Made by a program: the position numbers and the translations under genes. A DNA stretch of 64,000 nucleotides from Parapedobacter defluvii (GTDB lineage: Bacteria; Bacteroidota; Bacteroidia; Sphingobacteriales; Sphingobacteriaceae), in the NCBI RefSeq assembly GCF_014642075.1, contig NZ_BMIK01000017.1, forward strand, positions 1-64,000, written 5' to 3'. Positions 1 through 64,000 of this stretch are shown piece after piece. Positions within the stretch are counted from its first letter, which is position 1, and the number at the start of each line of letters is the position of its first letter. Below the pieces are notes generated by a model that worked only from the letters and a program-made list of their open reading frames with translations, ran no database searches and was not told where the DNA came from.

Positions 1-42
1 AATAAGAATATCCCCGGTAAACGGACCCGATAAATATAAAAA

Positions 43-75
43 ACGAAAAAAACCGTCTCGGTACTTTTGAGACGG
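43..75 (-). terminator. Rho-independent terminator of the sigma/FecR/SusCD operon
   Basis: On the minus strand a perfect 7-bp stem (CCGTCTC and GAGACGG, plus-strand 53-59 and 69-75) with a 9-nt loop is followed by a run of seven T. It lies about 36 bp past the stop of the last gene of the minus-strand operon, so it should end that transcript. Confidence 0.85.
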
Positions 76-111
76 CCTCTTTTCGTTCGGGCGCATCGTC
101 TTATTCCGATG

Positions 112-1458
112 TTAAGGTGCCTTCAGCCATTTTTTGGCGGCCTGCACAAAGGGGGAAGCGGGACTGTGCGATACGGCGAATGCGGAGGTGGCGGGCTCCC
201 GCCCCCAGCCAAACACGGCCACAACAGACGCCCCGTTGCCAAACATATCCCTGAAATAGGCATCGGCTTGCTCCTGTGAGCCGTCCACGCCGATGCTGTA
301 CCCCTCGACGTTCCCGAAACGGGTCTGGGTGGGATCGGCTTTGGCAATCTCAGCCTTCAACGTGCCCAGGTCATACGGGCAGGAGACGGGCGACATGGAG
401 AAACCCGGTATGGAATAATCGTTAACCGCCACCCAGATGGGTGGGGCAAACGTGGTGGACAGCTCGGGATGGCTGGATTTGATCCCCACGATATGGGTGA
501 AAATCTTTTCCCTGGGTATCCCGGCGTCGTAGACCACCTTGGCCAAAAACTCGGAATAGTCGTGGATTACCCGGTAAAGCCGCTCCTTGTCATAGGTGGT
601 GTATCCCAATGTGTGCAGGGCTCCGTAACCGAGTTTGCCTGCCTCCCAGGGCTCCATCCGGTCTCCCAGCAGCTGATTGACCGGAAGGTCATCCGGCTGG
701 ATGTTGTAGATCGTGTTATCTGCCGAATAATCGGGGATATGCGTTTCCCAGCCGATGGCCATCCCGGCAAACAGGTAGTCTTTGCCCACGGCCTTCAATG
801 CCTCATAGCGGCTTACAAGCACGGAGAGCACACCCTGTGTCAGTTGCTCTTTTACGAATGCCTGGAAATCCGGCGAAGCCAGGTTGGGAAAGTGATCGGC
901 ATGCATCCAGTTGCCCCAATTGAACCAATAGTAAGGCAGCCTTCCGTTTGACTGCCCGCCCCATTGTTCACCGGGTTTGGGAAAAGAAACCCATTCACAC
1001 CATTCCGGATGCTCGAAAAACTTCGGATTAGCCCCGCTGCCAAACTCTTTCGTATAGTTATTGATGTCGTCGAGCTGGAAGTACACCGGCACACCGTATT
1101 TTTCCGCGATGTCGAATGCTTTGTTAACCTGATACTGCATTTCGGCAACCGACTGTGTCAGGAGCATCGGGCCCGGCAGCCCGAAAGCATACTTGTATTC
1201 GGCACCGGGGCGGATGTCCCCAAACAGATGCGGCAGTTCACCCACAAACGTATAAGCGGTATTGGCGTCTCTCCCTGTATTTTCGCCATCGGCTTGCTCA
1301 ACGTCCGTATTGGTCAGGAAAAACACAACATAGCGGTCGGCACCTCCATCCGGGCGGTCTGGATTTGCTTCGTTGTCTTTTGCGCACGCGCAAAGCATCG
1401 ATGCGGAAAGCATCGATGCATAAACGAAGAAATGAATATGAAGCATAACACTGCGCAT
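112..1458 (-). CDS. Lipoprotein with probable TIM-barrel (glycoside hydrolase-like) domain
   Basis: The 448-residue product begins with a hydrophobic segment and a lipobox-like LCAC around residues 22-25, so it is probably an outer-membrane lipoprotein. I do not recognise a named family with certainty. The rest reads like a (beta/alpha)8 barrel: alternating strand and helix blocks, aromatic-rich loops, and two conserved-looking acidic sites, a Gly-Trp-Glu about residue 236 and an Asn-Val-Glu-Gly late in the chain, spaced like the acid/base and nucleophile of clan GH-A enzymes. It starts 2 bp after the SusD stop and is the last gene of the operon, the usual place for the enzyme acting on the imported glycan. 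Function as a glycosidase is inferred from fold and context. A start at an internal Met near residue 16 is also possible. Confidence 0.75.
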   Translation of the reverse strand: MRSVMLHIHFFVYASMLSASMLCACAKDNEANPDRPDGGADRYVVFFLTNTDVEQADGENTGRDANTAYTFVGELPHLFGDIRPGAEYKYAFGLPGPMLLTQSVAEMQYQVNKAFDIAEKYGVPVYFQLDDINNYTKEFGSGANPKFFEHPEWCEWVSFPKPGEQWGGQSNGRLPYYWFNWGNWMHADHFPNLASPDFQAFVKEQLTQGVLSVLVSRYEALKAVGKDYLFAGMAIGWETHIPDYSADNTIYNIQPDDLPVNQLLGDRMEPWEAGKLGYGALHTLGYTTYDKERLYRVIHDYSEFLAKVVYDAGIPREKIFTHIVGIKSSHPELSTTFAPPIWVAVNDYSIPGFSMSPVSCPYDLGTLKAEIAKADPTQTRFGNVEGYSIGVDGSQEQADAYFRDMFGNGASVVAVFGWGREPATSAFAVSHSPASPFVQAAKKWLKAP

Positions 1459-1460
1459 AA

Positions 1461-3200
1461 CTAGTACCCCGGATTTTGATGCAGGTCGAAATCAGGGATG
1501 ATCGATGCATCGGTCAATGGGATCGGCATGAGCAGGTTTTTGTCAGCCCACAGCGCCCGGTATTCGGTCACGAACCGCTTGTAAGAAAACGAATGGTCTG
1601 CTTCTTTGGTGATCTCCATACCGGTAACCAGCTTGTCGGTCTGGTCGAGTATCTTCCACCTGCGTACATCCCAGAAGCGTTGTTCCTCAAAGGCGAGCTC
1701 TACCCGCCGTTCGTTGCGGACCCGCTGACGGAACTGTTCCTGGGTCAGGTTCTGCGGCAGATCCGGCATATGCACCCGAGACCGCACGGTGTTGATGGCG
1801 CTGTACGCCAAGCCTGTCGGGCCGTTGGCTTCGTTTTCAGCCTCGGCAAGATTGAGGTACAGCTCGGCCAGGCGGTATTTCTTCCAACGTGTGTCTTCGG
1901 GCTGGCCCGACTGCAGTTTGGGATCGATGAATTTGCGCAGGTAGTAGCCCGTGCGGGTGAACGCCCAGCCGAGCGGGGCGACGAGCAGCTGATCGGCGCC
2001 ACCTACGTAGGTCTCCATGAGGTGGATTTCGCCGCCGATGTTGTCATACGCGGCACCGTTGTACCATACCGTTGCATAGAACCGGGGGTCCCTGCCCACA
2101 TAGGGATTGGCCGGATCGTAGCCCGAAGCGGGGTTGTAAATCGGCTGGGTATGCTCCTCATCCTGGTATCCCAGAATTACCGGCTCGCCCGTAGCCTGCA
2201 TCTCGTAGCTATCTACCAGCTCCTGTGTCGGCGTAGCGCCTACCTTGAACATGCCGGGCTTGCTCGGAATGCTGTTGATGATGCTGAATACGGGGTCGAT
2301 CTGCGGCTCGTGCACTTCGTAGATCGTTTCGCGGTCGCCGGGAGCCGAAGAGATATCCGTTTTACTCAGGAAGTAATTGCTGTAATCGCCCACCAGGGCA
2401 TATCCCTGGGCGGTCAGTGCGTCGACCCCCTGCTTGGCAGCTTCAGCAGCCCTAGTCCACCTGCCTTTGTCATTGCCCGGATTCCACAGGGGGCTTGCGT
2501 TGTACAGCAGTGCCTGCGACTTGATGGCATAAGCAACAGCCCGGGTGAACCTGCCACGCTCGGCCTCGGTCGTGATCCGCATGGGCAGGTTGCTGTTTCC
2601 AATCACGATGTCGCATTCGCTCGCGATAAAATTGACGCATTCCTCAAATGTGGGCCGTGTGAGGGTGGTGTAGTCGTAGTCGTTGGCAAACGGCTCGGTT
2701 ACGATCGGCATCGGACCGTACTCCTTGATCAGCTCCCAGAAATAGAACGCACGGAGCAACCGGGCTTCGCCGCGGAACCGCTCCCGGTTTGTCGGGCTCG
2801 GGATGTTTGCTGTCTCGACGTTGGCTAAAAACACGTTGGCATCCCGTATACCGGCCCAGAAGGTACCCCAATGGTATACACCTTTGCCGCGCTCCTGAGG
2901 GGTATGGAGCGGGTTGATGGTCGGAGTCAGCATACCTGCCGCCCAGCCCAGGGCCGCACCTGAATATGCATAGGCTTCGTCCGAAAACGGAGCCAGGAAA
3001 TCGAAAAAGCCGTACTTCCAAAAGTAGCTGGGCATGCTTCCGTAAACGCGGTTCAGGTAGGCTTCTGTCCGTTTCTCGTCCTGGAAAATTTCTTCCAATG
3101 TGGTGCGTCCGTCGGGTGTAATATCCAGAAAATCCCTCGAACACGCTGACAGTGCCAGGAATGACAGCACCATCGTAAATATCTTTATTGTTTTCATCAC
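1461..3200 (-). CDS. SusD/RagB-family outer-membrane nutrient-binding lipoprotein
   Basis: The 579-residue protein has a lipoprotein signal (lipobox LSAC with Cys at about residue 20) followed by the typical SusD start, in which the first mature residues lead into a Phe-Leu-Asp motif. The N-terminal half has TPR-like helices, including the family block around an LLRAFYFWELI segment, and the C-terminal half ends with the ERR-ELAFEEQRFWDVRRWK block common to RagB/SusD proteins. SusD proteins sit on the cell surface as a lid on the partner SusC pore and bind oligosaccharides. The gene follows the SusC gene after 9 bp and is transcribed with it. The ligand cannot be read from sequence. Confidence 0.96.
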   Translation of the reverse strand: MMKTIKIFTMVLSFLALSACSRDFLDITPDGRTTLEEIFQDEKRTEAYLNRVYGSMPSYFWKYGFFDFLAPFSDEAYAYSGAALGWAAGMLTPTINPLHTPQERGKGVYHWGTFWAGIRDANVFLANVETANIPSPTNRERFRGEARLLRAFYFWELIKEYGPMPIVTEPFANDYDYTTLTRPTFEECVNFIASECDIVIGNSNLPMRITTEAERGRFTRAVAYAIKSQALLYNASPLWNPGNDKGRWTRAAEAAKQGVDALTAQGYALVGDYSNYFLSKTDISSAPGDRETIYEVHEPQIDPVFSIINSIPSKPGMFKVGATPTQELVDSYEMQATGEPVILGYQDEEHTQPIYNPASGYDPANPYVGRDPRFYATVWYNGAAYDNIGGEIHLMETYVGGADQLLVAPLGWAFTRTGYYLRKFIDPKLQSGQPEDTRWKKYRLAELYLNLAEAENEANGPTGLAYSAINTVRSRVHMPDLPQNLTQEQFRQRVRNERRVELAFEEQRFWDVRRWKILDQTDKLVTGMEITKEADHSFSYKRFVTEYRALWADKNLLMPIPLTDASIIPDFDLHQNPGY

Positions 3201-3209
3201 AATACGCTA

Positions 3210-6200
3210 TTAAAATGTGAGATTCAAACCAAAATTATACAACCGGGTGATCGGGTAATCCCTGCTGTTCGTCAGTTCGGGATCGAATTCTTTCGTAGGC
3301 AGCTTATCCCAGGTAAAAAGATTGAGGCCATTGGCATAGATACGCAGCCGCTTTGCCCCGATACGGGATGACCACCTACCCGGCAGAGAATAGCCGATTT
3401 CCATATTTTTCAACCGGAGGTAACTGGCATTCAGTATGAAGAATGAGTTGGCCCGCTCGTTGGGGCTGGCCTGCGTGGTCAGACGTGGATAGTTGATGGG
3501 TGCTCCCGAAGCGGCGCGCTCTTCCGTCCAGCTTTCGAGGTGCCGGGCTACGTAGTTGTTGCCGGCGAAAACCCCCTGGTCGCTGTAGAAGTTACTTACA
3601 TTGGCAATTCCCTGCAGGAGCACACTGATGTCGAACGTTTTATAATTGACGTTGAGGGCCAATCCGTATTGGTATTCGGGTACCGTTGAATAACCGATGG
3701 GCGAAATATCCCGCTCGTTGATCACATTGTCTCCGTTCAGATCGCGATACTTAAAGTCGCCCGGGCGTGATTCGTGCCCGCCCACTTCCTGTACAGGCGA
3801 TTGCGCAATGTCTGCCGCATCTTTAAAGTAGCCGTCAACGATGTAACCGAACATCTGCCCGATACGGTATCCGGTTTCCCGGTAGCGGTAGGCGAAATCA
3901 TCCGGAAGCAAGGGCTCATCGGCAAATAGTTGTTTGTTGTGTGCGTAATTGAGGTTTAACCGGGTCAGGATAGAGAGATCGCTGTGGATGGTTTTCCGGT
4001 AGTTCAATTCGATTTCGTAACCCCGGTTCTCAATCACGCCGATATTCACCGGTGGCAGGACACTGGCGGGAAGCCCGTTCATCTCGGGTATGATCCCCCG
4101 GTTCCGCAGGATGTTGTCCCGCTTCTCGTAGAACGCATCGGCCACAAGTGTCAGGTCGTTGAACAGGCCGATTTCGAGGCCGACATTGTATTTGTTGGCA
4201 ACTTCCCACTGCAACCGGCTATTTTTAAGCAGGTTGTAGGCAATGGTCTGACCGTTGCCCAAGCTACCCGAAAAGCCTCCGCCAACCGCCTGTATGTCGT
4301 CAATGTATAAAAACCGCCGGCTGCCGATCCGGTCGTTACCGACCTGGCCGTAAGAACCTCTCAGCTTCAACAGGGTCAGCACTTCCTTATCCTTATAGAA
4401 CGGCTCGTTGGATACGACCCAGCTGGCAGATACCGCGGGGAAAAACCCAAAACGGTTATGCTTCGCAAATTGCTCGGAGCCGTTGTAACCCGCGTTGAAT
4501 TCGACAAAGTAGCGCCCGCCGTATCCGTAGGTCAGGCGGGATGCCGTACCCATCAGCTTATAGGGCAATTGGTTGTCGATGATCGTGCTCTGCTGCTGGT
4601 ATAACAGCATACCCGAAATGTCATGCTGCCCAAAAGACCGGGCATAGTTCAGAAAAGCCTGGACATTGGACAGGGTATTGAATCCACGCCCCCCACCGAT
4701 GTTCAGGGGCGTATTCTGGTCGTTGTTGAACAAGCGGTAGTACACGCTGTCCCGACCGTCGGCACCGGTTAGGTTGGGGTTGATGATCTGCACATATTTC
4801 TCGTAACTGCGGCTGGCCTCCAGGTTGTTTACCGTGCGTGCATCGAACGACACAACCGCTCGGGCCGACAGGCCCTCGGTGATGAAATCGAGCTTCTGCT
4901 CCATGCCGTACGTTGCCAGCACATTGCTGCGTGTCTGCTTGATGTATCCGGAGCGGTTAATCAATCCATAGGCCGGACGGTCGACGTTGTCAAAGGTGAT
5001 GACTTCGCCATCCGGAGTCAACGGACCAGGCACAACCGAAGGCATGTTGTTCATGAAATAGATGATCCAATCGGTGGGATTATCGCCCCCCAAGGCATAA
5101 GGGCTGTTGCGCTGCTCCAGGTAGCCGGCAACATTCAGAAACGCCTTGAGGTTTTTATTGATCTGGATGTCAATGTTCGACCGGAAATTATACCGGTCTA
5201 GCTTAAAGGTCGGGTTGTAGTTCAGGTCACGCTCGGTATTGAACTGCCCACCCTGATTGAGGTAGCCGGCGTTGACAAAGTAATGGGTCAGTTTGCCCTT
5301 ACCGGAGATATTCAGGTTATATCGCTGTTGGTACGATACGTCTTTTACCAAGATATCCCGCCAGTCGGTATTCGGATACCGCAGCGGGTCTTCCTGGGTG
5401 CGGTACAATTCCAGCGCTTCGGCGCTGTATTGCTCGGGCAGCCCGTCGTTGCGCAGCGCCAGGTTCCGCAGCGAAGCGAAGTCATACGAATTGACCGGGC
5501 TGATAAACCGCGGAAAATCCTGGGCGCCCAGCTCGGCGATCAGGTTTACCTCGGGGACCTCCGAAGTGCCGCGTTTGGTGGTAACGAGGATAACGCCGTT
5601 AGCACCCCTCACCCCGAATATGGCGGTGGAAGAGGCATCTTTCAGGATGGTCACCGATTCCACCTCGTTGGGGTCAATATAGGTAAGATCGCGCTCAATG
5701 CCGTCTACCAGTACAATGGGGCTTTGCGCATTGACGGTGCCCTGCCCCCGGATAAACAGCTGGGTAATATCCCGGCCGGGCTGGCCGGTACGTTGGATGG
5801 AGGTAAGCCCCGGAAGCCGCCCGGCCAGACTCACGGCAAGATTGGCCGCGGGGCTTTGGCGGATTTCCTTGGTCTGGATGGAGGAGATGGCCCCGGTAAC
5901 CGTCGCCTTTTTCTGGGCGCCGAAAGCGACTACCACCACCTCATCCAGTGGCGAAAGGTCTGCTACCATCGTAATCCGGAGCGGATCGGCCGAAGGCCTG
6001 ATCTCCTGGCTTACGTAACCGACGATGGAGACTACTAAAACGGCGTCCGGCCCAGTAACCTGTATGGCAAATGTCCCGTTTTCATCGGTAGACACCCCGT
6101 TTAATGTCCCCTTTTCCTGCACGCTGGCCGGCGATAACGGTTCCCCCGATTCGTTGACGACTACCCCCGTTACCAATTGCTGCTGTACGGAAGCGGCGGA

Positions 6201-6566
6201 TTTACCGGATTTTATGATGACCATGTTGCCATCCAGCACCTCGTACGACAGACCGACCTGCTCCAGGTAGGGTGCCAGCACTCGGTCCCATTCCTGGTTA
6301 TCGGCGGTCACATTCCGGAGCGTCTGTTTACCCAGCGCATCGTCGTTGTAGACAAAATGGAGCGGAGTCTGGCGTTCGATTTCCTTGATTAACTTTTTAA
6401 TAGACGTTTCACGCATCTTTACCGACACCTTAATTTGCCCAAATGCCTCTGTGGCTTGGAGTTGGATGCACGACGCGATCAGAAAAAACAAAACTAGTTT
6501 TGCCATAAGCAACCACTTGAGGGTCATACGAAAAAAAGACCCCATGTGAAGTACATGAAATTTCAT
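3210..6566 (-). CDS. SusC/RagA-family TonB-dependent transporter with N-terminal STN signalling domain
   Basis: The 1118-residue protein is an outer-membrane transporter. After a signal sequence (to about residue 42) come a secretin/TonB N-terminal short (STN) domain at about 50-120, a carboxypeptidase-regulatory-like domain at about 130-210, the plug (VVVVAFGAQKK box, then the DASSTAIFGVRGANGVI box near residue 315), and a beta-barrel ending in an aromatic residue. STN domains contact FecR-type anti-sigma factors, and a FecR and an ECF sigma gene lie directly upstream, so this is a signalling transporter. The start codon at 6566 is preceded by an element (minus strand CTAACTAATTAAAACC, plus 6581-6596) that recurs upstream of another susC in this window. 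Confidence 0.96.
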   Translation of the reverse strand: MKFHVLHMGSFFRMTLKWLLMAKLVLFFLIASCIQLQATEAFGQIKVSVKMRETSIKKLIKEIERQTPLHFVYNDDALGKQTLRNVTADNQEWDRVLAPYLEQVGLSYEVLDGNMVIIKSGKSAASVQQQLVTGVVVNESGEPLSPASVQEKGTLNGVSTDENGTFAIQVTGPDAVLVVSIVGYVSQEIRPSADPLRITMVADLSPLDEVVVVAFGAQKKATVTGAISSIQTKEIRQSPAANLAVSLAGRLPGLTSIQRTGQPGRDITQLFIRGQGTVNAQSPIVLVDGIERDLTYIDPNEVESVTILKDASSTAIFGVRGANGVILVTTKRGTSEVPEVNLIAELGAQDFPRFISPVNSYDFASLRNLALRNDGLPEQYSAEALELYRTQEDPLRYPNTDWRDILVKDVSYQQRYNLNISGKGKLTHYFVNAGYLNQGGQFNTERDLNYNPTFKLDRYNFRSNIDIQINKNLKAFLNVAGYLEQRNSPYALGGDNPTDWIIYFMNNMPSVVPGPLTPDGEVITFDNVDRPAYGLINRSGYIKQTRSNVLATYGMEQKLDFITEGLSARAVVSFDARTVNNLEASRSYEKYVQIINPNLTGADGRDSVYYRLFNNDQNTPLNIGGGRGFNTLSNVQAFLNYARSFGQHDISGMLLYQQQSTIIDNQLPYKLMGTASRLTYGYGGRYFVEFNAGYNGSEQFAKHNRFGFFPAVSASWVVSNEPFYKDKEVLTLLKLRGSYGQVGNDRIGSRRFLYIDDIQAVGGGFSGSLGNGQTIAYNLLKNSRLQWEVANKYNVGLEIGLFNDLTLVADAFYEKRDNILRNRGIIPEMNGLPASVLPPVNIGVIENRGYEIELNYRKTIHSDLSILTRLNLNYAHNKQLFADEPLLPDDFAYRYRETGYRIGQMFGYIVDGYFKDAADIAQSPVQEVGGHESRPGDFKYRDLNGDNVINERDISPIGYSTVPEYQYGLALNVNYKTFDISVLLQGIANVSNFYSDQGVFAGNNYVARHLESWTEERAASGAPINYPRLTTQASPNERANSFFILNASYLRLKNMEIGYSLPGRWSSRIGAKRLRIYANGLNLFTWDKLPTKEFDPELTNSRDYPITRLYNFGLNLTF

Positions 6567-6580
6567 ATTTTTGAAAATTG

Positions 6581-6596
6581 GGTTTTAATTAGTTAG
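6581..6596 (-). promoter_or_regulatory. Conserved susC leader element
   Basis: The minus strand reads CTAACTAATTAAAACC, ending 14 nt before the susC start codon. A near copy (TAACCAATTA) sits at the same distance before the third susC gene (57387-57396), and a longer copy is at 40229-40247 on the plus strand. It lies in the translation-initiation region and could be paired by the candidate small RNA at 11545-11613. Function is inferred from position and recurrence only. Confidence 0.45.
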
Positions 6597-6643
6597 CACC
6601 TTACTTTCTCAGGGCATTGTGCTAATTCTTTAATCCGTTCAGG

Positions 6644-6664
6644 AGCGGAACACTGTGTTCCGCT
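6644..6664. terminator. Hairpin between fecR and susC
   Basis: A perfect 9-bp inverted repeat (AGCGGAACA and TGTTCCGCT) with a 3-nt loop lies 84 bp after the fecR stop and about 77 bp before the susC start. There is no strong T-run on the minus strand, so it may be a weak terminator, a processing site or a protein-binding palindrome. It would help separate the sigma/anti-sigma transcript from the susC transcript. Confidence 0.45.
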
Positions 6665-6747
6665 TCCCTTGTTTTTAGTCAATTTATCCGCTCATCGTTC
6701 TCTCCAAAAAAGGGTTGTCAATTCGGTTTATTTGATTAGGGTGCCAG

Positions 6748-7776
6748 TTAATCCGTTGGCGCGTCAAGTGTAACGGATTCACCGCTGCGGCTGAAACGCA
6801 AACTTCCCGTCCGTGCAAGGGCTTGTAAGACGGTATCCAGCTCCATGTGCGGGAAAATCGCACTGAACTTTTTCTCGCGGTTCGCGCCGTTGGCAATCTT
6901 CACTTCAACGCCGTACCATTTTTCCAGCTTTGATGCGACAAGCACCAGGTTATCCCCATCGAACACAAGCTTATCGGCGGTCCAGAGCGTTTCATTGGCC
7001 ATCGGCTGTCCCGGAGACAGGGTAATGTCGCTAACAATGTAATTTTCGGTTGCTCCGCCGGTTAAGGCTGCCGTACCGGAAGAATCCCTTATCCCCTCTT
7101 TGTACACCGATACCTTTTTACCGGGTTGCAGGGGAATCTTTTTGGTCGGATTGGCAGGCAGCGTAAATTCTACACGCCCCGAAATCAATGACGTTTCAAT
7201 CTTGTCTTCCTCCTCGTATGCCCTTAAGTTAAAAACGGTTCCCAACACGTTAATGGTTGTTCCCTCCGTAACAATGGTAAACGGACGCTTGGCATCCTTT
7301 TCGATCTGGAAATACCCCTCGCCCCTGAAGGTGATCCGGCGGTTTGCCTGGTTAAACCCGTCATCCAGCACCAGCTTGCTGCCGCCGTTCAGGCGTACGG
7401 TCGACCCATCGGGCAGAATCACACTTTTACGTTCGCCCACCTGGGTAATAAATGTCTGTGGATTTCCGCGGTAGATGGATTGGAACACAACCAGGCCCAG
7501 TACAAGGAGCACCGCTGCCGCAGCGACCACGCGCCGCCAAACGAAGTACCGACCGGCTGGATGCACACGCGAAGGCAACTGTTGCCAGTGCCGTTCAAAT
7601 GCAGCTTCAACCGACTGCTGATCGACCGGACCACTCCCTGTACAGGCCTCATACAAGGCCTGCTTGCGGTCGTCGTTGCCTATGAGGTCCATCATTTCGA
7701 GGTGTTCTCCGGGCATAATCGTGCCTGCCATGAACTTGCCTAACAGCGCTTCAAAGCGGTTTTCGTCTTGTTCCAT
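6748..7776 (-). CDS. FecR-family anti-sigma factor
   Basis: The 342-residue protein has a cytoplasmic N-terminal part (about 1-80), one membrane segment (about 84-104), a periplasmic FecR domain (about 115-215, containing the GERKSVILPDGSTVRLNG core) and a C-terminal DUF4974-type domain (about 260-335). This is the standard Bacteroidota layout. FecR proteins hold an ECF sigma factor until the STN domain of a loaded outer-membrane transporter touches the periplasmic part. The sigma gene ends 52 bp upstream and the STN-bearing SusC follows 181 bp downstream, which fits one signalling unit. Confidence 0.95.
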   Translation of the reverse strand: MEQDENRFEALLGKFMAGTIMPGEHLEMMDLIGNDDRKQALYEACTGSGPVDQQSVEAAFERHWQQLPSRVHPAGRYFVWRRVVAAAAVLLVLGLVVFQSIYRGNPQTFITQVGERKSVILPDGSTVRLNGGSKLVLDDGFNQANRRITFRGEGYFQIEKDAKRPFTIVTEGTTINVLGTVFNLRAYEEEDKIETSLISGRVEFTLPANPTKKIPLQPGKKVSVYKEGIRDSSGTAALTGGATENYIVSDITLSPGQPMANETLWTADKLVFDGDNLVLVASKLEKWYGVEVKIANGANREKKFSAIFPHMELDTVLQALARTGSLRFSRSGESVTLDAPTD

Positions 7777-7828
7777 ATCCTATGAGACGGAAAAACCCAG
7801 CAAAGTCGCCAGTGGAAACAAAAAAAAT

Positions 7829-8404
7829 TTACAGCCTCAGCAATGCAGCCAGTTGACGGATGGCGGTCTGTATGTGGCGGTTGACGGTATTCTCAGCAAT
7901 TCCCATGATTTCCGCGGCTTCCCGGTAGGTACATCGGGTTTCCCGTACGAGCAAAAACACCGCCCTGCACTTGGGAGGTAGGCTGTCAAGCGCACGGTCA
8001 ATGGCAGCAACAGCCTCCGAAGAGATCATCCGTTCTTCGGGCGATTGCAGATCGGCAGCCATGTCGTGTACCAACTCCTCCTGGAAACTGAATTTCCGGT
8101 TCTTTTCGGCATAATCCAGCGCCTTGTTGCGGAAAGCCTTGAGCACATACACCCGGAGGTTCTGTATATCCATCAGCTTTTTCCCCATCAGCCACAGGTT
8201 TGTCATCACATCGGCCACGGCTTCTTCGGCAAGCTCCCCACGCCGGAGGTACTGGGTACAGAAACGTACGCCCAATGGATAAAAATGGAAAAAAAGGCGG
8301 CGATAGGCTTGTTCATCGCGGTGATAGGCGACCAAGTGCTGCCATTCACGCAGCTCGTCATCAGAAGCTATGTTTTCTCCCTGCTTTAGTTTAATCTTGG
8401 TCAT
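7829..8404 (-). CDS. ECF-type RNA polymerase sigma factor
   Basis: The 191-residue protein has sigma region 2 (about 25-95, with ELAEEAVADVMTNLW) and region 4 (about 135-187, helix-turn-helix YREAAEIMGIAENTVNRHI) joined by a short linker, without regions 1 or 3, as in ECF sigma factors. It heads the sigma-FecR-SusC-SusD order typical of Bacteroidota surface-signalling systems and is expected to activate the susC transcript below. An upstream TACCTTTG (minus strand, 8424-8431) gives a vegetative -7 element, so the regulators themselves are probably made by the main sigma factor. Confidence 0.95.
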   Translation of the reverse strand: MTKIKLKQGENIASDDELREWQHLVAYHRDEQAYRRLFFHFYPLGVRFCTQYLRRGELAEEAVADVMTNLWLMGKKLMDIQNLRVYVLKAFRNKALDYAEKNRKFSFQEELVHDMAADLQSPEERMISSEAVAAIDRALDSLPPKCRAVFLLVRETRCTYREAAEIMGIAENTVNRHIQTAIRQLAALLRL

Positions 8405-8423
8405 TTATCAGTACCTGATCCCA

Positions 8424-8431
8424 CAAAGGTA
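8424..8431 (-). promoter_or_regulatory. -7 element of the ECF sigma gene promoter
   Basis: The minus strand carries TACCTTTG, an exact match to the Bacteroidota -7 consensus TAnnTTTG, 19 bp upstream of the sigma start codon. No clear TTTG is present 19-21 bp further upstream, so the -33 half is weak. Confidence 0.5.
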
Positions 8432-8468
8432 CTATAAATAATAGATTTTGCCGGTACGCGCTGTCCGG

Positions 8469-8810
8469 TTAATCGATATACTTGATGGCCTGCGCCTTTT
8501 GGTAACGCTTGGTATCTTCCGACCCGGCATATTCGAACCCCAGGATGATAACGCCATCGGCTCCGACCTCCCGGCATTTGGCGATGATGCTTTGCTTGGC
8601 ACTCTCCTCCCCATTGACACCTGACACCAATTCAGACAGATGGCCAATCACTTTGTATTCGAATTCGACATCCCGCTCTGCATAGTATACATCAATGTGT
8701 TCGGTGGGCGGATAGCGGTCACCCACATAGGAGAGGGTGGAACAGGAAAATAACGAGCAAACTGCCAGGACAACTAAGCTGAAACGGGGGATCGGACGGA
8801 TAACTTTCAT
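8469..8810 (-). CDS. Small lipoprotein of unknown function
   Basis: The 113-residue product has a signal peptide with a lipobox (LFSC, Cys at about residue 23) and a mature part of about 90 residues. I do not recognise the family. The mature part alternates beta and alpha: a strand around DVEFEYKVIG, a helix rich in Lys and Glu, then a GADGVIILGFEY strand. The strand-helix-GADG-strand pattern is reminiscent of YbjQ-like small domains, but this is only a visual resemblance. It has its own promoter (8833-8863) and is followed by the sigma gene 64 bp downstream on the same strand, so read-through is possible. Confidence 0.8.
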   Translation of the reverse strand: MKVIRPIPRFSLVVLAVCSLFSCSTLSYVGDRYPPTEHIDVYYAERDVEFEYKVIGHLSELVSGVNGEESAKQSIIAKCREVGADGVIILGFEYAGSEDTKRYQKAQAIKYID

Positions 8811-8832
8811 ACGTGAATGGGCTTGTAAGCCA

Positions 8833-8863
8833 CAAACTTAGATAAATTACCTTTTATATGCAA
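8833..8863 (-). promoter_or_regulatory. Promoter of the small lipoprotein gene
   Basis: On the minus strand TTG (8861-8863) is separated by 20 bp from TAAGTTTG (8833-8840), a good match to the Bacteroidota -33/-7 consensus. It lies 22 bp upstream of the lipoprotein start codon. Confidence 0.6.
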
Positions 8864-9011
8864 TTTAATCGCATTACATCGGTCTCTCCCCTGCCAAGGG
8901 AAGCCAATATTTTAGAGGCTTGTAACCCAGTCCTGCATGATACTTCTCTTTATGCCTTTGGGAAATTTTTTGCACGATCCGATAAGCAGTTAGCTTTGAT
9001 TATTATTTAGA

Positions 9012-9026
9012 TTTATTTTAAATAAA
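9012..9026. promoter_or_regulatory. AT-rich palindrome upstream of siderophore receptor
   Basis: TTTATTT and AAATAAA form a perfect 7-bp inverted repeat around one T, 42 bp before the receptor start codon. Siderophore receptors are commonly iron-repressed, so this is a candidate operator (Fur or another repressor), but base composition alone can give such a palindrome. Confidence 0.3.
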
Positions 9027-9068
9027 TAAGAAAAGTTACTAATATTGCCAATCAAATTTCAATCGCAA

Positions 9069-11474
9069 ATGAAACCTTATAATTACGTAGTGTACTTATT
9101 ATCCGTGATTTTTCTCGGTATTTCAGGGGTTTATGCCCAAAATAACGGTCGCGCAGTAGTGTCTGGAAAAGTTTCCACCTCGAACGGCCTACCCGCAGCA
9201 GCGGTAAGTGTCGCCGTGGTTGGTACCCGACAGGGAACAACAACCGATGAACAGGGACGATACCGCCTGGAATTGACTGAGGCGGGGCCCGTGACCCTGG
9301 AAGTCAGTGCGGTCGGTATGGCCAGACAGCGGAAAACCGTGACCGTAAGTGCCGGCACTCCGGTCGAACAGGATTTTACAATCGATATGACCAGCGCCCA
9401 GCTGCAGGAAGTCCTCATCACGCAATCCAGGGGTTATGCCACGCTGGCGCCTTCGCCTACCCTGCGGCTGGATGAACCGCTCGTGGAGATTCCCCAGAAT
9501 ATTCAGGTGGTTTCTCCCAAAGCGTTGGCCGACCAGCAGGTAATCAGCATGAGCGACGGGCTGATCCGCAACGTAAGCGGTGCCGTACGCCTGGAGCACT
9601 GGGGTAACCTCTACACGAATATCAGTATGCGGGGTACCCAGATACAGGCCCTCCGCAACGGGTTCAACGTGGTAACCTCCTATTGGGGGCCGCTCACCGA
9701 AGACATGAGTTTTGTGGATCATATTGAGTTTGTCAAAGGGCCCGCCGGGTTCCTGCTGTCAAATGGCGATCCTTCGGGTTCTTACAATGTGGTAACCAAG
9801 AAGCCAACGGGCGAGACCAAGGGCGAAGCTTCGGTCACGGTGGGCCAGTACAACCTGTACCGGACAGCGGTCGACCTGGACGGCAAGTTATCCCGGAACG
9901 GCAAGGTTCTGTACCGGCTGAATGTATCGGCGCAGGCCAAAGGTTCCCATCGTGCGAATGAATCCGACAACCGTTACGTGGTGGCCCCGGTGATTGCCTA
10001 CCGGCCGGATGACAAGACGACAATTACCGCGGAGTATACCCTGCAATATGCACGCATGTCTGACGTGGGTTCCTATTACGTATTCGGGCCCGTTAACAAG
10101 GGATATGCCTGGCTACCGCAAAATTTCACGATGACACCGGAGGGCCTGGATCCCACCAACATCACCGACCAAACGTTTCTGCTGAATGTGACCCGCGATC
10201 TTACCCCCAACTGGAAGGTAACCGCACAGGGCTATTACCTCCGGTACAGTCAAAAGGGTACTTCCATGTGGCCGGAGAGTGAGATGACTGACGACGGAAA
10301 AATCATCCGCGGGGTTGATATATGGGACGCCTTCAGCAGGTCAATCCTCGGCCAGGCATTTGTAAACGGCCATTTCAACACCAGCGGTATCCAGCACCGG
10401 GTGCTGGCGGGCGTTGACGTAGGTAACAAAGACTACATGGCCGATTGGTTGCAGAGCTTTGCGTTGGACACGGAAGATGATCCGTTTGATGTATACAACC
10501 CCGACCTTGGCCGACCGGCAAATGGCTATCCGGTGTTCGACCGGGAAACCTCCTTAAGCGAGCGGGCCGAAGCAGCCGGCGGCATCCAAACCCAACGCTA
10601 TGCCGGCGTATACCTACAGGATGAGTTGGGCTTTTTCGAAAACCAGCTACGCCTTACACTGGCCGGGCGCTACACCTGGGTAAAGCAGAGTGAATGGGGT
10701 GAAGAGGCTTACCAGGCCAGCCATTTCACGCCGCGTATCGGTCTGAGCTGGAGCATCGATGCCCATACATCTGCGTATGCCTTGTATGACCAGGCCTTTG
10801 TACCCTAGGCGGGACGCATTTACGGGGGCGGCAAGGTGAAGCCCATCACGGGCAATAACCAGGAAATCGGCATTAAACGCAACTGGGCAGGCGGCAACTG
10901 GAATACGAGCGTATCCGTGTACCGGATATTAAAGGAAAACGAGCTCACCGCTGATCCCATCCACAGCGATCCGAATCAAAGCTATAGCATTGTACTGGGC
11001 CAAAAGGTAGCGCGGGGCGTGGAGTTTGATGTACGGGGCCGCATCCTTCCCGGTTTCGACGTAACGGCCAACTATGCCTATACCAACGCAGAAATCACCA
11101 AGTTAAACGAGGGGGTGGAGGGCTTTGAAGTGGGCGACGTTGTACCCGGCTATTCCACCAATACGGCCAATGCCTGGCTCGATTATACCCTTCAGCGAGG
11201 CCCCCTGCGCAATGCAGGGATTTCCGCCGGTTTTACCTACCTCTGGGACCGGAAGACCTACGACGGCGAACTGGAAGGAATACCTTTTGACGATTATTTC
11301 AAATTGGATGCGGGCATCCATTACGGCATCAAAAACTTCACGGTCCGGTTAAATGCGTTCAACCTCCTGAATAACTACCTGTACAGTGGCTCGTACTACG
11401 AGTGGAACAATGCGTTTTACTGGCAAACCGAAACACCACGCAACCTACGGCTCTCAATTGGGTATAAATTCTAG
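9069..11474 (+). pseudogene. TonB-dependent siderophore receptor interrupted by an in-frame amber codon
   Basis: Read through one TAG at 10806-10808, this frame encodes a protein of 801 codons with a signal peptide ending VYAQ (about residue 24), a carboxypeptidase-regulatory-like domain (about 30-120), a plug (about 130-255, with LIRNVSGAVRLE and GDPSGSYNVVTKKP, as in FpvA/FhuE-type receptors) and a beta-barrel closing in a terminal Phe. The TAG is codon 580. The frame continues without a shift, with normal receptor sequence on both sides, and many family members have Gln after the preceding Phe-(Val/Ile)-Pro, so a CAG-to-TAG change is the simplest explanation. The start chosen is the ATG at 9069, which begins a proper signal peptide. 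The first 579 residues alone lack the last part of the barrel and should not insert. Sequencing error, a recent nonsense mutation or amber suppression are the options. Confidence 0.88.
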
Positions 11475-11509
11475 GGTACCACCGATGGTCAAAAAAAATT
11501 AAAAAATAT

Positions 11510-11540
11510 TTTGCATAGTGTAAAAAATACACTATCTTTG
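11510..11540 (+). promoter_or_regulatory. Consensus promoter with internal 19-bp inverted repeat
   Basis: TTTG (11510-11513), 19 bp, then TATCTTTG (11533-11540) is a perfect Bacteroidota promoter. Between and overlapping these elements lies TAGTGTA, five A, TACACTA (11516-11534), a perfect inverted repeat placed where a repressor would block polymerase. No protein-coding start follows before a terminator at 11574-11613, so the product should be a short RNA. Confidence 0.75.
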
Positions 11541-11544
11541 TGTC

Positions 11545-11613
11545 ATCATAATTTAGGTTTATAATTGGTTAGTAAAGGTTTCCATTCTCCCCGTTTGGAA
11601 ACCTTTCATTTTT
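11545..11613 (+). ncRNA. Candidate small RNA complementary to susC leaders
   Basis: The start is estimated a few bases after the -7 element. The roughly 70-nt transcript has an unstructured AT-rich 5' part and ends in a terminator: a perfect 10-bp stem (AAAGGTTTCC, 11574-11583, with GGAAACCTTT, 11597-11606) then CATTTTT. Positions 11554-11572 are complementary to plus-strand 40229-40247 over 19 nt with one G-U pair, and the core TAATTGGTTA (11562-11571) is complementary to the leader of the susC at 54320-57373 and, with one G-U pair, of the susC at 3210-6566. Small RNAs antisense to susC leaders are known in Bacteroides. This one would act in trans. It is not a known family that I recognise, and no transcript data are available. 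Confidence 0.55.
11574..11613 (+). terminator. Rho-independent terminator of the candidate small RNA
   Basis: A 10-bp perfect stem with a 13-nt loop is followed by CATTTTT. It ends transcription from the promoter at 11510-11540. It could also stop read-through from the siderophore receptor gene. Confidence 0.8.
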
Positions 11614-11620
11614 ACAGCGG

Positions 11621-12967
11621 TTAAGCCCCCAATATCTTTGCCTTCTCCACATCAAACTCCTCCTGACTGATGATTCCGGCGTCCAGCAATTCTTTGAGGT
11701 CAAATAGGGCCTGCTTTTTCTCGCTCATGTCCATTCCCTGCCTGACCTCAGCTTTCTTCACCTGCCCAGCCGCTACGGGTCCATCCCCGATTGGATTCGA
11801 TTTAGCCCCGAAATCGATCAGCAGGGCGGTTATTTCATTGAACCCTTGTATGTTGGAGTAGTCGATGGGTTTTTGCTCCAGCACGTTGGCCACATCGGTC
11901 TCCGCACCGTTAGACAGCAGGAACCGCACCACATCTTTTTTCCCGTATGCCGCGGCATAATGCAGTGCGGTATTGCCGGAGGCATCCTGCTTATGGATCG
12001 AAGCACCCGCGTCAAGCAGCTGTTTGACCAATGAAAGGTACCCGGATTTCGCGGCCGTCTGTAACAGCGTTTCACCCGCATAATGCGGTTCGTATCCCAG
12101 TACAAATGCCTGCCTGCCGGTACGTGCGGTCAGCGTTTCAAGGTATCGCCCGTCTTTCCCGTCAAAAGAGTCGACCGGGCGGGCGTAGTCGGGCGACAGC
12201 CCTTTGGCAAGGAACAAGGCCAGCAGCTCTTTCTGATTGCTGCTGCACACGTACCATACCGGGGAAACGCCTTCGGCAGATTCGGCAAAGATGTCACTCC
12301 CCTGCTCCAATAACTTCCCGGCAATGATGCGGTTGCCGCCCTGCACCGCCAGCAACAGGGGGCTTTCGCTCCGGTCGTTGGCCAGGTTTACCGAAGCACC
12401 GCCCTCCAGCAAGGTGGTTACAATGGGCATGGAGTTGCCCGCCACCGCAAGATTCAATGCGGTATTGCCCCCCTTATCGGTGATGTCTACGTCTGCACCC
12501 TGCCGCACCAATAACTGAACCATCGGGGGGTGCTTATATTGCACGGCCAGCAATAACGGCGACACTGCCTCGTTGTTGAGCGCATTGACGTCCAGCCCTT
12601 CAGCTATCAGCTTCTCGGCGATTTCCTGCTGGCCCGTCTGCGCGGCAATGTGCAGCAAACCATTCCCCTGGAAATCGTTGATATCCGGCTTGGCGCCCTG
12701 TTCAAGCAAGTAGAGCGCCGTTTGCTTCTGCTTTTGGAGAAGCGCGAAGTACAATGGGGTTTCGCCATTGTGGTCTTCGTAGTCGAGCACCGCGCCTGCT
12801 CCGATCAGTTTTTTTACCAGATCCAGGTATCCCCGGTGAGCAGCGTAGTGCAGTGCCGTACGGCCGCGCTCATCGGTATACGAAACGTCTACCTGGTTTT
12901 TTTCGATCAGGATCTCGGCGATTTTGCGTTTGCCGCCTTCGCAGGCAACGATAAAAGACTGGGACAT
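11621..12967 (-). CDS. Ankyrin-repeat protein with C-terminal SHOCT domain
   Basis: The 448-residue protein has no signal peptide and is probably cytoplasmic. About ten ankyrin repeats fill residues 1-385, with clear units such as GRTALHYAAHRGYLDLVKKL and GNTALHYAAAYGKKDVVRFL; a less regular stretch lies at about 230-300. The last 30 residues (DLKELLDAGIISQEEFDVEK) match the short C-terminal SHOCT motif, often an oligomerisation or localisation tail. The gene follows the other ankyrin gene by 8 bp, so the two form an operon. The partner proteins are unknown. Confidence 0.9.
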   Translation of the reverse strand: MSQSFIVACEGGKRKIAEILIEKNQVDVSYTDERGRTALHYAAHRGYLDLVKKLIGAGAVLDYEDHNGETPLYFALLQKQKQTALYLLEQGAKPDINDFQGNGLLHIAAQTGQQEIAEKLIAEGLDVNALNNEAVSPLLLAVQYKHPPMVQLLVRQGADVDITDKGGNTALNLAVAGNSMPIVTTLLEGGASVNLANDRSESPLLLAVQGGNRIIAGKLLEQGSDIFAESAEGVSPVWYVCSSNQKELLALFLAKGLSPDYARPVDSFDGKDGRYLETLTARTGRQAFVLGYEPHYAGETLLQTAAKSGYLSLVKQLLDAGASIHKQDASGNTALHYAAAYGKKDVVRFLLSNGAETDVANVLEQKPIDYSNIQGFNEITALLIDFGAKSNPIGDGPVAAGQVKKAEVRQGMDMSEKKQALFDLKELLDAGIISQEEFDVEKAKILGA

Positions 12968-12975
12968 ACGTTATG

Positions 12976-14181
12976 CTAATTGTCGTGTTTCAATAATAAT
13001 TCAACCGTTTTCGCCTTCAGGTTATCGTCTATGGCATAATCCACGGCCTTCTTATCCTCCGTATTTTCGATACGGGGATCGACCCCCTGCTTGAGCAAAA
13101 ACTTGACTTTCCGGTACAGTTCCTTTGCTTTTGCCTCCTCGTAATTCAGGTCGACCCTGCATACTTTGTGCAGCAGGGTGTTACCTTCGTTGTCGCGGTA
13201 ATCAGCACCTAGGTGGCCGTTTTCTACCACCTGCGCCAGGAGATCGGCCGACTTTTCGGCTACCCAGTCAACCCCGGTCTTCGCATTGCTGTACCACGAA
13301 GAAGCTTCGGTAAGGTCGGCACCCGCGGCGAGGAGCAGGCTGACAATCTTCCGGGCGGATTCCGTATCGGCATACATGACCCGCAGATAGGCATTCAGCA
13401 GGTTTTCTCCCTGTTGGGTTACGGCATGGAAGTCTGGCGTTTGGCGGGCCAGCAACATTTCCAGTATTACGGGGTTGTGCTGACCCACGGCTGCATAATG
13501 GAAAGCGGTTTCGCCTTTCTTGTCGGCAATATTTGGGTCGGCACCGTGTTCCAGTAACCTAGCGACAGCTTCCATTTTGCCGGCCACAATTGCCGCATGC
13601 AACGCCGTTTTTCCTTCTACGGTTGCCTCATTCGGGTCGGCCCCTTCACCGAGCAGCCAATCCAGTAATTCGGCCGTGCGCTGCGGTGAATTCATCCGCA
13701 GCCCGCAGGCCTTGTAGAGCAGGGTGCGCCCATAGGAATCACTCCGCACCGGATCGGCTCCCGCAGCGGTAATGACCTTCAGAAGAGGCAGGGGCGCATT
13801 CGCCGTCAGGGCATATTCCAATAGGGTAGTTGAACCGACCTCTTCCTCAATGTCATCCAACCGGTTGAGATAGCCGCCGAACCAGGATAAGTAACCGTCC
13901 CATGCTTCGTCCGACCCCAGTTGGGGCTTGACCAGCACGCTCACCACCGAGGTGTCAAAGCCGTCGTATTCGAAAAGATCAGTCGGAAGGAGCACGCCCT
14001 TATCGATTAATTGATCCAACGCATGATAGAAACCCGAACGGATCAACTGAGCAACTACTGAATTTGCCTGATAGGATGGGTAATCCGTGGCCGTTGATGC
14101 TCCATTTATGATCATCTCCACCGTGGCCGCATCGCTCTGGCGGGCGGCACTTTCAATGGCCCTTAATTCTTCGTTTGTCAT
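12976..14181 (-). CDS. Ankyrin-repeat protein
   Basis: The 401-residue protein lacks a signal peptide. Recognisable ankyrin units lie at about 120-260 (for example GKTALHAAIVAGKMEAVARL and GETAFHYAAVGQHNPVILEM) and near the C terminus (GNTLLHKVCRVDLNYEEAKA), with degenerate repeats elsewhere. It is the first gene of a two-gene operon with the SHOCT-bearing ankyrin gene. The start at 14181 faces the WG-repeat gene pair across about 100 bp. The short repeat TCCCT/AGGGA (14231-14246) in the shared spacer may be an operator. Function is unknown beyond probable protein-protein interaction. Confidence 0.88.
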   Translation of the reverse strand: MTNEELRAIESAARQSDAATVEMIINGASTATDYPSYQANSVVAQLIRSGFYHALDQLIDKGVLLPTDLFEYDGFDTSVVSVLVKPQLGSDEAWDGYLSWFGGYLNRLDDIEEEVGSTTLLEYALTANAPLPLLKVITAAGADPVRSDSYGRTLLYKACGLRMNSPQRTAELLDWLLGEGADPNEATVEGKTALHAAIVAGKMEAVARLLEHGADPNIADKKGETAFHYAAVGQHNPVILEMLLARQTPDFHAVTQQGENLLNAYLRVMYADTESARKIVSLLLAAGADLTEASSWYSNAKTGVDWVAEKSADLLAQVVENGHLGADYRDNEGNTLLHKVCRVDLNYEEAKAKELYRKVKFLLKQGVDPRIENTEDKKAVDYAIDDNLKAKTVELLLKHDN

Positions 14182-14246
14182 ATCTTGTTTTATTGACGAC
14201 GCAAGGTACGAACCAAAAATAGAAGAAATCTCCCTAAAAACAGGGA

Positions 14247-14277
14247 TTTGTAAAAAGCGTGGCCCCGCTTACCTTTG
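14247..14277 (+). promoter_or_regulatory. Promoter of the WG-repeat operon
   Basis: TTTG (14247-14250), 19 bp, TACCTTTG (14270-14277) is a perfect Bacteroidota promoter. The best coding start that keeps a signal peptide is the GTG at 14282, only 4 bp after the -7 element, which would make the message leaderless or nearly so. The alternative ATG at 14342 gives a normal leader but loses the signal peptide. Confidence 0.65.
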
Positions 14278-14281
14278 CAGG

Positions 14282-16603
14282 GTGTACAACTATTCTTGCA
14301 ACCATCCGATATTACGCGTCGTCGCTATCCTTGCGGCGGTTATGCCCCTGTGTATCCACCCCGTATGGCCACAATCCAACCCAGCGACTACCGGAGGGCT
14401 CATTGCTGAGGCGCTGGCTCCCTTCGAAAGCGATTTCGCCGAAATCAGACTGGACGGCAAACGGCAGTACCTGCACCGATCAGGGCGGGTTACGGTAGAC
14501 AAACCCGAGCAGTACGGCGCCCCGATCTGCATTGCCGTCAAAAACGGGGCATACGGCGCTATAAACCGGAAGGGCGACGTGATTGCGGATTTCGATTACG
14601 ACCGGATTTATTACGAATACGAGGACACCGAAAAAACTGAGACACAACGGGAATACCTCTATTTTCTCGCTGTCGTACAGCGTGCCGGGAAATACGGTGC
14701 GGTCGATACGCTGGGGCATGTGGTCGCCCAACCCATCTATGAAGAACTGCAACCCATCAACGGACTGGTGATTGCCGCGCAAAAATCGGGCAAATGGGGG
14801 TTGCTGTCACTGAAAGACGGTCGTATGGTGCTGCCTTTTGAATACGACGGACTGAAAGAACATTATGGGCTGAACGGCTGCATCGAAGTGACCGTGGGCA
14901 AGGCAATCGGCCTGCGCTCGGCCGATGGGCAGCGCGAGCTGATCCCTCCCGCTTACCAAAGTCTGCGTGTACTGCCGCTGTCCACGGGTGCGATCATCAC
15001 CGCTAAACAGGATACCCGCACCCGGCTGCTGGGTACCCTCGGGCAAATCATTACGGAAGTGGACTACGACGACCTCCAGGCAGAGGGCGAACGGATACGG
15101 GTAGAAAAAGACGGGAAGCGGGGTTGGCTGACTGCCCAGGGAACCGTGATGATCCCTCCGGCTTACGACGAATCCAGCGAATGGCGGGCAGGACGTTGCG
15201 TGGTATCCCAGGGAAACATGAAAGGAGTGATTAACGCCGACGGGAAAATCGTGCTACCCTGCCAGTACGGGGAAATCCGGTTGGTGGATCCCAACGGAAG
15301 CGTATCTGCGGACCCCGTGTTCATCCGGACGGAAAACGCAGGCAAATGGGGATTGTTTGACATCAATGGCCAGCCGATTCTCCCCATGGACTACGACGAC
15401 ATCCGCCCCGCGCAGGCGGGAACAGTTGGCTACATCTGGGCGGCAACCGACGGGAAATACGGCATCTTTGACTCCAACGGAAAAGAGCTCCTCCCCTTCG
15501 GCTATCCGTTGCCGACGGATGGATACCGCCCTTCGGTGCAGGGAATTTCCCCCGCTTCCATCGTCGCCCTGCCCGATGGCGACCGTATTGGGCTGTACGA
15601 CCTTGAACAGAGGCAATGGATCCTGCCCCCTGAATACGAACAAATCGAATGGCAGTTGGGTGCCTTTATCAAAGCCACCAACCGCAAAGGGGCCAATGAG
15701 GGATACGAGGTGCCCATATCGGCCTATTTTACCAGCGACGGTACCGAGCTGATCGCTCCCACGGAGTACCTCTTCGCCGATGCTGTCGATACCGATCGGT
15801 ATGTCGTAAAGACCCTCGTACAAGGCTATTGGAAAACCGAACTGTTCGACCGCTCCGGAAAGCCGCTGTACACCAACAAAGACTGGGAGTTTGACGCTTT
15901 CCGGTTTAACAAGCTGCTGGTGCCCGACAGCGTTTCCATCGGCCAGAGACGGGGACATTTCCAGAACGGCTGGCTGAAAATATCGGCCGAAGACAACCTG
16001 TTCGTCGACCGTTCCGGCCGGGAACACCGCTTCGACAGCCTGGACTATGTAGGCGATTTCTACAACGGCCGGGCCATCGCCACCAAACAGGTGAACCAAG
16101 TGGACCACATCGGCATGATCGATTCCGCCGGGAACATCCTGCTGCCACTGGTATACACAGACATCGATAAATTGTACGATTCAGACCTGCTGCTTGTCTC
16201 CAAAGCGGGAAAGGCCGGTCTCGTGGATAGCAACGGCAAGGTAATCGTGGAAGCGCAATACGACCGCATTGACCGGACCGCGCGGAAGGACCTGTTCGAA
16301 GTGCAGCGCGACGGCAAAAAAGGGATCGTCGACGACAAGGGCCGCACCATTCTGCCCCTGGAATACGAAGAAATCCAGTTCCACGACACCTTCTTCGTCG
16401 TTACGGCACAGGGAAAAAAGGGATTCCTGACTCCCGACGGACAGGTGCTTGCACCCCCCCAATACGAGGAGGTCCGGCTGAACAATTCCTACTCCGGCTA
16501 CTTCCCTGCCCTGGTGCAGCGAGGGGATCATTGGACATACATTGACCCGACGGATACCGGACAATCCTTTCACATCATCGGAAAAACAAAATTAGGCTAT
16601 TGA
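14282..16603 (+). CDS. Exported WG-repeat protein 1
   Basis: From the GTG at 14282 the product is 773 residues with a signal peptide (hydrophobic core about residues 10-25, ending near Trp-Pro-Gln). The rest is at least ten WG (KWG) repeats, such as KWGLLSLKDGRMVLPFEYD and KKGIVDDKGRTILPLEYEEI, each about 40-50 residues with the pattern (K/R)-x-G-(hydrophobic)-x-D/N-x-x-G-x-x-(V/I)-x-P-x-Y-(D/E). WG-repeat proteins are common in Bacteroidota but their role is not known; a beta-sheet ligand- or protein-binding surface in the periplasm or outside is likely. The frame is open further upstream across the divergent ankyrin gene, but that part has no coding character. The stop overlaps the next start. 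Confidence 0.82.
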   Translation: MYNYSCNHPILRVVAILAAVMPLCIHPVWPQSNPATTGGLIAEALAPFESDFAEIRLDGKRQYLHRSGRVTVDKPEQYGAPICIAVKNGAYGAINRKGDVIADFDYDRIYYEYEDTEKTETQREYLYFLAVVQRAGKYGAVDTLGHVVAQPIYEELQPINGLVIAAQKSGKWGLLSLKDGRMVLPFEYDGLKEHYGLNGCIEVTVGKAIGLRSADGQRELIPPAYQSLRVLPLSTGAIITAKQDTRTRLLGTLGQIITEVDYDDLQAEGERIRVEKDGKRGWLTAQGTVMIPPAYDESSEWRAGRCVVSQGNMKGVINADGKIVLPCQYGEIRLVDPNGSVSADPVFIRTENAGKWGLFDINGQPILPMDYDDIRPAQAGTVGYIWAATDGKYGIFDSNGKELLPFGYPLPTDGYRPSVQGISPASIVALPDGDRIGLYDLEQRQWILPPEYEQIEWQLGAFIKATNRKGANEGYEVPISAYFTSDGTELIAPTEYLFADAVDTDRYVVKTLVQGYWKTELFDRSGKPLYTNKDWEFDAFRFNKLLVPDSVSIGQRRGHFQNGWLKISAEDNLFVDRSGREHRFDSLDYVGDFYNGRAIATKQVNQVDHIGMIDSAGNILLPLVYTDIDKLYDSDLLLVSKAGKAGLVDSNGKVIVEAQYDRIDRTARKDLFEVQRDGKKGIVDDKGRTILPLEYEEIQFHDTFFVVTAQGKKGFLTPDGQVLAPPQYEEVRLNNSYSGYFPALVQRGDHWTYIDPTDTGQSFHIIGKTKLGY

Positions 16604-19080
16604 TGGCAGCATTTCATTCACATTGCATACGAAGCATGGTCGGCCTGTTCCTGCTGTTGGCCATGGAGGCTTCCGGACAAACCACCACCGCCGAGGCAGA
16701 ACGTTTCGGCACGGACGGACTGGCTCATGTAGTGGTAAGCGGGCGTAGTTTCTACATTGACACCCAGGGCAACCGGGCATTTGACGCCTATGAAAATCCG
16801 GATCAGCCGTGGCTGATCCCGGCGGATGAGGGGGACAGCGCCAAGGCCTACATCGTCGTCCGGGACGGCCTGAAAGGACTGCGGTCGGTGCAGGGGAAAT
16901 GGGTGCTACCGCCGGAATTCGAACAGGTTGAATTTTACACGGACGACTGCTGGAAACTCACGAAAGCCGGCAAACAGACATTTGTGACACCGAAAGGCGA
17001 GTTGTTGCCCTACTTTGAGGAAGCGAGGTACTTGGATGGCCGTTATTTTGATGTCAAAACCGACGGAAAGTGGGGCATATACGACAGTAGAACCCAACGC
17101 ATGGCAGTTCCCGCCGTGTACGACGGGTTCGACTACTGCGGGGGGTGCGGCCGGAAATCCGATTATGTTTATGCTCAGCAAAACGGGAAATGGGGGGTCA
17201 TCGATTTCAACAACAACGTGCGGGTACCTTTTGCCTACGAACACGGTCACTGGGGCGGCATGCGAAGCGATGCGTGGATCAGCTCGTTTTCCAAAAATGG
17301 AAAATCCCTGTTTGTGAATATTCCGACCGGCAAGGAGTTCGCAGCGGATGACGACGAATGGATGGAAATTCTCAGTGGCGGTGAGCTGGTGGTGGAAATA
17401 AATGGTAAATATGGCCTCATCGATACCTTGTGCCGGGAGGTCCTGCCGCCTGTATATGCCCGCATTGCTACCCCCAACCCCAACGATTACCGAGGGTACT
17501 ATGGTCCGTACGCGATTGTTGAAAAAGACCGGAAAAAGGGTGTCTATGAATCGGGGCAGGGCATTATCATCCAACCCGAATGGGACGAAGTGCGTGTATA
17601 CGACGACTATTTTGTACTGGCACGCGATGGCCAGTATGGTCTGTACGACCGCACAGGCAACGCGCTGCTTCCTCCCGGTTATACAGACATCACCCACATA
17701 AACGACTATTTCTATTCATCGGGAAGTGAGGGAATAGCCATTTTCAAAACCAAGCAAAAGGCACTCTACGGGCTCTTTTTCGCCGAAACAGGGGTGGAGA
17801 TACCGCCGGGCTTCCACGAAATAGACCTGAAATCCCTGAGCTATGGCCAAGAGGCAACACGGATCGCAGGCGAATTCCAGGGGGAAGAAGCGGTTTTTGA
17901 CTTCAACGGCAACGAACTGCTTCCGCTGGGATATGAAGAGTGGGAGCCGTTGGATACCGCCTCAGCCCGGTACCTGATGGTGACCAAACAGGGGAAACGG
18001 GGGGTGTACGACACGCAATCGAAGAACGTGGTAATCCCCTTGGATTTTGATCACATACGGCCTTTCCCTGGCGCCGGTGAACGGGTGCTGGCTGTGACCT
18101 CTGACAACGACGACAACCGGTATGGGGTATACGCGCTCGACGGATCGGAAATGCTCCCGCCGGTATTCAGCGCTTACAACGAGGTCGCCGGCATTGCGGG
18201 ATTATTTTCCGGGGATCCGGAAGGGAGTAATGCCGTTTTGATAGACGGACGCAATGGAGCGAAAACGACCCTCCCCGCACGGTATACCTGTGCGCTTGAA
18301 AATACGGTACTGGTGCTGATTTCGGACGATTCCACACGGGCGCGGCTGTACCACCCTGTTGAAAAACGGATTGTGAACGACCTAGAATTTGCCTTTCCTT
18401 ACAGCTATGCCACCGATAACCGGCTTGCTTACCTCCAAAGATTTGCTTCCAATGGACTGGCATGGGTACAGACCGGCGGATTGTACGGACTGATAGACAC
18501 GACCGGCCGCTGGGTAAGGAAACCATTTTATGACAAAGCGCTCGATTTCGACGGGAAGAAAAGGACAGTGGGTGCCAAGGCATACCCTGCTTCCGATTGG
18601 CGGAGCAGCGCGGGATATGTGGCCTATCAGTTTATCGGATCGGATGGCCAACCCCTGATCAACCAGGTATACACCGGCCCCAATGAATTTCTCATGGACA
18701 TGGATTACTTCGTTGGCAATTACCTGGTGATACGCGATTTCGATGCCGAAACCGGAGGCCTGTACATGGGCCTGGCCGACACGGTTGGCAAGGTAATACT
18801 TCCCCCTGTTTATGATGTTGTCGAAGCGTTCAACGGAAACCGCTATTTCCTGCTGCAGAAAGGCCAAAAATTCGGCATTGCCGGCAGTGACGGCCGTATC
18901 ATCCTGCCCGTGGAGTTTGACAACCTCTTGCTGAACCGGTACGACAAAGAGGCAGGTATCACCTTCCCCCTATTGGGCTACCGCTCAGCGGAATGGAAAT
19001 ATTACACCGAAAACGGCGATGTATTGCAGGTGAAGGGTGTTGGCGACAAGGCATGGTCTGTCAATACCGGATTCTGGTAA
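16603..19080 (+). CDS. Exported WG-repeat protein 2
   Basis: The ATG at 16603 shares its A with the preceding TGA stop (TGATG), so translation is probably coupled to WG protein 1. The 825-residue product has a signal peptide ending around Ser-Gly-Gln (about residue 26) and some ten WG repeats, for example KWGVIDFNNNVRVPFAYEHG and KFGIAGSDGRIILPVEFDNL. A small Cys cluster (CGGCG) at about residue 180 is unusual for an exported repeat protein and could form a disulfide. The two WG proteins are similar in size and repeat type and probably arose by duplication. Function is unknown. Confidence 0.9.
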   Translation: MAAFHSHCIRSMVGLFLLLAMEASGQTTTAEAERFGTDGLAHVVVSGRSFYIDTQGNRAFDAYENPDQPWLIPADEGDSAKAYIVVRDGLKGLRSVQGKWVLPPEFEQVEFYTDDCWKLTKAGKQTFVTPKGELLPYFEEARYLDGRYFDVKTDGKWGIYDSRTQRMAVPAVYDGFDYCGGCGRKSDYVYAQQNGKWGVIDFNNNVRVPFAYEHGHWGGMRSDAWISSFSKNGKSLFVNIPTGKEFAADDDEWMEILSGGELVVEINGKYGLIDTLCREVLPPVYARIATPNPNDYRGYYGPYAIVEKDRKKGVYESGQGIIIQPEWDEVRVYDDYFVLARDGQYGLYDRTGNALLPPGYTDITHINDYFYSSGSEGIAIFKTKQKALYGLFFAETGVEIPPGFHEIDLKSLSYGQEATRIAGEFQGEEAVFDFNGNELLPLGYEEWEPLDTASARYLMVTKQGKRGVYDTQSKNVVIPLDFDHIRPFPGAGERVLAVTSDNDDNRYGVYALDGSEMLPPVFSAYNEVAGIAGLFSGDPEGSNAVLIDGRNGAKTTLPARYTCALENTVLVLISDDSTRARLYHPVEKRIVNDLEFAFPYSYATDNRLAYLQRFASNGLAWVQTGGLYGLIDTTGRWVRKPFYDKALDFDGKKRTVGAKAYPASDWRSSAGYVAYQFIGSDGQPLINQVYTGPNEFLMDMDYFVGNYLVIRDFDAETGGLYMGLADTVGKVILPPVYDVVEAFNGNRYFLLQKGQKFGIAGSDGRIILPVEFDNLLLNRYDKEAGITFPLLGYRSAEWKYYTENGDVLQVKGVGDKAWSVNTGFW

Positions 19081-19088
19081 CCGGTTGA

Positions 19089-19124
19089 CAGCAGACCAAT
19101 GGCAAACGCATCATCGGTCTGCTG
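19089..19124. terminator. Hairpin between convergent genes
   Basis: A perfect 9-bp inverted repeat (CAGCAGACC and GGTCTGCTG) with an 18-nt loop lies just after the WG operon stop and before the stop of the convergent lipoprotein gene. No T-run follows, so termination is plausible from position but not proven. Confidence 0.45.
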
Positions 19125-19160
19125 CCAGTCGGCTATATTCCAGACACGCAGTTAACTGCC

Positions 19161-20003
19161 TTAGTTAACCGCCCTGAACACCCAAAAATAGGCGGCTCCC
19201 CAGGCACCGGTGCCCGGCGGTGCATAGCTCAGCACCATCCGGTTGTCGTCCAGCATCAGGATGTCGTACTCGTAAACCGGAATACTTCCTTCATCGGGCG
19301 ATTTGCCACACAATACCGTGACTCCCTTCGTGGTAAGTTTGCCCACCGCCCAGGTATCGCCATTTTCCAGGGGTGTTTTCTTCGACATATCAAACGAAAA
19401 TGAGCCCGTTGTCGTCTCTCCTCCCGCTTTCACCTTGGAGAGCTTGGCGCCCCGCAGGGAGAAAACCAGTTTGGCACCTTCACCCTCACCGGGTGCCTGA
19501 TCTTCGATGGCTGCCACATCCAGCATCCACCACTCCGGTTTAAAGCTGCCGAGGTATCCCCCGTTGCCCCATACGGCGGGTTGCGAGTCGTCCCACACCC
19601 ATTCCTTCTCGCTGCCTCCGGTTAGGTATCCCCATTCGGGAGGAACGGGAAAGGTCAGTTCTTCGACATTCACCGTAAGAGTCTTGGTTATTTCCGTGCC
19701 GTCGGGATTAAGCCCGGTGAATAGGATCTCGTTTTCGCCCTCGGTCACCAACAATGCCGTGTCGGTCTTTTTCTGGGACGTACCGACCCCGAAATCCCAT
19801 GAAGAGAGTACGGGGCTCCTATTGTCCAGTATCACTTTGTTCGATTGTTTGCCATCCACCACCAATAACGTGGCGGAGATATCCAGCTGCTCGGCGGTAA
19901 TGGCACCGCCGATATCCATACGATCTTCAATGGGCTCACAGCCCGAAAAAAGGAGCGCCAGCGAGGCTGCACACAGGCAGCAATAATTGATAAGCTTTTT
20001 CAT
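19161..20003 (-). CDS. Surface lipoprotein of a SusCD locus (possible glycan-binding protein)
   Basis: The chosen ATG at 20003 gives 280 residues starting Met-Lys-Lys-Leu with a lipobox FSGC (Cys at about residue 22). An upstream in-frame ATG at 20030 overlaps the SusD stop but would add nine polar residues before the signal peptide. The region at about 25-125 looks like an Ig/PKD-type beta-domain (SSWDFGVG and a GENEILFTGLNPDG strand pattern). The C-terminal 150 residues are rich in Trp and Gly, with strands typical of a lipocalin-like or jelly-roll binding domain. As the third gene of the SusC-SusD unit it takes the position of SusE-like glycan-binding lipoproteins. No catalytic motif is visible. 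Confidence 0.85.
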   Translation of the reverse strand: MKKLINYCCLCAASLALLFSGCEPIEDRMDIGGAITAEQLDISATLLVVDGKQSNKVILDNRSPVLSSWDFGVGTSQKKTDTALLVTEGENEILFTGLNPDGTEITKTLTVNVEELTFPVPPEWGYLTGGSEKEWVWDDSQPAVWGNGGYLGSFKPEWWMLDVAAIEDQAPGEGEGAKLVFSLRGAKLSKVKAGGETTTGSFSFDMSKKTPLENGDTWAVGKLTTKGVTVLCGKSPDEGSIPVYEYDILMLDDNRMVLSYAPPGTGAWGAAYFWVFRAVN

Positions 20004-20023
20004 CTTGCTTCTTTTTTGATTTA

Positions 20024-21715
20024 CTACCATCCCGGAAATTCGTCTGCCGGTGTTCCCCAGCCTGCATTCTGCGTAAGTACCCCATCGGAAAGTGCAATCT
20101 CATTCTGCGGAATGGCCCAGAAACCACCGGTAGCCTCGTAGCGTGCGCGGTATCCGCCGCCAAAACCTTTCATCTGGGTATCCACTCCCTTGTTCTTGAT
20201 GGCAGCACCTTCCTGCGCAGCAAGTGCATCTGCAGCATCGTGCCAACGCATCAGGTCAAAATAGCGCAGCCCTTCGAAGGCCAGTTCCCAACGGCGTTCC
20301 CGTTTGAGGGCCTCCAGCGAATACGCCACGGGAGTCAAGCCAGCACGGCTCCGCACGAGGTTCATGCTCGTTGCATTTTCCGATAGTTCGGAATGCATCA
20401 GCAATACATCGGCAAAGCGGATCAGTACATGATCCTGCGTATGGGCCAGTTGGTAATCGGTAGGTGCCGCATCCTTCAGGATCGCATAGGAAGGGATGAG
20501 GGTTCCCTCGTCATAGGCCGTAACGGGGATGTATTTCTTCTGCCAGAAACCGGTTTCTTCCATCTGGGCATCCGCGCCGTAGATGTAGTCGTCCAAATCG
20601 TTCTCCACGTCAATGATGGAACCCGTGCGCCGGATATCGGTAGGCTCGGCCTGCCGCCATTCACTCCACAGCCTCGGATTGACCGGGCCGGCTCCCCACC
20701 CCTGCCCGAAGGGAAAGGTTCCGGCCTGCCCGTTGTTTGACCGCAGTCCGAAATGCAATACATACTGGTTTGAATAGCCCAGCTTATATTGATCACCCCA
20801 ATCCACCAAGGTACCGAATTTGACAGCGAAGACCGTCTCCTTATTTCCATCGCCAACCCATTTTAACTGGTTATCCGACACATAGTCGTAGTCCTTCGCG
20901 GTGTATTCATTGGTATATGGCCACAGTTCACGGAAGTCTGACACCAGGCCATGTCCGCTGTTGCCGATGCAATCTTCCAGCCAGCTGATCACCTGTGCTT
21001 TGGTAATCTCACCGCCCTCGGCCACCGGCAACGAAGATTGGTTGTAATACCCGGTATAAAACAGGAATACCCGCGCGGCCAGTGCCTGGGCAGCCCACTT
21101 GGTGGCGTGCCCCGAAACGGTGCTGGTATACGGCACGGCCGGCAGCAAGGTGATGGCCTGCTGAAGGTCATACCCGATCTGTGCATAGGTTTCTGCCGCC
21201 GGAGCCTTTGGCAGGTTTTCGGCTTCGGGCACGGTAACCAGGGGTACTTCACCAAATAACTGAGACAGTTCAAAGTAAAACAGGGCACGCAGGAAATACG
21301 CCTCGCCCAGCAACTGGTTGCGCTGCGTTTCATTCGCCCATTCGGTTACGTTATCCATTGTGGCAATGGCCGTATTGGCCCGGAAAATACCCTGATACCG
21401 TGCCTTCCAAAAGGGTAGAAAGCGGTTCGGCTGGGTATTCATCAGGTGGTCAAGGCCGTGCATGTCGCGGTCGTTTTCACCCCCGCCGCCGAAACGGTCG
21501 TCCGAAGCCAGCTCGGCCATGTAAAAATGGGTATGCGCCGCTTCGGCAATCGCATTGGCGAAGGTGGAATAGATACCGGTAATCATTTGCTCGGCATCCG
21601 TGGCATTGATCGGGAAGTTGCCCGTATTCTTTTTATCGTAGCTTTCCACATCCAGGAAGTTCTCACAACCTGCTAACGCCACGGTGCTTACGAATAGTAA
21701 GATAAGTCGTTTCAT
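20024..21715 (-). CDS. SusD/RagB-family nutrient-binding lipoprotein
   Basis: The 563-residue protein has a lipobox LAGC (Cys at about residue 17) followed by NFLDVES, the usual SusD N terminus. The helical block with LLGEAYFLRALFYFELSQLFGEVPLVT (about 145) and the C-terminal RRWELAFEGLRYFDLMRWHDA block (about 475) are diagnostic of RagB/SusD. It should form the surface lid of the SusC pore encoded 10 bp upstream. The ligand is unknown, and no glycan-degrading enzyme is encoded beside it. Confidence 0.96.
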   Translation of the reverse strand: MKRLILLFVSTVALAGCENFLDVESYDKKNTGNFPINATDAEQMITGIYSTFANAIAEAAHTHFYMAELASDDRFGGGGENDRDMHGLDHLMNTQPNRFLPFWKARYQGIFRANTAIATMDNVTEWANETQRNQLLGEAYFLRALFYFELSQLFGEVPLVTVPEAENLPKAPAAETYAQIGYDLQQAITLLPAVPYTSTVSGHATKWAAQALAARVFLFYTGYYNQSSLPVAEGGEITKAQVISWLEDCIGNSGHGLVSDFRELWPYTNEYTAKDYDYVSDNQLKWVGDGNKETVFAVKFGTLVDWGDQYKLGYSNQYVLHFGLRSNNGQAGTFPFGQGWGAGPVNPRLWSEWRQAEPTDIRRTGSIIDVENDLDDYIYGADAQMEETGFWQKKYIPVTAYDEGTLIPSYAILKDAAPTDYQLAHTQDHVLIRFADVLLMHSELSENATSMNLVRSRAGLTPVAYSLEALKRERRWELAFEGLRYFDLMRWHDAADALAAQEGAAIKNKGVDTQMKGFGGGYRARYEATGGFWAIPQNEIALSDGVLTQNAGWGTPADEFPGW

Positions 21716-21725
21716 GTCTGTCGTA

Positions 21726-24700
21726 TTAGAAGTTTACATTGAGACCGATAATGAAATTGCGCGGAGCGGGGTAGAAACCCAGGTCGATACCCGAAGCCCA
21801 GCTTTGTTCATCGCCATAGCCGATTTCAGGATCCATCCCCGAATAGCCGGTAAACGTATAGAGGTTCTGCGCAGACAGGTACAGCCTGGCCTGGCCCAAT
21901 GGCAACCTCGGGAAAGCCGATTTAAGGTTGTAACCCAACGTTATGTTCTGTATTTTAACGAAATCGGCATCTTCGATGTAGATATCGGAAATGTTCTGGT
22001 AGTTCGTATGGCTGCCGTTGGTGAGGCGGGGGTAACGGTTCGAAGTGCTCTCGCCATGCCAGCGCTGGAAGACTTCGGTGGTGTAATTCTGCAACGGGCT
22101 ATCGGCAAACGAGCGGTACGACTTGGCGACCTGCTGGCCGAACGCGCCGAATGCCGTGATGCCCAGGTCAATACCTTTGTAACCGAAAGAGAGGTTCAGT
22201 CCGGCGGTAAAATCAGGGTGCGGGTTGCCGATCTGCACCTTATCGGCATTGGTAATGGCGCCATCGCCATTGGTGTCCACAAAGATAACATCACCGGGCT
22301 GTGCGGTTTCCAGCACGCCCAGACCCTGTGCCCGGTAATCCGCAATCTGTTCGGCATTTTGGAAAATCCCAGCCGTTTTGTATCCGTAGAAATAACCAAG
22401 CGGATAACCCACCTGTGCCCGGTACATGGGCAGGGTACCCTGGCTCAATACATTGGCCTGCCCTTCAATGAGCTTTTCGGCATTGGCAATTTTTACCACA
22501 CGGTTGCGGTTGTACGCACCGTTAAGGCCGATGCTATAGGTAAAGTCATTGACCGTTTCATTCCAGTTCAGCCCGAGTTCCACGCCTCGGTTTTCCACGT
22601 CGCCGCCGTTGATGAAGGGAGCCTCGGTACCGTAAATGGCCAAAACGGGCGCTTGGAGTAACCAATTGATGGTAGACTTGTTGTACCAGTCAAACACCAC
22701 ACCCAGCCGGTCATTCGCAAAGCGCGCATCAAAGCCGATGTTCAGCTGCTCGGAAGTCTCCCAGGAGACAACTTCATTCGGCAGGATATCCGGATAGGCA
22801 CCGCTGAGCAGGGTATTTTTATCGTTGCCGAAATAATACCCGTTTTTATTGTCAATCGCAATGGTGGCCAGGTACTGGAAGGGAGGGATGTTTGCATTCC
22901 CGTTCTGCCCCCAGCTGGCACGGAGTTTCAGGTAGTTGAGCCAAGAGCCGGTGCCCTCCATAAAGGACTCATTGGTAACGTTCCAGCCCGCTGCCACCGA
23001 AGGAAAGTATCCCCAGCGGTGCGAACGGCTAAAGTTGGATGAACCATCTGCCCGCATAACCACGGAGGCCATGTACGTTTCCTTATAGTTATAATTAAGC
23101 CGGCCGAAGAACGCGGCAAAATTGCTTTCTCCCCAATGCGCACCACCGATGGCGGGTGTATAACCCGGATAGGCTACCCAGTTGCCCACATAGGCGCGCT
23201 TCCAACTGCCCGGAAAGGAGGAGTTGGCAGTGGTGACACTGAGGTCTTCACCGATGCCCCAACGCTCAATGGACTGTCCAAGCACTGCGTCCAGTGCGTG
23301 CGCATTCCCGAAGGTACGCTGGTATGCGATGGTATTCTCCAACAGCCAGCCGTATCCCACAGATTGGTTCTGCGAAATGTCGTCGATGTCATTGATGGAG
23401 GTGGTAGACAGGTGAAAGGTGGGTGTATACGAACGATACGACGAAGCATTCAGGCGATAGCCGAAATTGCTGCGGAGCCGGAGGCCTTTGATGGGTTGTA
23501 TCTCTGCAAATGCATTGGCCATGACCGAGTGGTTTTTGCTCTGGTTCTGCCCCCTCCGGTATACCATGTCTGCCACAGGGTTAAACGTAGCCCCATCAAA
23601 TTTCCAGCCATCGGCCGTTTTACTGGTATGATCGTAGTACCCACCATCTGCATTATAAACGGGCAATAGTGGATTTCCGACCATCATGTTGTGTACATCA
23701 TTCCAATAGATATTGCCGATGCCGATACCCGAATTGACACGGTACGTGTATGTGAGGTTCTCCCCGAACTTCAGGATGTCAAAATCGTCGTTCTTCAGGA
23801 TGACATGCTCAGAGTTGATACGGACGGTATGCCGGTTGAGATGAGGCTGCACCGGTTTGCCAAATATCCCGTCCTGTGCAGCCATAGAATAACCCAGGGC
23901 GAATTTCGAGCGGTCCGTACCGCCTGTGAGGTTAAACGCGTGGTTCTGCGTCAGCGCATTCGGATTCCGGATTTCCTCCAGCCAGTTGGTCCCATTCCAC
24001 GTGCCATCCTGGATCTGCTGGTACTGGTTGGGAATCAGACTGGCCCAGTCATACGGCGCCTGCCCTTCGTTGAACATGCGCTCGTCCTGGATGGTCATGT
24101 ATTCGGTTGCAGTAAGCAGGGAAGGCATCTTGTACACATTCTGCCAGCCGATAAATGTATCGTAGTTGAGCGTGGTCTTGCCTGCTTTGCCCTGCTTGGT
24201 GGTGATGAGAATGACCCCATTGGCGGCGCGGGCCCCGTAGATGGCGGCCGAGGCAGCGTCTTTCAGGATGTCGATGGACTCGATATCCGATGGATTGAGC
24301 GAATTGATGTCTCCCCCGATCACGTTGTCGATAACGTAGAGCGGTTGGGAATCATGAATGGTGCCGATGCCGCGAATATTGATCTTGAAGCCTTCACCCG
24401 GCATGCCGGAAGACTGAGTGATCTGTACGCCGGGCGATTGGCTTTGCAGGGCATTGGCCACCGTCGTCGTACTCAGTTTCTGGATATCTTCCCCTTTTAC
24501 CTGTACGCTCGCCCCGGTGGTGAGTTTCTTTTTCTGGGTACCGTATCCCACTACGACCAGTTCTTCCAGGGTATTGATATCCTCCTCCAGGGCAACGGTC
24601 ACGGTACTGCTGGTTACATTGACCTCTTGGGAAACATAACCCACCGAGGTAATCACCAATAGGGTATTGGTGGAGGATACGTTGAGTTTAAAGGTGCCGT

Positions 24701-24950
24701 TCTCGTCGGTCATTGTAGAAGTTACGGTTCCTTTTTCCGTGACCGTGACACCCGCCAGCGGTGCACCGCTAACGTCGGTAACCTTGCCTGTGACCGTCGA
24801 CTGTTGCAGGCCGTGTATGCCACTTAAAGCCACCCACGGGGTTCCGTGTGCCAGCACCGCACCGGAAGACACCGAAAGGGGCACCACAAGGCAGCCTACT
24901 GTCAGCTGCCGCAACTTACGTGTGTAATGTTTGTAATCAATGGATCTCAT
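21726..24950 (-). CDS. SusC/RagA-family TonB-dependent transporter
   Basis: The frame is open to 25106, but the Met at 24950 starts a real signal peptide (a basic n-region, then a hydrophobic core ending near AVLAHG), giving 1074 residues. A carboxypeptidase-regulatory-like domain (about 50-130) comes first, with no STN domain, followed by the plug with VVVGYGTQKKK and DAASAAIYGARAANGVI boxes, and a large beta-barrel ending in Phe. Absence of an STN domain fits the absence of a FecR/sigma pair; the adjacent AraC-type membrane regulator is the likely controller. The leader holds a 7-bp hairpin (25031-25054). Confidence 0.95.
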   Translation of the reverse strand: MRSIDYKHYTRKLRQLTVGCLVVPLSVSSGAVLAHGTPWVALSGIHGLQQSTVTGKVTDVSGAPLAGVTVTEKGTVTSTMTDENGTFKLNVSSTNTLLVITSVGYVSQEVNVTSSTVTVALEEDINTLEELVVVGYGTQKKKLTTGASVQVKGEDIQKLSTTTVANALQSQSPGVQITQSSGMPGEGFKINIRGIGTIHDSQPLYVIDNVIGGDINSLNPSDIESIDILKDAASAAIYGARAANGVILITTKQGKAGKTTLNYDTFIGWQNVYKMPSLLTATEYMTIQDERMFNEGQAPYDWASLIPNQYQQIQDGTWNGTNWLEEIRNPNALTQNHAFNLTGGTDRSKFALGYSMAAQDGIFGKPVQPHLNRHTVRINSEHVILKNDDFDILKFGENLTYTYRVNSGIGIGNIYWNDVHNMMVGNPLLPVYNADGGYYDHTSKTADGWKFDGATFNPVADMVYRRGQNQSKNHSVMANAFAEIQPIKGLRLRSNFGYRLNASSYRSYTPTFHLSTTSINDIDDISQNQSVGYGWLLENTIAYQRTFGNAHALDAVLGQSIERWGIGEDLSVTTANSSFPGSWKRAYVGNWVAYPGYTPAIGGAHWGESNFAAFFGRLNYNYKETYMASVVMRADGSSNFSRSHRWGYFPSVAAGWNVTNESFMEGTGSWLNYLKLRASWGQNGNANIPPFQYLATIAIDNKNGYYFGNDKNTLLSGAYPDILPNEVVSWETSEQLNIGFDARFANDRLGVVFDWYNKSTINWLLQAPVLAIYGTEAPFINGGDVENRGVELGLNWNETVNDFTYSIGLNGAYNRNRVVKIANAEKLIEGQANVLSQGTLPMYRAQVGYPLGYFYGYKTAGIFQNAEQIADYRAQGLGVLETAQPGDVIFVDTNGDGAITNADKVQIGNPHPDFTAGLNLSFGYKGIDLGITAFGAFGQQVAKSYRSFADSPLQNYTTEVFQRWHGESTSNRYPRLTNGSHTNYQNISDIYIEDADFVKIQNITLGYNLKSAFPRLPLGQARLYLSAQNLYTFTGYSGMDPEIGYGDEQSWASGIDLGFYPAPRNFIIGLNVNF

Positions 24951-25030
24951 GTTATATGGGTTATACTTGTTTTGGATAACGGATGAATCTGCATAACACC
25001 CCGCCCGTTCTGCCCGGTTGCCATCGTTGG

Positions 25031-25054
25031 CATCACCACAAACAAAGGGTGATG
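25031..25054 (-). promoter_or_regulatory. Inverted repeat in the leader of the second susC
   Basis: CATCACC and GGTGATG form a 7-bp inverted repeat with a 10-nt spacer, about 80 bp upstream of the susC start and downstream of the AraC-type regulator gene. It could be a regulator-binding site or an RNA hairpin. No convincing -33/-7 pair was found in this 273-bp spacer. Confidence 0.3.
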
Positions 25055-25223
25055 GCATACAAGAACCATAAAAGAGAACCTCGGGTTTGTCATAAAACAG
25101 AAACAACTGTTACCGGTAAAACGAATTGGTTATCGGGGTCAAAAATATGCCGGATGGCTGGTTTTAAGGGGATGGATATGTTAATAAATGGGGGTATTTT
25201 GGTTAACCCACGGGGTTATTGCC

Positions 25224-28133
25224 TCATTTGCGGTAGGCGGAAGGAACCACACCGTAAAGCTGTTTGAAATATTTGCTGAATTGCTTCGGATTGCCGAACC
25301 CCACTTCATAGGCAATTTCGGCGACGGTAAGGCCCGATTGCTCCAGCAACTGACCGGCCCTGCGCAGCCGGATATTGCGGATGAATTCAGAGGGGGTATG
25401 CCCTGTGATCGTCAACATCCGCTTATACAACGCGACGCGGCTCACGTTCATGGCCCTTGCCAGTTCTTCCACCGAAAAATCCGATTGCCCCAAATGTTGT
25501 TCAACGGTATCCAACACTTTGCGGAGAAACAGTTCGTCGGCAGAGGTCACCGGCTTTTCGGAGGGGAACACCTCCAGCTTTTTCTTATTGGCCTGCTCCA
25601 AAAATGCTTTCTGCTTAAGTACACTATCCAGCATGGAACGGGCTTCCTGCCGTTCGCGCTGCAAGGCAAAACGGGTTTTTTCGCGTGTCCGTTCAATATG
25701 GCGAACGGTCAGGATTCCGGTAGCCAGTACCAGTACATATGCCGCATATGCCCATCCTGTTTTCCATATCGGCGGCGATATGGAGAAGGTTGCCAGGGTG
25801 TAAGGTTTACTCCAGTTTTCGCCGTCTTCGGATACCATCACCTGAAACCGGTAGTCTCCGGGGTCCAGGTTCGTAAACGTAGCCTTGCGCGTACGCCGGT
25901 CCATCGCCACCCAGTCGGCATCGAACCCCTCCAACTTATACCGGAAAGAAGCCCGGTCTTTATTGAGGAAATACAGCGAAGCGACCACAAACCCCAGGAC
26001 ATTCTGATCGTGGGTAAATTTTAGTCGCCCGTCCAGCCATTGCGGAGCCTCCATACTCCGGTTTAACAGCTGGAGGTCTGTCAGTACGGGCACAGCCAAC
26101 GACGAAGGCGGCGACTGGATATGCGCGGGATCGATGCTATTAAACCCCGACGGACCGCCGAAAAACAGTTCGCCCGTTGATAACAGGCAGGCTGCATCTT
26201 CATTGAATGCGTTGCCCTGTAAACCGTCGCGGCGGTCGTAATTCCAGAAACGCCACTGTCCGGGTGTACCCACTCCCTCCCGCATTGCTGAAATTCCCCG
26301 TGCAGTGCTCACCCAAATCGTTCCTTCCTTGTCTTCAACCACGGCCATCACGGTATTGTCTGACAGCCCATCTTCCATGCGGAACACCCGGAATGTATCG
26401 CTGGTGGCATCGTAAAGATTGAGGCCGTCCCGCGTAGCCACCCAGATCCGGTGGCGATGGTCTTCGATGATCCCGTTCACATGATCGTTGCTAAGCGCAC
26501 CCGCCTTGCCATCGCGATAGGAAAACAACTTGAACGATCCATCCGGCATGAGCAGCTCGATGCCGGATGCGGTACCAAACCACACCCTCCCGCTGTGGTC
26601 TTCCGTAATAGCCGATAGGTAGGCCGACTGCGTGAATCCCTGACTGCCAAACCCCAACCGGGTAAACCGGCCTGTCTTGCGGTCAAACGTGGCTACCCCC
26701 GCCCGAAGCGTACCCACCCAAAACCGCCCCTGGCTGTCTTCGCAAATTTCCCATACGCTGTTGTCAGGAATGGATGCCGGATCAAGGGGGTCATGCATGT
26801 ACCGCACAAACCGCTTTCCATCGAAACGATTGAGCCCTCCATGGTACGTACCGACCCAAAGCACGTCATCGCGGTCCATATACAGGCTTACGATTACATC
26901 GCTGCCAATACTATTGGGATCATCGGGATTGTGCCGGTAGGGTATAAATCGGTTAGCTTGCCGGTCAAAATAGATCAATCCTCCCCCATTACTTCCGATC
27001 CATACATTTCCATGCCTGTCTTCCACAAATTGGTTGATATCGTCAAATGGCAATACCATCTCGCCCGTACCCCGTCGCCGCTGATACAGCGCGAACTGGA
27101 CCTGACTGGGATGGTAATAGCTGATACCACGCTTGAACGTACCGGCCCACATAATTCCTTCGCGGTCGCAATAAAGGGACATGATGCTGTTTTGGCTAAC
27201 CGTACGGTCGTTGTATTCGTCGTGCAACAGGTAAGAAACCCGCCTGCTCCGGGGATTGACCACGTTCAGCCCGCCGTGATCCGTAGCAATCCAGATGTTG
27301 CCATCCGGGTCCTCGGCCATCCCGAAAACAATCGGATTACTCAACTTCATGCCTGCGGACTCCGTAGTCAGGTGTACCGGAGGGGCTTGTTTCTCCGGCC
27401 ACCAATAAACCCCTTTGGAAAAATTAAAGGCATATACCCATGGATGTCCGTTTCGATCCATAAACAGCCGGAAATCCGCACCTTCCTCGTAATCTACCCC
27501 ATCATTGGGAAGTTGATAAACGGCAAGGGCGTTACGCTCCAGTTGGCGTACGGTACCCCTTTGGTCAACCGCCCACGCCTGCCCCGAACGATCCAATGCG
27601 ATACCCGTAACGGGAACGCCGGTCTCCGGCGCCGCATAAGAAGAAACGGTTCCGCGCTGTTCGTCATAGCAAGATACCAGCCCCCCGATCTGCAAAAACC
27701 AGCATTTGCCCTGGGTACTGCAGCGGATATCCAGCACTTCGGCAACCGGCAACCCCAACGATTGCAGCACACTGTCTCCGTTACGTATAAATTGCTCCCG
27801 GCTATCGTCGTAAATGTTAATGCCGAGCTTTGTCTTTACCCATAGCTGTTCCCCCGGCCCGGGAAACAACCCGAGTATGTCGTTATCGGCAATGCTCCGG
27901 GCCTGGCTGGCAGCATGCCGGAATACTTTTATCTCGTGCCCGTCGTACCGGTTAAGGCCCGCAGGTGTACCAAACCAAAGGAAACCGCGTTTGTCTTTTA
28001 CAATGGCCGTGACGTGATTATGGGATAATCCATCTTCTACGCTCAACTGCTGGAATTGAATGGTCTGCGCAGCACCGCAAAAGGGCAACAGCCACCATCC
28101 AACAACCAACCCGCAAAAGAGTACACGCAACAT
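25224..28133 (-). CDS. Membrane-spanning propeller / Y_Y_Y / AraC-type regulator without a kinase
   Basis: From the ATG at 28133 the product is 969 residues: a signal sequence (ends about residue 22), many two-component-regulator propeller repeats (about 30-650; units such as GFLWFGTPAGLNRYDG, NVWIGSNGGGLIYFD and VLWVGTYHGGLNRFDG), a Y_Y_Y Ig-like domain (about 690-755, FRYKLEGFDADWV), one transmembrane helix (about 765-785), a short coiled coil, and a C-terminal AraC-type double helix-turn-helix (about 870-967, ending QFSKYFKQLYGVVPSAYRK). The periplasmic part is that of hybrid two-component systems that sense oligosaccharides, but no histidine kinase or receiver lies between membrane and DNA-binding domain. 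It is directly upstream of the susC-susD unit and probably regulates it. Confidence 0.92.
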   Translation of the reverse strand: MLRVLFCGLVVGWWLLPFCGAAQTIQFQQLSVEDGLSHNHVTAIVKDKRGFLWFGTPAGLNRYDGHEIKVFRHAASQARSIADNDILGLFPGPGEQLWVKTKLGINIYDDSREQFIRNGDSVLQSLGLPVAEVLDIRCSTQGKCWFLQIGGLVSCYDEQRGTVSSYAAPETGVPVTGIALDRSGQAWAVDQRGTVRQLERNALAVYQLPNDGVDYEEGADFRLFMDRNGHPWVYAFNFSKGVYWWPEKQAPPVHLTTESAGMKLSNPIVFGMAEDPDGNIWIATDHGGLNVVNPRSRRVSYLLHDEYNDRTVSQNSIMSLYCDREGIMWAGTFKRGISYYHPSQVQFALYQRRRGTGEMVLPFDDINQFVEDRHGNVWIGSNGGGLIYFDRQANRFIPYRHNPDDPNSIGSDVIVSLYMDRDDVLWVGTYHGGLNRFDGKRFVRYMHDPLDPASIPDNSVWEICEDSQGRFWVGTLRAGVATFDRKTGRFTRLGFGSQGFTQSAYLSAITEDHSGRVWFGTASGIELLMPDGSFKLFSYRDGKAGALSNDHVNGIIEDHRHRIWVATRDGLNLYDATSDTFRVFRMEDGLSDNTVMAVVEDKEGTIWVSTARGISAMREGVGTPGQWRFWNYDRRDGLQGNAFNEDAACLLSTGELFFGGPSGFNSIDPAHIQSPPSSLAVPVLTDLQLLNRSMEAPQWLDGRLKFTHDQNVLGFVVASLYFLNKDRASFRYKLEGFDADWVAMDRRTRKATFTNLDPGDYRFQVMVSEDGENWSKPYTLATFSISPPIWKTGWAYAAYVLVLATGILTVRHIERTREKTRFALQRERQEARSMLDSVLKQKAFLEQANKKKLEVFPSEKPVTSADELFLRKVLDTVEQHLGQSDFSVEELARAMNVSRVALYKRMLTITGHTPSEFIRNIRLRRAGQLLEQSGLTVAEIAYEVGFGNPKQFSKYFKQLYGVVPSAYRK

Positions 28134-28224
28134 AGGCTTACGAACTGAGCCAAATTTACAAATTATTAGCCTAATTTTAAGCCAGCATGTCGCATTCCCC
28201 CCGTCATATTGTCCCTTTTGCCTA

Positions 28225-28255
28225 TTTAAGCAGATACTTATCCGCGCTATGTTTG
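28225..28255 (+). promoter_or_regulatory. Promoter of the VOC gene
   Basis: TTTA (28225-28228), 19 bp, TATGTTTG (28248-28255): the -7 element matches TAnnTTTG exactly and the -33 has one mismatch. It lies 40 bp upstream of the start codon. Confidence 0.6.
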
Positions 28256-28295
28256 TGGAATACAAAATAAATTCACCTTTAAAAAAACAAATGTC

Positions 28296-28802
28296 ATGGA
28301 AAAGCGCATTTCAAGTCAGAAAATCACCCCAAACCTGTGGTTCGACAACCAGGCCGAAGAAGCCGTCCAGTTCTATACCTCCGTTTTTAAAAATTCCAAA
28401 ATCGGCCGGGTTAGCCGGTATACGAAGGATGGGTATGAACATCACCAAAAGCCGGAAGGTTCGGTGATGACCATCGAATTTGTGCTAGAAGGACAGGAAT
28501 TTGTTGCCCTGAACGGTGGACCGCTGTTCACATTCAATGAGGCGATCTCATTTGTCATCAATTGCGAAACCCAGGAAGAAATAGATCATTACTGGGGAAG
28601 GCTTACCGAAGGGGGTGATGAACGTGCCCAGGTGTGCGGCTGGCTGAAAGATAAATTCGGGGTATCGTGGCAGGTAGTTCCCACCGCATTGAATGAGATG
28701 ATACTGGACCCCGACCCGGGAAAGGTAAGCCGGGTATTGCAATGCATGTTTAGCATGAAGAAGCTCGACATTGCTCCCCTGAAAGCCGCTTACGAAGCCT
28801 AG
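28296..28802 (+). CDS. VOC-family protein (PhnB-like)
   Basis: The 168-residue soluble protein belongs to the vicinal-oxygen-chelate fold. It begins with KITPNLWFDNQAEEAVQFYTSVF, the signature opening of PhnB-like proteins often labelled 3-demethylubiquinone-9 3-methyltransferase, which are not methyltransferases by this fold. Later blocks (EGQEFVALNGGPLFTFNEAISF, DKFGVSWQVVPTAL) also match. The metal-binding residues of true glyoxalases are not complete, so activity is uncertain. It has its own promoter and is divergent from the AraC-type regulator. Confidence 0.92.
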   Translation: MEKRISSQKITPNLWFDNQAEEAVQFYTSVFKNSKIGRVSRYTKDGYEHHQKPEGSVMTIEFVLEGQEFVALNGGPLFTFNEAISFVINCETQEEIDHYWGRLTEGGDERAQVCGWLKDKFGVSWQVVPTALNEMILDPDPGKVSRVLQCMFSMKKLDIAPLKAAYEA

Positions 28803-28911
28803 CAAAATCAAATCGGAATCAAGGAACCTGCAAACGCATTGGAAATTTTTTATTTCCTTTGCATAAAACCCAATCACCAAATTGGTTTTTATGCACCATA
28901 TGAAGTTCAAC

Positions 28912-30978
28912 ATGAAAAAAATTAGCACTAAATTTTCAATGCTATTAGCAAGTTCCGTAGCCATGGCTACCGTTTATTCCTGCCATTCGCCTGAAAACAG
29001 CACAAGTAATGCCGATGCGTCACCGACGCAGGTAAAAATCGATGAGTTTGCCGATCTGGAAATCCTGCGGTACGACGTGCCGGGGTTTGAACAGCTGAGT
29101 CTCCAACAGAAAAAACTGGCCTATTACCTGTACCGAGCGGCGCTATCCGGCAGGGACATTATTTACGACCAGCGGGGAAAAAATAACCTGACAATACGAA
29201 AAACGCTGGAAGCTATTTTCAACCATCCGAAAACGGAGAAAAACGGAAATGAGTGGACCAAGCTGAAAGAATACGCCGGGCGCTTCTGGTTCAGCAACGG
29301 TGCCCATCACCATTATTCAAACGATAAGTTTGTGCCCGAGTGCAGTCAAGATTACTTTGCTGACCTGGTAAGGGCCTGTGATCCCGCCAGCTTACCGCTA
29401 CAGGATGGCGAAGATGTCGAAGCTTTCATCGCCCGGATTACCCCGGTGATCTTCGACCCGAAGCTGGACCCGAAAATGGTTAACCTTACCGAAGGGGTTG
29501 ACCACGTAGCATTGTCATCCAACAACTTCTATGAAGGGGTGACCCAGAAGGAAGTGGAAGATTTTTATGCCGGGTTTCCACATACGGGGCAAGATCCCGA
29601 ATGGGGCCTTAACAGCAAAGTAGTGAAAGAAAACGGCCAGCTGACCGAAAAAGTATGGAAGTCGGGCGGCATGTATGGTAGCGCCATCGACCAAATGATC
29701 TCGTGGCTGGAAAAGGCTATTCCGCTGGCCGAAAATCCGCAGCAGAAACAGGCACTCACCCTCCTGGCGGAGTATTATAAAACCGGCGACCTGAAAACCT
29801 GGGATGAATACAACAAAGCATGGGTGCAGGACACGGCCGGTACCATCGATTTTGCCAACGGCTTTATCGAAGTATACAACGATGCAATGGGCATTAAGGG
29901 AAGCTACGAGGCCGTACTATCACTGAAAGATTTCGAAAGCACCAAACGGATCAAAGCCATTGCCGATGAGGCACAATGGTTTGAAGACAACTCTCCCCTG
30001 ATGCCGGAGCACAAGAAAAAACAGGTGAAGGGCATCAGTGCAAAAGCCATTACCGTCATTGCAGAAGCAGGTGATGCGGCACCCAGTACTCCGATCGGCA
30101 TTAACCTGCCCAACTCAGATTGGCTGCGCAAAGATTACGGCTCCAAATCGGTGTCGCTGAGCAACATCGTACACGCCTACAACGAAAGCAGCGCCAACAG
30201 TGGCTTTCTGGAAGAGTTTGTGGGTGATACGGCCAAGCTGCGCCGTATGAAAGAATACGGCAACCTGGCCAGCGACCTGCACACGGATATGCACGAATGC
30301 ATCGGCCATGCCTCCGGACAGATCAACCCGGGAGTAGGTACAACCGACAAGACCCTGAAAAGCTACGCTTCCTGCCTCGAAGAGGCTCGTGCCGACCTGG
30401 TAGCGCTCTATTACATCCTGGATCCCAAACTGGTGGAAATCGGTGTGATGCCTTCGTTGGAAGTGGGCAAGGCTGAATACGACAGTTATTTGATGAATGG
30501 TCTGATGACCCAGTTAACTCGCATCAAACCCGGCGACCAGATCGAGGAGGCGCACATGCGCAACCGGGCGCTGAATGCCTATTGGGTGTATGAAAAAGGC
30601 AAAGCAGACCAGGTCGTTTCTTTTGAGAAAAAAGACGGCAAGACCTATGTGCAGATTAACGATTACGAGAAGCTGCGCACCTTGTTTGGTGACCTGCTGC
30701 GCGAAATCCAACGCATCAAATCAGAAGGAGACTACGAAGCCGGCAAAAACCTCGTGGAAACATACGGCGTGAAGGTAGATCCGGAGCTGCACAACGAGGT
30801 GCTGGAACGTTATGCGAAGCTGAAACTGAGACCTTACAAAGGGTTTGTCCAACCCAAGCTTACGGCTGTGGAAGAAAATGGGGAAATAACCGATGTGAAA
30901 TTGGAATACACCAATGACTTTTACGGACAGATGCTGGAGTATGGAAAAGAATATTCTTTTTTGCCGGCAATCAATTAA
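28912..30978 (+). CDS. Dipeptidyl peptidase III family (M49) zinc peptidase, lipoprotein
   Basis: The ATG at 28912 gives 688 residues with a lipoprotein signal (lipobox VYSC, Cys at about residue 24); upstream ATGs at 28891 and 28900 are in frame but only lengthen the n-region. The zinc site of M49 peptidases is present: HECIGH at residues 461-466 and EEARAD at 490-495, carrying the two His and the Glu ligands and the catalytic Glu. Such enzymes release dipeptides from the N terminus of peptides of about four to eight residues. An exported, membrane-anchored form points to peptide scavenging in the periplasm or at the surface. It is a single-gene unit. Confidence 0.95.
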   Translation: MKKISTKFSMLLASSVAMATVYSCHSPENSTSNADASPTQVKIDEFADLEILRYDVPGFEQLSLQQKKLAYYLYRAALSGRDIIYDQRGKNNLTIRKTLEAIFNHPKTEKNGNEWTKLKEYAGRFWFSNGAHHHYSNDKFVPECSQDYFADLVRACDPASLPLQDGEDVEAFIARITPVIFDPKLDPKMVNLTEGVDHVALSSNNFYEGVTQKEVEDFYAGFPHTGQDPEWGLNSKVVKENGQLTEKVWKSGGMYGSAIDQMISWLEKAIPLAENPQQKQALTLLAEYYKTGDLKTWDEYNKAWVQDTAGTIDFANGFIEVYNDAMGIKGSYEAVLSLKDFESTKRIKAIADEAQWFEDNSPLMPEHKKKQVKGISAKAITVIAEAGDAAPSTPIGINLPNSDWLRKDYGSKSVSLSNIVHAYNESSANSGFLEEFVGDTAKLRRMKEYGNLASDLHTDMHECIGHASGQINPGVGTTDKTLKSYASCLEEARADLVALYYILDPKLVEIGVMPSLEVGKAEYDSYLMNGLMTQLTRIKPGDQIEEAHMRNRALNAYWVYEKGKADQVVSFEKKDGKTYVQINDYEKLRTLFGDLLREIQRIKSEGDYEAGKNLVETYGVKVDPELHNEVLERYAKLKLRPYKGFVQPKLTAVEENGEITDVKLEYTNDFYGQMLEYGKEYSFLPAIN

Positions 30979-30987
30979 TGCATACGA

Positions 30988-31009
30988 TGGCGCCGCTTAG
31001 TCGGCGCCA
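30988..31009 (+). terminator. GC-rich hairpin after the peptidase gene
   Basis: A perfect 8-bp stem (TGGCGCCG and CGGCGCCA) with a 6-nt loop starts 9 bp after the stop codon. There is no T-run, but strength and position suggest it ends or protects the peptidase transcript. Confidence 0.55.
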
Positions 31010-31138
31010 ACCTTCTAATGCCCCCACCTATCGTTGTATTGTGGTTACGCGTCAAGATGCGTTGCACCATCGTTTGTGGATTTTTAGTAAAAAACAAGGT
31101 AAAAAGAAGCATATAGCAAGTATATAAATTGCTAATTT

Positions 31139-31182
31139 GATCGTCTTTTTATCGTCTTTTGGTCGTATTTTTATCGTCTTTT
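31139..31182. repeat. Four tandem 11-bp repeats (TCGTCTTTT core)
   Basis: The unit (GA/TA/GG)TCGT(C/A)TTTT occurs four times with an exact 11-bp period, so the copies face the same side of the helix. The last copy also forms an inverted repeat with the following sequence (TTATCGT, 7 nt, ACGATAA). It sits in the 403-bp gene-free stretch between the peptidase and galK (30979-31381), otherwise AT-rich and without a coding signal. A binding array for a regulator is possible. Confidence 0.6.
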
Positions 31183-31329
31183 ACACGATAAAAAAATGAT
31201 TATTATTCGAATAATAGAGCTACAATTTACGTAATCATACGCACATTGTTACTTTATTATTACATTATTATTTAGAAAAAATGGACGAGACGGGTAATTG
31301 GCTATCTTGCCGCGTTACCGATCAGCTCG

Positions 31330-31359
31330 TTGGTACATGCATTTTTTTTTGTACTTTTA
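31330..31359 (+). promoter_or_regulatory. Promoter of galK-galM
   Basis: TTG (31330-31332), 19 bp, TACTTTTA (31352-31359), close to the Bacteroidota consensus, 22 bp upstream of the galK start. Confidence 0.55.
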
Positions 31360-31381
31360 GCGCTCAATTTTATAAACACGG

Positions 31382-32557
31382 ATGGACACAACGACGGCAG
31401 TGAACCTGCAAGATGCGGTATACGAAAAATATCAGGAACTTTTTGACCACGCGCCCCTGCTGGTGCGTTCACCGGGTCGGGTAAATCTCATCGGTGAACA
31501 CACGGATTACAACAACGGGTTGGTACTGCCGGCAGCAATCGATAAAAACATTGTCCTGGCGATCGGCAAACGCGATGACCAATCCATCCATCTCTACTCC
31601 CTGGATCAGGACCAAGCGTATACCACGACGTTGGACCGGCTGGAACGTTCGCCGCTTCTGTGGCCAGACTACATCCTCGGCGTAGCACAACAACTGGTGA
31701 AGCGCGGACACGCTTTACAGGGTTTTAACATCGTATTTGGCGGAGATATTCCCCAGGGAGCCGGACTTTCATCCTCCGCCGCCCTCGAATGCGCTACCGG
31801 ATTTGCCCTTAGCGAACTGTTTGAGCTAGGGGTTTCCCAATTGGACCTGGCCCTCACCGCACAGGCAGCTGAAAATGAATTTGTGGGTGTTAAGTGTGGG
31901 TTAATGGATCAATTTGCCAGCGTTTTCGGACAGGAACAGCGGCTGATCAAATTGGACTGCTCGGATTTTTCCCACGAATACATCCCCTTCAACAACCCCG
32001 AGCTGCGCATTGTACTGTTTGACACACAGGTAAAGCATTCCCTGGCCTCCTCGGCGTATAATGAGCGGCGCGAACAGTGTGAATACGGGGTGTCACTTGT
32101 CCAAAAACACCATCCGGAGGTAAAAAGCCTGCGGGATGCGACCCTGGAACAGTTAGACCGCTATGTAAAACCGGTAGATGAAGTGGTTTATAACCGATGC
32201 CGCTATGTGGTATCGGAAATAACGCGCCTGCAGGACGGATGCGATGATTTGAAAAGGGATGATTTCGAATCGTTCGGGAAACGGATGTTCGAAACGCATG
32301 ACGGATTACAGCATCTGTATGAGGTAAGCTGCGAAGAGCTGGATATCCTGGTAGATCTGGTACGTGATAACGATGCCGTGCTGGGGGCACGTATGATGGG
32401 GGGCGGCTTCGGCGGCTGTACCATCAATCTGGTCAAGGCGGCCGAGGTAGATCGTGTCGTGAAAGAGGTGACCCACGCGTATACAGAAAAGACCCACAAA
32501 GGAACACAAGCTTACATTGCCCGTATTTCGGCAGGCACAGCCCGCCTTAACAGCTAA
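31382..32557 (+). CDS. galK: Galactokinase
   Basis: The 391-residue cytoplasmic enzyme phosphorylates galactose to galactose-1-phosphate with ATP, the first committed step of the Leloir pathway. Family marks are the galactokinase signature GRVNLIGEHTDYNNG (about residue 30), the GHMP ATP-binding motif PQGAGLSSSAALE (about 123-135), the GVKCGLMDQFASVFG segment with the catalytic Asp, and the C-terminal MMGGGFGGCTINL loop. Length is normal. It is followed by galM after 18 bp, forming a two-gene operon. No galT or galE is present in the window. Confidence 0.97.
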   Translation: MDTTTAVNLQDAVYEKYQELFDHAPLLVRSPGRVNLIGEHTDYNNGLVLPAAIDKNIVLAIGKRDDQSIHLYSLDQDQAYTTTLDRLERSPLLWPDYILGVAQQLVKRGHALQGFNIVFGGDIPQGAGLSSSAALECATGFALSELFELGVSQLDLALTAQAAENEFVGVKCGLMDQFASVFGQEQRLIKLDCSDFSHEYIPFNNPELRIVLFDTQVKHSLASSAYNERREQCEYGVSLVQKHHPEVKSLRDATLEQLDRYVKPVDEVVYNRCRYVVSEITRLQDGCDDLKRDDFESFGKRMFETHDGLQHLYEVSCEELDILVDLVRDNDAVLGARMMGGGFGGCTINLVKAAEVDRVVKEVTHAYTEKTHKGTQAYIARISAGTARLNS

Positions 32558-32575
32558 CACACAATCTGACATCCG

Positions 32576-33646
32576 ATGACGCACTACCGATTGCCAAACG
32601 CACGTGATTTTGAGCACCAACTTGCAGGTAAGTCCACGCATTTGATCACACTGGAAAACAACAGGGGGGTAACCGTTGCGCTAGCTGACTTCGGTGCGCG
32701 TATCGTAAGTATCCTTGTACCGGATAAGCTGGGCAATCCCACGGATGTGGTACTGGGCTTTAATTCCATCCAGGAATACCTTGCCGCGGATGAAGTCTAC
32801 CACGGTGTAACGGCGGGGCGATTTGCCAACCGCATTGCCAATGGACGCTTCACCCTTGAAGGGGAAACGTTTTACATAACCCCCAATAACGGACCGAATG
32901 CGCTCCATGGAGGTGCCAACGGTTTTCACAACCGGGTATGGGACCGGCGTGTCGTGTACAAGGAAAAGGCCGACTTCTATTACGTATCCGCCGATGGTGA
33001 AGAAGGATTCCCGGGCAAATTGTCTGTAATGGTTAAATACCGCCTCACAGATAACAATGAACTGGTCATTACCTACCGGGCCGAAACCGATAAACCCACG
33101 GTGATCAACCTGACCAATCATGCTTTTTTCAACCTGAACGGGGAAGGCAACGGGAATGTATTGGATCATCTGCTACAGATCCAGGCGGATGCTTACCTGC
33201 CCGTGGATGCCCATCAGATTCCGACGGGCGTACCCGAACGGGTAGAAAATACCCCCTTCGATTTCCGGAAATTCAAACCCATCGGTCAGGACATTAATGT
33301 CCCTGATGACCAGTTGGCCAAGGGCAATGGGTATGATCACAATTACGTACTTAACCGGGATGTAACTACAGCTCAGCTACCGGCCGCTACCGCCATCTCT
33401 CCCCTTACCGGTATCCGTATGGATGTACTGACCACCGAACCCGGATTGCAACTGTATACAGGCAACTTCCTGAGTGGTAAAGACAAAGGAAAACAAGGGG
33501 TCTCCTATGAAAAACACGGCGCTTTCTGTCTCGAAACACAACATTTTCCCGATTCGCCCAATCAACCGGATTTTCCCAGCACATTGCTTTCGCCGGGACA
33601 GGTATTTCAATCGGAAACCGTATACCGCTTTTCGATCGTTAAGTAA
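32576..33646 (+). CDS. galM: Aldose 1-epimerase (mutarotase)
   Basis: The 356-residue protein interconverts alpha and beta anomers of galactose and glucose, supplying the alpha anomer to galactokinase. The family motifs are seen: GRFANRIANGRF, NGPNALHGG with the substrate-contacting His (about residue 108), NLTNHAFFNLNG with the second His (about 182), an Asp-His near GNGYDHNY, and the late GVSYEKHGAFCLETQHFPDSPNQ block with the catalytic Glu. No signal peptide is present, so the protein is cytoplasmic, in keeping with its place behind galK. Confidence 0.97.
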   Translation: MTHYRLPNARDFEHQLAGKSTHLITLENNRGVTVALADFGARIVSILVPDKLGNPTDVVLGFNSIQEYLAADEVYHGVTAGRFANRIANGRFTLEGETFYITPNNGPNALHGGANGFHNRVWDRRVVYKEKADFYYVSADGEEGFPGKLSVMVKYRLTDNNELVITYRAETDKPTVINLTNHAFFNLNGEGNGNVLDHLLQIQADAYLPVDAHQIPTGVPERVENTPFDFRKFKPIGQDINVPDDQLAKGNGYDHNYVLNRDVTTAQLPAATAISPLTGIRMDVLTTEPGLQLYTGNFLSGKDKGKQGVSYEKHGAFCLETQHFPDSPNQPDFPSTLLSPGQVFQSETVYRFSIVK

Positions 33647-33683
33647 AAAAGTCGCTGGATGCGTGCCGTACTGCTGATCGGAA

Positions 33684-33714
33684 TTTGAATCTTCGAAAGA
33701 AAGGGTTAATTTTA
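33684..33714 (+). promoter_or_regulatory. Promoter of the two-kinase operon
   Basis: TTTG (33684-33687), 19 bp, TAATTTTA (33707-33714), one mismatch from the -7 consensus, 15 bp upstream of the ATG at 33730. Confidence 0.5.
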
Positions 33715-33729
33715 ACAACCTTTGAAATC

Positions 33730-34872
33730 ATGATACTGATTGTAGACGACAAGATTGAGAACATAACGGCCCTGACAAAAATCCTGATTTCGCAAAATTT
33801 CGATGTGGACTCAGCTTTGTCGGGAGAGGAAGCCCTGAAAAAAGTGCTCAAAAACGAGTATCAGCTTGTCATACTGGATGTGCAGATGCCGGGCATGGAT
33901 GGATTCGAAGTAGCCGAAGCGATTTCGGGAATCCGCAAAACCAGTGAACTGCCTATTATTTTTCTTTCAGCGGTAAATGTCAGCAAGGCATTCATCACCA
34001 AAGGATACACATCCGGGGGCCATGACTACCTGGTGAAACCGGTAGATCCTGACATTCTCGTACTCAAAATACGTACCTTCATCAAACTCCAGGAACAGAC
34101 CAAAGAACTTGCCCGCATCCAGCAGGACCTGCGTAACGAAATCGAGCAGCGCAAACATGCGGAAGAAAAGAAGGATGAGCTGATGGGTATGGTGAGCCAC
34201 GAAGTAAAAACGCCGTTGACCTCTGTAAAGGCTTACATCCAGCTCGCAGGGGTAGCGGTACACAGCAACCGGATGGAAAATGCCCTCCAGTTTATCAATA
34301 AAGCGGATAGCCAGATAGATAAACTCAACCAAATGATGACCGCTTTGCTGGATATGGCAAAAATGGAGGCAGGAATGCTGGATTTCAATGTCGGGGAGTT
34401 TAATCTCAATCAATTGGTAGACGGCGCACTGGATATTTTTATACAAAGCAATCCGGAAAGGCAGGTGGTGCGGACGGGAGATGCAGACATCGTCCTGCGC
34501 GGGGACCTGCTCCGGCTGGAACAGGTGATTCTCAATTACCTCTCCAATGCCGCAAAGTATTCACCCGAAACGGAAACCATCGGTGTTGCCATTCAGAGGA
34601 GAGCGGATAACGACGTGGAGATCTGTGTAACGGACAAAGGGATCGGCATTGCCGAAGAAGACCAGGGCAATCTCTTTAAAAAGTTTTACCGAACCGAGCA
34701 ATCCATTGCCGAATACCGTGGGATGGGAATGGGACTTTACCTGTGTGCGGAAATCGTCAAATTCCATGGCGGGACATACGGCGTGAAAAGTAATCCCGGG
34801 GGAGGATCTACCTTTTATTTTACGTTGCCCATTGAGCTGGATGAACCGATTGTTAACCCTTCAATTGCATGA
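33730..34872 (+). CDS. Receiver-histidine kinase protein
   Basis: The ATG at 33730 begins the receiver domain exactly (MILIVDDK); the frame is open 45 bp upstream, but only with a TTG start. The 380-residue cytoplasmic protein has an N-terminal receiver (about 1-120, phospho-acceptor Asp50 in VILDVQMPGMDG), a short coiled coil, a HisKA domain (His157 in VSHEVKTPLTSVKAY) and a HATPase domain (about 265-375, with N-, G1- and G2-box motifs NYLSNAAKYS, DKGIGI and GMGMGLYL). An N-terminal receiver on a kinase suggests it is controlled by phosphate from another kinase. It overlaps the next gene by 4 bp (ATGA), so both should be made together and may form one phosphorelay. Confidence 0.94.
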   Translation: MILIVDDKIENITALTKILISQNFDVDSALSGEEALKKVLKNEYQLVILDVQMPGMDGFEVAEAISGIRKTSELPIIFLSAVNVSKAFITKGYTSGGHDYLVKPVDPDILVLKIRTFIKLQEQTKELARIQQDLRNEIEQRKHAEEKKDELMGMVSHEVKTPLTSVKAYIQLAGVAVHSNRMENALQFINKADSQIDKLNQMMTALLDMAKMEAGMLDFNVGEFNLNQLVDGALDIFIQSNPERQVVRTGDADIVLRGDLLRLEQVILNYLSNAAKYSPETETIGVAIQRRADNDVEICVTDKGIGIAEEDQGNLFKKFYRTEQSIAEYRGMGMGLYLCAEIVKFHGGTYGVKSNPGGGSTFYFTLPIELDEPIVNPSIA

Positions 34873-37800
34873 AAAGCAACACAAACAGAAACCTGAAAAT
34901 CGGCTTCGGCTTATCGATTCTCTTGTTGATCTTCAGTTCACTGATTGCCTACCTCTGCATCGACAGATTGCTGGAAAATTCGGCATTGGTGCGCCAAACC
35001 AATCAGATAACCCGCACGCTTGAACAAGTGGTAGCGAGCATCCAAGAAGCAGAGACCTCCGAACGGGGCTACCTGATTACGGACAACGTTCTGTATCTCG
35101 ACCCTTATTCTGCCGCCTGCCAACGGGCGCACCAGTTATTGGATGAAGTGATCCTCCAAACGAAGGACAATCCGGTACAGCTGGAAGCCGGGCAGAAACT
35201 GAAGGAGACCTTAAGCCTGCGCATCGAGCGTATGAATGCGATGATCGATGCCAAGGAAAAAACCGACACCATCAGCGAAAAAGACATGGAAGTCGGCCGG
35301 GCCTATATGGAAGATATCCGTACACTATCCAACCAGATGATTACCGAGGCCACCGGTCAGTTGCAGATGCAAACGGAAATACGCGACCGGTTTGCCCGGT
35401 ATACGCCCGGCGTCATCGTATTGGCGGCGATGCTGGCTATCCTGATTGCGGTGGTATTTTACATACGGATTGTTCGGGACATGGCCGAACGCAATGCGCT
35501 GCACACCGCCCTGGAAGAACAGGACCTGCAGATGAAGCAACGGCTTTCCATCATACGGGAAATTGCTTCCCAGATCTCAGCCGGTGATTATTCGGTGCGG
35601 ATCAACGACGACGAGAAGGATACGCTGGGGAGCCTGGCAGGCTCACTTAACCGGATGGCGGAGTCGCTCGCCCTGTCTTTCGAGCGTCTTGCAAACAACG
35701 AATGGCTGCAAAGCGGTGTGGGGGATCTGAATGAGAAAATGGTGGGCGAAAAACAGGTGGAGACCCTCTGTGAAGACATCATTACTTTCCTAGCCGAATA
35801 CACGGGCTGCCATACAGGCGCGGTTTACCTACTGAACGAGCATCACCTCGTTCTGCAAAGCGGATATGCATTGCAGAACGATAAGGTGCTCCGTATTGCT
35901 TCCGGACAGGGTATCGTGGGCCAATCGTTACGGGATAAAAAGGCGATCGTGCTAACGGATATTGATGAACATTCGGTCATCATTTCGCATGCGAGTGGCG
36001 GCATCAAACCCGCAGGTGTAATCGCCTTTCCGATTTTCCACGAACGCGAGGCAATCGGCGTCATTGAGCTGGCAGCATTACAGCCCTTCTCCAAGCAGTC
36101 GCTTTCCTTTTACAACCTGGCAGCACCCAACATCGGTACCGCCATTTACGGAGCCCAAAGCCGTAAAAAATTGCAGGAACTGCTTGAAGAAACCCAATCC
36201 CAGGCGGAAGAGCTGCAAGCCCAGCACGACGAGCTGGAAAACCTGAATTCTGAGCTGGAAGCTCATACCCAGAAGCTCCAGGCATCTGAGGAGGAACTCA
36301 AGGTACAGCAGGAAGAGCTCCAGCAGAATAACCTGGATCTGGAGGAGCGGAACCGGGTAATCCGTGAACGCAACGCGGAAATCCTGGCCAAAGCCAAGGA
36401 ATTGGAACTAAGCTCGCAGTACAAGACCGAGTTTATGGCTAATATGTCGCATGAACTGCGGACTCCGCTGAATTCAATCCTGCTGCTTTCACGTTACCTG
36501 ACCGAAAACAGTGAACAGAATCTAACGGAAGATCAAATAGAATCTGCCCGTGTTATCTATAACTCGGGCAATGGCCTGCTGCAGCTCATCGATGAGCTGC
36601 TCGACCTTTCTAAGATCGAAGCAGGCAAAATGGACGTTGACTATACCGAAGTAAGCCTGGCCGACGTACTTAACAACCTGGAGAGTACCTTCCTGCCGGT
36701 GGCCAACGACAAGAAACTCGACCTGCAGATCACACACACCCTGCCGGATGGGTTCTTGCTAGATACCGACCGGATGAAGCTGGAACAGATCCTGAAAAAC
36801 CTGCTTTCCAATGGACTGAAATTCACCTCCAAGGGGCATGTTAAGCTGTCTGTTGCAAAAAGTACCCAAGACCCTGAATTGTTGGAATTTAGCGTTGAAG
36901 ATACCGGTCCGGGTATTCCCGAAGAGAAGCGCTCACTCATCTTTGAGGCATTCACACAGGGTGATGGCTCCACCAAGCGGAAATACGGGGGTACCGGCCT
37001 GGGGCTTTCGATCAGCCGGCAATTGGCCCGCCTGCTGGGTGGTGAAATTTACGTGACCAGCAAACCGGGCCAAGGCAGCACCTTTACGTATACCGTACCG
37101 GTGTCCAAACCCCAACCCAAAGAACAGGATGCTGCCGAGCAGCCGCTTCCTTCTCCTTCGCCTTACCTGGTGCCCGTGGTACCCGATCCTGTGCCCGATG
37201 ACCGGGACAGCCTGACCCCGGAAGACCACTTGATCCTCATCGTGGAAGATGATACCGTTTTTGCACGCGAATTACTGCGGTTTACCCATAGCCAACACTA
37301 TAAAGGAGTAATCGCGGTACGGGGTGACGAGGCCCTGGACCTGGCCATCCGGTATGCGCCAAGGGCGATCCTGCTAGACATCAAATTGCCGGTTAAAGAT
37401 GGCTGGCAGGTCATGGACGAACTGAAAGCAAACCCGCAGACCCGGCACATACCGGTGCACGTCATGTCGTCGCTGGAAGCAAAGAAAGAAAGCCGCGCAC
37501 ATGGGGCCGTGGATTTCTTCAGCAAGCCGATTGCGATCACGCACATGCGCGAAATGTTTAAAAAACTGGAGACGATCTGGGCGGACGGTCCCAAAAAAGT
37601 GCTCATCGTTGAAGAAAACACCAAACATGCCGAAGCGTTGGCTTACTTCCTGCAATCGTTTCAGATCTCTTCGAGCATAAAACACACGGTGGATGAAAGC
37701 GTAACGAGCTTGTTGGGCAACGAAGCCGAATGTGTGATTCTGGACATGGGCATACCCGCCAAAAATCCGTATGACCTGCTGGAAACGGTCAAACAAAATC

Positions 37801-38402
37801 CGGGGCTGGAAGACGTGCCCATCATTGTATTTACCGGCAGGAACCCTTCTCCAGCCGAGGAAATGCATATCAAGCAATATGCGGATTCCATCGTGGTTAA
37901 AACCGCCTATTCTTACCAACGGATTATTGATGAGGTGGCAATCTTCTTACACCTGGTGGAAACACAGCAGGATAACCTCACAAAAACGGGTCAACTGCAG
38001 CTTTCCGCACAGGATGTGCTGCGTGGCAAAACGGTGCTGATTGCCGATGACGATATCCGCAACATCTTCTCGCTGACCAAAACGTTGGAAAACCTGGGGA
38101 TGCAGGTAATATCGGCTACTGACGGCCGGGAAGCGCTGGAAAAACTAGAGGAACACCCCGAAACCAACGCCGTGATCATGGATATGATGATGCCGCATTT
38201 GGATGGCTATGAAAGCACCGCCAAAATCCGGAACCACGGCCGTTTCAATCGTTTACCGATTATTGCCGTGACGGCAAAAGCCATGATGGGCGACCGCGAA
38301 AAATGCATTGCTGCTGGAGCTTCCGACTACATTTCCAAACCCGTGGACATAGACCAATTGATTTCGTTGCTGCGCGTGTGGCTATACGATGAACATGCGT
38401 AG
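34869..38402 (+). CDS. CHASE3-HAMP-GAF hybrid histidine kinase with three receivers
   Basis: The 1177-residue membrane protein has two transmembrane helices (about 10-30 and 185-207) flanking a CHASE3 sensor, then HAMP (about 215-275), GAF (about 290-430), a long coiled coil (about 435-515), HisKA with His528 in MSHELRTPLNSILLL, HATPase (to about 760) and three receiver domains with acceptor Asp837, Asp959 and Asp1105. The second receiver is less typical: its acidic pair is Glu-Glu and the loop after the Asp is altered, so it may be weakly active. The last two domains are often found in multistep relays or cell-stress control. Start ATG overlaps the previous stop. No separate DNA-binding output gene lies nearby. 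Confidence 0.94.
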   Translation: MKSNTNRNLKIGFGLSILLLIFSSLIAYLCIDRLLENSALVRQTNQITRTLEQVVASIQEAETSERGYLITDNVLYLDPYSAACQRAHQLLDEVILQTKDNPVQLEAGQKLKETLSLRIERMNAMIDAKEKTDTISEKDMEVGRAYMEDIRTLSNQMITEATGQLQMQTEIRDRFARYTPGVIVLAAMLAILIAVVFYIRIVRDMAERNALHTALEEQDLQMKQRLSIIREIASQISAGDYSVRINDDEKDTLGSLAGSLNRMAESLALSFERLANNEWLQSGVGDLNEKMVGEKQVETLCEDIITFLAEYTGCHTGAVYLLNEHHLVLQSGYALQNDKVLRIASGQGIVGQSLRDKKAIVLTDIDEHSVIISHASGGIKPAGVIAFPIFHEREAIGVIELAALQPFSKQSLSFYNLAAPNIGTAIYGAQSRKKLQELLEETQSQAEELQAQHDELENLNSELEAHTQKLQASEEELKVQQEELQQNNLDLEERNRVIRERNAEILAKAKELELSSQYKTEFMANMSHELRTPLNSILLLSRYLTENSEQNLTEDQIESARVIYNSGNGLLQLIDELLDLSKIEAGKMDVDYTEVSLADVLNNLESTFLPVANDKKLDLQITHTLPDGFLLDTDRMKLEQILKNLLSNGLKFTSKGHVKLSVAKSTQDPELLEFSVEDTGPGIPEEKRSLIFEAFTQGDGSTKRKYGGTGLGLSISRQLARLLGGEIYVTSKPGQGSTFTYTVPVSKPQPKEQDAAEQPLPSPSPYLVPVVPDPVPDDRDSLTPEDHLILIVEDDTVFARELLRFTHSQHYKGVIAVRGDEALDLAIRYAPRAILLDIKLPVKDGWQVMDELKANPQTRHIPVHVMSSLEAKKESRAHGAVDFFSKPIAITHMREMFKKLETIWADGPKKVLIVEENTKHAEALAYFLQSFQISSSIKHTVDESVTSLLGNEAECVILDMGIPAKNPYDLLETVKQNPGLEDVPIIVFTGRNPSPAEEMHIKQYADSIVVKTAYSYQRIIDEVAIFLHLVETQQDNLTKTGQLQLSAQDVLRGKTVLIADDDIRNIFSLTKTLENLGMQVISATDGREALEKLEEHPETNAVIMDMMMPHLDGYESTAKIRNHGRFNRLPIIAVTAKAMMGDREKCIAAGASDYISKPVDIDQLISLLRVWLYDEHA

Positions 38403-38410
38403 CAAGCGGG

Positions 38411-39742
38411 CTACGCAACCAGCGCCTGCAACGCTTCGTTTACCCGGTCAAAGCCGTAGGTGGCTACCACCCGGTCAAACGCTTGGCGGATTTCGGCATT
38501 GCAGAGGTTTCCGATACTCCCTTCATGCGTATGGTTTACTTCTTTTTGGGGTTTGAATGTACCGGCTTCAATGGCCAGGCCGATGTTGCGGTACGCCTCC
38601 CGGAACGGGACGCCGCGGAGCACTTCGTTGTTGACAACTTCCACACTGAAGAGGTAGTCGTACCTGGGATCATCGAGAATCCCCTCCTTAACCTGGATAT
38701 TTTCAAGCATAAAAGCTGTGATCTCCAAGCACTCATTCAGCGAACCGAATGCGGGGAACAGGTTTTCTTTGAGAAGCTGCAGATCCCGGTGGTATCCCGA
38801 CGGCAGGTTGGTGGTCATCAACGCAATTTCATTGGGCAAGGCCTGTATTTTGTTGCAGCGTGAGCGCACCAATTCGAAGACATCCGGATTTTTCTTATGC
38901 GGCATGATACTGGAGCCGGTGGTGAGGTGATCGGGAAAGGTGATAAAACCGAAGTTCTGATTCATATACAAACATACGTCCATTGCTAACTTGGCAAGGG
39001 TGGCCGCGATGGCGCTCATGCCCTGCGCGAGGATACGTTCAGTTTTTCCACGACCCATCTGGGCATAAACAACGTTGTAGTTAAGGCTGTCAAAACCGAG
39101 CAGCTCCGTGGTCATCTGGCGGTTAAGCGGAAAAGAAGATCCATACCCTGCCGCAGAACCCAATGGATTTTTGTTACACACTTTCCACGCGGCCTGTAAC
39201 AGCTCCAGATCATCCACCAGGCTCTCCGCATAAGCACCGAACCAAAGGCCGAATGACGAGGGCATGGCGAGCTGCAGGTGTGTATAGCCAGGCAACAGCA
39301 CCTGTTTGTAACGTTCGCTCAACGTGATCAACCGGTCGAACAATACTTCGGTATTTTTGACCAGCGTTTCGATTTCGGCGCGGAAAAACAACTTGAGATC
39401 TACCAACACCTGGTCGTTGCGCGACCGGCCGCTGTGAATTTTCTTTCCTGCTTCGCCCACGCGTTTTGTCAACAACAGCTCGACCTGCGAATGCACATCT
39501 TCCACCCCCTCGTCAATGGTGAATTCGCCGGCTTTGACTTCGTGGTACAACTGCTTAAGCCCCTCCTGAACCCGCTTCAGGTCATCGCTATCCAGCAAGC
39601 CGATACTGTGCAACATGCGGGTATGCGCCAACGAGCCCAAAATATCTGCTGCGGCGAGCTGCAGGTCAAGCAACCGGTCATTGCCCACGGTAAACGATTC
39701 AACAAACTGATTTACATCGGTATTCTTTTGCCAGATTTTCAT
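38411..39742 (-). CDS. argH: Argininosuccinate lyase
   Basis: The enzyme splits argininosuccinate into arginine and fumarate, the last step of arginine synthesis. From the ATG at 39742 (MKIWQKN, the normal start of Bacteroidota ArgH) it has 443 residues. An in-frame upstream ATG at 39781 would add 13 atypical residues. Family marks: the SGRSRNDQV block (about 107), the TPGYTHLQ-like LLPGYTHLQLAMPSSFG, and the fumarate-lyase signature GSSIMPHKKNPD (about 265-276) carrying the catalytic Ser. No other arg gene lies in the window. It converges with the hybrid kinase gene, with 8 bp between the two stops. Confidence 0.96.
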   Translation of the reverse strand: MKIWQKNTDVNQFVESFTVGNDRLLDLQLAAADILGSLAHTRMLHSIGLLDSDDLKRVQEGLKQLYHEVKAGEFTIDEGVEDVHSQVELLLTKRVGEAGKKIHSGRSRNDQVLVDLKLFFRAEIETLVKNTEVLFDRLITLSERYKQVLLPGYTHLQLAMPSSFGLWFGAYAESLVDDLELLQAAWKVCNKNPLGSAAGYGSSFPLNRQMTTELLGFDSLNYNVVYAQMGRGKTERILAQGMSAIAATLAKLAMDVCLYMNQNFGFITFPDHLTTGSSIMPHKKNPDVFELVRSRCNKIQALPNEIALMTTNLPSGYHRDLQLLKENLFPAFGSLNECLEITAFMLENIQVKEGILDDPRYDYLFSVEVVNNEVLRGVPFREAYRNIGLAIEAGTFKPQKEVNHTHEGSIGNLCNAEIRQAFDRVVATYGFDRVNEALQALVA

Positions 39743-39972
39743 TCGAATAAATTGTTTTTTTAAAGGCAATGAAGCTTGCATAAATTATTTTTCACATCTT
39801 GCATGCTTTCAGCGGCGTTCAAGAGATCGCTTCGCTTAGTTCATATCCTTTGGTTATGGTAATTTATGCAGGTTTCATATGCGTTTCTTCGCTTTTCGCG
39901 TGAAATTTCTTCCCGTCGCCAAAAATACAAATAGCTTGCGGGATTTTGGCCCGTTGGCGTATATTTTAGCGT

Positions 39973-39996
39973 AATGCCTGTTTTACAGGCATTTTT
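39973..39996 (+). terminator. Plus-strand terminator hairpin without an obvious gene
   Basis: AATGCCTG and CAGGCATT form a perfect 8-bp stem with a 5-nt loop, followed by TTTTC. On the minus strand there is no T-run, so it acts only on plus-strand transcripts, although the upstream annotated gene (argH) is on the minus strand. It may protect the promoter at 40061 from antisense read-through. Confidence 0.6.
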
Positions 39997-40026
39997 CTTG
40001 CTAAAAGGTATAAAGCAAATCAATAG

Positions 40027-40042
40027 GTGAGTGTTTACTCAC
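40027..40042. promoter_or_regulatory. Inverted repeat GTGAGT-N4-ACTCAC upstream of a promoter
   Basis: A perfect 6-bp inverted repeat with a 4-bp spacer, extended on both sides by TA, lies 18 bp upstream of the -33 element at 40061. The size and spacing resemble operators of TetR-type repressors. No TetR gene is in the window. Confidence 0.45.
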
Positions 40043-40060
40043 TTATTTTTAAAAAAACTT

Positions 40061-40091
40061 TTTGCGTTAATCATTTATATTCATACGTTTG
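40061..40091 (+). promoter_or_regulatory. Perfect Bacteroidota promoter in a gene-free region
   Basis: TTTG (40061-40064), exactly 19 bp, TACGTTTG (40084-40091). Transcription would start about 40096-40099 and run to the terminator at 40263-40307. Confidence 0.7.
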
Positions 40092-40096
40092 TAGCC

Positions 40097-40307
40097 ATGA
40101 CAGGGGAAAATGGTTTGGTTCAAACACTTTTTAACTTGGTTTGAGAAGTAAGTGAATCATAAATTACTCGATATTGTAAACATAAATTGATGATAGACCG
40201 CCATGTCTCAAAACTGGGATAACACTCGCTAACCAGTTATAAACCTATTTGTTTATTTTTTTGCAAAAAACGGCAACAAGCATGGGAAAGCTTGATGCCG
40301 TTTTTGC
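40097..40307 (+). ncRNA. Candidate structured RNA of about 210 nt
   Basis: Bounded by a perfect promoter and a strong terminator, this stretch has internal hairpins (TCAAAC/GTTTGA near 40130-40155; AACTGG at 40212-40217 with CCAGTT at 40233-40238). The only frames are very short: a 15-codon one from the ATG at 40097 and a 10-codon one later. Positions 40229-40247 (CTAACCAGTTATAAACCTA) match the susC leader element and are complementary to the small RNA at 11554-11572. It may be a regulatory RNA, a decoy for that small RNA, or the leader left behind by a lost susC gene. It does not match an RNA family that I recognise. Confidence 0.4.
40263..40307. terminator. Bidirectional terminator
   Basis: A long stem of about 17 bp (GC-A-rich arm 40263-40281 with arm 40290-40307, one bulge and one mismatch) has A-runs and T-runs on both sides, so it works on both strands. 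On the minus strand it lies 19 bp after the Crp/Fnr stop and should end that gene. On the plus strand it ends transcripts from 40091. Confidence 0.85.
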
Positions 40308-40325
40308 TTTATACGGTTATCACGG

Positions 40326-40916
40326 TTAACTTTTCTGGGTGGCCAGCCTGCGCCTGATTTTGCTTAGAAACTCTGGAGTCATTCCCAGATAGGCAGCGAT
40401 ATAGTGCTGTGGAATGCGTAGTGCAATCTTGGGGTACTGTTTTATAAATTCGACATACCGCTCTTCGGCTGTTTGGGCCAAGGTACGAATAAGACGATGT
40501 TCCAGAGCAGACAGATGACGCTGGATCATTAACCGGAACACGCGCTCGAACTGCGGAACACGCTTCAGCAACTCTTCCTTGCGGGCGGGATTCAGCGTTA
40601 ACAATTCGCTGTCTTCCATGGCTTCAATATACAGCAGACTGGGTTTGCGCTCGTGGAAACTGCCTATATCACTCACCCACCAATCTTCGATGGCGAACTG
40701 CAGGATCACCTCACTGCCGTTTTCATCAATGTAATAGCTGCGGATACAACCGCTGACAATATACGCCTCAAAATCACATACCTCTCCCTCCCGCAGCAAC
40801 AACTGCTTTTTCCGGACAGACCTTGGCTTAAGCAGGCTATTGAATATAGCGATCTCTTCGGACGAAAAGCGGCCGCATCGATTTACATATTCATCAATAG
40901 CCGTAAAACCAACCAT
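40326..40916 (-). CDS. Crp/Fnr-family transcription regulator
   Basis: From the ATG at 40916 the product is 196 residues, the usual size in Bacteroidota; the frame is open to 41006 but the extra residues have no family match. The N-terminal cyclic-nucleotide-binding-like beta-roll (about 20-115) contains REGEVCDFEAYIVSGCIRSYY, but the phosphate-binding Arg-Ala pair of true Crp is missing, so cAMP is unlikely to be the ligand. The C-terminal part has the winged helix-turn-helix (RIPQHYIAAYLGMTPEFLSKIRR, about 165-190). It is divergent from the dioxygenase/hydrolase pair and is a likely local regulator of it. Confidence 0.9.
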   Translation of the reverse strand: MVGFTAIDEYVNRCGRFSSEEIAIFNSLLKPRSVRKKQLLLREGEVCDFEAYIVSGCIRSYYIDENGSEVILQFAIEDWWVSDIGSFHERKPSLLYIEAMEDSELLTLNPARKEELLKRVPQFERVFRLMIQRHLSALEHRLIRTLAQTAEERYVEFIKQYPKIALRIPQHYIAAYLGMTPEFLSKIRRRLATQKS

Positions 40917-41050
40917 AATACTGCCCGATATTGGAAATTTACCTCCCATCAAACTTACTGTTTTTTTCATTTCAACTCCAAACACCGGAATGCAATTTCT
41001 TGTCATAGGTTAATGTGCCACGATGAGGGGCTGCCTACCTTTGTACCAAA

Positions 41051-41056
41051 CAGGAG
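41051..41056 (+). promoter_or_regulatory. Shine-Dalgarno sequence before the dioxygenase gene
   Basis: CAGGAGGA, with its core at 41051-41056, lies 8 bp before the ATG at 41065. It is a full Shine-Dalgarno sequence, which is rare in this window and in Bacteroidota generally, and it decides the start. A TACCTTTG -7 element at 41036-41043 is followed closely by this site; the -33 is poor. Confidence 0.6.
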
Positions 41057-41064
41057 GAATACAC

Positions 41065-42003
41065 ATGGAAAATAAAATTTTGGGGATACACCACATTACA
41101 GCCATTGCAGGTGATGCCCAGCGGAACCATGATTTTTACACCCGCGTCTTAGGCCTACGGATGGTCAAAAAGACGGTAAACTTTGATGACCCCGAAACAT
41201 ACCACTTCTATTTTGGCGATGAAACGGGAACACCAGGCACGATTCTTACGTTCTTTCCCTGGGGCAACCGGGTACGTCGGGGGTGGCGTGGCACCCAACA
41301 GGTAACGGAAATCGGATACGCTGTGCCGGAAGGAAGCTTGGCGTTCTGGAAGGAACGGCTGGAAAAAAACCACGTCATCCTTAACAATGTGGCCTCAAAA
41401 TTCGGAGAGGAATACCTCACTTTCCTGGATCCGGATGGGCTCAAACTGGAACTTACCGTACCCAAAGAGGCAGACACGCGCATACCCTGGGAAACCGCTG
41501 AAGTGAAAGCGGAACATGCTACGCGCGGATTTCACCACATTACGATTACGACTGTTAAAAAAGACGCCACGGCACGTGTGCTGACCGATATTTTTGGATA
41601 CCGGCTATTACAACAGGAAGTCAACCGTTTCCGCTTCGTTACCGATGCGGTGAAACAGGCCGCGCTCGTCGACCTAGTAGAAGCACCGGGAGAATCCGTT
41701 GGATTTGTAGGCGGCGGATCGGTGCATCATGTGGCCTTCCGCGTAAAAGACGAGGCTACCCTCATGCTATTCCGCGAAAAAGTGCTTGCACAGGGACTGA
41801 ACATTACGGAAAAAATAGACCGGAATTACTTCTATTCCCTGTATTTCCGCGAACCGGGCGGTGTGCTGTTTGAGATTGCCACAGATAACCCCGGCTTTAC
41901 CGCCGACGAAGCCGTCGGTGATCTGGGCACGGGCCTGAAATTACCCTCACAATACGAGGGGTACCGGAAACGCATTGAAAGTGTGCTACCGCAATTGGAT
42001 TAG
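41065..42003 (+). CDS. Ring-cleaving dioxygenase-like VOC protein (MhqO/MhqA type)
   Basis: The 312-residue cytoplasmic protein consists of two VOC modules: HHITAIAGDAQRNHDFY (first metal-side His, about residue 9) through LELTVP, and FHHITITT (about 155) through HHVAFRVKD and VLFEIATD (second His and Glu). This is the arrangement of Bacillus MhqA/MhqO-type glyoxalase/dioxygenases, which take part in resistance to hydroquinones and electrophiles. The gene is followed within 5 bp by a hydrolase of MhqD type, the same pairing as in Bacillus mhq operons. Substrate is inferred from that analogy. Confidence 0.9.
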   Translation: MENKILGIHHITAIAGDAQRNHDFYTRVLGLRMVKKTVNFDDPETYHFYFGDETGTPGTILTFFPWGNRVRRGWRGTQQVTEIGYAVPEGSLAFWKERLEKNHVILNNVASKFGEEYLTFLDPDGLKLELTVPKEADTRIPWETAEVKAEHATRGFHHITITTVKKDATARVLTDIFGYRLLQQEVNRFRFVTDAVKQAALVDLVEAPGESVGFVGGGSVHHVAFRVKDEATLMLFREKVLAQGLNITEKIDRNYFYSLYFREPGGVLFEIATDNPGFTADEAVGDLGTGLKLPSQYEGYRKRIESVLPQLD

Positions 42004-42008
42004 TGATC

Positions 42009-42632
42009 ATGTACACACACGAGAAACAAATTATACAAGCAGGCAAATTGGCTGCACACGCCAAAAAAGCAGTGGTGCTACTCCATGGGAGGGGTAGCAC
42101 CGCACAAGGTATACTTTCCCTCCAGCGTCACCTGCAGCTGGAGGACGCCTTGCTACTGGCGCCCCAAGCGACCCATCATTCATGGTATCCCTATAGCTTC
42201 CTTGCTCCTAGGGCAGATAACCAGCCTGCATTGGATTCGGCACTGGCGTTGGTGGATGAGGCAGTAGCGGAAATCATCAAATTGGGTATTCAGCCGGCAA
42301 ACCTTTATTTTTTAGGGTTTTCCCAAGGTGCATGCCTGACCCTGGAATATGTAGCCCGGCACGCCAAACGCTACGGCGGGGTTGTCGCTTTCACCGGTGG
42401 ACTTATCGGCGAATCATTGGACAAAGCGAACTACCGGGGCGATTTCGCAGGTACACCCGTTTTGGTTACATCGGGCGATAACGATCCGCACGTACCCTTA
42501 CACCGGATCGAGGAAAGTATAGCGATCCTACGGAGCCTCGGCGCAGCCGTCACCGCGGAAATCTACCCCGGGAAACCGCATAGCATCAGTGCGGACGAAA
42601 CGCTGCTAGCAAACGAACTGCTGGTTAAATAA
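42009..42632 (+). CDS. Alpha/beta hydrolase of the carboxylesterase/phospholipase family (MhqD-like)
   Basis: The 207-residue cytoplasmic enzyme has the alpha/beta-hydrolase marks of the small carboxylesterase family: an oxyanion-side LLHGRGST (about residue 25), the nucleophile elbow GFSQGA (Ser about residue 108), the acid Asp in GDNDPHVP (about 160) and the His in GKPHSIS (about 192). The in-frame GTG at 42003 overlaps the upstream stop, but the ATG at 42009 is the normal choice. With the upstream dioxygenase it forms a pair like MhqO-MhqD of Bacillus, used for quinone-like electrophiles. It converges on the GH3 gene with only 3 bp between stops. Confidence 0.9.
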   Translation: MYTHEKQIIQAGKLAAHAKKAVVLLHGRGSTAQGILSLQRHLQLEDALLLAPQATHHSWYPYSFLAPRADNQPALDSALALVDEAVAEIIKLGIQPANLYFLGFSQGACLTLEYVARHAKRYGGVVAFTGGLIGESLDKANYRGDFAGTPVLVTSGDNDPHVPLHRIEESIAILRSLGAAVTAEIYPGKPHSISADETLLANELLVK

Positions 42633-42635
42633 CCG

Positions 42636-44933
42636 TCAGTCTTTCAGGTAAAAGCGCTTTTCCTGTACATCGCGTGAGTTGGTTCCTACGAAGACTATAA
42701 ATTCACCGGTTTCTGCCACATGTTCCAAATCGGCATTGTAAAATTTGAGATCTTCTTCGGTGAGGTCAAAGGCCACCTGTTGTGACTGCCCGGGCGCGAG
42801 TTGAATTTTCTGAAATCCTTTGAGTTCTTTGACGGGCCGGGTTACCGATCCGACCAAATCGCGGATATACAACTGCACCACCTCCTCACCTGCATAACTG
42901 CCCGTATTGCTTACTTCTACACTTACCTGCAGGTTGCCGTTCCGCAGGAGCGTATCGGCACTCAATACCGGTTCACCATATGCAAATGTGGTATAGCTCA
43001 GTCCGTATCCGAAGGGATAAAGTGGATCGTTGCTCACATCGAGGTAATTGGAGCGGAATTTCTGAAACCACTGGCCATCTGCTAAAGGCCGGCCGGTATT
43101 CTTATGGCTATAGTACAGCGGAACCTGCCCCACGTGCTGGGGAAAAGTGGCGGGCAGTTTTCCGGATGGATTTACATCTCCGAAGAGTACATCCGCTACG
43201 GCTTTACCGGTTTCGGTACCTCCGAACCATACGTTCAGGATAGCGGGCACGTGTTTGTCTTCCCAAGTGAGTGTAAGCGGACGGCCCGTAAAGAGGACAA
43301 GCACCACAGGTTTGCCCGTTTTCAGCAACTCCGCCAGCAAACGTTGCTGCACAGCAGGAATACCGATGTCGGTACGGCTGGAGCTTTCACCGCTCATCTC
43401 GGAGCTCTCACCCAGTGCTGCAACGATGACATCGGCCTGCCTGGCCACTTCCACTGCCTCGGCAAGGATTTCGGCTTCCGGCCGTTCGTCCCGCGGAATG
43501 GTACGGCCAAAGAGGGTGGCCCGTTCCTGATAGGCAGCATCGTCCAGCAGGTTGGACCCCAGGTGATGGATAAGCTTGACCTGATTTCCAAGTGCGGACT
43601 GCATCCCTTCTAGCAAGGAAGGCGTGCGTTCGAGATCGGCACTCACGCTCCACGTACCGGGCATGTTGCTGCCCGTATTGGCAAGGGGGCCGATGACCGC
43701 CACCGTGCCGTGCTTCTTCAATGGCAATAGTTGGTCCTCGTTTTTTAACAACACAAACGACTTGCCAGCCGCTTCACGGGCCTTGGCCAGGTGGGCGGGA
43801 TTCCCGATTTCTTCCTTCGCCCGTTGCTCATCGCAATAGCGGAAGGGGTCGTCAAACAGACCCAATTTGTATTTAGCCTCCAGCACCAGGCGACAGGCAC
43901 GGTCGATATCGGCCTCGCTTACCTTCCCTTCTTCGACTGATTTCTTCAAGGTCGTAAGAAAGCCTTCCCCTACCATGTCCATCTCCACGCCTGCTTTCAG
44001 CGACCGTGCCGACACTTCCTGCAGGTCGCCCAGACCATGATCGATCAACTCATTGACGGCGGTGTAGTCGGTCACGACAAAACCATCGAATCCCCACTGA
44101 TTGCGAAGCACATCCGTCATCAGCCATTTGTTGGCGGTGGCGGGTACGCCATTGATGTCGTTGAAAGAAGTCATCACGCTACCGGCGCCTGCATCGATTG
44201 CCGCCTTATAAGGCGGCAGGTACTCGTTGTACATGCGGTGGAGGCTCATATCGGTAGCATTGTAGTCGCGGCCAGCCTCAGCCGCCCCATACAAGGCAAA
44301 ATGCTTGACACACGCCATCAGTGTGTTGGTTGCGGCAAGGTCTTTTCCCTGATACCCATGCACCATCGCCTCCGCAATACGCGACCCTAAGTAGGTATCT
44401 TCGCCGCTGCCCTCGGAAATACGGCCCCAACGGGCATCGCGCGAGATGTCAACCATCGGAGAAAACGTCCAGTTCAATCCATCGGCCGACGCCTCCGTGG
44501 CGGCAATGCGTGCCGTTTCCTGGATCAATCCCATGTCCCAGGAGGCGGCCAGCCCCAGGGGGATGGGAAAAATGGTTTTATACCCATGGATGACGTCCAT
44601 GCCGAAGATGATCGGGATTTTCAGCCGCGAATGGTTGACCGCCAACTCCTGCGCCGCCCGGATCCGGGCTACGCTGGTCATGCTGAAGATCCCCCCGATG
44701 TTACCCTGCTTGATCTTGGATTCGACATCGGTGCTTACTGCCGCTCCCGTAGTCGCATCACCACCCGTAACCAAGTTCAGCTGACCGATTTTTTCGTCGA
44801 GCGTCATCTGCTGCATCAGCTCATTGATAAAATTATCCATATCGCGCTTGTGTTGCTGTCCTTTGACCGTGTGTATCGTCATCCCAACCATCAGGCAGGC
44901 AGCAAAAATCAGCCGTTTAATCTGTATGTGCAT
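42636..44933 (-). CDS. Glycoside hydrolase family 3 beta-glucosidase (BglX-like)
   Basis: The 765-residue exported enzyme has a signal peptide (ending about residue 25), a GH3 N-terminal barrel, the alpha/beta C-terminal domain (about 400-620) and a fibronectin III-like tail (about 665-755). The nucleophile is Asp289 in GFVVTDYTAV; Lys-His at 210-211 and the RDARWGR motif bind substrate. BglX-type enzymes release terminal glucose from beta-linked gluco-oligosaccharides, and some Bacteroidota members act on beta-1,2-linked sophorose. It is the last gene of the eight-gene operon that also has two GH144-like enzymes, so it would finish the breakdown in the periplasm. Confidence 0.95.
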   Translation of the reverse strand: MHIQIKRLIFAACLMVGMTIHTVKGQQHKRDMDNFINELMQQMTLDEKIGQLNLVTGGDATTGAAVSTDVESKIKQGNIGGIFSMTSVARIRAAQELAVNHSRLKIPIIFGMDVIHGYKTIFPIPLGLAASWDMGLIQETARIAATEASADGLNWTFSPMVDISRDARWGRISEGSGEDTYLGSRIAEAMVHGYQGKDLAATNTLMACVKHFALYGAAEAGRDYNATDMSLHRMYNEYLPPYKAAIDAGAGSVMTSFNDINGVPATANKWLMTDVLRNQWGFDGFVVTDYTAVNELIDHGLGDLQEVSARSLKAGVEMDMVGEGFLTTLKKSVEEGKVSEADIDRACRLVLEAKYKLGLFDDPFRYCDEQRAKEEIGNPAHLAKAREAAGKSFVLLKNEDQLLPLKKHGTVAVIGPLANTGSNMPGTWSVSADLERTPSLLEGMQSALGNQVKLIHHLGSNLLDDAAYQERATLFGRTIPRDERPEAEILAEAVEVARQADVIVAALGESSEMSGESSSRTDIGIPAVQQRLLAELLKTGKPVVLVLFTGRPLTLTWEDKHVPAILNVWFGGTETGKAVADVLFGDVNPSGKLPATFPQHVGQVPLYYSHKNTGRPLADGQWFQKFRSNYLDVSNDPLYPFGYGLSYTTFAYGEPVLSADTLLRNGNLQVSVEVSNTGSYAGEEVVQLYIRDLVGSVTRPVKELKGFQKIQLAPGQSQQVAFDLTEEDLKFYNADLEHVAETGEFIVFVGTNSRDVQEKRFYLKD

Positions 44934-44952
44934 GTTTTCAAAATTTGACCTG

Positions 44953-46449
44953 TTAATACGTTCCGCGATAGCGGTGATCGTTGCGTCTCTGGTAAATCTT
45001 CTTCAGCGGTATCTGCATGCCGTCCGTCGACTCCAGCCAGTCCCAGAGTTCTTTCTTCAGCTGCCCGGCAATCTCCTGTGATGCCGGATCGCGGATGAGG
45101 TTATTCATCTCATAGGGGTCGGTCTGTAAGTCATACAGTTCATTGGTATCCCAAATTCCCTGATTGAAAATATACTTATAGCGGTCGGTACGGATGGCAA
45201 AAATGGTAGGCGTCTGCGGGAATGCCCATTCCCAATAATATTCGTAGAAAACCTTATTGCGCCATCCTTCGATGGGTTTATTCTGCAGTAACGGCAAAAA
45301 GGAATCGCCCTGCATCTGCGCGGGCTTCGCGATGCCGGCGAGGTCGAGGATGGTAGGGCCGATGTCTACATTCATCACCATCTGTTTAATCTGTGTATGA
45401 GGCCGGACGAACTTTGGCGACCACGCCAATAGCGGTACACGCATCGATGCTTCGTAGGCATTGCGCTTGTCGATCAATCCCTGTTCGCCGAATAAAAAGC
45501 CGTTGTCGCCCATGTAAAAGACCAGCGTATTTTCAGCCAGCCCCTGCTGTTCGAGCCATTCGATCACAGCGCCAATACTTTCGTCTACGCTCCGTAATGT
45601 TTCGCAGTACTGCCGGTAAAAGTCTTCAAATGCAATCTGCCCGTCGTACATATAATCCACCCCATGCCAACTGTAACGCTGCTTACGTACCCACTCGGGG
45701 ATACCGTCGGGGTTCACCGGCCCGTCATACGGTGTCTCAATCCCCATGTGCCTACTGCTATCCGTGGCAGTGAGGTACATAGAGGGCGGGCAGATAACGG
45801 GCATGTCTTTATAGGTACCCCGATGCCTTTCTGCGGGATTGAACTCTGCGTGTACGCCCTTATGCGAAAGATAGAGAAAAAACGGTTGCCCGTCATCCAG
45901 CGAGTTTAACCAATCGATGGCATAATCGGTCAGCAAATCAGTGGTATAACTTCCCTCCGGCTGCTTTACCTCTTCACCGTTAATATTGAAGGTAGGTGAA
46001 TAATACACGCCTTGGTCTCTGAAACTTACCCATTGGTCAAAACCAGGCTGCTTACTGCCATCCATATTACCCATGTGCCATTTGCCAAAAAACCCGGTTT
46101 TATATCCCTCTTGCTGCAGATACTGCGGGAAGAAAGTCAAGCCCTCCGGCAAAGGCGCATTGTTATCCACAATGGTATGTGTATGGGCATATTGCCCGGT
46201 GAGGATCGATGCCCGGCTGGGGGAACAGAGGGCGGTGCTTACAAACGCATTTTGAAGATGGGCCCCTTCCCGGGCCATGCGATCCATATTGGGCGTCTCC
46301 AGACCCGGCACCTTATCCATGAATCCCATAAAATCATAGCGGTGGTCGTCACTCAAAATGAAAACCACATTGTAGGGTTTATCTGTGGGTTGGCCGAATG
46401 ATGCTGCACACCACCAACACAAACCAAAAAACAGACCGATCTTTCTCAT
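44953..46449 (-). CDS. Sulfatase (S1 family)
   Basis: From the ATG at 46449 the 498-residue protein has a signal peptide (ends about residue 20) and the type I sulfatase core. Cys75-Ser-Pro-Ser-Arg79 is the site converted to formylglycine; Asp34-Asp35 (LSDDHR) and the later GDNGF Asp-Asn bind calcium; GKWHMG has the Lys and His of the active site. The second half (YDLQTDPYEMNNLI) is typical of family members acting on glycans. The maturation enzyme is not in the window. A sulfatase in the same operon as GH144, GH43 and GH3 genes suggests a sulfated polysaccharide or a broad operon; which sulfate ester is cut cannot be read. Confidence 0.95.
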   Translation of the reverse strand: MRKIGLFFGLCWWCAASFGQPTDKPYNVVFILSDDHRYDFMGFMDKVPGLETPNMDRMAREGAHLQNAFVSTALCSPSRASILTGQYAHTHTIVDNNAPLPEGLTFFPQYLQQEGYKTGFFGKWHMGNMDGSKQPGFDQWVSFRDQGVYYSPTFNINGEEVKQPEGSYTTDLLTDYAIDWLNSLDDGQPFFLYLSHKGVHAEFNPAERHRGTYKDMPVICPPSMYLTATDSSRHMGIETPYDGPVNPDGIPEWVRKQRYSWHGVDYMYDGQIAFEDFYRQYCETLRSVDESIGAVIEWLEQQGLAENTLVFYMGDNGFLFGEQGLIDKRNAYEASMRVPLLAWSPKFVRPHTQIKQMVMNVDIGPTILDLAGIAKPAQMQGDSFLPLLQNKPIEGWRNKVFYEYYWEWAFPQTPTIFAIRTDRYKYIFNQGIWDTNELYDLQTDPYEMNNLIRDPASQEIAGQLKKELWDWLESTDGMQIPLKKIYQRRNDHRYRGTY

Positions 46450-46460
46450 TTCTTCCAAAA

Positions 46461-48227
46461 TTAATTCACACGTTTTACTTCACTTCGCACCGATACCCCA
46501 TTCTCATTGATGGCTTCGATGCTAAAATAATAAGGCTTCTGGCTGTCCATCGCTTTGTAATAATATTCATTGGCGCCGTGCACCATGATGCAGTTATACA
46601 GTTTATCGGGCGCCAGGCCCGTGTAGATGTTATAGGCATATGCATCGTCCACGGGGCTCCATTTCAGCCAGGCACTGCGTTTATCCTTCTCCGTCCGCAG
46701 CACGATGAAGTCGTTGACAGGAGCCGGCTTGATTCCCGGTCCCTTGCCGAACACCCGCAGGCCACTGATGGCGAACTTGCCTGTGGGCATGTGGACATTT
46801 TCCAGCCTGATAAACCGGGCCTTTACCGGATTTTCCAGTTCGACGTACTCATGGGGAATATCCGTGCGGTTCCAGCTTTTGTCTTTAAGCACGCTCCATT
46901 TACGGCCGTCTACGGAATAGGAGAGCACATATTGGTGATAGATTCCTTCCATTTTTCCGAGAAAAGCGCTATCGGCGTCCTGATCGGCGTAGTTGATCTG
47001 TACGGCATGCACCGTACTTACCTTGCCCAGATCACTTTGTATCCATTCACCGCTATTGCCCGTGGCGGCGCTCCAATAGGTTTTCATGCTTTCATCAACC
47101 GCGTGGTTAGCCGGATAGGCAGCCCCCAACGTAGAGGATACCTGCACAGGCTTGTTATAGTTGAGCAGCATCCAGCCGGTGAAGCGGCTTTCAAGGTGGT
47201 CAGCCGGGCCATTTGGCAGGTAATGCGGATAATCTCCGAATGCCGTATTGCAATACATTACCCCGTCGTTGTCAAACCCTGCCGGCCATATGCCCAGCCG
47301 TCTTTCGAAGTTATTCTTTACGCCCAGGACGATGGTGGACACATGCCAGTAGTTGCCATCGTTGTCCTGAAAGGTAGCACCGTGGCCGGCACCCCGGGCA
47401 AAACCTCCGGGTTTATAACTCAACGGGACGGACTGCGTGGTAAACGGGCCCAACGGGCTGTCGCCCACAGCAACGCCATCGGCATAGCCGCTGAATTCGG
47501 TGCCCGGCGCCGCATATTGCAGGTAGTACTTACCGTTATGCTGGGTCATGTGCGCTCCTTCGATAAAGGGGTCAAGGAAGGTATTGTCCATGTACTCACC
47601 GAATCGCTGCCAGCCGTAACGCCAATCTTCAAGGAAATACAGTTCCTTACGCGTCCCGATGGGCGCAAAAGTCTGACGATTGAGTTCAATGCCGTACAGT
47701 GGATAGCGGTTGCTGCTGCCATTGTACATGTAAAAGCGGCCATTGTTATCCGTGAAAAAATCGGGGTCCCAACCACCTATCGAAAAAGAGTCTACCAACG
47801 GCTGCCACTGATTTTCCTTGGGATTCGTACTCATCCACAGCGTAAATTTATCGGTATAAGTCGAGCCGAATACCAATAGGGTATCGCCAACGATACCCAC
47901 CGCCGGGGCACACAGTTCATCGTATACATCGCCATTCCACGGGCGCAGGAATTTCTTGGATACAAACTTCCAGTTGGACAGATCGCTGCTCCACCAATAG
48001 CCCCATTGATTGGTACTGAACAGGTAATAATCCCCTTTATAATTCACAATCACCGGATCGGCCGTGGCCCGGTGCCGGCCCCATTCCGAAAAATTGGGAA
48101 TGGGTGTGTAACCATAGTCGATGTTGAGGGGATTGCAGTAGGTACGGGGTGCCTGGGCAAGGCTGATTCCGCAACCTAGCAACCCCGCCGCAACAATTAA
48201 CCAACTGTATTTCCACTTGTGATTCAT
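46461..48227 (-). CDS. Glycoside hydrolase family 43-like enzyme with F5/8 type C domain
   Basis: The 588-residue exported protein has a signal peptide (ends about residue 25), a five-bladed GH43-type propeller (about 30-330), a discoidin/F5/8 type C carbohydrate-binding domain (about 355-490) and a fibronectin III-like C terminus. The GH43 catalytic set is visible: base Asp in ATADPVIVN (about 56), pKa-modulating Asp in GGWDPDFF (about 154) and acid Glu in PFIEGAHM (about 223). GH43 enzymes mostly remove arabinofuranose, xylose or galactose units; the exact bond here is unknown. It sits between the second GH144-like gene and the sulfatase in one operon. Confidence 0.92.
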   Translation of the reverse strand: MNHKWKYSWLIVAAGLLGCGISLAQAPRTYCNPLNIDYGYTPIPNFSEWGRHRATADPVIVNYKGDYYLFSTNQWGYWWSSDLSNWKFVSKKFLRPWNGDVYDELCAPAVGIVGDTLLVFGSTYTDKFTLWMSTNPKENQWQPLVDSFSIGGWDPDFFTDNNGRFYMYNGSSNRYPLYGIELNRQTFAPIGTRKELYFLEDWRYGWQRFGEYMDNTFLDPFIEGAHMTQHNGKYYLQYAAPGTEFSGYADGVAVGDSPLGPFTTQSVPLSYKPGGFARGAGHGATFQDNDGNYWHVSTIVLGVKNNFERRLGIWPAGFDNDGVMYCNTAFGDYPHYLPNGPADHLESRFTGWMLLNYNKPVQVSSTLGAAYPANHAVDESMKTYWSAATGNSGEWIQSDLGKVSTVHAVQINYADQDADSAFLGKMEGIYHQYVLSYSVDGRKWSVLKDKSWNRTDIPHEYVELENPVKARFIRLENVHMPTGKFAISGLRVFGKGPGIKPAPVNDFIVLRTEKDKRSAWLKWSPVDDAYAYNIYTGLAPDKLYNCIMVHGANEYYYKAMDSQKPYYFSIEAINENGVSVRSEVKRVN

Positions 48228-48292
48228 GTACTTTTATTTTTTGCTTTTTTGCAGTCTGCTTATGAACATCACCGTTCACCGACCACCCATCC

Positions 48293-49654
48293 CTACATCT
48301 CCGGACTTTCAAACCCCAGCTTTGTTAACCCCTCTTTAATCTCCGGTGCCCCCATGAATAGCTTCCAAAGCAATCCGCTCCGATGGTTCTCAATCATTAC
48401 GGGTATTGGTCCCTGATCAATGGCGAGGTACCGCTGGGGGAACCAATTATCCGTTTCGCTGTATGCATCGTAAAACCCATACTTACCCCAAACTTTATCG
48501 CCAAGTTGCTCATACAGATAACGTATTACGTCCATGCTGTACTCAGGAGTATACGGGAACGACGACAGGGCGGCCGTAGGCGAAATTACTCCCAGGTCAT
48601 TATCGGGGTTATGCGCCGAATATCCATTGACGGAATAGCTTGCCGTAAATCCCCATGCCTGTTTACCGTATCCCTTAAACCCCTTAGGGTTTTCGATGGC
48701 ATACTCACGATGGATGAGTGCCTGATTGCGGTTTAACTCCCAGTAATCTGCATACTGGTCTTTCAACCCCCGAGGGTCTAACCCCAGGTAGGAATAGTGC
48801 GACCAAAACAGCGGCCCTACCCCGTTGCTATCCGGCACATTGTGCTTGAGGACGATGGGATACCCATACCGCTCTGCAGACGACTTGATGGCACCGCTGC
48901 GCGCCCACCCTTCGTGGTACACCGCTGCCGGTATCCCGTGGGTGGGCGAAGAGGCGGCAAGGACATAGGTGATGAGGCATTCATCATAGCCCCTTATGGG
49001 ATGGTTGGCAGCCCAGCCCGCCGTGGGGCTCCAGTGCCAGTAAAGCACGTTTTGCCCGCCTTGGCGGTACCAATCCCATTCAATGGCTTTCCAGAGGGCA
49101 TCGGCGCGTGCAGCCAATTGCTTTTCATGTTCATCGCCCTGCTGGAAGTATTCCCGTATACAGATCAGCGCTTGCGCCATAAAGGCGGTTTCCACGAGAT
49201 CTCCACCATTGTCGTTTTTACTGAACGGCCTGGCCCTACCCGTGGGCCCATCCAGCCAATGCGGCCATGCACCATGGAACCGGTCAGCTTTTTCGAGGTA
49301 GCCGATTACCCGTTCAAACCGTTTTACACCGGCTTGCCTCGTGATAAACTGCCGCTCAATGCCTACCAATAACGCCATTAAGCCAAATCCGCTGCCACCG
49401 ATGGTAACCACGTCCCGGTCGTTTTGAGGATACTCCCCATCGATGTGGATGCGTTCGCGGGCCAGGCCGGATACCGGCTCCGCACCTTCCCAGAAATATT
49501 GGAAGGTTTGGCGTTGTACCAGCGTAAGCAACGAATCATCGGATAAGGTTAACTCTTTGTTGTTTGCGTGGTCTTGCGACGAGCGTCCGTTACAGCTTGT
49601 AAGACCTAATGCAGCGATTACTATGAATACGAAAGGTGTGAGTATGTTGGTCAT
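48293..49654 (-). CDS. GH144-like glucanase (PF10091 family), lipoprotein
   Basis: The 453-residue protein has a lipobox LTSC (Cys about residue 21) and one (alpha/alpha)6-barrel domain of the family once labelled glucoamylase (PF10091), which includes GH144 endo-beta-1,2-glucanases such as the Chitinophaga pinensis enzyme. Key conserved blocks are FSKNDNGGDLVETAFM, YWHWSPTAGW, GYDECLITYVLAASSPTHGIP and SPTAALSSFPYTPEYS. The upstream neighbour is a close paralogue with an added N-terminal region. Substrate is assigned from the family only; activity on beta-1,2-glucan would fit the GH3 enzyme in the same operon. Confidence 0.9.
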   Translation of the reverse strand: MTNILTPFVFIVIAALGLTSCNGRSSQDHANNKELTLSDDSLLTLVQRQTFQYFWEGAEPVSGLARERIHIDGEYPQNDRDVVTIGGSGFGLMALLVGIERQFITRQAGVKRFERVIGYLEKADRFHGAWPHWLDGPTGRARPFSKNDNGGDLVETAFMAQALICIREYFQQGDEHEKQLAARADALWKAIEWDWYRQGGQNVLYWHWSPTAGWAANHPIRGYDECLITYVLAASSPTHGIPAAVYHEGWARSGAIKSSAERYGYPIVLKHNVPDSNGVGPLFWSHYSYLGLDPRGLKDQYADYWELNRNQALIHREYAIENPKGFKGYGKQAWGFTASYSVNGYSAHNPDNDLGVISPTAALSSFPYTPEYSMDVIRYLYEQLGDKVWGKYGFYDAYSETDNWFPQRYLAIDQGPIPVMIENHRSGLLWKLFMGAPEIKEGLTKLGFESPEM

Positions 49655-49669
49655 AAAAAATAATCCGGG

Positions 49670-51682
49670 TTAAAGTTTCGGGCCGTCAAACCCCAACTTG
49701 CGCAGTCCATCCTTAATTTCGGGTGCGCTCATGAATAAATCCCAAAGCAATCCGGTACGGTGATTTTCGATCATCACGATGATCGGCCCCTGGTCAATGG
49801 CAAGGTAAGAATCGGCCACCCATTGCTGGGTACTATTGAAGGCGTCATAAAATCCATACGTACCCCAAAGCTTATCGCCCATGGTGTAGTAGAAAAACTT
49901 CAATGCCTCCATCGATTCATCCGGGGTATACGGAAATGCGGAAAGCGCGGCGGTCGGCGAGATCACTCCCAGATCATTGGTGGGCGAATGCGCCGAGTAG
50001 CCTTCGTGATTATCACTCGCTGTAAGTCCCCATCCGCCAGTCGGCGGACCATAGCCTACGTACTTGCGGGGATTTCGGATACAGTATCGATAATTAATCA
50101 AGGTATGATTCACATTTTGTGTCCAATAATCGGCATATGCATCGCTCAACCCCCTTGGATCGATACCAAGGAAAGAATATTGGCTGAAAAACAGCGGGCC
50201 ACCATACTCAGCGCCCAACGGCAGCTCAACACCTTCGTACGTTGCTCCGTTTCGCATCTCACCGTTTCTCGCCCAGCCTTTGCTGTAAACCGTTTCGGGG
50301 ATACCATGCGTAGGCGATGCAGCGGCCAGTACATAGGTAATCAAACATTCGTTCCATCCACGGATGGGAAGGTTCATGACCCAGGCCTTATCCGGCGACC
50401 AATGCCAGTAGAGTACATCCTGTCCATCCCGCCGGTACCAATCCCACTCCACGGATTGCCAAAGCACATTGACACGGTCTATCAGTTGCTTTTCGGCAGG
50501 TGTGGAAGCTGCCAGATACTGACGCATGGTAATAAGCCCCTGCATCAACAATGACGTTTCCACCAAATCACCCCCGTTGTCATTGGTGCTAAACGGCATT
50601 ACCGCACCGGTATTCCCGTTGATCCAGTGCGACCAGGCCCCGTGGAAACGGTCGGCTGTTTCAAGGAAACTGACGATGCGTTCCAGGCGTTCGACACCCT
50701 GGTTACGTGAAATAAATCCCCTTTCCATCCCCACAATCAGCGCCATAATGCCAAAACCGGAGCCACCGGTGGTCACCAAATCCCCCGAGGTGTTACGCTC
50801 ACGGGCCATACCGCTGTTGGGATGGGCAAAATCCCAAAAGTAGTTGAAGGTTTGCCGCTGCACCAGGGTGAGCAGCTCCTCATCCGAGATAACCGGAAAC
50901 TTGGGTGCCGGGTCTAGGGTGGTATAGAGTGTCTTTGTCAAACCCGAAAAGCGTTCGCCACCCGCACCCACCAGTGCATCCGAGATGCGCAATTCGTATT
51001 TGGTGAGTCCGTCCAATGACGCATTGCTGACTAAAGTAACCGATTGTGCATCCGAAGCAAGGCCCAGTTGGATATTGGCCGTACCCGTAGCTCCGGTCAG
51101 CGTAATAGCCTTCTCCAAAGACGCTTGGTCCACCGGATTCGAAAAACGGAGCGTCAGCTGCAATTCCAGGGGAATATCGGTCAGCACATTGTCCTGTCCC
51201 TTATTTTCCCCATCCACCTCGATGGCGACCACCTGCAGGTCTTCCACCAGGGTCTTAAATTGGATCGCATAGACCGGTCCGCGGCTACCATCCGTACCCC
51301 GGAGTTGTTCGGAGACCGCCAGGGTGTACGTAGCATTACTGCGCAGGGGGCCACTGGGGTGTACCACCACGCTGGCCCCACCGGAAAGGAACGCGAGACT
51401 TACTGCCACGGGCCCATCGCCGTTGCTCAGTGTAATGGCCGTATGGGCCGTAGCTTGATCGACCGGCTGCGAAAAGACCAGGGTGATGCTTCGGTCGAGT
51501 GGAACTCCATCCACAACCGTTCCATCGAGCGCGAGGGCCACCTCGCCAACCGATACCTGTAAGAGCGTAAGCGTACCTACCGGATTTTTCTTACATCCTG
51601 CCAGTAAACCAGCAAGAAGTATAAAATAAACGAATCGTATCGGTACGCTTACGCTCATCTGCCCACTCTTAATTATCTTCAA
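49670..51682 (-). CDS. GH144-like glucanase with N-terminal Ig-like domains, lipoprotein
   Basis: The 670-residue protein has a lipobox LAGC (Cys about residue 30), two Big_5-type Ig-like domains (about 35-145 and 150-260; each has a VxGVPLDRSITLVFSQPVD or DIPLELQLTLRFSNPVD opening) and the same (alpha/alpha)6 catalytic domain as its downstream neighbour (about 275-670). The shared blocks NDNGGDLVETS, YWHWSPDKAW and SPTAALSAFPYTPDES show a duplication. The Ig-like domains may hold the enzyme away from the surface or bind glycan. The start at 51682 overlaps the LamG gene by 14 bp; the Met at 51658 would avoid this and is equally possible. Confidence 0.9.
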   Translation of the reverse strand: MKIIKSGQMSVSVPIRFVYFILLAGLLAGCKKNPVGTLTLLQVSVGEVALALDGTVVDGVPLDRSITLVFSQPVDQATAHTAITLSNGDGPVAVSLAFLSGGASVVVHPSGPLRSNATYTLAVSEQLRGTDGSRGPVYAIQFKTLVEDLQVVAIEVDGENKGQDNVLTDIPLELQLTLRFSNPVDQASLEKAITLTGATGTANIQLGLASDAQSVTLVSNASLDGLTKYELRISDALVGAGGERFSGLTKTLYTTLDPAPKFPVISDEELLTLVQRQTFNYFWDFAHPNSGMARERNTSGDLVTTGGSGFGIMALIVGMERGFISRNQGVERLERIVSFLETADRFHGAWSHWINGNTGAVMPFSTNDNGGDLVETSLLMQGLITMRQYLAASTPAEKQLIDRVNVLWQSVEWDWYRRDGQDVLYWHWSPDKAWVMNLPIRGWNECLITYVLAAASPTHGIPETVYSKGWARNGEMRNGATYEGVELPLGAEYGGPLFFSQYSFLGIDPRGLSDAYADYWTQNVNHTLINYRYCIRNPRKYVGYGPPTGGWGLTASDNHEGYSAHSPTNDLGVISPTAALSAFPYTPDESMEALKFFYYTMGDKLWGTYGFYDAFNSTQQWVADSYLAIDQGPIIVMIENHRTGLLWDLFMSAPEIKDGLRKLGFDGPKL

Positions 51683-52736
51683 CCATCTGCTGTATTTCCT
51701 CCTGGGTCAGTGCTTTGTCGAAAATACGCAGTTCGTCGATCAAACTGAGATCCGACAAGTGCCCCCATTCGGTAAAATTGGGTGCTCCAGAACCAATGGT
51801 AAGGATATCACAGTTTGCCCAGCTGATTCCCGGGTAGGCTCCTTGGCTTACCACATTGCCGTTGATGTACACCGCACATTGGTCTCCCGCAATCGTAAAT
51901 GCGACGTGTATCCAATCGCTGCCTGCGTCGATATCCGCCGCTGCACCGCCATCAAACCAGTTGTCTGCGGCACCATTCCCCACATTGAGCTTGATCCGTT
52001 GCTTTGCACCCGCTGCTTCGCGGAATAAGCGGAAGCCGCTTGTTCGGTTATTGTTCGTCGGATCGGGAGGACTCACTGTCAAAATACCCCCGCGGTCTGG
52101 CACGGCGTTCACTTTATACCAGAACGACGCGCTGAACTCGTCGTTGATCACGTCGGCAGCCGGCAACGTTAGGTAGCCATTGGTCGCACCGGCGTAGGCA
52201 CGCCCCGATTTGCCTGCTGCAAAACCCGGGCTTCCCACCTTGGTTGCACTGATATTTCCCAAAAGATCGAGGTAAACATCTCCCTCAAACGGCATGTAGA
52301 AGATCTCGCCGTCGTATTTGGCTTGATATACGTTGCTGATTTCAAAATCAAAGCTTTTGGTTGTGCTTTTGCCGGACACATCCGTAGCCGTCACTTCCAC
52401 GGTATAGTCGCCAATGGGCAGTGTTTCGCTGAGGTGCGTTGCCGCTACCCTGCGGTAGTCTTTGAAGCTGTCAAGCGTAGTCAATGTGTTTCCGTTGAGT
52501 GCGACGGAAATCGACGTGATCTCGATGTCGTCCTTTACCTCGAACTCAAAATTGATTTTTGTCGATTCCTCTGTAAATGGAATCAGTACAACGTCTGTAG
52601 CCGGATAGCCGATGGTTACTTCCGGGGCAGACTCATCGGCTCCGGGCTGTACCGGTTGGATGTCGTCGATATAGCCGTTTTGGCACGACGTAGCAACAAA
52701 CAGCAAGACGAGCAGTTTATTTAGTTTCTTGTTCAT
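51669..52736 (-). CDS. LamG-domain surface glycan-binding lipoprotein
   Basis: The 355-residue protein has a lipobox ATSC (Cys about residue 18), an Ig-like region (about 45-135) and a concanavalin/LamG-type jelly roll (about 145-350) with the usual marks: YMPFEGDVYLDLLGN, EFSASFWYKV, WIHVAFTIAGDQCAVYINGNVV and LSLIDELRIFDKALTQEEI. It comes third in the operon, right after SusD, where surface glycan-binding proteins are expected. No catalytic residues are evident, so binding rather than cleavage is likely. Confidence 0.92.
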   Translation of the reverse strand: MNKKLNKLLVLLFVATSCQNGYIDDIQPVQPGADESAPEVTIGYPATDVVLIPFTEESTKINFEFEVKDDIEITSISVALNGNTLTTLDSFKDYRRVAATHLSETLPIGDYTVEVTATDVSGKSTTKSFDFEISNVYQAKYDGEIFYMPFEGDVYLDLLGNISATKVGSPGFAAGKSGRAYAGATNGYLTLPAADVINDEFSASFWYKVNAVPDRGGILTVSPPDPTNNNRTSGFRLFREAAGAKQRIKLNVGNGAADNWFDGGAAADIDAGSDWIHVAFTIAGDQCAVYINGNVVSQGAYPGISWANCDILTIGSGAPNFTEWGHLSDLSLIDELRIFDKALTQEEIQQMVEDN

Positions 52737-52765
52737 TTCAATGCCTATTTAAGTTTCTAATTGGT

Positions 52766-54301
52766 CTATTGATTTTCGTCTCTCAACTGGGGCAGGATAT
52801 CCTGTTGGTCCAGTGGATAGGGATAAAATCTATTCGTTGCCGCATCATAGGTACGTCCGCCATAAGAGAGCTCGGCCGTGCGATCGTGCCGCACCAGGTC
52901 ATAAAACCGGACACCCCACTCACCCGCGAACTCCGCAAATTTTTCATCCAGTACCTGATCAAGCGTAACGCCGCTTAATGGACCAAGGCCTACCCGGCTG
53001 CGTACGGCATTTACCGCTGCATCGGCCGTCATTACTGAGCTGGTGGCACCACTGGTCAACGCCTCGGCATGCATCAGCAGTATTTCCGCATAGCGGATGC
53101 AGGTAAAGTTTTTATTTTCACCGTATGCGGTTCGGCCTTCGGTAAGCATGGTGGAGGGCCAATAGTGCTTGCCACTGTAGAATTTGGTCCGGACGCTGTT
53201 GTTGAAGACATCGCCATCCGGGGTGGTATTGGAAATCCAGCTTGGGGTACCGGGGTATGCATTGCGTAAGTTCGTTATACCATCGGGTGTGAAAATCACC
53301 GTGGTCTCAAGGCGTTCCCGCTCACCGCGGTCGAGCATGAACTGGATGTATTTCATGCTGGGTTCCCAAAAACCCCAGCCGCCACTGGCACCACTCCGTG
53401 CAGGTGTCCAGCTTGTGGGGCCGAAGAAATCCCACAGATACTTATTGGACGCACCCGATCCCGTGCCATAGTCAGAATATTGAAACTCCAACAGATTTTC
53501 GTCGTTGAGCTTGCCACGTAGTTTAAACAAGTGATAGTAATCCGGTTCCAGGATAAACAGCCCACTGTTTATGATCTGGCCGGTAGCTTCTGCTACGGCA
53601 GGATAATTTTTCAGTTCCAAATTGGCAAGTGCCTTCACGGCAAGCGCGGTATAGCGGGTGACGCCACCGCGTACATCCGATCGTTGGTTCGGCCGCATGT
53701 CAGGCAACAATGGAATTGCTTCGTCCATGAGTGCAGATATATGCTGCATGACTTCTTCAAAACTAGACAATTCCACATTGAGCAACTCAGAAGGTTGCGA
53801 AGAAGGAGGAATCAAGATTCTTCCCCAAAGGCGGGCCAATTGCAGGAATTCAAACCCCTGCATCACCTTGATCTCTGCAATGTATTGCTGGGCGGTCGTC
53901 GCATTGGCACCGGCCTCCTGGTATTTCTGTATTTCTTCGATCGCACCCTGCCAATAGATCAGGTCGCTATAGAGGCTGGTCCAGGAGTTATTCATTGCCC
54001 AGAAATTGCGGTCGTACCGAAAACTATCTGCCTGCGCAAACAACGGTTGGTCGCCGCGTCCGCCGATGTCGATGTCATCACCCCGTACGGCAAGGGTAGG
54101 ATAAACTTCCCATCCAAAGTCATACAATTGATTGTAAGCGCCATACAGCATCAACACCATATTCTGGGTTTGTGTATAGTCAGTTCCCTCAGCAATCTGC
54201 TGATTTTCGAGCGGTTCATCCAATAGGCTGCTACACGATGTGCCGAGCAACAGTCCGAAGAATATCATCGCCCCATATTGAGTATTTCGTATCGCTTTCA
54301 T
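52766..54301 (-). CDS. SusD/RagB-family nutrient-binding lipoprotein
   Basis: The 511-residue protein has a lipobox GTSC (Cys about residue 23) followed by SSLLDEPLENQ, as in many SusD proteins. The helical core contains YIAEIKVMQGFEFLQLARLWGRI (about 150), and the C-terminal block FAEFAGEWGVRFYDLVRHDRT (about 455) matches the RagB fold. It follows its SusC by 18 bp and should form the SusCD complex that binds and imports the oligosaccharide released by the surface enzymes of this operon. Confidence 0.95.
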   Translation of the reverse strand: MKAIRNTQYGAMIFFGLLLGTSCSSLLDEPLENQQIAEGTDYTQTQNMVLMLYGAYNQLYDFGWEVYPTLAVRGDDIDIGGRGDQPLFAQADSFRYDRNFWAMNNSWTSLYSDLIYWQGAIEEIQKYQEAGANATTAQQYIAEIKVMQGFEFLQLARLWGRILIPPSSQPSELLNVELSSFEEVMQHISALMDEAIPLLPDMRPNQRSDVRGGVTRYTALAVKALANLELKNYPAVAEATGQIINSGLFILEPDYYHLFKLRGKLNDENLLEFQYSDYGTGSGASNKYLWDFFGPTSWTPARSGASGGWGFWEPSMKYIQFMLDRGERERLETTVIFTPDGITNLRNAYPGTPSWISNTTPDGDVFNNSVRTKFYSGKHYWPSTMLTEGRTAYGENKNFTCIRYAEILLMHAEALTSGATSSVMTADAAVNAVRSRVGLGPLSGVTLDQVLDEKFAEFAGEWGVRFYDLVRHDRTAELSYGGRTYDAATNRFYPYPLDQQDILPQLRDENQ

Positions 54302-54319
54302 GTTATCTTTCCTTATGCT

Positions 54320-57300
54320 TTACAGTTTAATGGTTACGCCCAAGGTGTAAATGGCGGGGATAGGGTACACTTCCCGATCCACCCCATCGGCTACTTCCGG
54401 ATTAAAGCCGTTATATTTAAACATCGTGAGGGGCCGCTCTGCGGTGAGGGTTACCCGGGTTTCCGGCCACGTTATGCCGTTAATTTCTTTACCCAGGAAT
54501 GAATAAGACAGGCGTACATTCTGTAACCGGAAGTAAGAACCCTTTTCCACGAAATAGCTGCTCATGACTTGATTCCATGCCCTGCGCAATCCGGAGGCCG
54601 ATGGATAATTCTTCGCTGAGCCCCTTTCTTCTGTCCACAGGTTAGTGGCTAGGTCGGCGTCGATGTTGGTATCGTTGGTGAAAATCATTTCACCGCGCTT
54701 GCGATTCAGGATGTGATATCCCATTTGTCCTTGCAGCAACGCAGCAAATTCCAGCTTTTTATACCGGAAACCGAGGTTGGCGCCCCACGTAAAATCCGGC
54801 ATGTAAGAGCCCAACACGACACGGTCCTTGTCGTCGATGATACCGTCTCCGTTCTGGTCCTTGAAAATCAAATCGCCAGGCACCAAGCTTTTTTCGGAAA
54901 TAAAATCCGCATTATAGGTGTTTTGAATTTCCTGTGTATCATCGAACACCCCGGTGACCTCATATCCATAGAACGCTTGGTAAGGCTGACCAATGATGGA
55001 ACGCTGGCGGAATTCAGCCGAACCGGCGTTCAGGCCATCGGCACCACCGAGCCCAAGCACTTTATTTTTCAGCGTAGCGATGTTTCCTCCGATGTTATAG
55101 GAGAAATCTTCCGACAGGTTGTCGCGCCAATTCAGGTTAAGCTCCAACCCCTGGTTTCGGATCTCACCCACACTGCGACGTTCGGCAGATGCGAATACCG
55201 GTGGCACGATGGTCACCGCCAGATTGCGTGTATCGCGGATAAAGTAATCGGCTTCCAAAGACAGACGGTTGTTCAGGAACTGCGCATCCAAACCAAAGTT
55301 CTTCTCTACTGTGGTCTCCCATTGGGTGATAAGGTCAAAGGTCGGGTTCAGCCGCCTACCGATTATCCGGGTGCCATCAATCGCTCCATTGTTTTCCTCT
55401 ACGGTGGGCAGCCCTACGGAAGGACTGATCGCGTCATTCCCCAACTGCCCCCATGATGCCCGGAATTTCAAGAAGTCTATGCCTTCCACATCAAAGAAAT
55501 CTTCTTCAGATAAAACCCATCCGGCACCCACCGTAGCAAAATTACCCCAGGTCTTCTGGAACTTGTTGTTGCCGTCGCGTCTAAACGTAGTATATAAGAG
55601 GTAACGGTCGTCGTAGTTATAAGCTGCCCGGCCAAAGAAAGAGAGAAATTGAAGATTGGCATTGATGGCTTTATCGTCTCCATCATTCGCATCTCCGATT
55701 CCGTTGACGTCAAACTCGGTGGCATTGGAAAGATACCAAAACTGTTCAGCGGCCCGGGAAGGTGCTGGTGCAATTCCAGTCCCCCTGGCGTACAGTAACT
55801 CTGCGTACTCACTTCGATAGGATTGCCCCAATACCACGTTTAGGTTATGTTTGCCAAAATTGTCATCGTAGGTCAGAAAATTATCCCATACCTGGTCAAA
55901 ACTTGATGTATTCCTTCGGCGAATAGCCGATTGGTGTTGCGTAACCCCGTCATTATATTCAAAATCAACACGTCGGGTATTTACGAAGCCAAGTCCATAG
56001 TTGTATTGTGTGCGGAATTTAAGTTTGTTTTCCCAAACATTCACCTCTGCGTGGAAGTTACCCAGCATTTTGGCCACGTGGTTTCGGTTGTCGATGTATT
56101 CCAGCGGGAAGAACGGATTCTGGCTACCCCGGTAGCCGATCTGTTGTGCATTGGCATATTTGACCGGCGTTGCCTTGGCATTTCCGTCATCGTACACTGG
56201 CAGGATCGGTACCGCAAAATAAGAGCGGAACCACGCCGTGTTCTCGCCATTGTATTGACGGGCGGTGCTCACGTTGAAGTTGCCACCGACGTTTAACCAG
56301 TCTTTCACCTTGCTATCTACTTTTACACGAAAATTCAATCGCCGGTAGTTATTGCGCTGCAAATCCAGCAACCCCTCTTGGTTGAAGTAGCTACCACCGA
56401 TGGAATAGCGTGTACTCTCACCCCCGCCATTAAACGAAAGATTATGATTTTGTATCGGAGCAGGGCTCATGATTTCGTTGTACCAGTCGGTATTGACATC
56501 CGGCAGATTCGGATCGATCCGGCTGCGGCCGTACCGCTGCATGGCGTTTTGTACCAGGGCAATATCCGCTGCGCTCCCGGTTTGGTTGATGTACTGCACA
56601 AACTGCTGGGCATTTGCCATTTTCAGCACATTTTGTGGATTCTGTATCCCGTAGTATGCATCATAAACGATTTCGCCCGGTTTGTTATAGGCGCCTGATT
56701 TGGTTTCAATCAGCACGACACCATTGCCGGCACGAACCCCGTAAATGGCCGATGCCGAAGCATCTTTCAATACAGAGATCGTCTCGATGTCATTGGGATT
56801 GAGAAAATCGATGTTATCGAAAAACATCCCATCGACAACGTACAGGGGTGCGGCATTTCCCTCGAACGAACCGATACCCCGCAGCCGCACGGTGGGCGAC
56901 GCACCGGGTGCACCATTACTCACGATCTGAACACCGGCTACCCGTCCCTGCAAAGACTGCATCGCCTGCGCGTTGGGTGTTTTCGCAATGTCATCTGCAC
57001 GTACCGTGACAACCGCCGTCGTTAAATCCCGCTGGCGTTGCGTACCGTACCCCACCACTACGACTTCTTCCAATTCGGTGCCTTGATCCTCCAGCACCAC
57101 ATCAACCATTGTCCGGCCTGCAATCGGTATTTCCTGTGCGGCAAAGCCCAACGACCGGAAAATCAATGTGTCAGTGCCTGCAGCCTCAATGGAATAGTTT
57201 CCCGAAGCATCCGTCTGTGCGGCCGTAGTAGAACCTTTTACCAGGACTGTTACGCCCGGGATCCCGCCCGATGTCAGGGCGTCGGTCACTTTCCCGCTTA

Positions 57301-57373
57301 CTCTGCTTTGCTGCCCATATGCCGCAACGGACCACATGCACAGCGTCAATAAGCACGTAAATAAACTCCTCAT
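54320..57373 (-). CDS. SusC/RagA-family TonB-dependent transporter
   Basis: The 1017-residue protein has a signal peptide (ending AAYGQ at about 21), a carboxypeptidase-regulatory-like domain (about 25-95), a plug (VVVVGYGTQRQRD box, DASASAIYGVRAGNGVV box about residue 210) and a barrel. There is no STN domain, so sigma/FecR signalling through this protein is not expected, and no regulator gene flanks the operon. It heads an eight-gene minus-strand operon. Its leader carries the TAACCAATTA element 14-23 nt before the start codon, and a 19-bp inverted repeat lies 262 bp upstream (57635-57653). Confidence 0.96.
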   Translation of the reverse strand: MRSLFTCLLTLCMWSVAAYGQQSRVSGKVTDALTSGGIPGVTVLVKGSTTAAQTDASGNYSIEAAGTDTLIFRSLGFAAQEIPIAGRTMVDVVLEDQGTELEEVVVVGYGTQRQRDLTTAVVTVRADDIAKTPNAQAMQSLQGRVAGVQIVSNGAPGASPTVRLRGIGSFEGNAAPLYVVDGMFFDNIDFLNPNDIETISVLKDASASAIYGVRAGNGVVLIETKSGAYNKPGEIVYDAYYGIQNPQNVLKMANAQQFVQYINQTGSAADIALVQNAMQRYGRSRIDPNLPDVNTDWYNEIMSPAPIQNHNLSFNGGGESTRYSIGGSYFNQEGLLDLQRNNYRRLNFRVKVDSKVKDWLNVGGNFNVSTARQYNGENTAWFRSYFAVPILPVYDDGNAKATPVKYANAQQIGYRGSQNPFFPLEYIDNRNHVAKMLGNFHAEVNVWENKLKFRTQYNYGLGFVNTRRVDFEYNDGVTQHQSAIRRRNTSSFDQVWDNFLTYDDNFGKHNLNVVLGQSYRSEYAELLYARGTGIAPAPSRAAEQFWYLSNATEFDVNGIGDANDGDDKAINANLQFLSFFGRAAYNYDDRYLLYTTFRRDGNNKFQKTWGNFATVGAGWVLSEEDFFDVEGIDFLKFRASWGQLGNDAISPSVGLPTVEENNGAIDGTRIIGRRLNPTFDLITQWETTVEKNFGLDAQFLNNRLSLEADYFIRDTRNLAVTIVPPVFASAERRSVGEIRNQGLELNLNWRDNLSEDFSYNIGGNIATLKNKVLGLGGADGLNAGSAEFRQRSIIGQPYQAFYGYEVTGVFDDTQEIQNTYNADFISEKSLVPGDLIFKDQNGDGIIDDKDRVVLGSYMPDFTWGANLGFRYKKLEFAALLQGQMGYHILNRKRGEMIFTNDTNIDADLATNLWTEERGSAKNYPSASGLRRAWNQVMSSYFVEKGSYFRLQNVRLSYSFLGKEINGITWPETRVTLTAERPLTMFKYNGFNPEVADGVDREVYPIPAIYTLGVTIKL

Positions 57374-57386
57374 GTTGTACTCAATT

Positions 57387-57396
57387 TAATTGGTTA
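57387..57396 (-). promoter_or_regulatory. susC leader element before the eight-gene operon
   Basis: The minus strand reads TAACCAATTA, 14-23 nt upstream of the susC ATG, the same place as the related element at 6581-6596. It is fully complementary to positions 11562-11571 of the candidate small RNA. Confidence 0.45.
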
Positions 57397-57634
57397 TAAT
57401 AATGTGTGTTGTCCTCACCAGCAATTTGCTGATTTCAAATAGGTTACTATAAAACCCCTAAGCGGGCCCATATGTTTTACAAAAATGTGATGTATCGTCT
57501 TACATTTCAAAAAAACAGCTAACACATCCCTACATCATCCTAAAATGAATTTCTCATTTGCTTTCTAAAACCAACTTAACAAATTAATATTCAAATAATT
57601 GACTTCAAATCATACTTACTCATCAACAACAGTT

Positions 57635-57653
57635 TTGTGTATTTTATACACTA
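57635..57653. promoter_or_regulatory. 19-bp inverted repeat TTGTGTA-N5-TACACTA
   Basis: Same length, half-site and spacing as the repeat in the small-RNA promoter at 11516-11534, with one difference in one half-site. It lies in the 409-bp gene-free stretch (57374-57782) between the divergent susC and the hypothetical gene, 262 bp from susC and 130 bp from the other start. The stretch is AT-rich and also has a short palindrome (CAGCAA/TTGCTG near 57420). No clear -33/-7 pair was found for susC. Confidence 0.5.
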
Positions 57654-57723
57654 TATGGAATGAGAGGTAATGATGTAGTCAATTGATAGAAGGTAACGGC
57701 TGTTCATATACAAAAACAAGTCG

Positions 57724-57754
57724 TTTAGAACATAATCCGATGGCTGTAAGTTTT
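57724..57754 (+). promoter_or_regulatory. Possible promoter of the hypothetical gene
   Basis: TTTA (57724-57727), 19 bp, TAAGTTTT (57747-57754), one mismatch in each element, 28 bp upstream of the ATG at 57783. Confidence 0.45.
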
Positions 57755-57782
57755 TGGTATTCAACTTGCGTGCAGGTGAGCC

Positions 57783-58331
57783 ATGGAAAACAACCCGCTT
57801 GTCTTATATCGTCAATGGCTTATGAAACAATACGTTGTATGGGCCGATGCGATCGCCTCTGCCGCCATGGATAGTTTTGACGCGCTATACCATGAAAGTA
57901 TACGCCTATTTGGCGTTTCTGTGGAGGAAATGTATAGTTTTGTTTCTCCGGACGGCCAGAACGATGGTATGGGAGAAACCTACCGGCGTGGAAAACATAC
58001 ACTTCGGCTCCTCAGCTATATCGAACATACGCTGGCCAAACGAAACGTCGGTATAACGGCACTTATTGCATCGCTGTTGTTTGAGATCACCGAAAAACAT
58101 AAACCGGTTCCGTTGAGTGAAAACGAATATAAGAAAGTACTAGACCGGGCACGTTCCGATTACCACCAAGCCATCACCATGGCTGACCAAGCAAGTATGA
58201 AAGCCTATGAGAACCACCTAAAAACCCTGGAAGAAGATCAGGAAGCACGGCGATTCATGGATGAAACCTGGAGATCATTTTCAGAAACGAAATTCAATCC
58301 GCACACCATTGCGGCATTTGGAGCGCTGTGA
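57783..58331 (+). CDS. Hypothetical cytoplasmic protein
   Basis: The 182-residue product has no signal peptide, no membrane segment and no motif I recognise. It is mostly helical: a first part rich in aromatic residues (MENNPLVLYRQWLMKQYVVW), a middle with YRRGKHTLRLLSYIEHTLAKRNVGITALIASLLFE, and a charged C-terminal half with Lys, Glu and Asp typical of a helical bundle. It stands alone between the large uptake operon and the convergent SDR gene (13 bp between stops), with codon use like its neighbours. No function is proposed. Confidence 0.8.
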   Translation: MENNPLVLYRQWLMKQYVVWADAIASAAMDSFDALYHESIRLFGVSVEEMYSFVSPDGQNDGMGETYRRGKHTLRLLSYIEHTLAKRNVGITALIASLLFEITEKHKPVPLSENEYKKVLDRARSDYHQAITMADQASMKAYENHLKTLEEDQEARRFMDETWRSFSETKFNPHTIAAFGAL

Positions 58332-58344
58332 ACCCCAAGTGACC

Positions 58345-59229
58345 TCATTTCGCCTGCCGTGTCATTTTTTCCAAGGCATCCCATAGATCCGCCGGGATAG
58401 CCTCCAAACCGCTGAATTGTCCTGCACCTTGCAACCATTCGCCCCCGTCAATCGTGATAACCTCGCCGTTGATATAACCTGCAAAATCAGACAAGAGGAA
58501 AGCGGCCAGGTTTGCCAGCTCCTGGTGATCACCCACACGCTTGAGCGGAACACGGTTTTTGAAATCAAATTGTTGAGCTAAATCACCCGGTAACAACCGT
58601 TCCCAAGCACCTTTGGTGGGAAAAGGCCCTGGGGCGATGGCGTTGCTACGGATCCTATATTTTCCCCACTCTACAGCCAATGATCGCGTGAGAGCTAATA
58701 CTCCTCCTTTGGCCGCCGCCGAGGGCACCACATAGGCAGACCCGGTGAAAGCATAGGTAGTGACGATATTCAGTATGCTGGCAGGTTGTCCCTGTGCGAT
58801 CCAATGCTTACCAAACACTAAGGTACAGTTGGCTGTACCCTTTAGCACAATGTCGATGATGGTCGAAAACGCGTTGGCGGAGAGACGCTCGGTAGGCGAG
58901 ATGAAATTGCCGGCCGCGTTATTCAGCAGCGCATCCACGCGGCCAAATCTGTCGAGCGTAGCCGCCACAAGATGTTCGATGGCGGCCACATCCCGCACGT
59001 CACAGGCTACCGGCAATACCTGTCCTCCGGTTTCTGCGGTCATTTCTTCCGCCGCTTTTTCCAACACCTCCTTTTTGCGGCTCGCGATAACCACCGCTGC
59101 ACCTAGCCGGAGAAAATAGGTAGCCATGGCTCTTCCCAATCCTGTACCACCGCCGGTAACAACAATGGTCTTGCCGTTTAACGCCCCTTCGCGCAACGCT
59201 CCCTGAATTTCACTAGCGATGCCTTCCAT
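58345..59229 (-). CDS. SDR-family oxidoreductase (2,4-dienoyl-CoA reductase-like)
   Basis: The 294-residue protein is a short-chain dehydrogenase/reductase. The dinucleotide motif TGGGTGLG (about 25-32), the Asp of DVRD and the NNAAG motif (about 107) are present. The usual Tyr-x-x-x-Lys is not in normal form: the segment runs AYVVPSAAAKGGVLALTRSLAVEW, with the Lys in place, as in peroxisomal and mitochondrial 2,4-dienoyl-CoA reductases, which lack the catalytic Tyr. It follows an enoyl-CoA hydratase gene by 5 bp, which supports a role in oxidation of unsaturated fatty acids with NADPH. Cytoplasmic. Confidence 0.92.
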   Translation of the reverse strand: MEGIASEIQGALREGALNGKTIVVTGGGTGLGRAMATYFLRLGAAVVIASRKKEVLEKAAEEMTAETGGQVLPVACDVRDVAAIEHLVAATLDRFGRVDALLNNAAGNFISPTERLSANAFSTIIDIVLKGTANCTLVFGKHWIAQGQPASILNIVTTYAFTGSAYVVPSAAAKGGVLALTRSLAVEWGKYRIRSNAIAPGPFPTKGAWERLLPGDLAQQFDFKNRVPLKRVGDHQELANLAAFLLSDFAGYINGEVITIDGGEWLQGAGQFSGLEAIPADLWDALEKMTRQAK

Positions 59230-59234
59230 CGTCC

Positions 59235-59999
59235 CTATTTTTTACTTTTCAAATTGTCAATAATTGCTTTCAGAATCGCCCGGGTAGCGGGAGACCACCA
59301 TTGTTTAAGTAACGACTCAATGGCATCGGTTTGATCGGCTTCAAACCGGGTAATCAGCGATTGCCGTATATTGCGTTTGCTTTGCCGCCAGGCATTCCGC
59401 TCGTACTGTGTGTACTTTCCAATCTGTCGCTCAGCGACCGTGCGGATGCTTTTTGCGTCCACTACTTCATCCACCAAACCAACCTCCATTGCATCACGCG
59501 GATTAAATAATTTGCCTTCCAGCAGGTAACGATACGCCGGGGCATGCCCTAGCCAAAAGCTGTATAGCTGGAAGATGCTCTCCGGGACAATAATTCCGAC
59601 GGGTATTTCATTAAGCCCGATCACGTAGTCGCCCTGAGCCATGATCCGGTAATCACAACAGATGGCCAACACACACCCACCGGCAGGACTGTGTCCGCTG
59701 ATAGCTGCCACAGCCGGTTTATCAAATGCAACCAACGTACGGATGAAACCAAAAAACGTATGCCAGAACCGGCGTACCTCTTCCTCGTTATAGTCATACA
59801 GTGCAACCAAATCAAGACCGGCACTGAAAAAATCTTCTTTGCCGTAAAAAATAATTCCTTCCACAGCGGGATTTCCGCCTGCTTCGATGATGGTCTGCTG
59901 TAGTTCTTCGATCATCTGTTGATCCAACGCGTTTGACCTGCCACGATCCAAATAGATATGGGAAATCCGTTGGTCAACCGTCACCTTAACAAAATCCAT
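59235..59999 (-). CDS. Enoyl-CoA hydratase/isomerase family protein
   Basis: The 254-residue cytoplasmic protein has the crotonase fold. The first oxyanion block is IIFYGKEDFFSAGLDL (about 50-65) and the second is AAISGHSPAGGCVLAICCDYRIM (about 98-120). The two catalytic Glu of true enoyl-CoA hydratases are not obvious at their usual places, although a Glu lies in LNEIPVGI (about 133), so it may be an enoyl-CoA isomerase rather than a hydratase. It is between the plug/MG2 gene (5 bp) and the dienoyl-CoA-reductase-like gene (5 bp), and the latter pairing suits unsaturated fatty-acid breakdown. Confidence 0.92.
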   Translation of the reverse strand: MDFVKVTVDQRISHIYLDRGRSNALDQQMIEELQQTIIEAGGNPAVEGIIFYGKEDFFSAGLDLVALYDYNEEEVRRFWHTFFGFIRTLVAFDKPAVAAISGHSPAGGCVLAICCDYRIMAQGDYVIGLNEIPVGIIVPESIFQLYSFWLGHAPAYRYLLEGKLFNPRDAMEVGLVDEVVDAKSIRTVAERQIGKYTQYERNAWRQSKRNIRQSLITRFEADQTDAIESLLKQWWSPATRAILKAIIDNLKSKK

Positions 60000-60004
60000 A
60001 GGTA

Positions 60005-62731
60005 TTATTCAATTGTGATATAATGTACCGAGTGCCCTAACCGACCTTTTGTGTCCAGCCCCTCCACAACAATGCGATAGGTGCCCGGGCTGTCAGCCGT
60101 GTAAAATTCAAAAGAAGTTTGGCCCGACTCATCTGCTATGACATTCGGGGCCCAATGGATGGTGGTACGGAGATCCCGCATGCCTGCGAGAGAATCTGCC
60201 GGAGCACTGTAATCGGGAATGTAAAATTCGCGTACTTCATAATATCCCTGTGGGCTATATGTGACGATACCCGGCGTGTATAAGTCGCGGTTGTATCCAC
60301 CCCCATCACCACGTTTGGTGGTAATAATGATGACGCCGCCACCGCCTCTCATCCCATAAACCGCCGTGTTGCCGATACCCCGAAGCACTTCGATGGTTTC
60401 CACATCCATGGGATTGATCGTCGCCAATGCATCTCCTTCTAAATACATACCGTCCACTACAATCTGCATGGGCTGATCCGGTGAACGGGTAGAATAGGGA
60501 ATGCGGTTGCGGAAAATCACGCCAACCAGCCTTCCCTGTAAACAGATATCTAACGATGAGCACCCCATGGTAAGCTCATCCGCGGTAAGGACCTGATCGG
60601 CATTACCGGGCCCGTTGAGGTTGCTGGAATGCTTGACTTTGTTCTTTTCGGCTTCACGGGTTACCTTGACTTCTTCCAATAAGATGCTCTTTTCCTTGAG
60701 CCCGTATCTTTCCATTTCCTGAAACTGCTCTTGGGTGTTTTTCAGGTAAGCACCGATAGACTGGTTTACGTCAACGGTAGCGTCGGGCGTATTGGGATTA
60801 CGTGTTACCTGCTGCCGCGGTGACTCATCGAGGTGAATATCCACGTTTTTACGTCCCTGTTCGTCACGGGCTTGCACGACAAATTTGGTGTCGTCAAAAA
60901 ACAACAGGCGATCAAACGCAAATCTGCCCTGTTCATCGGTTACGGTATCCACAATTGCGCCGACATTGTTTGTGGACAGAACGGTGACGGTTGCATTGGG
61001 TACCGGGGTTTTTCCATTCCGCTTGGTTACCACACCGCTGATACGCAGGTCCTGTTCCGGTTGGTAGGTGATGACCGGATTTTTACCTGCTGTCAGATTT
61101 TCCCAATTGATGCGGCTCCATCCCTGGGTAAGCATAACATTGTCTAACAGCCTGCGTTTGGTCACATCCGGGCCTTTGGTAATATCTGCACCCTGAAAGT
61201 AATATTCGGGAGTTTCAATATACCCCCTGACATCCGAACTCAATAAAAGTGATGCATAGATATTCCCTTCGCGTGTTGTGGAATCCATCGGCACTTTGGC
61301 TAAATCAACCACGGCAGCAGAAAGTACAGCCACGCGGCTGGAGTCTGCCTCATGCCCGGCAGTGATGTGCACCGCCACTTTCTGCCTCGACCCATAGACT
61401 TTTTGATCGGTAGTCACAGACAGTGGCAATATGGACGCTTCATCCATATTAAATATTGCCCGTTGGGCCAAAGGCTTCATCTCGGGCGCAAGCAATGTCA
61501 ATTGAACGACTCCCGCAGGTAAATATTCCCGGGGGACGGAAAATACCAATTCGTTTTTTGTAAGCTTCCCTTTGGATGCGTAGAAAACGGCCCCATTCTG
61601 CTGGAGCAGTAGGGTGAGTTGCTGGCCCTTCACCAAGTTATCCGATGCAAATGCCTGTATAAAAATCTGTTTTTCCAGTTCGTTGTTCACTGCCAATGCA
61701 TACCCTGAGGCCTGTACGGGGGATAGCTGCTGCTCCGTTTCGCTTCCATCGGCAAAGGTTACCTTAGCCGTATAGGTACTACCTGCCTGGGGTATAAAAC
61801 TGAAATTGCCCATTCCGGCATGTGCTGTCTCAAATTCGGCGATGCGCACACCGTTTTCGTCTTCCAAGTAACCCACTGCTCCGATACCTAGGCCTTCCGG
61901 CTGCAACGCTTTAAAGGCCACTTTGGCTAGGTTACCGGCCACAAGATGACCGCTTTCTGGAAAAAACTGAATACTAGGGGTATGGGAGGTAGTTTTCAGG
62001 GGAATAATCTTTTTAACCGTTTGGTTTTGAGACCGCGATAGGGTAAGTTCTATTTTGCCTGTCTTCAGATTAAAGGGTTGTTTATTGACAAAATTGAACG
62101 CGATCCGCCCTTGTTCATCGGTTTTTTCACGTCCTCTTCCGATATTCCGCTCCTCCAGAATAACTTCGTAATTAACATTCATATCCGCCATCGGCCCGCC
62201 CATGGGATCGGTAAAGGCGATCTCTGCAGTAACCGTGTGCACGGGTGAATTCTCATACGAAAAGGAACTGTGGGTAACGATGGAATCGGTCCGCGCATTT
62301 CCGATGGGTAATACCCGGTCAAAGAAACCCTCGTTGTCAAAATTACGCATCCAGTTGGTGTAAGCTCGTATGCGGTAATTGCCCTCACCCAGGGAATCGG
62401 CCAATTGAAAATCGCCCATCGTTACGCCTGAAATCAATGGTATCCGGATTGACTGAACCATTTTTTCATCCGGACTGATTAGGTCTACATAGAGTATTTT
62501 ACTAAGGCCTGAGAGAAAATTATAGGCTCCGATGGTTACGTATCCCTTAAACCAGATATCATCTCCCACGGTATAATAGGGTTTGTCCAGATGCAGATAA
62601 ACCCTTTCCTGGGGGTAATTTTCCGCATATTTACCGAGTTTCTCCAGGACTCCTCCGATGGCATCTTCCTGCGCATAGATTGCTTTTAAAGAAAACAAAA
62701 ACAGGGTAAATATGGTTAGCCAACGGTACAT
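60005..62731 (-). CDS. MG2 / TonB-plug domain protein without a beta-barrel
   Basis: The 908-residue exported protein has a signal peptide (ends AIYAQ, about 21), an MG2-type macroglobulin-like region (about 35-130, RVYLHLDKPYYTVGDDIWFKGY), further Ig-like beta-domains, a carboxypeptidase-regulatory-like domain (about 540-630, SGVVTKRNGKTPVPNATVTV), a plug domain (about 690-790, DGMYLEGDALATINPMDVETIEVLRG) and a last beta-domain. No barrel follows, so it is not a transporter. Proteins of this layout are common in Bacteroidota and of unknown role. It is the first gene of an operon with two fatty-acid-type enzymes, an unexpected pairing. Confidence 0.92.
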   Translation of the reverse strand: MYRWLTIFTLFLFSLKAIYAQEDAIGGVLEKLGKYAENYPQERVYLHLDKPYYTVGDDIWFKGYVTIGAYNFLSGLSKILYVDLISPDEKMVQSIRIPLISGVTMGDFQLADSLGEGNYRIRAYTNWMRNFDNEGFFDRVLPIGNARTDSIVTHSSFSYENSPVHTVTAEIAFTDPMGGPMADMNVNYEVILEERNIGRGREKTDEQGRIAFNFVNKQPFNLKTGKIELTLSRSQNQTVKKIIPLKTTSHTPSIQFFPESGHLVAGNLAKVAFKALQPEGLGIGAVGYLEDENGVRIAEFETAHAGMGNFSFIPQAGSTYTAKVTFADGSETEQQLSPVQASGYALAVNNELEKQIFIQAFASDNLVKGQQLTLLLQQNGAVFYASKGKLTKNELVFSVPREYLPAGVVQLTLLAPEMKPLAQRAIFNMDEASILPLSVTTDQKVYGSRQKVAVHITAGHEADSSRVAVLSAAVVDLAKVPMDSTTREGNIYASLLLSSDVRGYIETPEYYFQGADITKGPDVTKRRLLDNVMLTQGWSRINWENLTAGKNPVITYQPEQDLRISGVVTKRNGKTPVPNATVTVLSTNNVGAIVDTVTDEQGRFAFDRLLFFDDTKFVVQARDEQGRKNVDIHLDESPRQQVTRNPNTPDATVDVNQSIGAYLKNTQEQFQEMERYGLKEKSILLEEVKVTREAEKNKVKHSSNLNGPGNADQVLTADELTMGCSSLDICLQGRLVGVIFRNRIPYSTRSPDQPMQIVVDGMYLEGDALATINPMDVETIEVLRGIGNTAVYGMRGGGGVIIITTKRGDGGGYNRDLYTPGIVTYSPQGYYEVREFYIPDYSAPADSLAGMRDLRTTIHWAPNVIADESGQTSFEFYTADSPGTYRIVVEGLDTKGRLGHSVHYITIE

Positions 62732-62774
62732 ATATGATTGCTAAGTTCGGGTTATATTCGAACACTCATAGTGG

Positions 62775-62804
62775 TAAATATAGGCAAAAAAAATATCTTT
62801 GCAA
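62775..62804 (-). promoter_or_regulatory. Promoter of the plug/MG2 operon
   Basis: On the minus strand TTG (62802-62804), 19 bp, TATATTTA (62775-62782), one mismatch at -7, about 43 bp upstream of the start codon. Its -33 overlaps the last bases before the divergent purD start, so the two promoters compete for the same DNA. Confidence 0.5.
62794..62801 (+). promoter_or_regulatory. -7 element of purD promoter, 4 bp from the start codon
   Basis: TATCTTTG is an exact -7 consensus. The -33 position shows only GTGG. Only CAAG separates it from the ATG at 62806, so the transcript would begin at or beside the start codon (leaderless). Confidence 0.55.
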
Positions 62805-62805
62805 G

Positions 62806-64000
62806 ATGAACATCCTAATTATCGGTTCAGGCGGACGGGAGAGTGCTTTTGCCTGGAAAATCGCCCAAAGTAAACAAACTGCCCAGTTATACATTGCTCC
62901 GGGCAATGCAGGCACAGGTCGATATGGCCAAAATGTGCCGCTCAAGGTCACCGACTTTGAAGGGATAGCCGATTTTGTACTCAGCAAGCAAATAAACATG
63001 GTCTTGGTGGGCCCCGAAGAACCGCTGGTAAAAGGAATACATGATTACTTTTTGGAGCGGGCCGATCTGCAGCATATTCCCGTAATTGGTCCTCAACTGG
63101 AGGGGGCACAACTGGAAGGCAGCAAAGATTTTGCGAAACAGTTTATGGTACGCCATGGCATTCCTACTGCGGCCTCCCAATCTTTTGACCGGTCTACACT
63201 GGCAGAGGGCCTTGCGTACCTGGAAACCCAAAAGCTGCCCATTGTTCTTAAGGCAGATGGATTGGCAGCGGGTAAAGGTGTATTGATCTGCGCTACGTTA
63301 GATGAGGCGAAAGCGGAACTGAAGGCCATGCTGGAAGACGCGAAATTTGGTGAAGCGAGCAGCAAAGTTGTGATAGAGGAATACCTTACCGGGATAGAGC
63401 TGTCTGTCTTTGTCTTGACCGATGGCGATAGCTACAAAGTGCTCCCATCTGCGAAAGACTATAAGCGCGTAGGTGAAGGGGATACGGGGCTTAATACGGG
63501 GGGGATGGGGTCTGTATCTCCCGTGCCATTTGCAGATAATCTGTTTATGGACAAAGTGGAACAACGCATCATCGTTCCGACGATTGAAGGGCTGAAAAAG
63601 GATGGAATTCCCTACAAGGGCTTTATCTTTATCGGATTGATGAACGTGGATGGAAATCCTTACGTGATTGAATACAACGTGCGCATGGGCGATCCCGAAA
63701 CGGAGAGCGTGCTGCCCCGCATCGAAAGCGATTTGGTGGATTTACTCCAGGGTGTGGCAGAAGGCAACTTGTTTGAGCGCTCCTTTATGCTCTCTCCGAA
63801 GACTGCGGCTACCGTTGTACTTGTTGCGGGTGGTTATCCGGGTACATACGAATCAGGTAAAGCCATCAACAACATCGAAAATGTAAAGGATTCCATTGTA
63901 TTTCATGCAGGTACGCGGGAAGAAAACGGAATCGTGCAGACCGCCGGGGGGCGTGTATTGGCTGTCACGGCATTGGAAGACACATTATTTGGGGCCTTGC
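62806..64000 (+). CDS. purD: Phosphoribosylamine-glycine ligase, 5' part
   Basis: The frame runs from the ATG at 62806 beyond the window end, with 398 of about 425 expected codons present and no break. The enzyme joins glycine to phosphoribosylamine with ATP in purine synthesis. N-terminal MNILIIGSGGRESAFAWK is the family start; the ATP-grasp domain shows LPIVLKADGLAAGKGVLIC (about 145-163), NTGGMGSVSPVPF (about 230) and the metal-binding YVIEYNVRMGDPETE (about 286-300). The 3' end lies outside. Divergent from the plug/MG2 operon. Confidence 0.96.
   Translation, partial: MNILIIGSGGRESAFAWKIAQSKQTAQLYIAPGNAGTGRYGQNVPLKVTDFEGIADFVLSKQINMVLVGPEEPLVKGIHDYFLERADLQHIPVIGPQLEGAQLEGSKDFAKQFMVRHGIPTAASQSFDRSTLAEGLAYLETQKLPIVLKADGLAAGKGVLICATLDEAKAELKAMLEDAKFGEASSKVVIEEYLTGIELSVFVLTDGDSYKVLPSAKDYKRVGEGDTGLNTGGMGSVSPVPFADNLFMDKVEQRIIVPTIEGLKKDGIPYKGFIFIGLMNVDGNPYVIEYNVRMGDPETESVLPRIESDLVDLLQGVAEGNLFERSFMLSPKTAATVVLVAGGYPGTYESGKAINNIENVKDSIVFHAGTREENGIVQTAGGRVLAVTALEDTLFGAL

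Follow-up and report, generated by a model that had tools for sequence, protein, structure and literature searches.

The susC/susD operons constitute the main glycan-uptake machinery of Bacteroidota, and a short locus at 11546-11613 of the window, by which we mean the whole 64,000-nt stretch of Parapedobacter defluvii DNA under analysis, raises the question of whether a trans-encoded small RNA (sRNA) acts on the translation of these operons. A preliminary description had proposed a single RNA that recognizes several susC leaders. We think it likely that the locus is, instead of a single RNA, one of approximately 17 paralogous sRNAs of about 65 nt, which are similar to the FopS family of Bacteroides thetaiotaomicron and repress the translation of susC and other PUL genes.

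The locus can be read as a complete small transcription unit (Table 1). The promoter elements TTTG and TATCTTTG are 19 nt apart, in agreement with the sigma-ABfr consensus. The predicted transcript ends with a perfect 11-bp hairpin (arms 11574-11584 and 11596-11606) and, directly after it, CATTTTT; the short unit with promoter and terminator that had been proposed for 11545-11613 is thus confirmed. In its minimum fold (-14.8 kcal/mol, z -2.68) the first 26 nt are unpaired. The unit begins 71 nt past the stop codon of a frame for a TonB receptor, and a convergent ankyrin gene lies beyond it. Near 10806 an in-frame stop splits this TonB-dependent receptor frame (9045-11474) into two ORFs, so that the gene is either decayed or affected by a sequencing error. 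The Rfam search gave no match anywhere in the window at the gathering score and, at relaxed thresholds, no credible family for the locus or for 14 copy-bearing loci, the FopS model possibly being absent from the Rfam set; no match was obtained when plasmid and phage records were searched with the locus.

Table 1. Features of the window related to the predicted sRNA (coordinates of the window)
Feature	Position	Strand	Basis and remarks
Predicted small RNA, one of ~17 paralogs	11546-11613	+	Covariance model match of 71.4 bits, and fold; ends predicted
-33 element TTTG of sigma-ABfr-type promoter	11510-11513	+	Read from sequence; 19 nt before -7 element
-7 element TATCTTTG	11533-11540	+	Read from sequence
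Operator-like palindrome AGTGTA-N5-TACACT	11517-11533		Overlaps promoter spacer and -7 element
5' seed region	11546-11573	+	28 nt, mostly unpaired; core GGTTTATAATTGGTTAG at 11556-11572
Terminator hairpin and T run	11574-11613	+	Loop ATTCTCCCCGTTT, common to 11/16 aligned copies
Predicted target site TAACCAATTA	57387-57396	-	-14 to -23 of susC start 57373; duplex -11.3 kcal/mol
Predicted target site CTAACTAATTA, one G-U	6586-6596	-	-20 to -30 of susC start 6566; duplex -17.3 kcal/mol
Gene with laminin-G-like lectin/glucanase domain (PF13385)	51669-52736	-	Duplex -19.0; among the best non-susC predictions
Reg_prop/Y_Y_Y/AraC regulator (Pfam)	25224-28133	-	Duplex -17.6; among the best non-susC predictions
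Degenerate partial copy	40210-40255	-	Core with one change; R1 19.6 bits, E 0.095; no terminator hairpin directly after

When the window's genome (5.8 Mb in 66 contigs; G000) was searched with the locus, four more near-full copies and about 12 partial matches were found. The core GGTTTATAATTGGTTAG occurs exactly 16 times in this genome, with a 17th occurrence carrying one C at window position 40229, and if up to two mismatches are permitted there are 21 matches against 2 for the backward control. The covariance model gave 17 matches, including one visibly decayed copy on contig C15, which holds several sRNA copies inside a few kb. The 16 aligned copies follow one plan, i.e., a variable upstream part, a nearly fixed TCATAATTTAGGTTTATAATTGGTTAGT and a hairpin with a variable stem, and while the 17-nt core is nearly fixed among them, promoters and hairpin stems vary. 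Minimum folds leave the first 23 nt unpaired in 15 of the 16, the exception being the copy on C29. Partial or decayed copies, at C15:2085-2113, C15:46826-46878 and window 40210-40255, suggest that copies have been gained and lost.

Conservation was investigated by a covariance model search in a set of 60 relatives, the own genome included, of which 31 have matches. All nine genomes of the same genus match, with 8-24 copies each (17 in the own genome), as do 21 of the 28 genomes from other genera of the family, and among 23 genomes from other families of the class there is one marginal match (E 0.009). In a sample of the phylum, 16 of 392 genomes match the sRNA model, a lower bound because scoring covered 13 candidates in each genome; every genome with at least two matches belongs to the Sphingobacteriaceae, six genomes outside the family have one weak match each, and none of the genomes sampled outside the family has more than one match at E 0.01. 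Among named genomes, at least 118 stretches hold the exact core; the model was scored on 80 of these, and 76 of the 80 listed carry a full match. The named records belong to Parapedobacter, Sphingobacterium, Mucilaginibacter, Olivibacter, Arcticibacter, Pedobacter, Daejeonella and Paradesertivirga, and another is titled 'bacterium A37T11'; six of the eight genera are Sphingobacteriaceae by look-up, and the other two presumably are as well. Core-bearing stretches labelled Archaeon HR02, Glaciecola, Hymenobacter and Flavobacterium have no model match and look like chance occurrences.

The hairpin has been conserved as a structure: in 49 aligned copies (47 distinct), each of the ten pairs has changed on both sides, and the paired fraction of cells is 98.1%; covariation was 0.80 against 0.27 for shuffled alignments, with the alignment fitted to the model and hence leaning towards it. 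The core is also present on 39 viral contigs (IMG/VR contigs L202-L240), 33 of which carry a full copy scoring at least 43 bits, so that phages or prophages may spread or use the sRNA. Single weak matches in family f26 (L183-L187) have segments resembling TTGGTTAG or TTAGTTTGG immediately ahead of a terminator and are perhaps a diverged relative outside the family, or chance; the latter reading is kept because the 10 matches obtained in G222 with E values up to 10 are what chance would give. Three loci of relatives in one genus (L182, L196 and L201; G028) show a pair of words of the TTGGTTAG or TTGGTTGG type ahead of the hairpin and may have a double seed.

The word TAATTGGTTA is found at both 11562-11571 and 57387-57396, and this confirms the complement that had been noted 14-23 nt before the ATG of the susC at 57373. 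The G-U-tolerant version noted before the ATG of the susC at 6566 is likewise present: TAATTAGTTA occupies 6586-6595 (-20 to -29), and extension to 6596 gives 11 bp with one G-U. The former duplex is only average for susC (susC mean -11.8 kcal/mol, other genes -9.2) and the latter is strong. For the third susC, whose start was picked at 24950, no good site is present, as had been described, its best duplex being -7.7 kcal/mol; a one-mismatch match at 25123-25132 would lie 17 nt before TTG 25106, were that the start of this gene. When the lone word was searched in the window with up to one mismatch, 10 matches were obtained against 4.2 expected, and 1 of 100 shuffles reached 10. This shared word is therefore modest evidence in itself, and the finding rises above chance because of the family of about 17 copies and the genome-wide enrichment of complementarity at susC leaders.

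For this enrichment, genes were taken as the longest ORFs in 1.25 Mb of the genome (61 stretches with 848 genes: the window, 45 stretches covering scored susC and 15 others), and the background is PUL-rich because 45 of the 61 stretches were picked to cover scored susC. Genes with fewer than 150 residues and genes cut off at a 5' end were dropped, susC start codons were picked by a simple signal-peptide rule, and 61 of 62 susC start regions were used, one having too short an upstream stretch. Over these 61 starts the mean duplex energy was -11.83 kcal/mol against -9.31 (sd 0.66) for 150 dinucleotide-shuffled seeds, none of which was as low; the difference between susC and 150 sampled other genes was -2.10 against -0.11 (sd 0.48) for shuffled seeds, again with 0/150 as low. 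When the other genes were taken by themselves, 16/150 shuffled seeds reached an energy as low as that of the seed. The susC duplexes were lower than those of 694 other genes (p 3e-10; t -6.3 once A+T and upstream gap were adjusted), and 8 of the top 20 genes by predicted duplex are susC.

Exact matches provide a cleaner test. Perfect 8-mer complements within 45 nt before the start are present in 16/61 susC and 32/694 other genes of the own genome, and no set of shuffled seeds was as high (0/1000), so the possibility raised earlier, that the complementarity is no better than for shuffled RNAs, does not agree with the data. In G023, which belongs to another genus of the family, has 14 sRNA copies and provided sufficient upstream sequence for 44 of its 48 susC above the cut-off, the counts were 17/44 and 13/292 (0/1000 shuffles as high). 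The control genomes without the sRNA are small, having 29, 10 and 10 susC: G242, of another family and with a best model match of E 0.8, gave 3/29 susC against 7/203 others (184/1000 shuffles as high), and G214 and G037, with no model match below E 3, gave 0/10 and 1/10 susC. Borderline values appeared in G242 at 9 nt (2/29 susC; 69/1000 shuffles, and 43/1000 for the 18-nt core alone) and in G037 at 7 nt (4/10 susC; 49/1000 shuffles). The energies in these sRNA-less genomes also lean to susC, with -11.0 against -9.3 for shuffled seeds in G242 (2/120 as low; 0/120 for susC minus others) and with 5/120 and 6/120 shuffles as low in G214 and G037, so that the general composition of leaders accounts for some of the energy signal. 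Exact matches separate the genomes better than energies do, yet not perfectly.

The 8-mer excess in the own susC is located at the start region (16/61 at -45 to -1, 0/500 shuffles; 17/61 at -20 to +10, 1/500), is small at -90 to -46 (6/61; 6/500), and was not found at -135 to -91 or within the gene. When the 6-mers of the own susC leaders were ranked blind to the seed, the top four by enrichment (AACCAA, CCAATT, AATTAT and ACCAAT) were all seed complements. In G023 the top leader words are not seed complements, which stand further down the list, and we count this against our reading, as we do the 45 of 61 own susC leaders without a perfect 8-mer and the lack of a good site at the third susC of the window. 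A compensatory change between seed and target was sought in G023 and not found: copies with GGTTAATAATTGG (one T-to-A) lack matching changes in targets, and the G000 seed pairs slightly better with G023 targets than does G023's own variant. Carbon-use or PUL-type domains are present in eight of the ten non-susC genes with the best predictions (xylose-isomerase-like barrel, GH26, laminin-G-like, FecR, LacI-type regulator, Reg_prop/AraC regulator, SusD and amidohydrolase), which is weak support because the stretches were sampled PUL-rich; the other two, SSB and a protein without Pfam match, are counted against. The complementarity of the seed to susC start regions is real, and a trans-encoded sRNA with a seed complementary to several susC starts, the central proposal of the preliminary description, is supported by computation. 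The designation as a general carbon-uptake switch is an overstatement, because a perfect 8-mer is present in roughly one in four susC leaders.

The reverse complement of the seed is CTAACCAATTATAAACCTAAATTATGA, i.e., a leader with its start codon. In the mechanism that we propose, the seed would pair with susC mRNA at -45 to +10 in the cell, the pairing would cover the ribosome landing site, and the uptake operon would be repressed, as reported for FopS on susC BT_3983 (PMC11697453). If copies under different promoters, some of them with a shared palindromic operator, are transcribed as predicted, several signals would converge on one brake on glycan uptake. Repression, and not activation, appears the most likely outcome of this pairing. 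If the seed mainly activated its targets, or acted as a sponge or competitor for another leader regulator, no ribosome block would be needed; the sequence itself gives no direction of effect, and many sites lie at -38 to -11, upstream of the start codon, where pairing might open the leader. Words that reach the start codon are, however, among the commonest (AAATTATG in 6/61 and AATTATGA in 5/61 susC), which fits occlusion, and the studied analogue FopS represses (PMC11697453), so that we consider such an activating or sponging role very unlikely.

Other explanations assign no role to pairing with susC. The sRNA might merely resemble a conserved translation enhancer of susC leaders and have other targets. 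AAACCA and AACCAA are the best susC-leader 6-mers also in the sRNA-less G242, and the aforementioned energies in sRNA-less genomes point the same way, but G242 has no excess of exact 7- or 8-mers and is borderline only at 9 nt, and in the own genome the 18-nt core by itself retains the preference for susC (24/61 against 54/694 for 7 nt; 0/1000 shuffles). We consider this explanation unlikely. An enhancer without conservation of the RNA had been envisaged as a counter-case, and the RNA is conserved in the family with a covarying hairpin. We find it rather improbable that the copies represent a dispersed terminator, a promoter-terminator cassette or a phage-borne repeat which does no base pairing and is similar to susC leaders only through their AU-richness. 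The nearly invariant 17-nt unpaired 5' segment would be superfluous for a terminator, and it is the stems that vary and the seed that hardly does; exact 8-mers at susC starts beat 1000/1000 shuffles in two genera and are concentrated at the start region; and the classes of copies share no upstream parts, unlike a mobile element. These points stand against the varied locations of the copies, their high frequency on seed-bearing viral contigs (33/39) and the susC lean of the energy test in genomes without the sRNA, all of which would be natural for such a cassette.

In our preferred reading, that of a repressing sRNA family, the copies would be controlled by different inputs. The sigma-ABfr-type promoter is clear at the window copy, and other copies show other upstream classes: the strict pattern TTG-N17-24-TAnnTTTG was found upstream of 4/16 own and 27/82 named copies, and the control windows, at most 92 in number, gave it 4 times. 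The exact palindrome AGTGTA-N5-TACACT occurs twice in the genome, both times at sRNA promoters. In the form AGTGT-N7-ACACT with up to one mismatch, it is present within 110 nt upstream of 23/98 copies (2/16 own and 21/82 named; 14 exact), against 0/92 windows 300-410 nt upstream and 0/97 downstream windows, and in 12 of the 23 copies it starts 29-30 nt before the start of the sRNA model. Besides the window copy, this form was observed across genera at L301, L246, L280, L298, L257, L310, L314, L296, L274, L255 and L320. A common transcription factor at these sRNA promoters may be supposed from the shared palindrome. A second upstream class has TTAACA repeats and GCGTTATATA (or a near form) before GTCTTTTCATA, and its members are the own copies on C26, C15 (three) and C1:1003580 and the Parapedobacter loci L250, L275, L277 and L318; the two classes together suggest several transcriptional inputs to one seed. 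A one-mismatch copy of the palindrome is also located at 57636-57652, approximately 265-280 nt upstream of the susC start 57373. A link of this susC to the same regulator was rejected as not above chance, the genome having 10 sites with up to one mismatch (two exact) against 7 for the backward control.

According to the FopS report (PMC11697453), FopS is a 14-member, mostly trans-acting family of B. thetaiotaomicron that represses susC translation; repression by FopS-10 of susC BT_3983 in vitro was lost by point changes and regained by compensating ones, northern sizes were about 65 and 70 nt, and sigma-ABfr promoters were reported for the genes. The present sRNAs resemble the published description of FopS in architecture, size and target site (PMC11697453). 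Both families are multicopy (14 there, about 17 here) and of similar length (~65-70 nt there, predicted here), with an unpaired 5' seed followed by a terminator; their targets, predicted in our case, are the start regions of susC and other first PUL genes; and FopS was reported in a phage, just as the Sphingobacteriaceae sRNA is found on viral contigs (PMC11697453). They differ in that FopS is described there as conserved in Bacteroidaceae, whereas the present family was found in Sphingobacteriaceae, and in the several upstream classes, the operator palindrome and, in relatives, the tRNA-like fusions seen here (PMC11697453). FopS is also antagonized by RbpB (PMC11697453), whereas no RRM_1 protein was found in the present genome: the search with PF00076, which covers RRM_1 and not unrelated chaperones, gave no match there, nor in G023 (14 sRNA copies) or G028, with Bacteroides ihuae as a positive control. 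Among the six genomes listed, the two with the most sRNA copies, G000 and G023, are without RRM_1. An RRM_1 protein is present in G020, G021 and G190 of the same family.

Other known sRNAs are less similar. GibS of B. thetaiotaomicron is likewise trans-acting with an extended single-stranded 5' seed pairing at start codons, but differs in its length of 145 nt, its extra hairpins and its targets, a glucan-branching enzyme and a hypothetical protein (PMC7366714). DonS-type cis-antisense RNAs (78-128 nt) share the negative control of susC by RNA, which we only infer here, and are encoded divergently to their targets, whereas the window copy lies 5 and 46 kb from its predicted targets in the window and is neither beside nor antisense to them (PMC7366714). 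LhrC1-7, Qrr and OmrA/B are also paralogous sRNAs with common sequence and targets, in other phyla and on other targets (PMC11697453). The earlier remark that a trans-encoded RNA of this type was not described fails at the phylum level, because the FopS family represses susC translation (PMC11697453). The kind of sRNA is thus already known from Bacteroides (2025), and what is new is the lineage, the absence of an RRM partner, the promoter classes and the tRNA-like fusion; in open-licence papers we found none on the present sRNA family, on Sphingobacteriaceae sRNAs aimed at susC or on the tRNA-like element.

A wider reading, which we offer tentatively as possible, is that Sphingobacteriaceae have their own large anti-susC sRNA network independent of RRM/RbpB, in which one seed would receive many inputs (a factor binding AGTGT-N7-ACACT, other promoters, and tRNA-like maturation with a new long-variable-arm domain) and prophage copies would perhaps throttle surface receptors of the host. 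If this holds, the network and FopS together would mean that the braking of glycan uptake by multicopy sRNAs is ancient in the phylum or has evolved there repeatedly; the sRNA control of susC/susD translation that we found in print comes from one gut species. A conserved family without the FopS-antagonizing RRM protein would make testable what the minimal anti-susC sRNA circuit is, in what way a single seed acts on numerous targets, and for what reason such genomes retain as many as two dozen copies.

The tRNA-like fusions of relatives give a concrete handle on the presumed processing of some sRNA copies. An element of 109-122 nt precedes the sRNA core by 14-18 nt at loci of Mucilaginibacter, Arcticibacter, Daejeonella, a Sphingobacterium MAG and others, often in tandem and followed by the sRNA. 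It has acceptor, D, anticodon and T arms, with a 7-bp acceptor showing compensatory changes, a Leu-like D arm, a TTCGA T loop, a variable arm of 37-51 nt and a U-U in the anticodon stem of 30/30 sequences. In these 30 sequences 95.3% of cells are paired against 90.8% in shuffles (0/500 as high), both sides have changed in 7/27 pairs (27/500 shuffles as high), and in pair types the sequences do not exceed the shuffles (452/500). The seed follows the element in 36/53 distinct copies, a fraction that is biased because most of these loci were chosen for carrying the seed. ARAGORN assigned no tRNA at the places of the upstream element (one tRNA-Ala was found elsewhere in L181), and Rfam at gathering score gave nothing in six loci bearing it. 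Unannotated copies were observed at L292:1574-1690, L286:3414-3522 and 3722-3832, L315:33-146, 976-1089 and 1381-1494, L241:5823-5939 and others. In the nine genomes of the window's genus no strong match (>95 bits) was found, and the matches of about 50 bits and 84-87 nt there are presumably ordinary tRNAs. G011, which has no sRNA match, carries seven strong matches, and three genomes outside the family carry weaker matches of 71-96 bits, so that the tRNA-like element appears separable from the sRNA and perhaps older.
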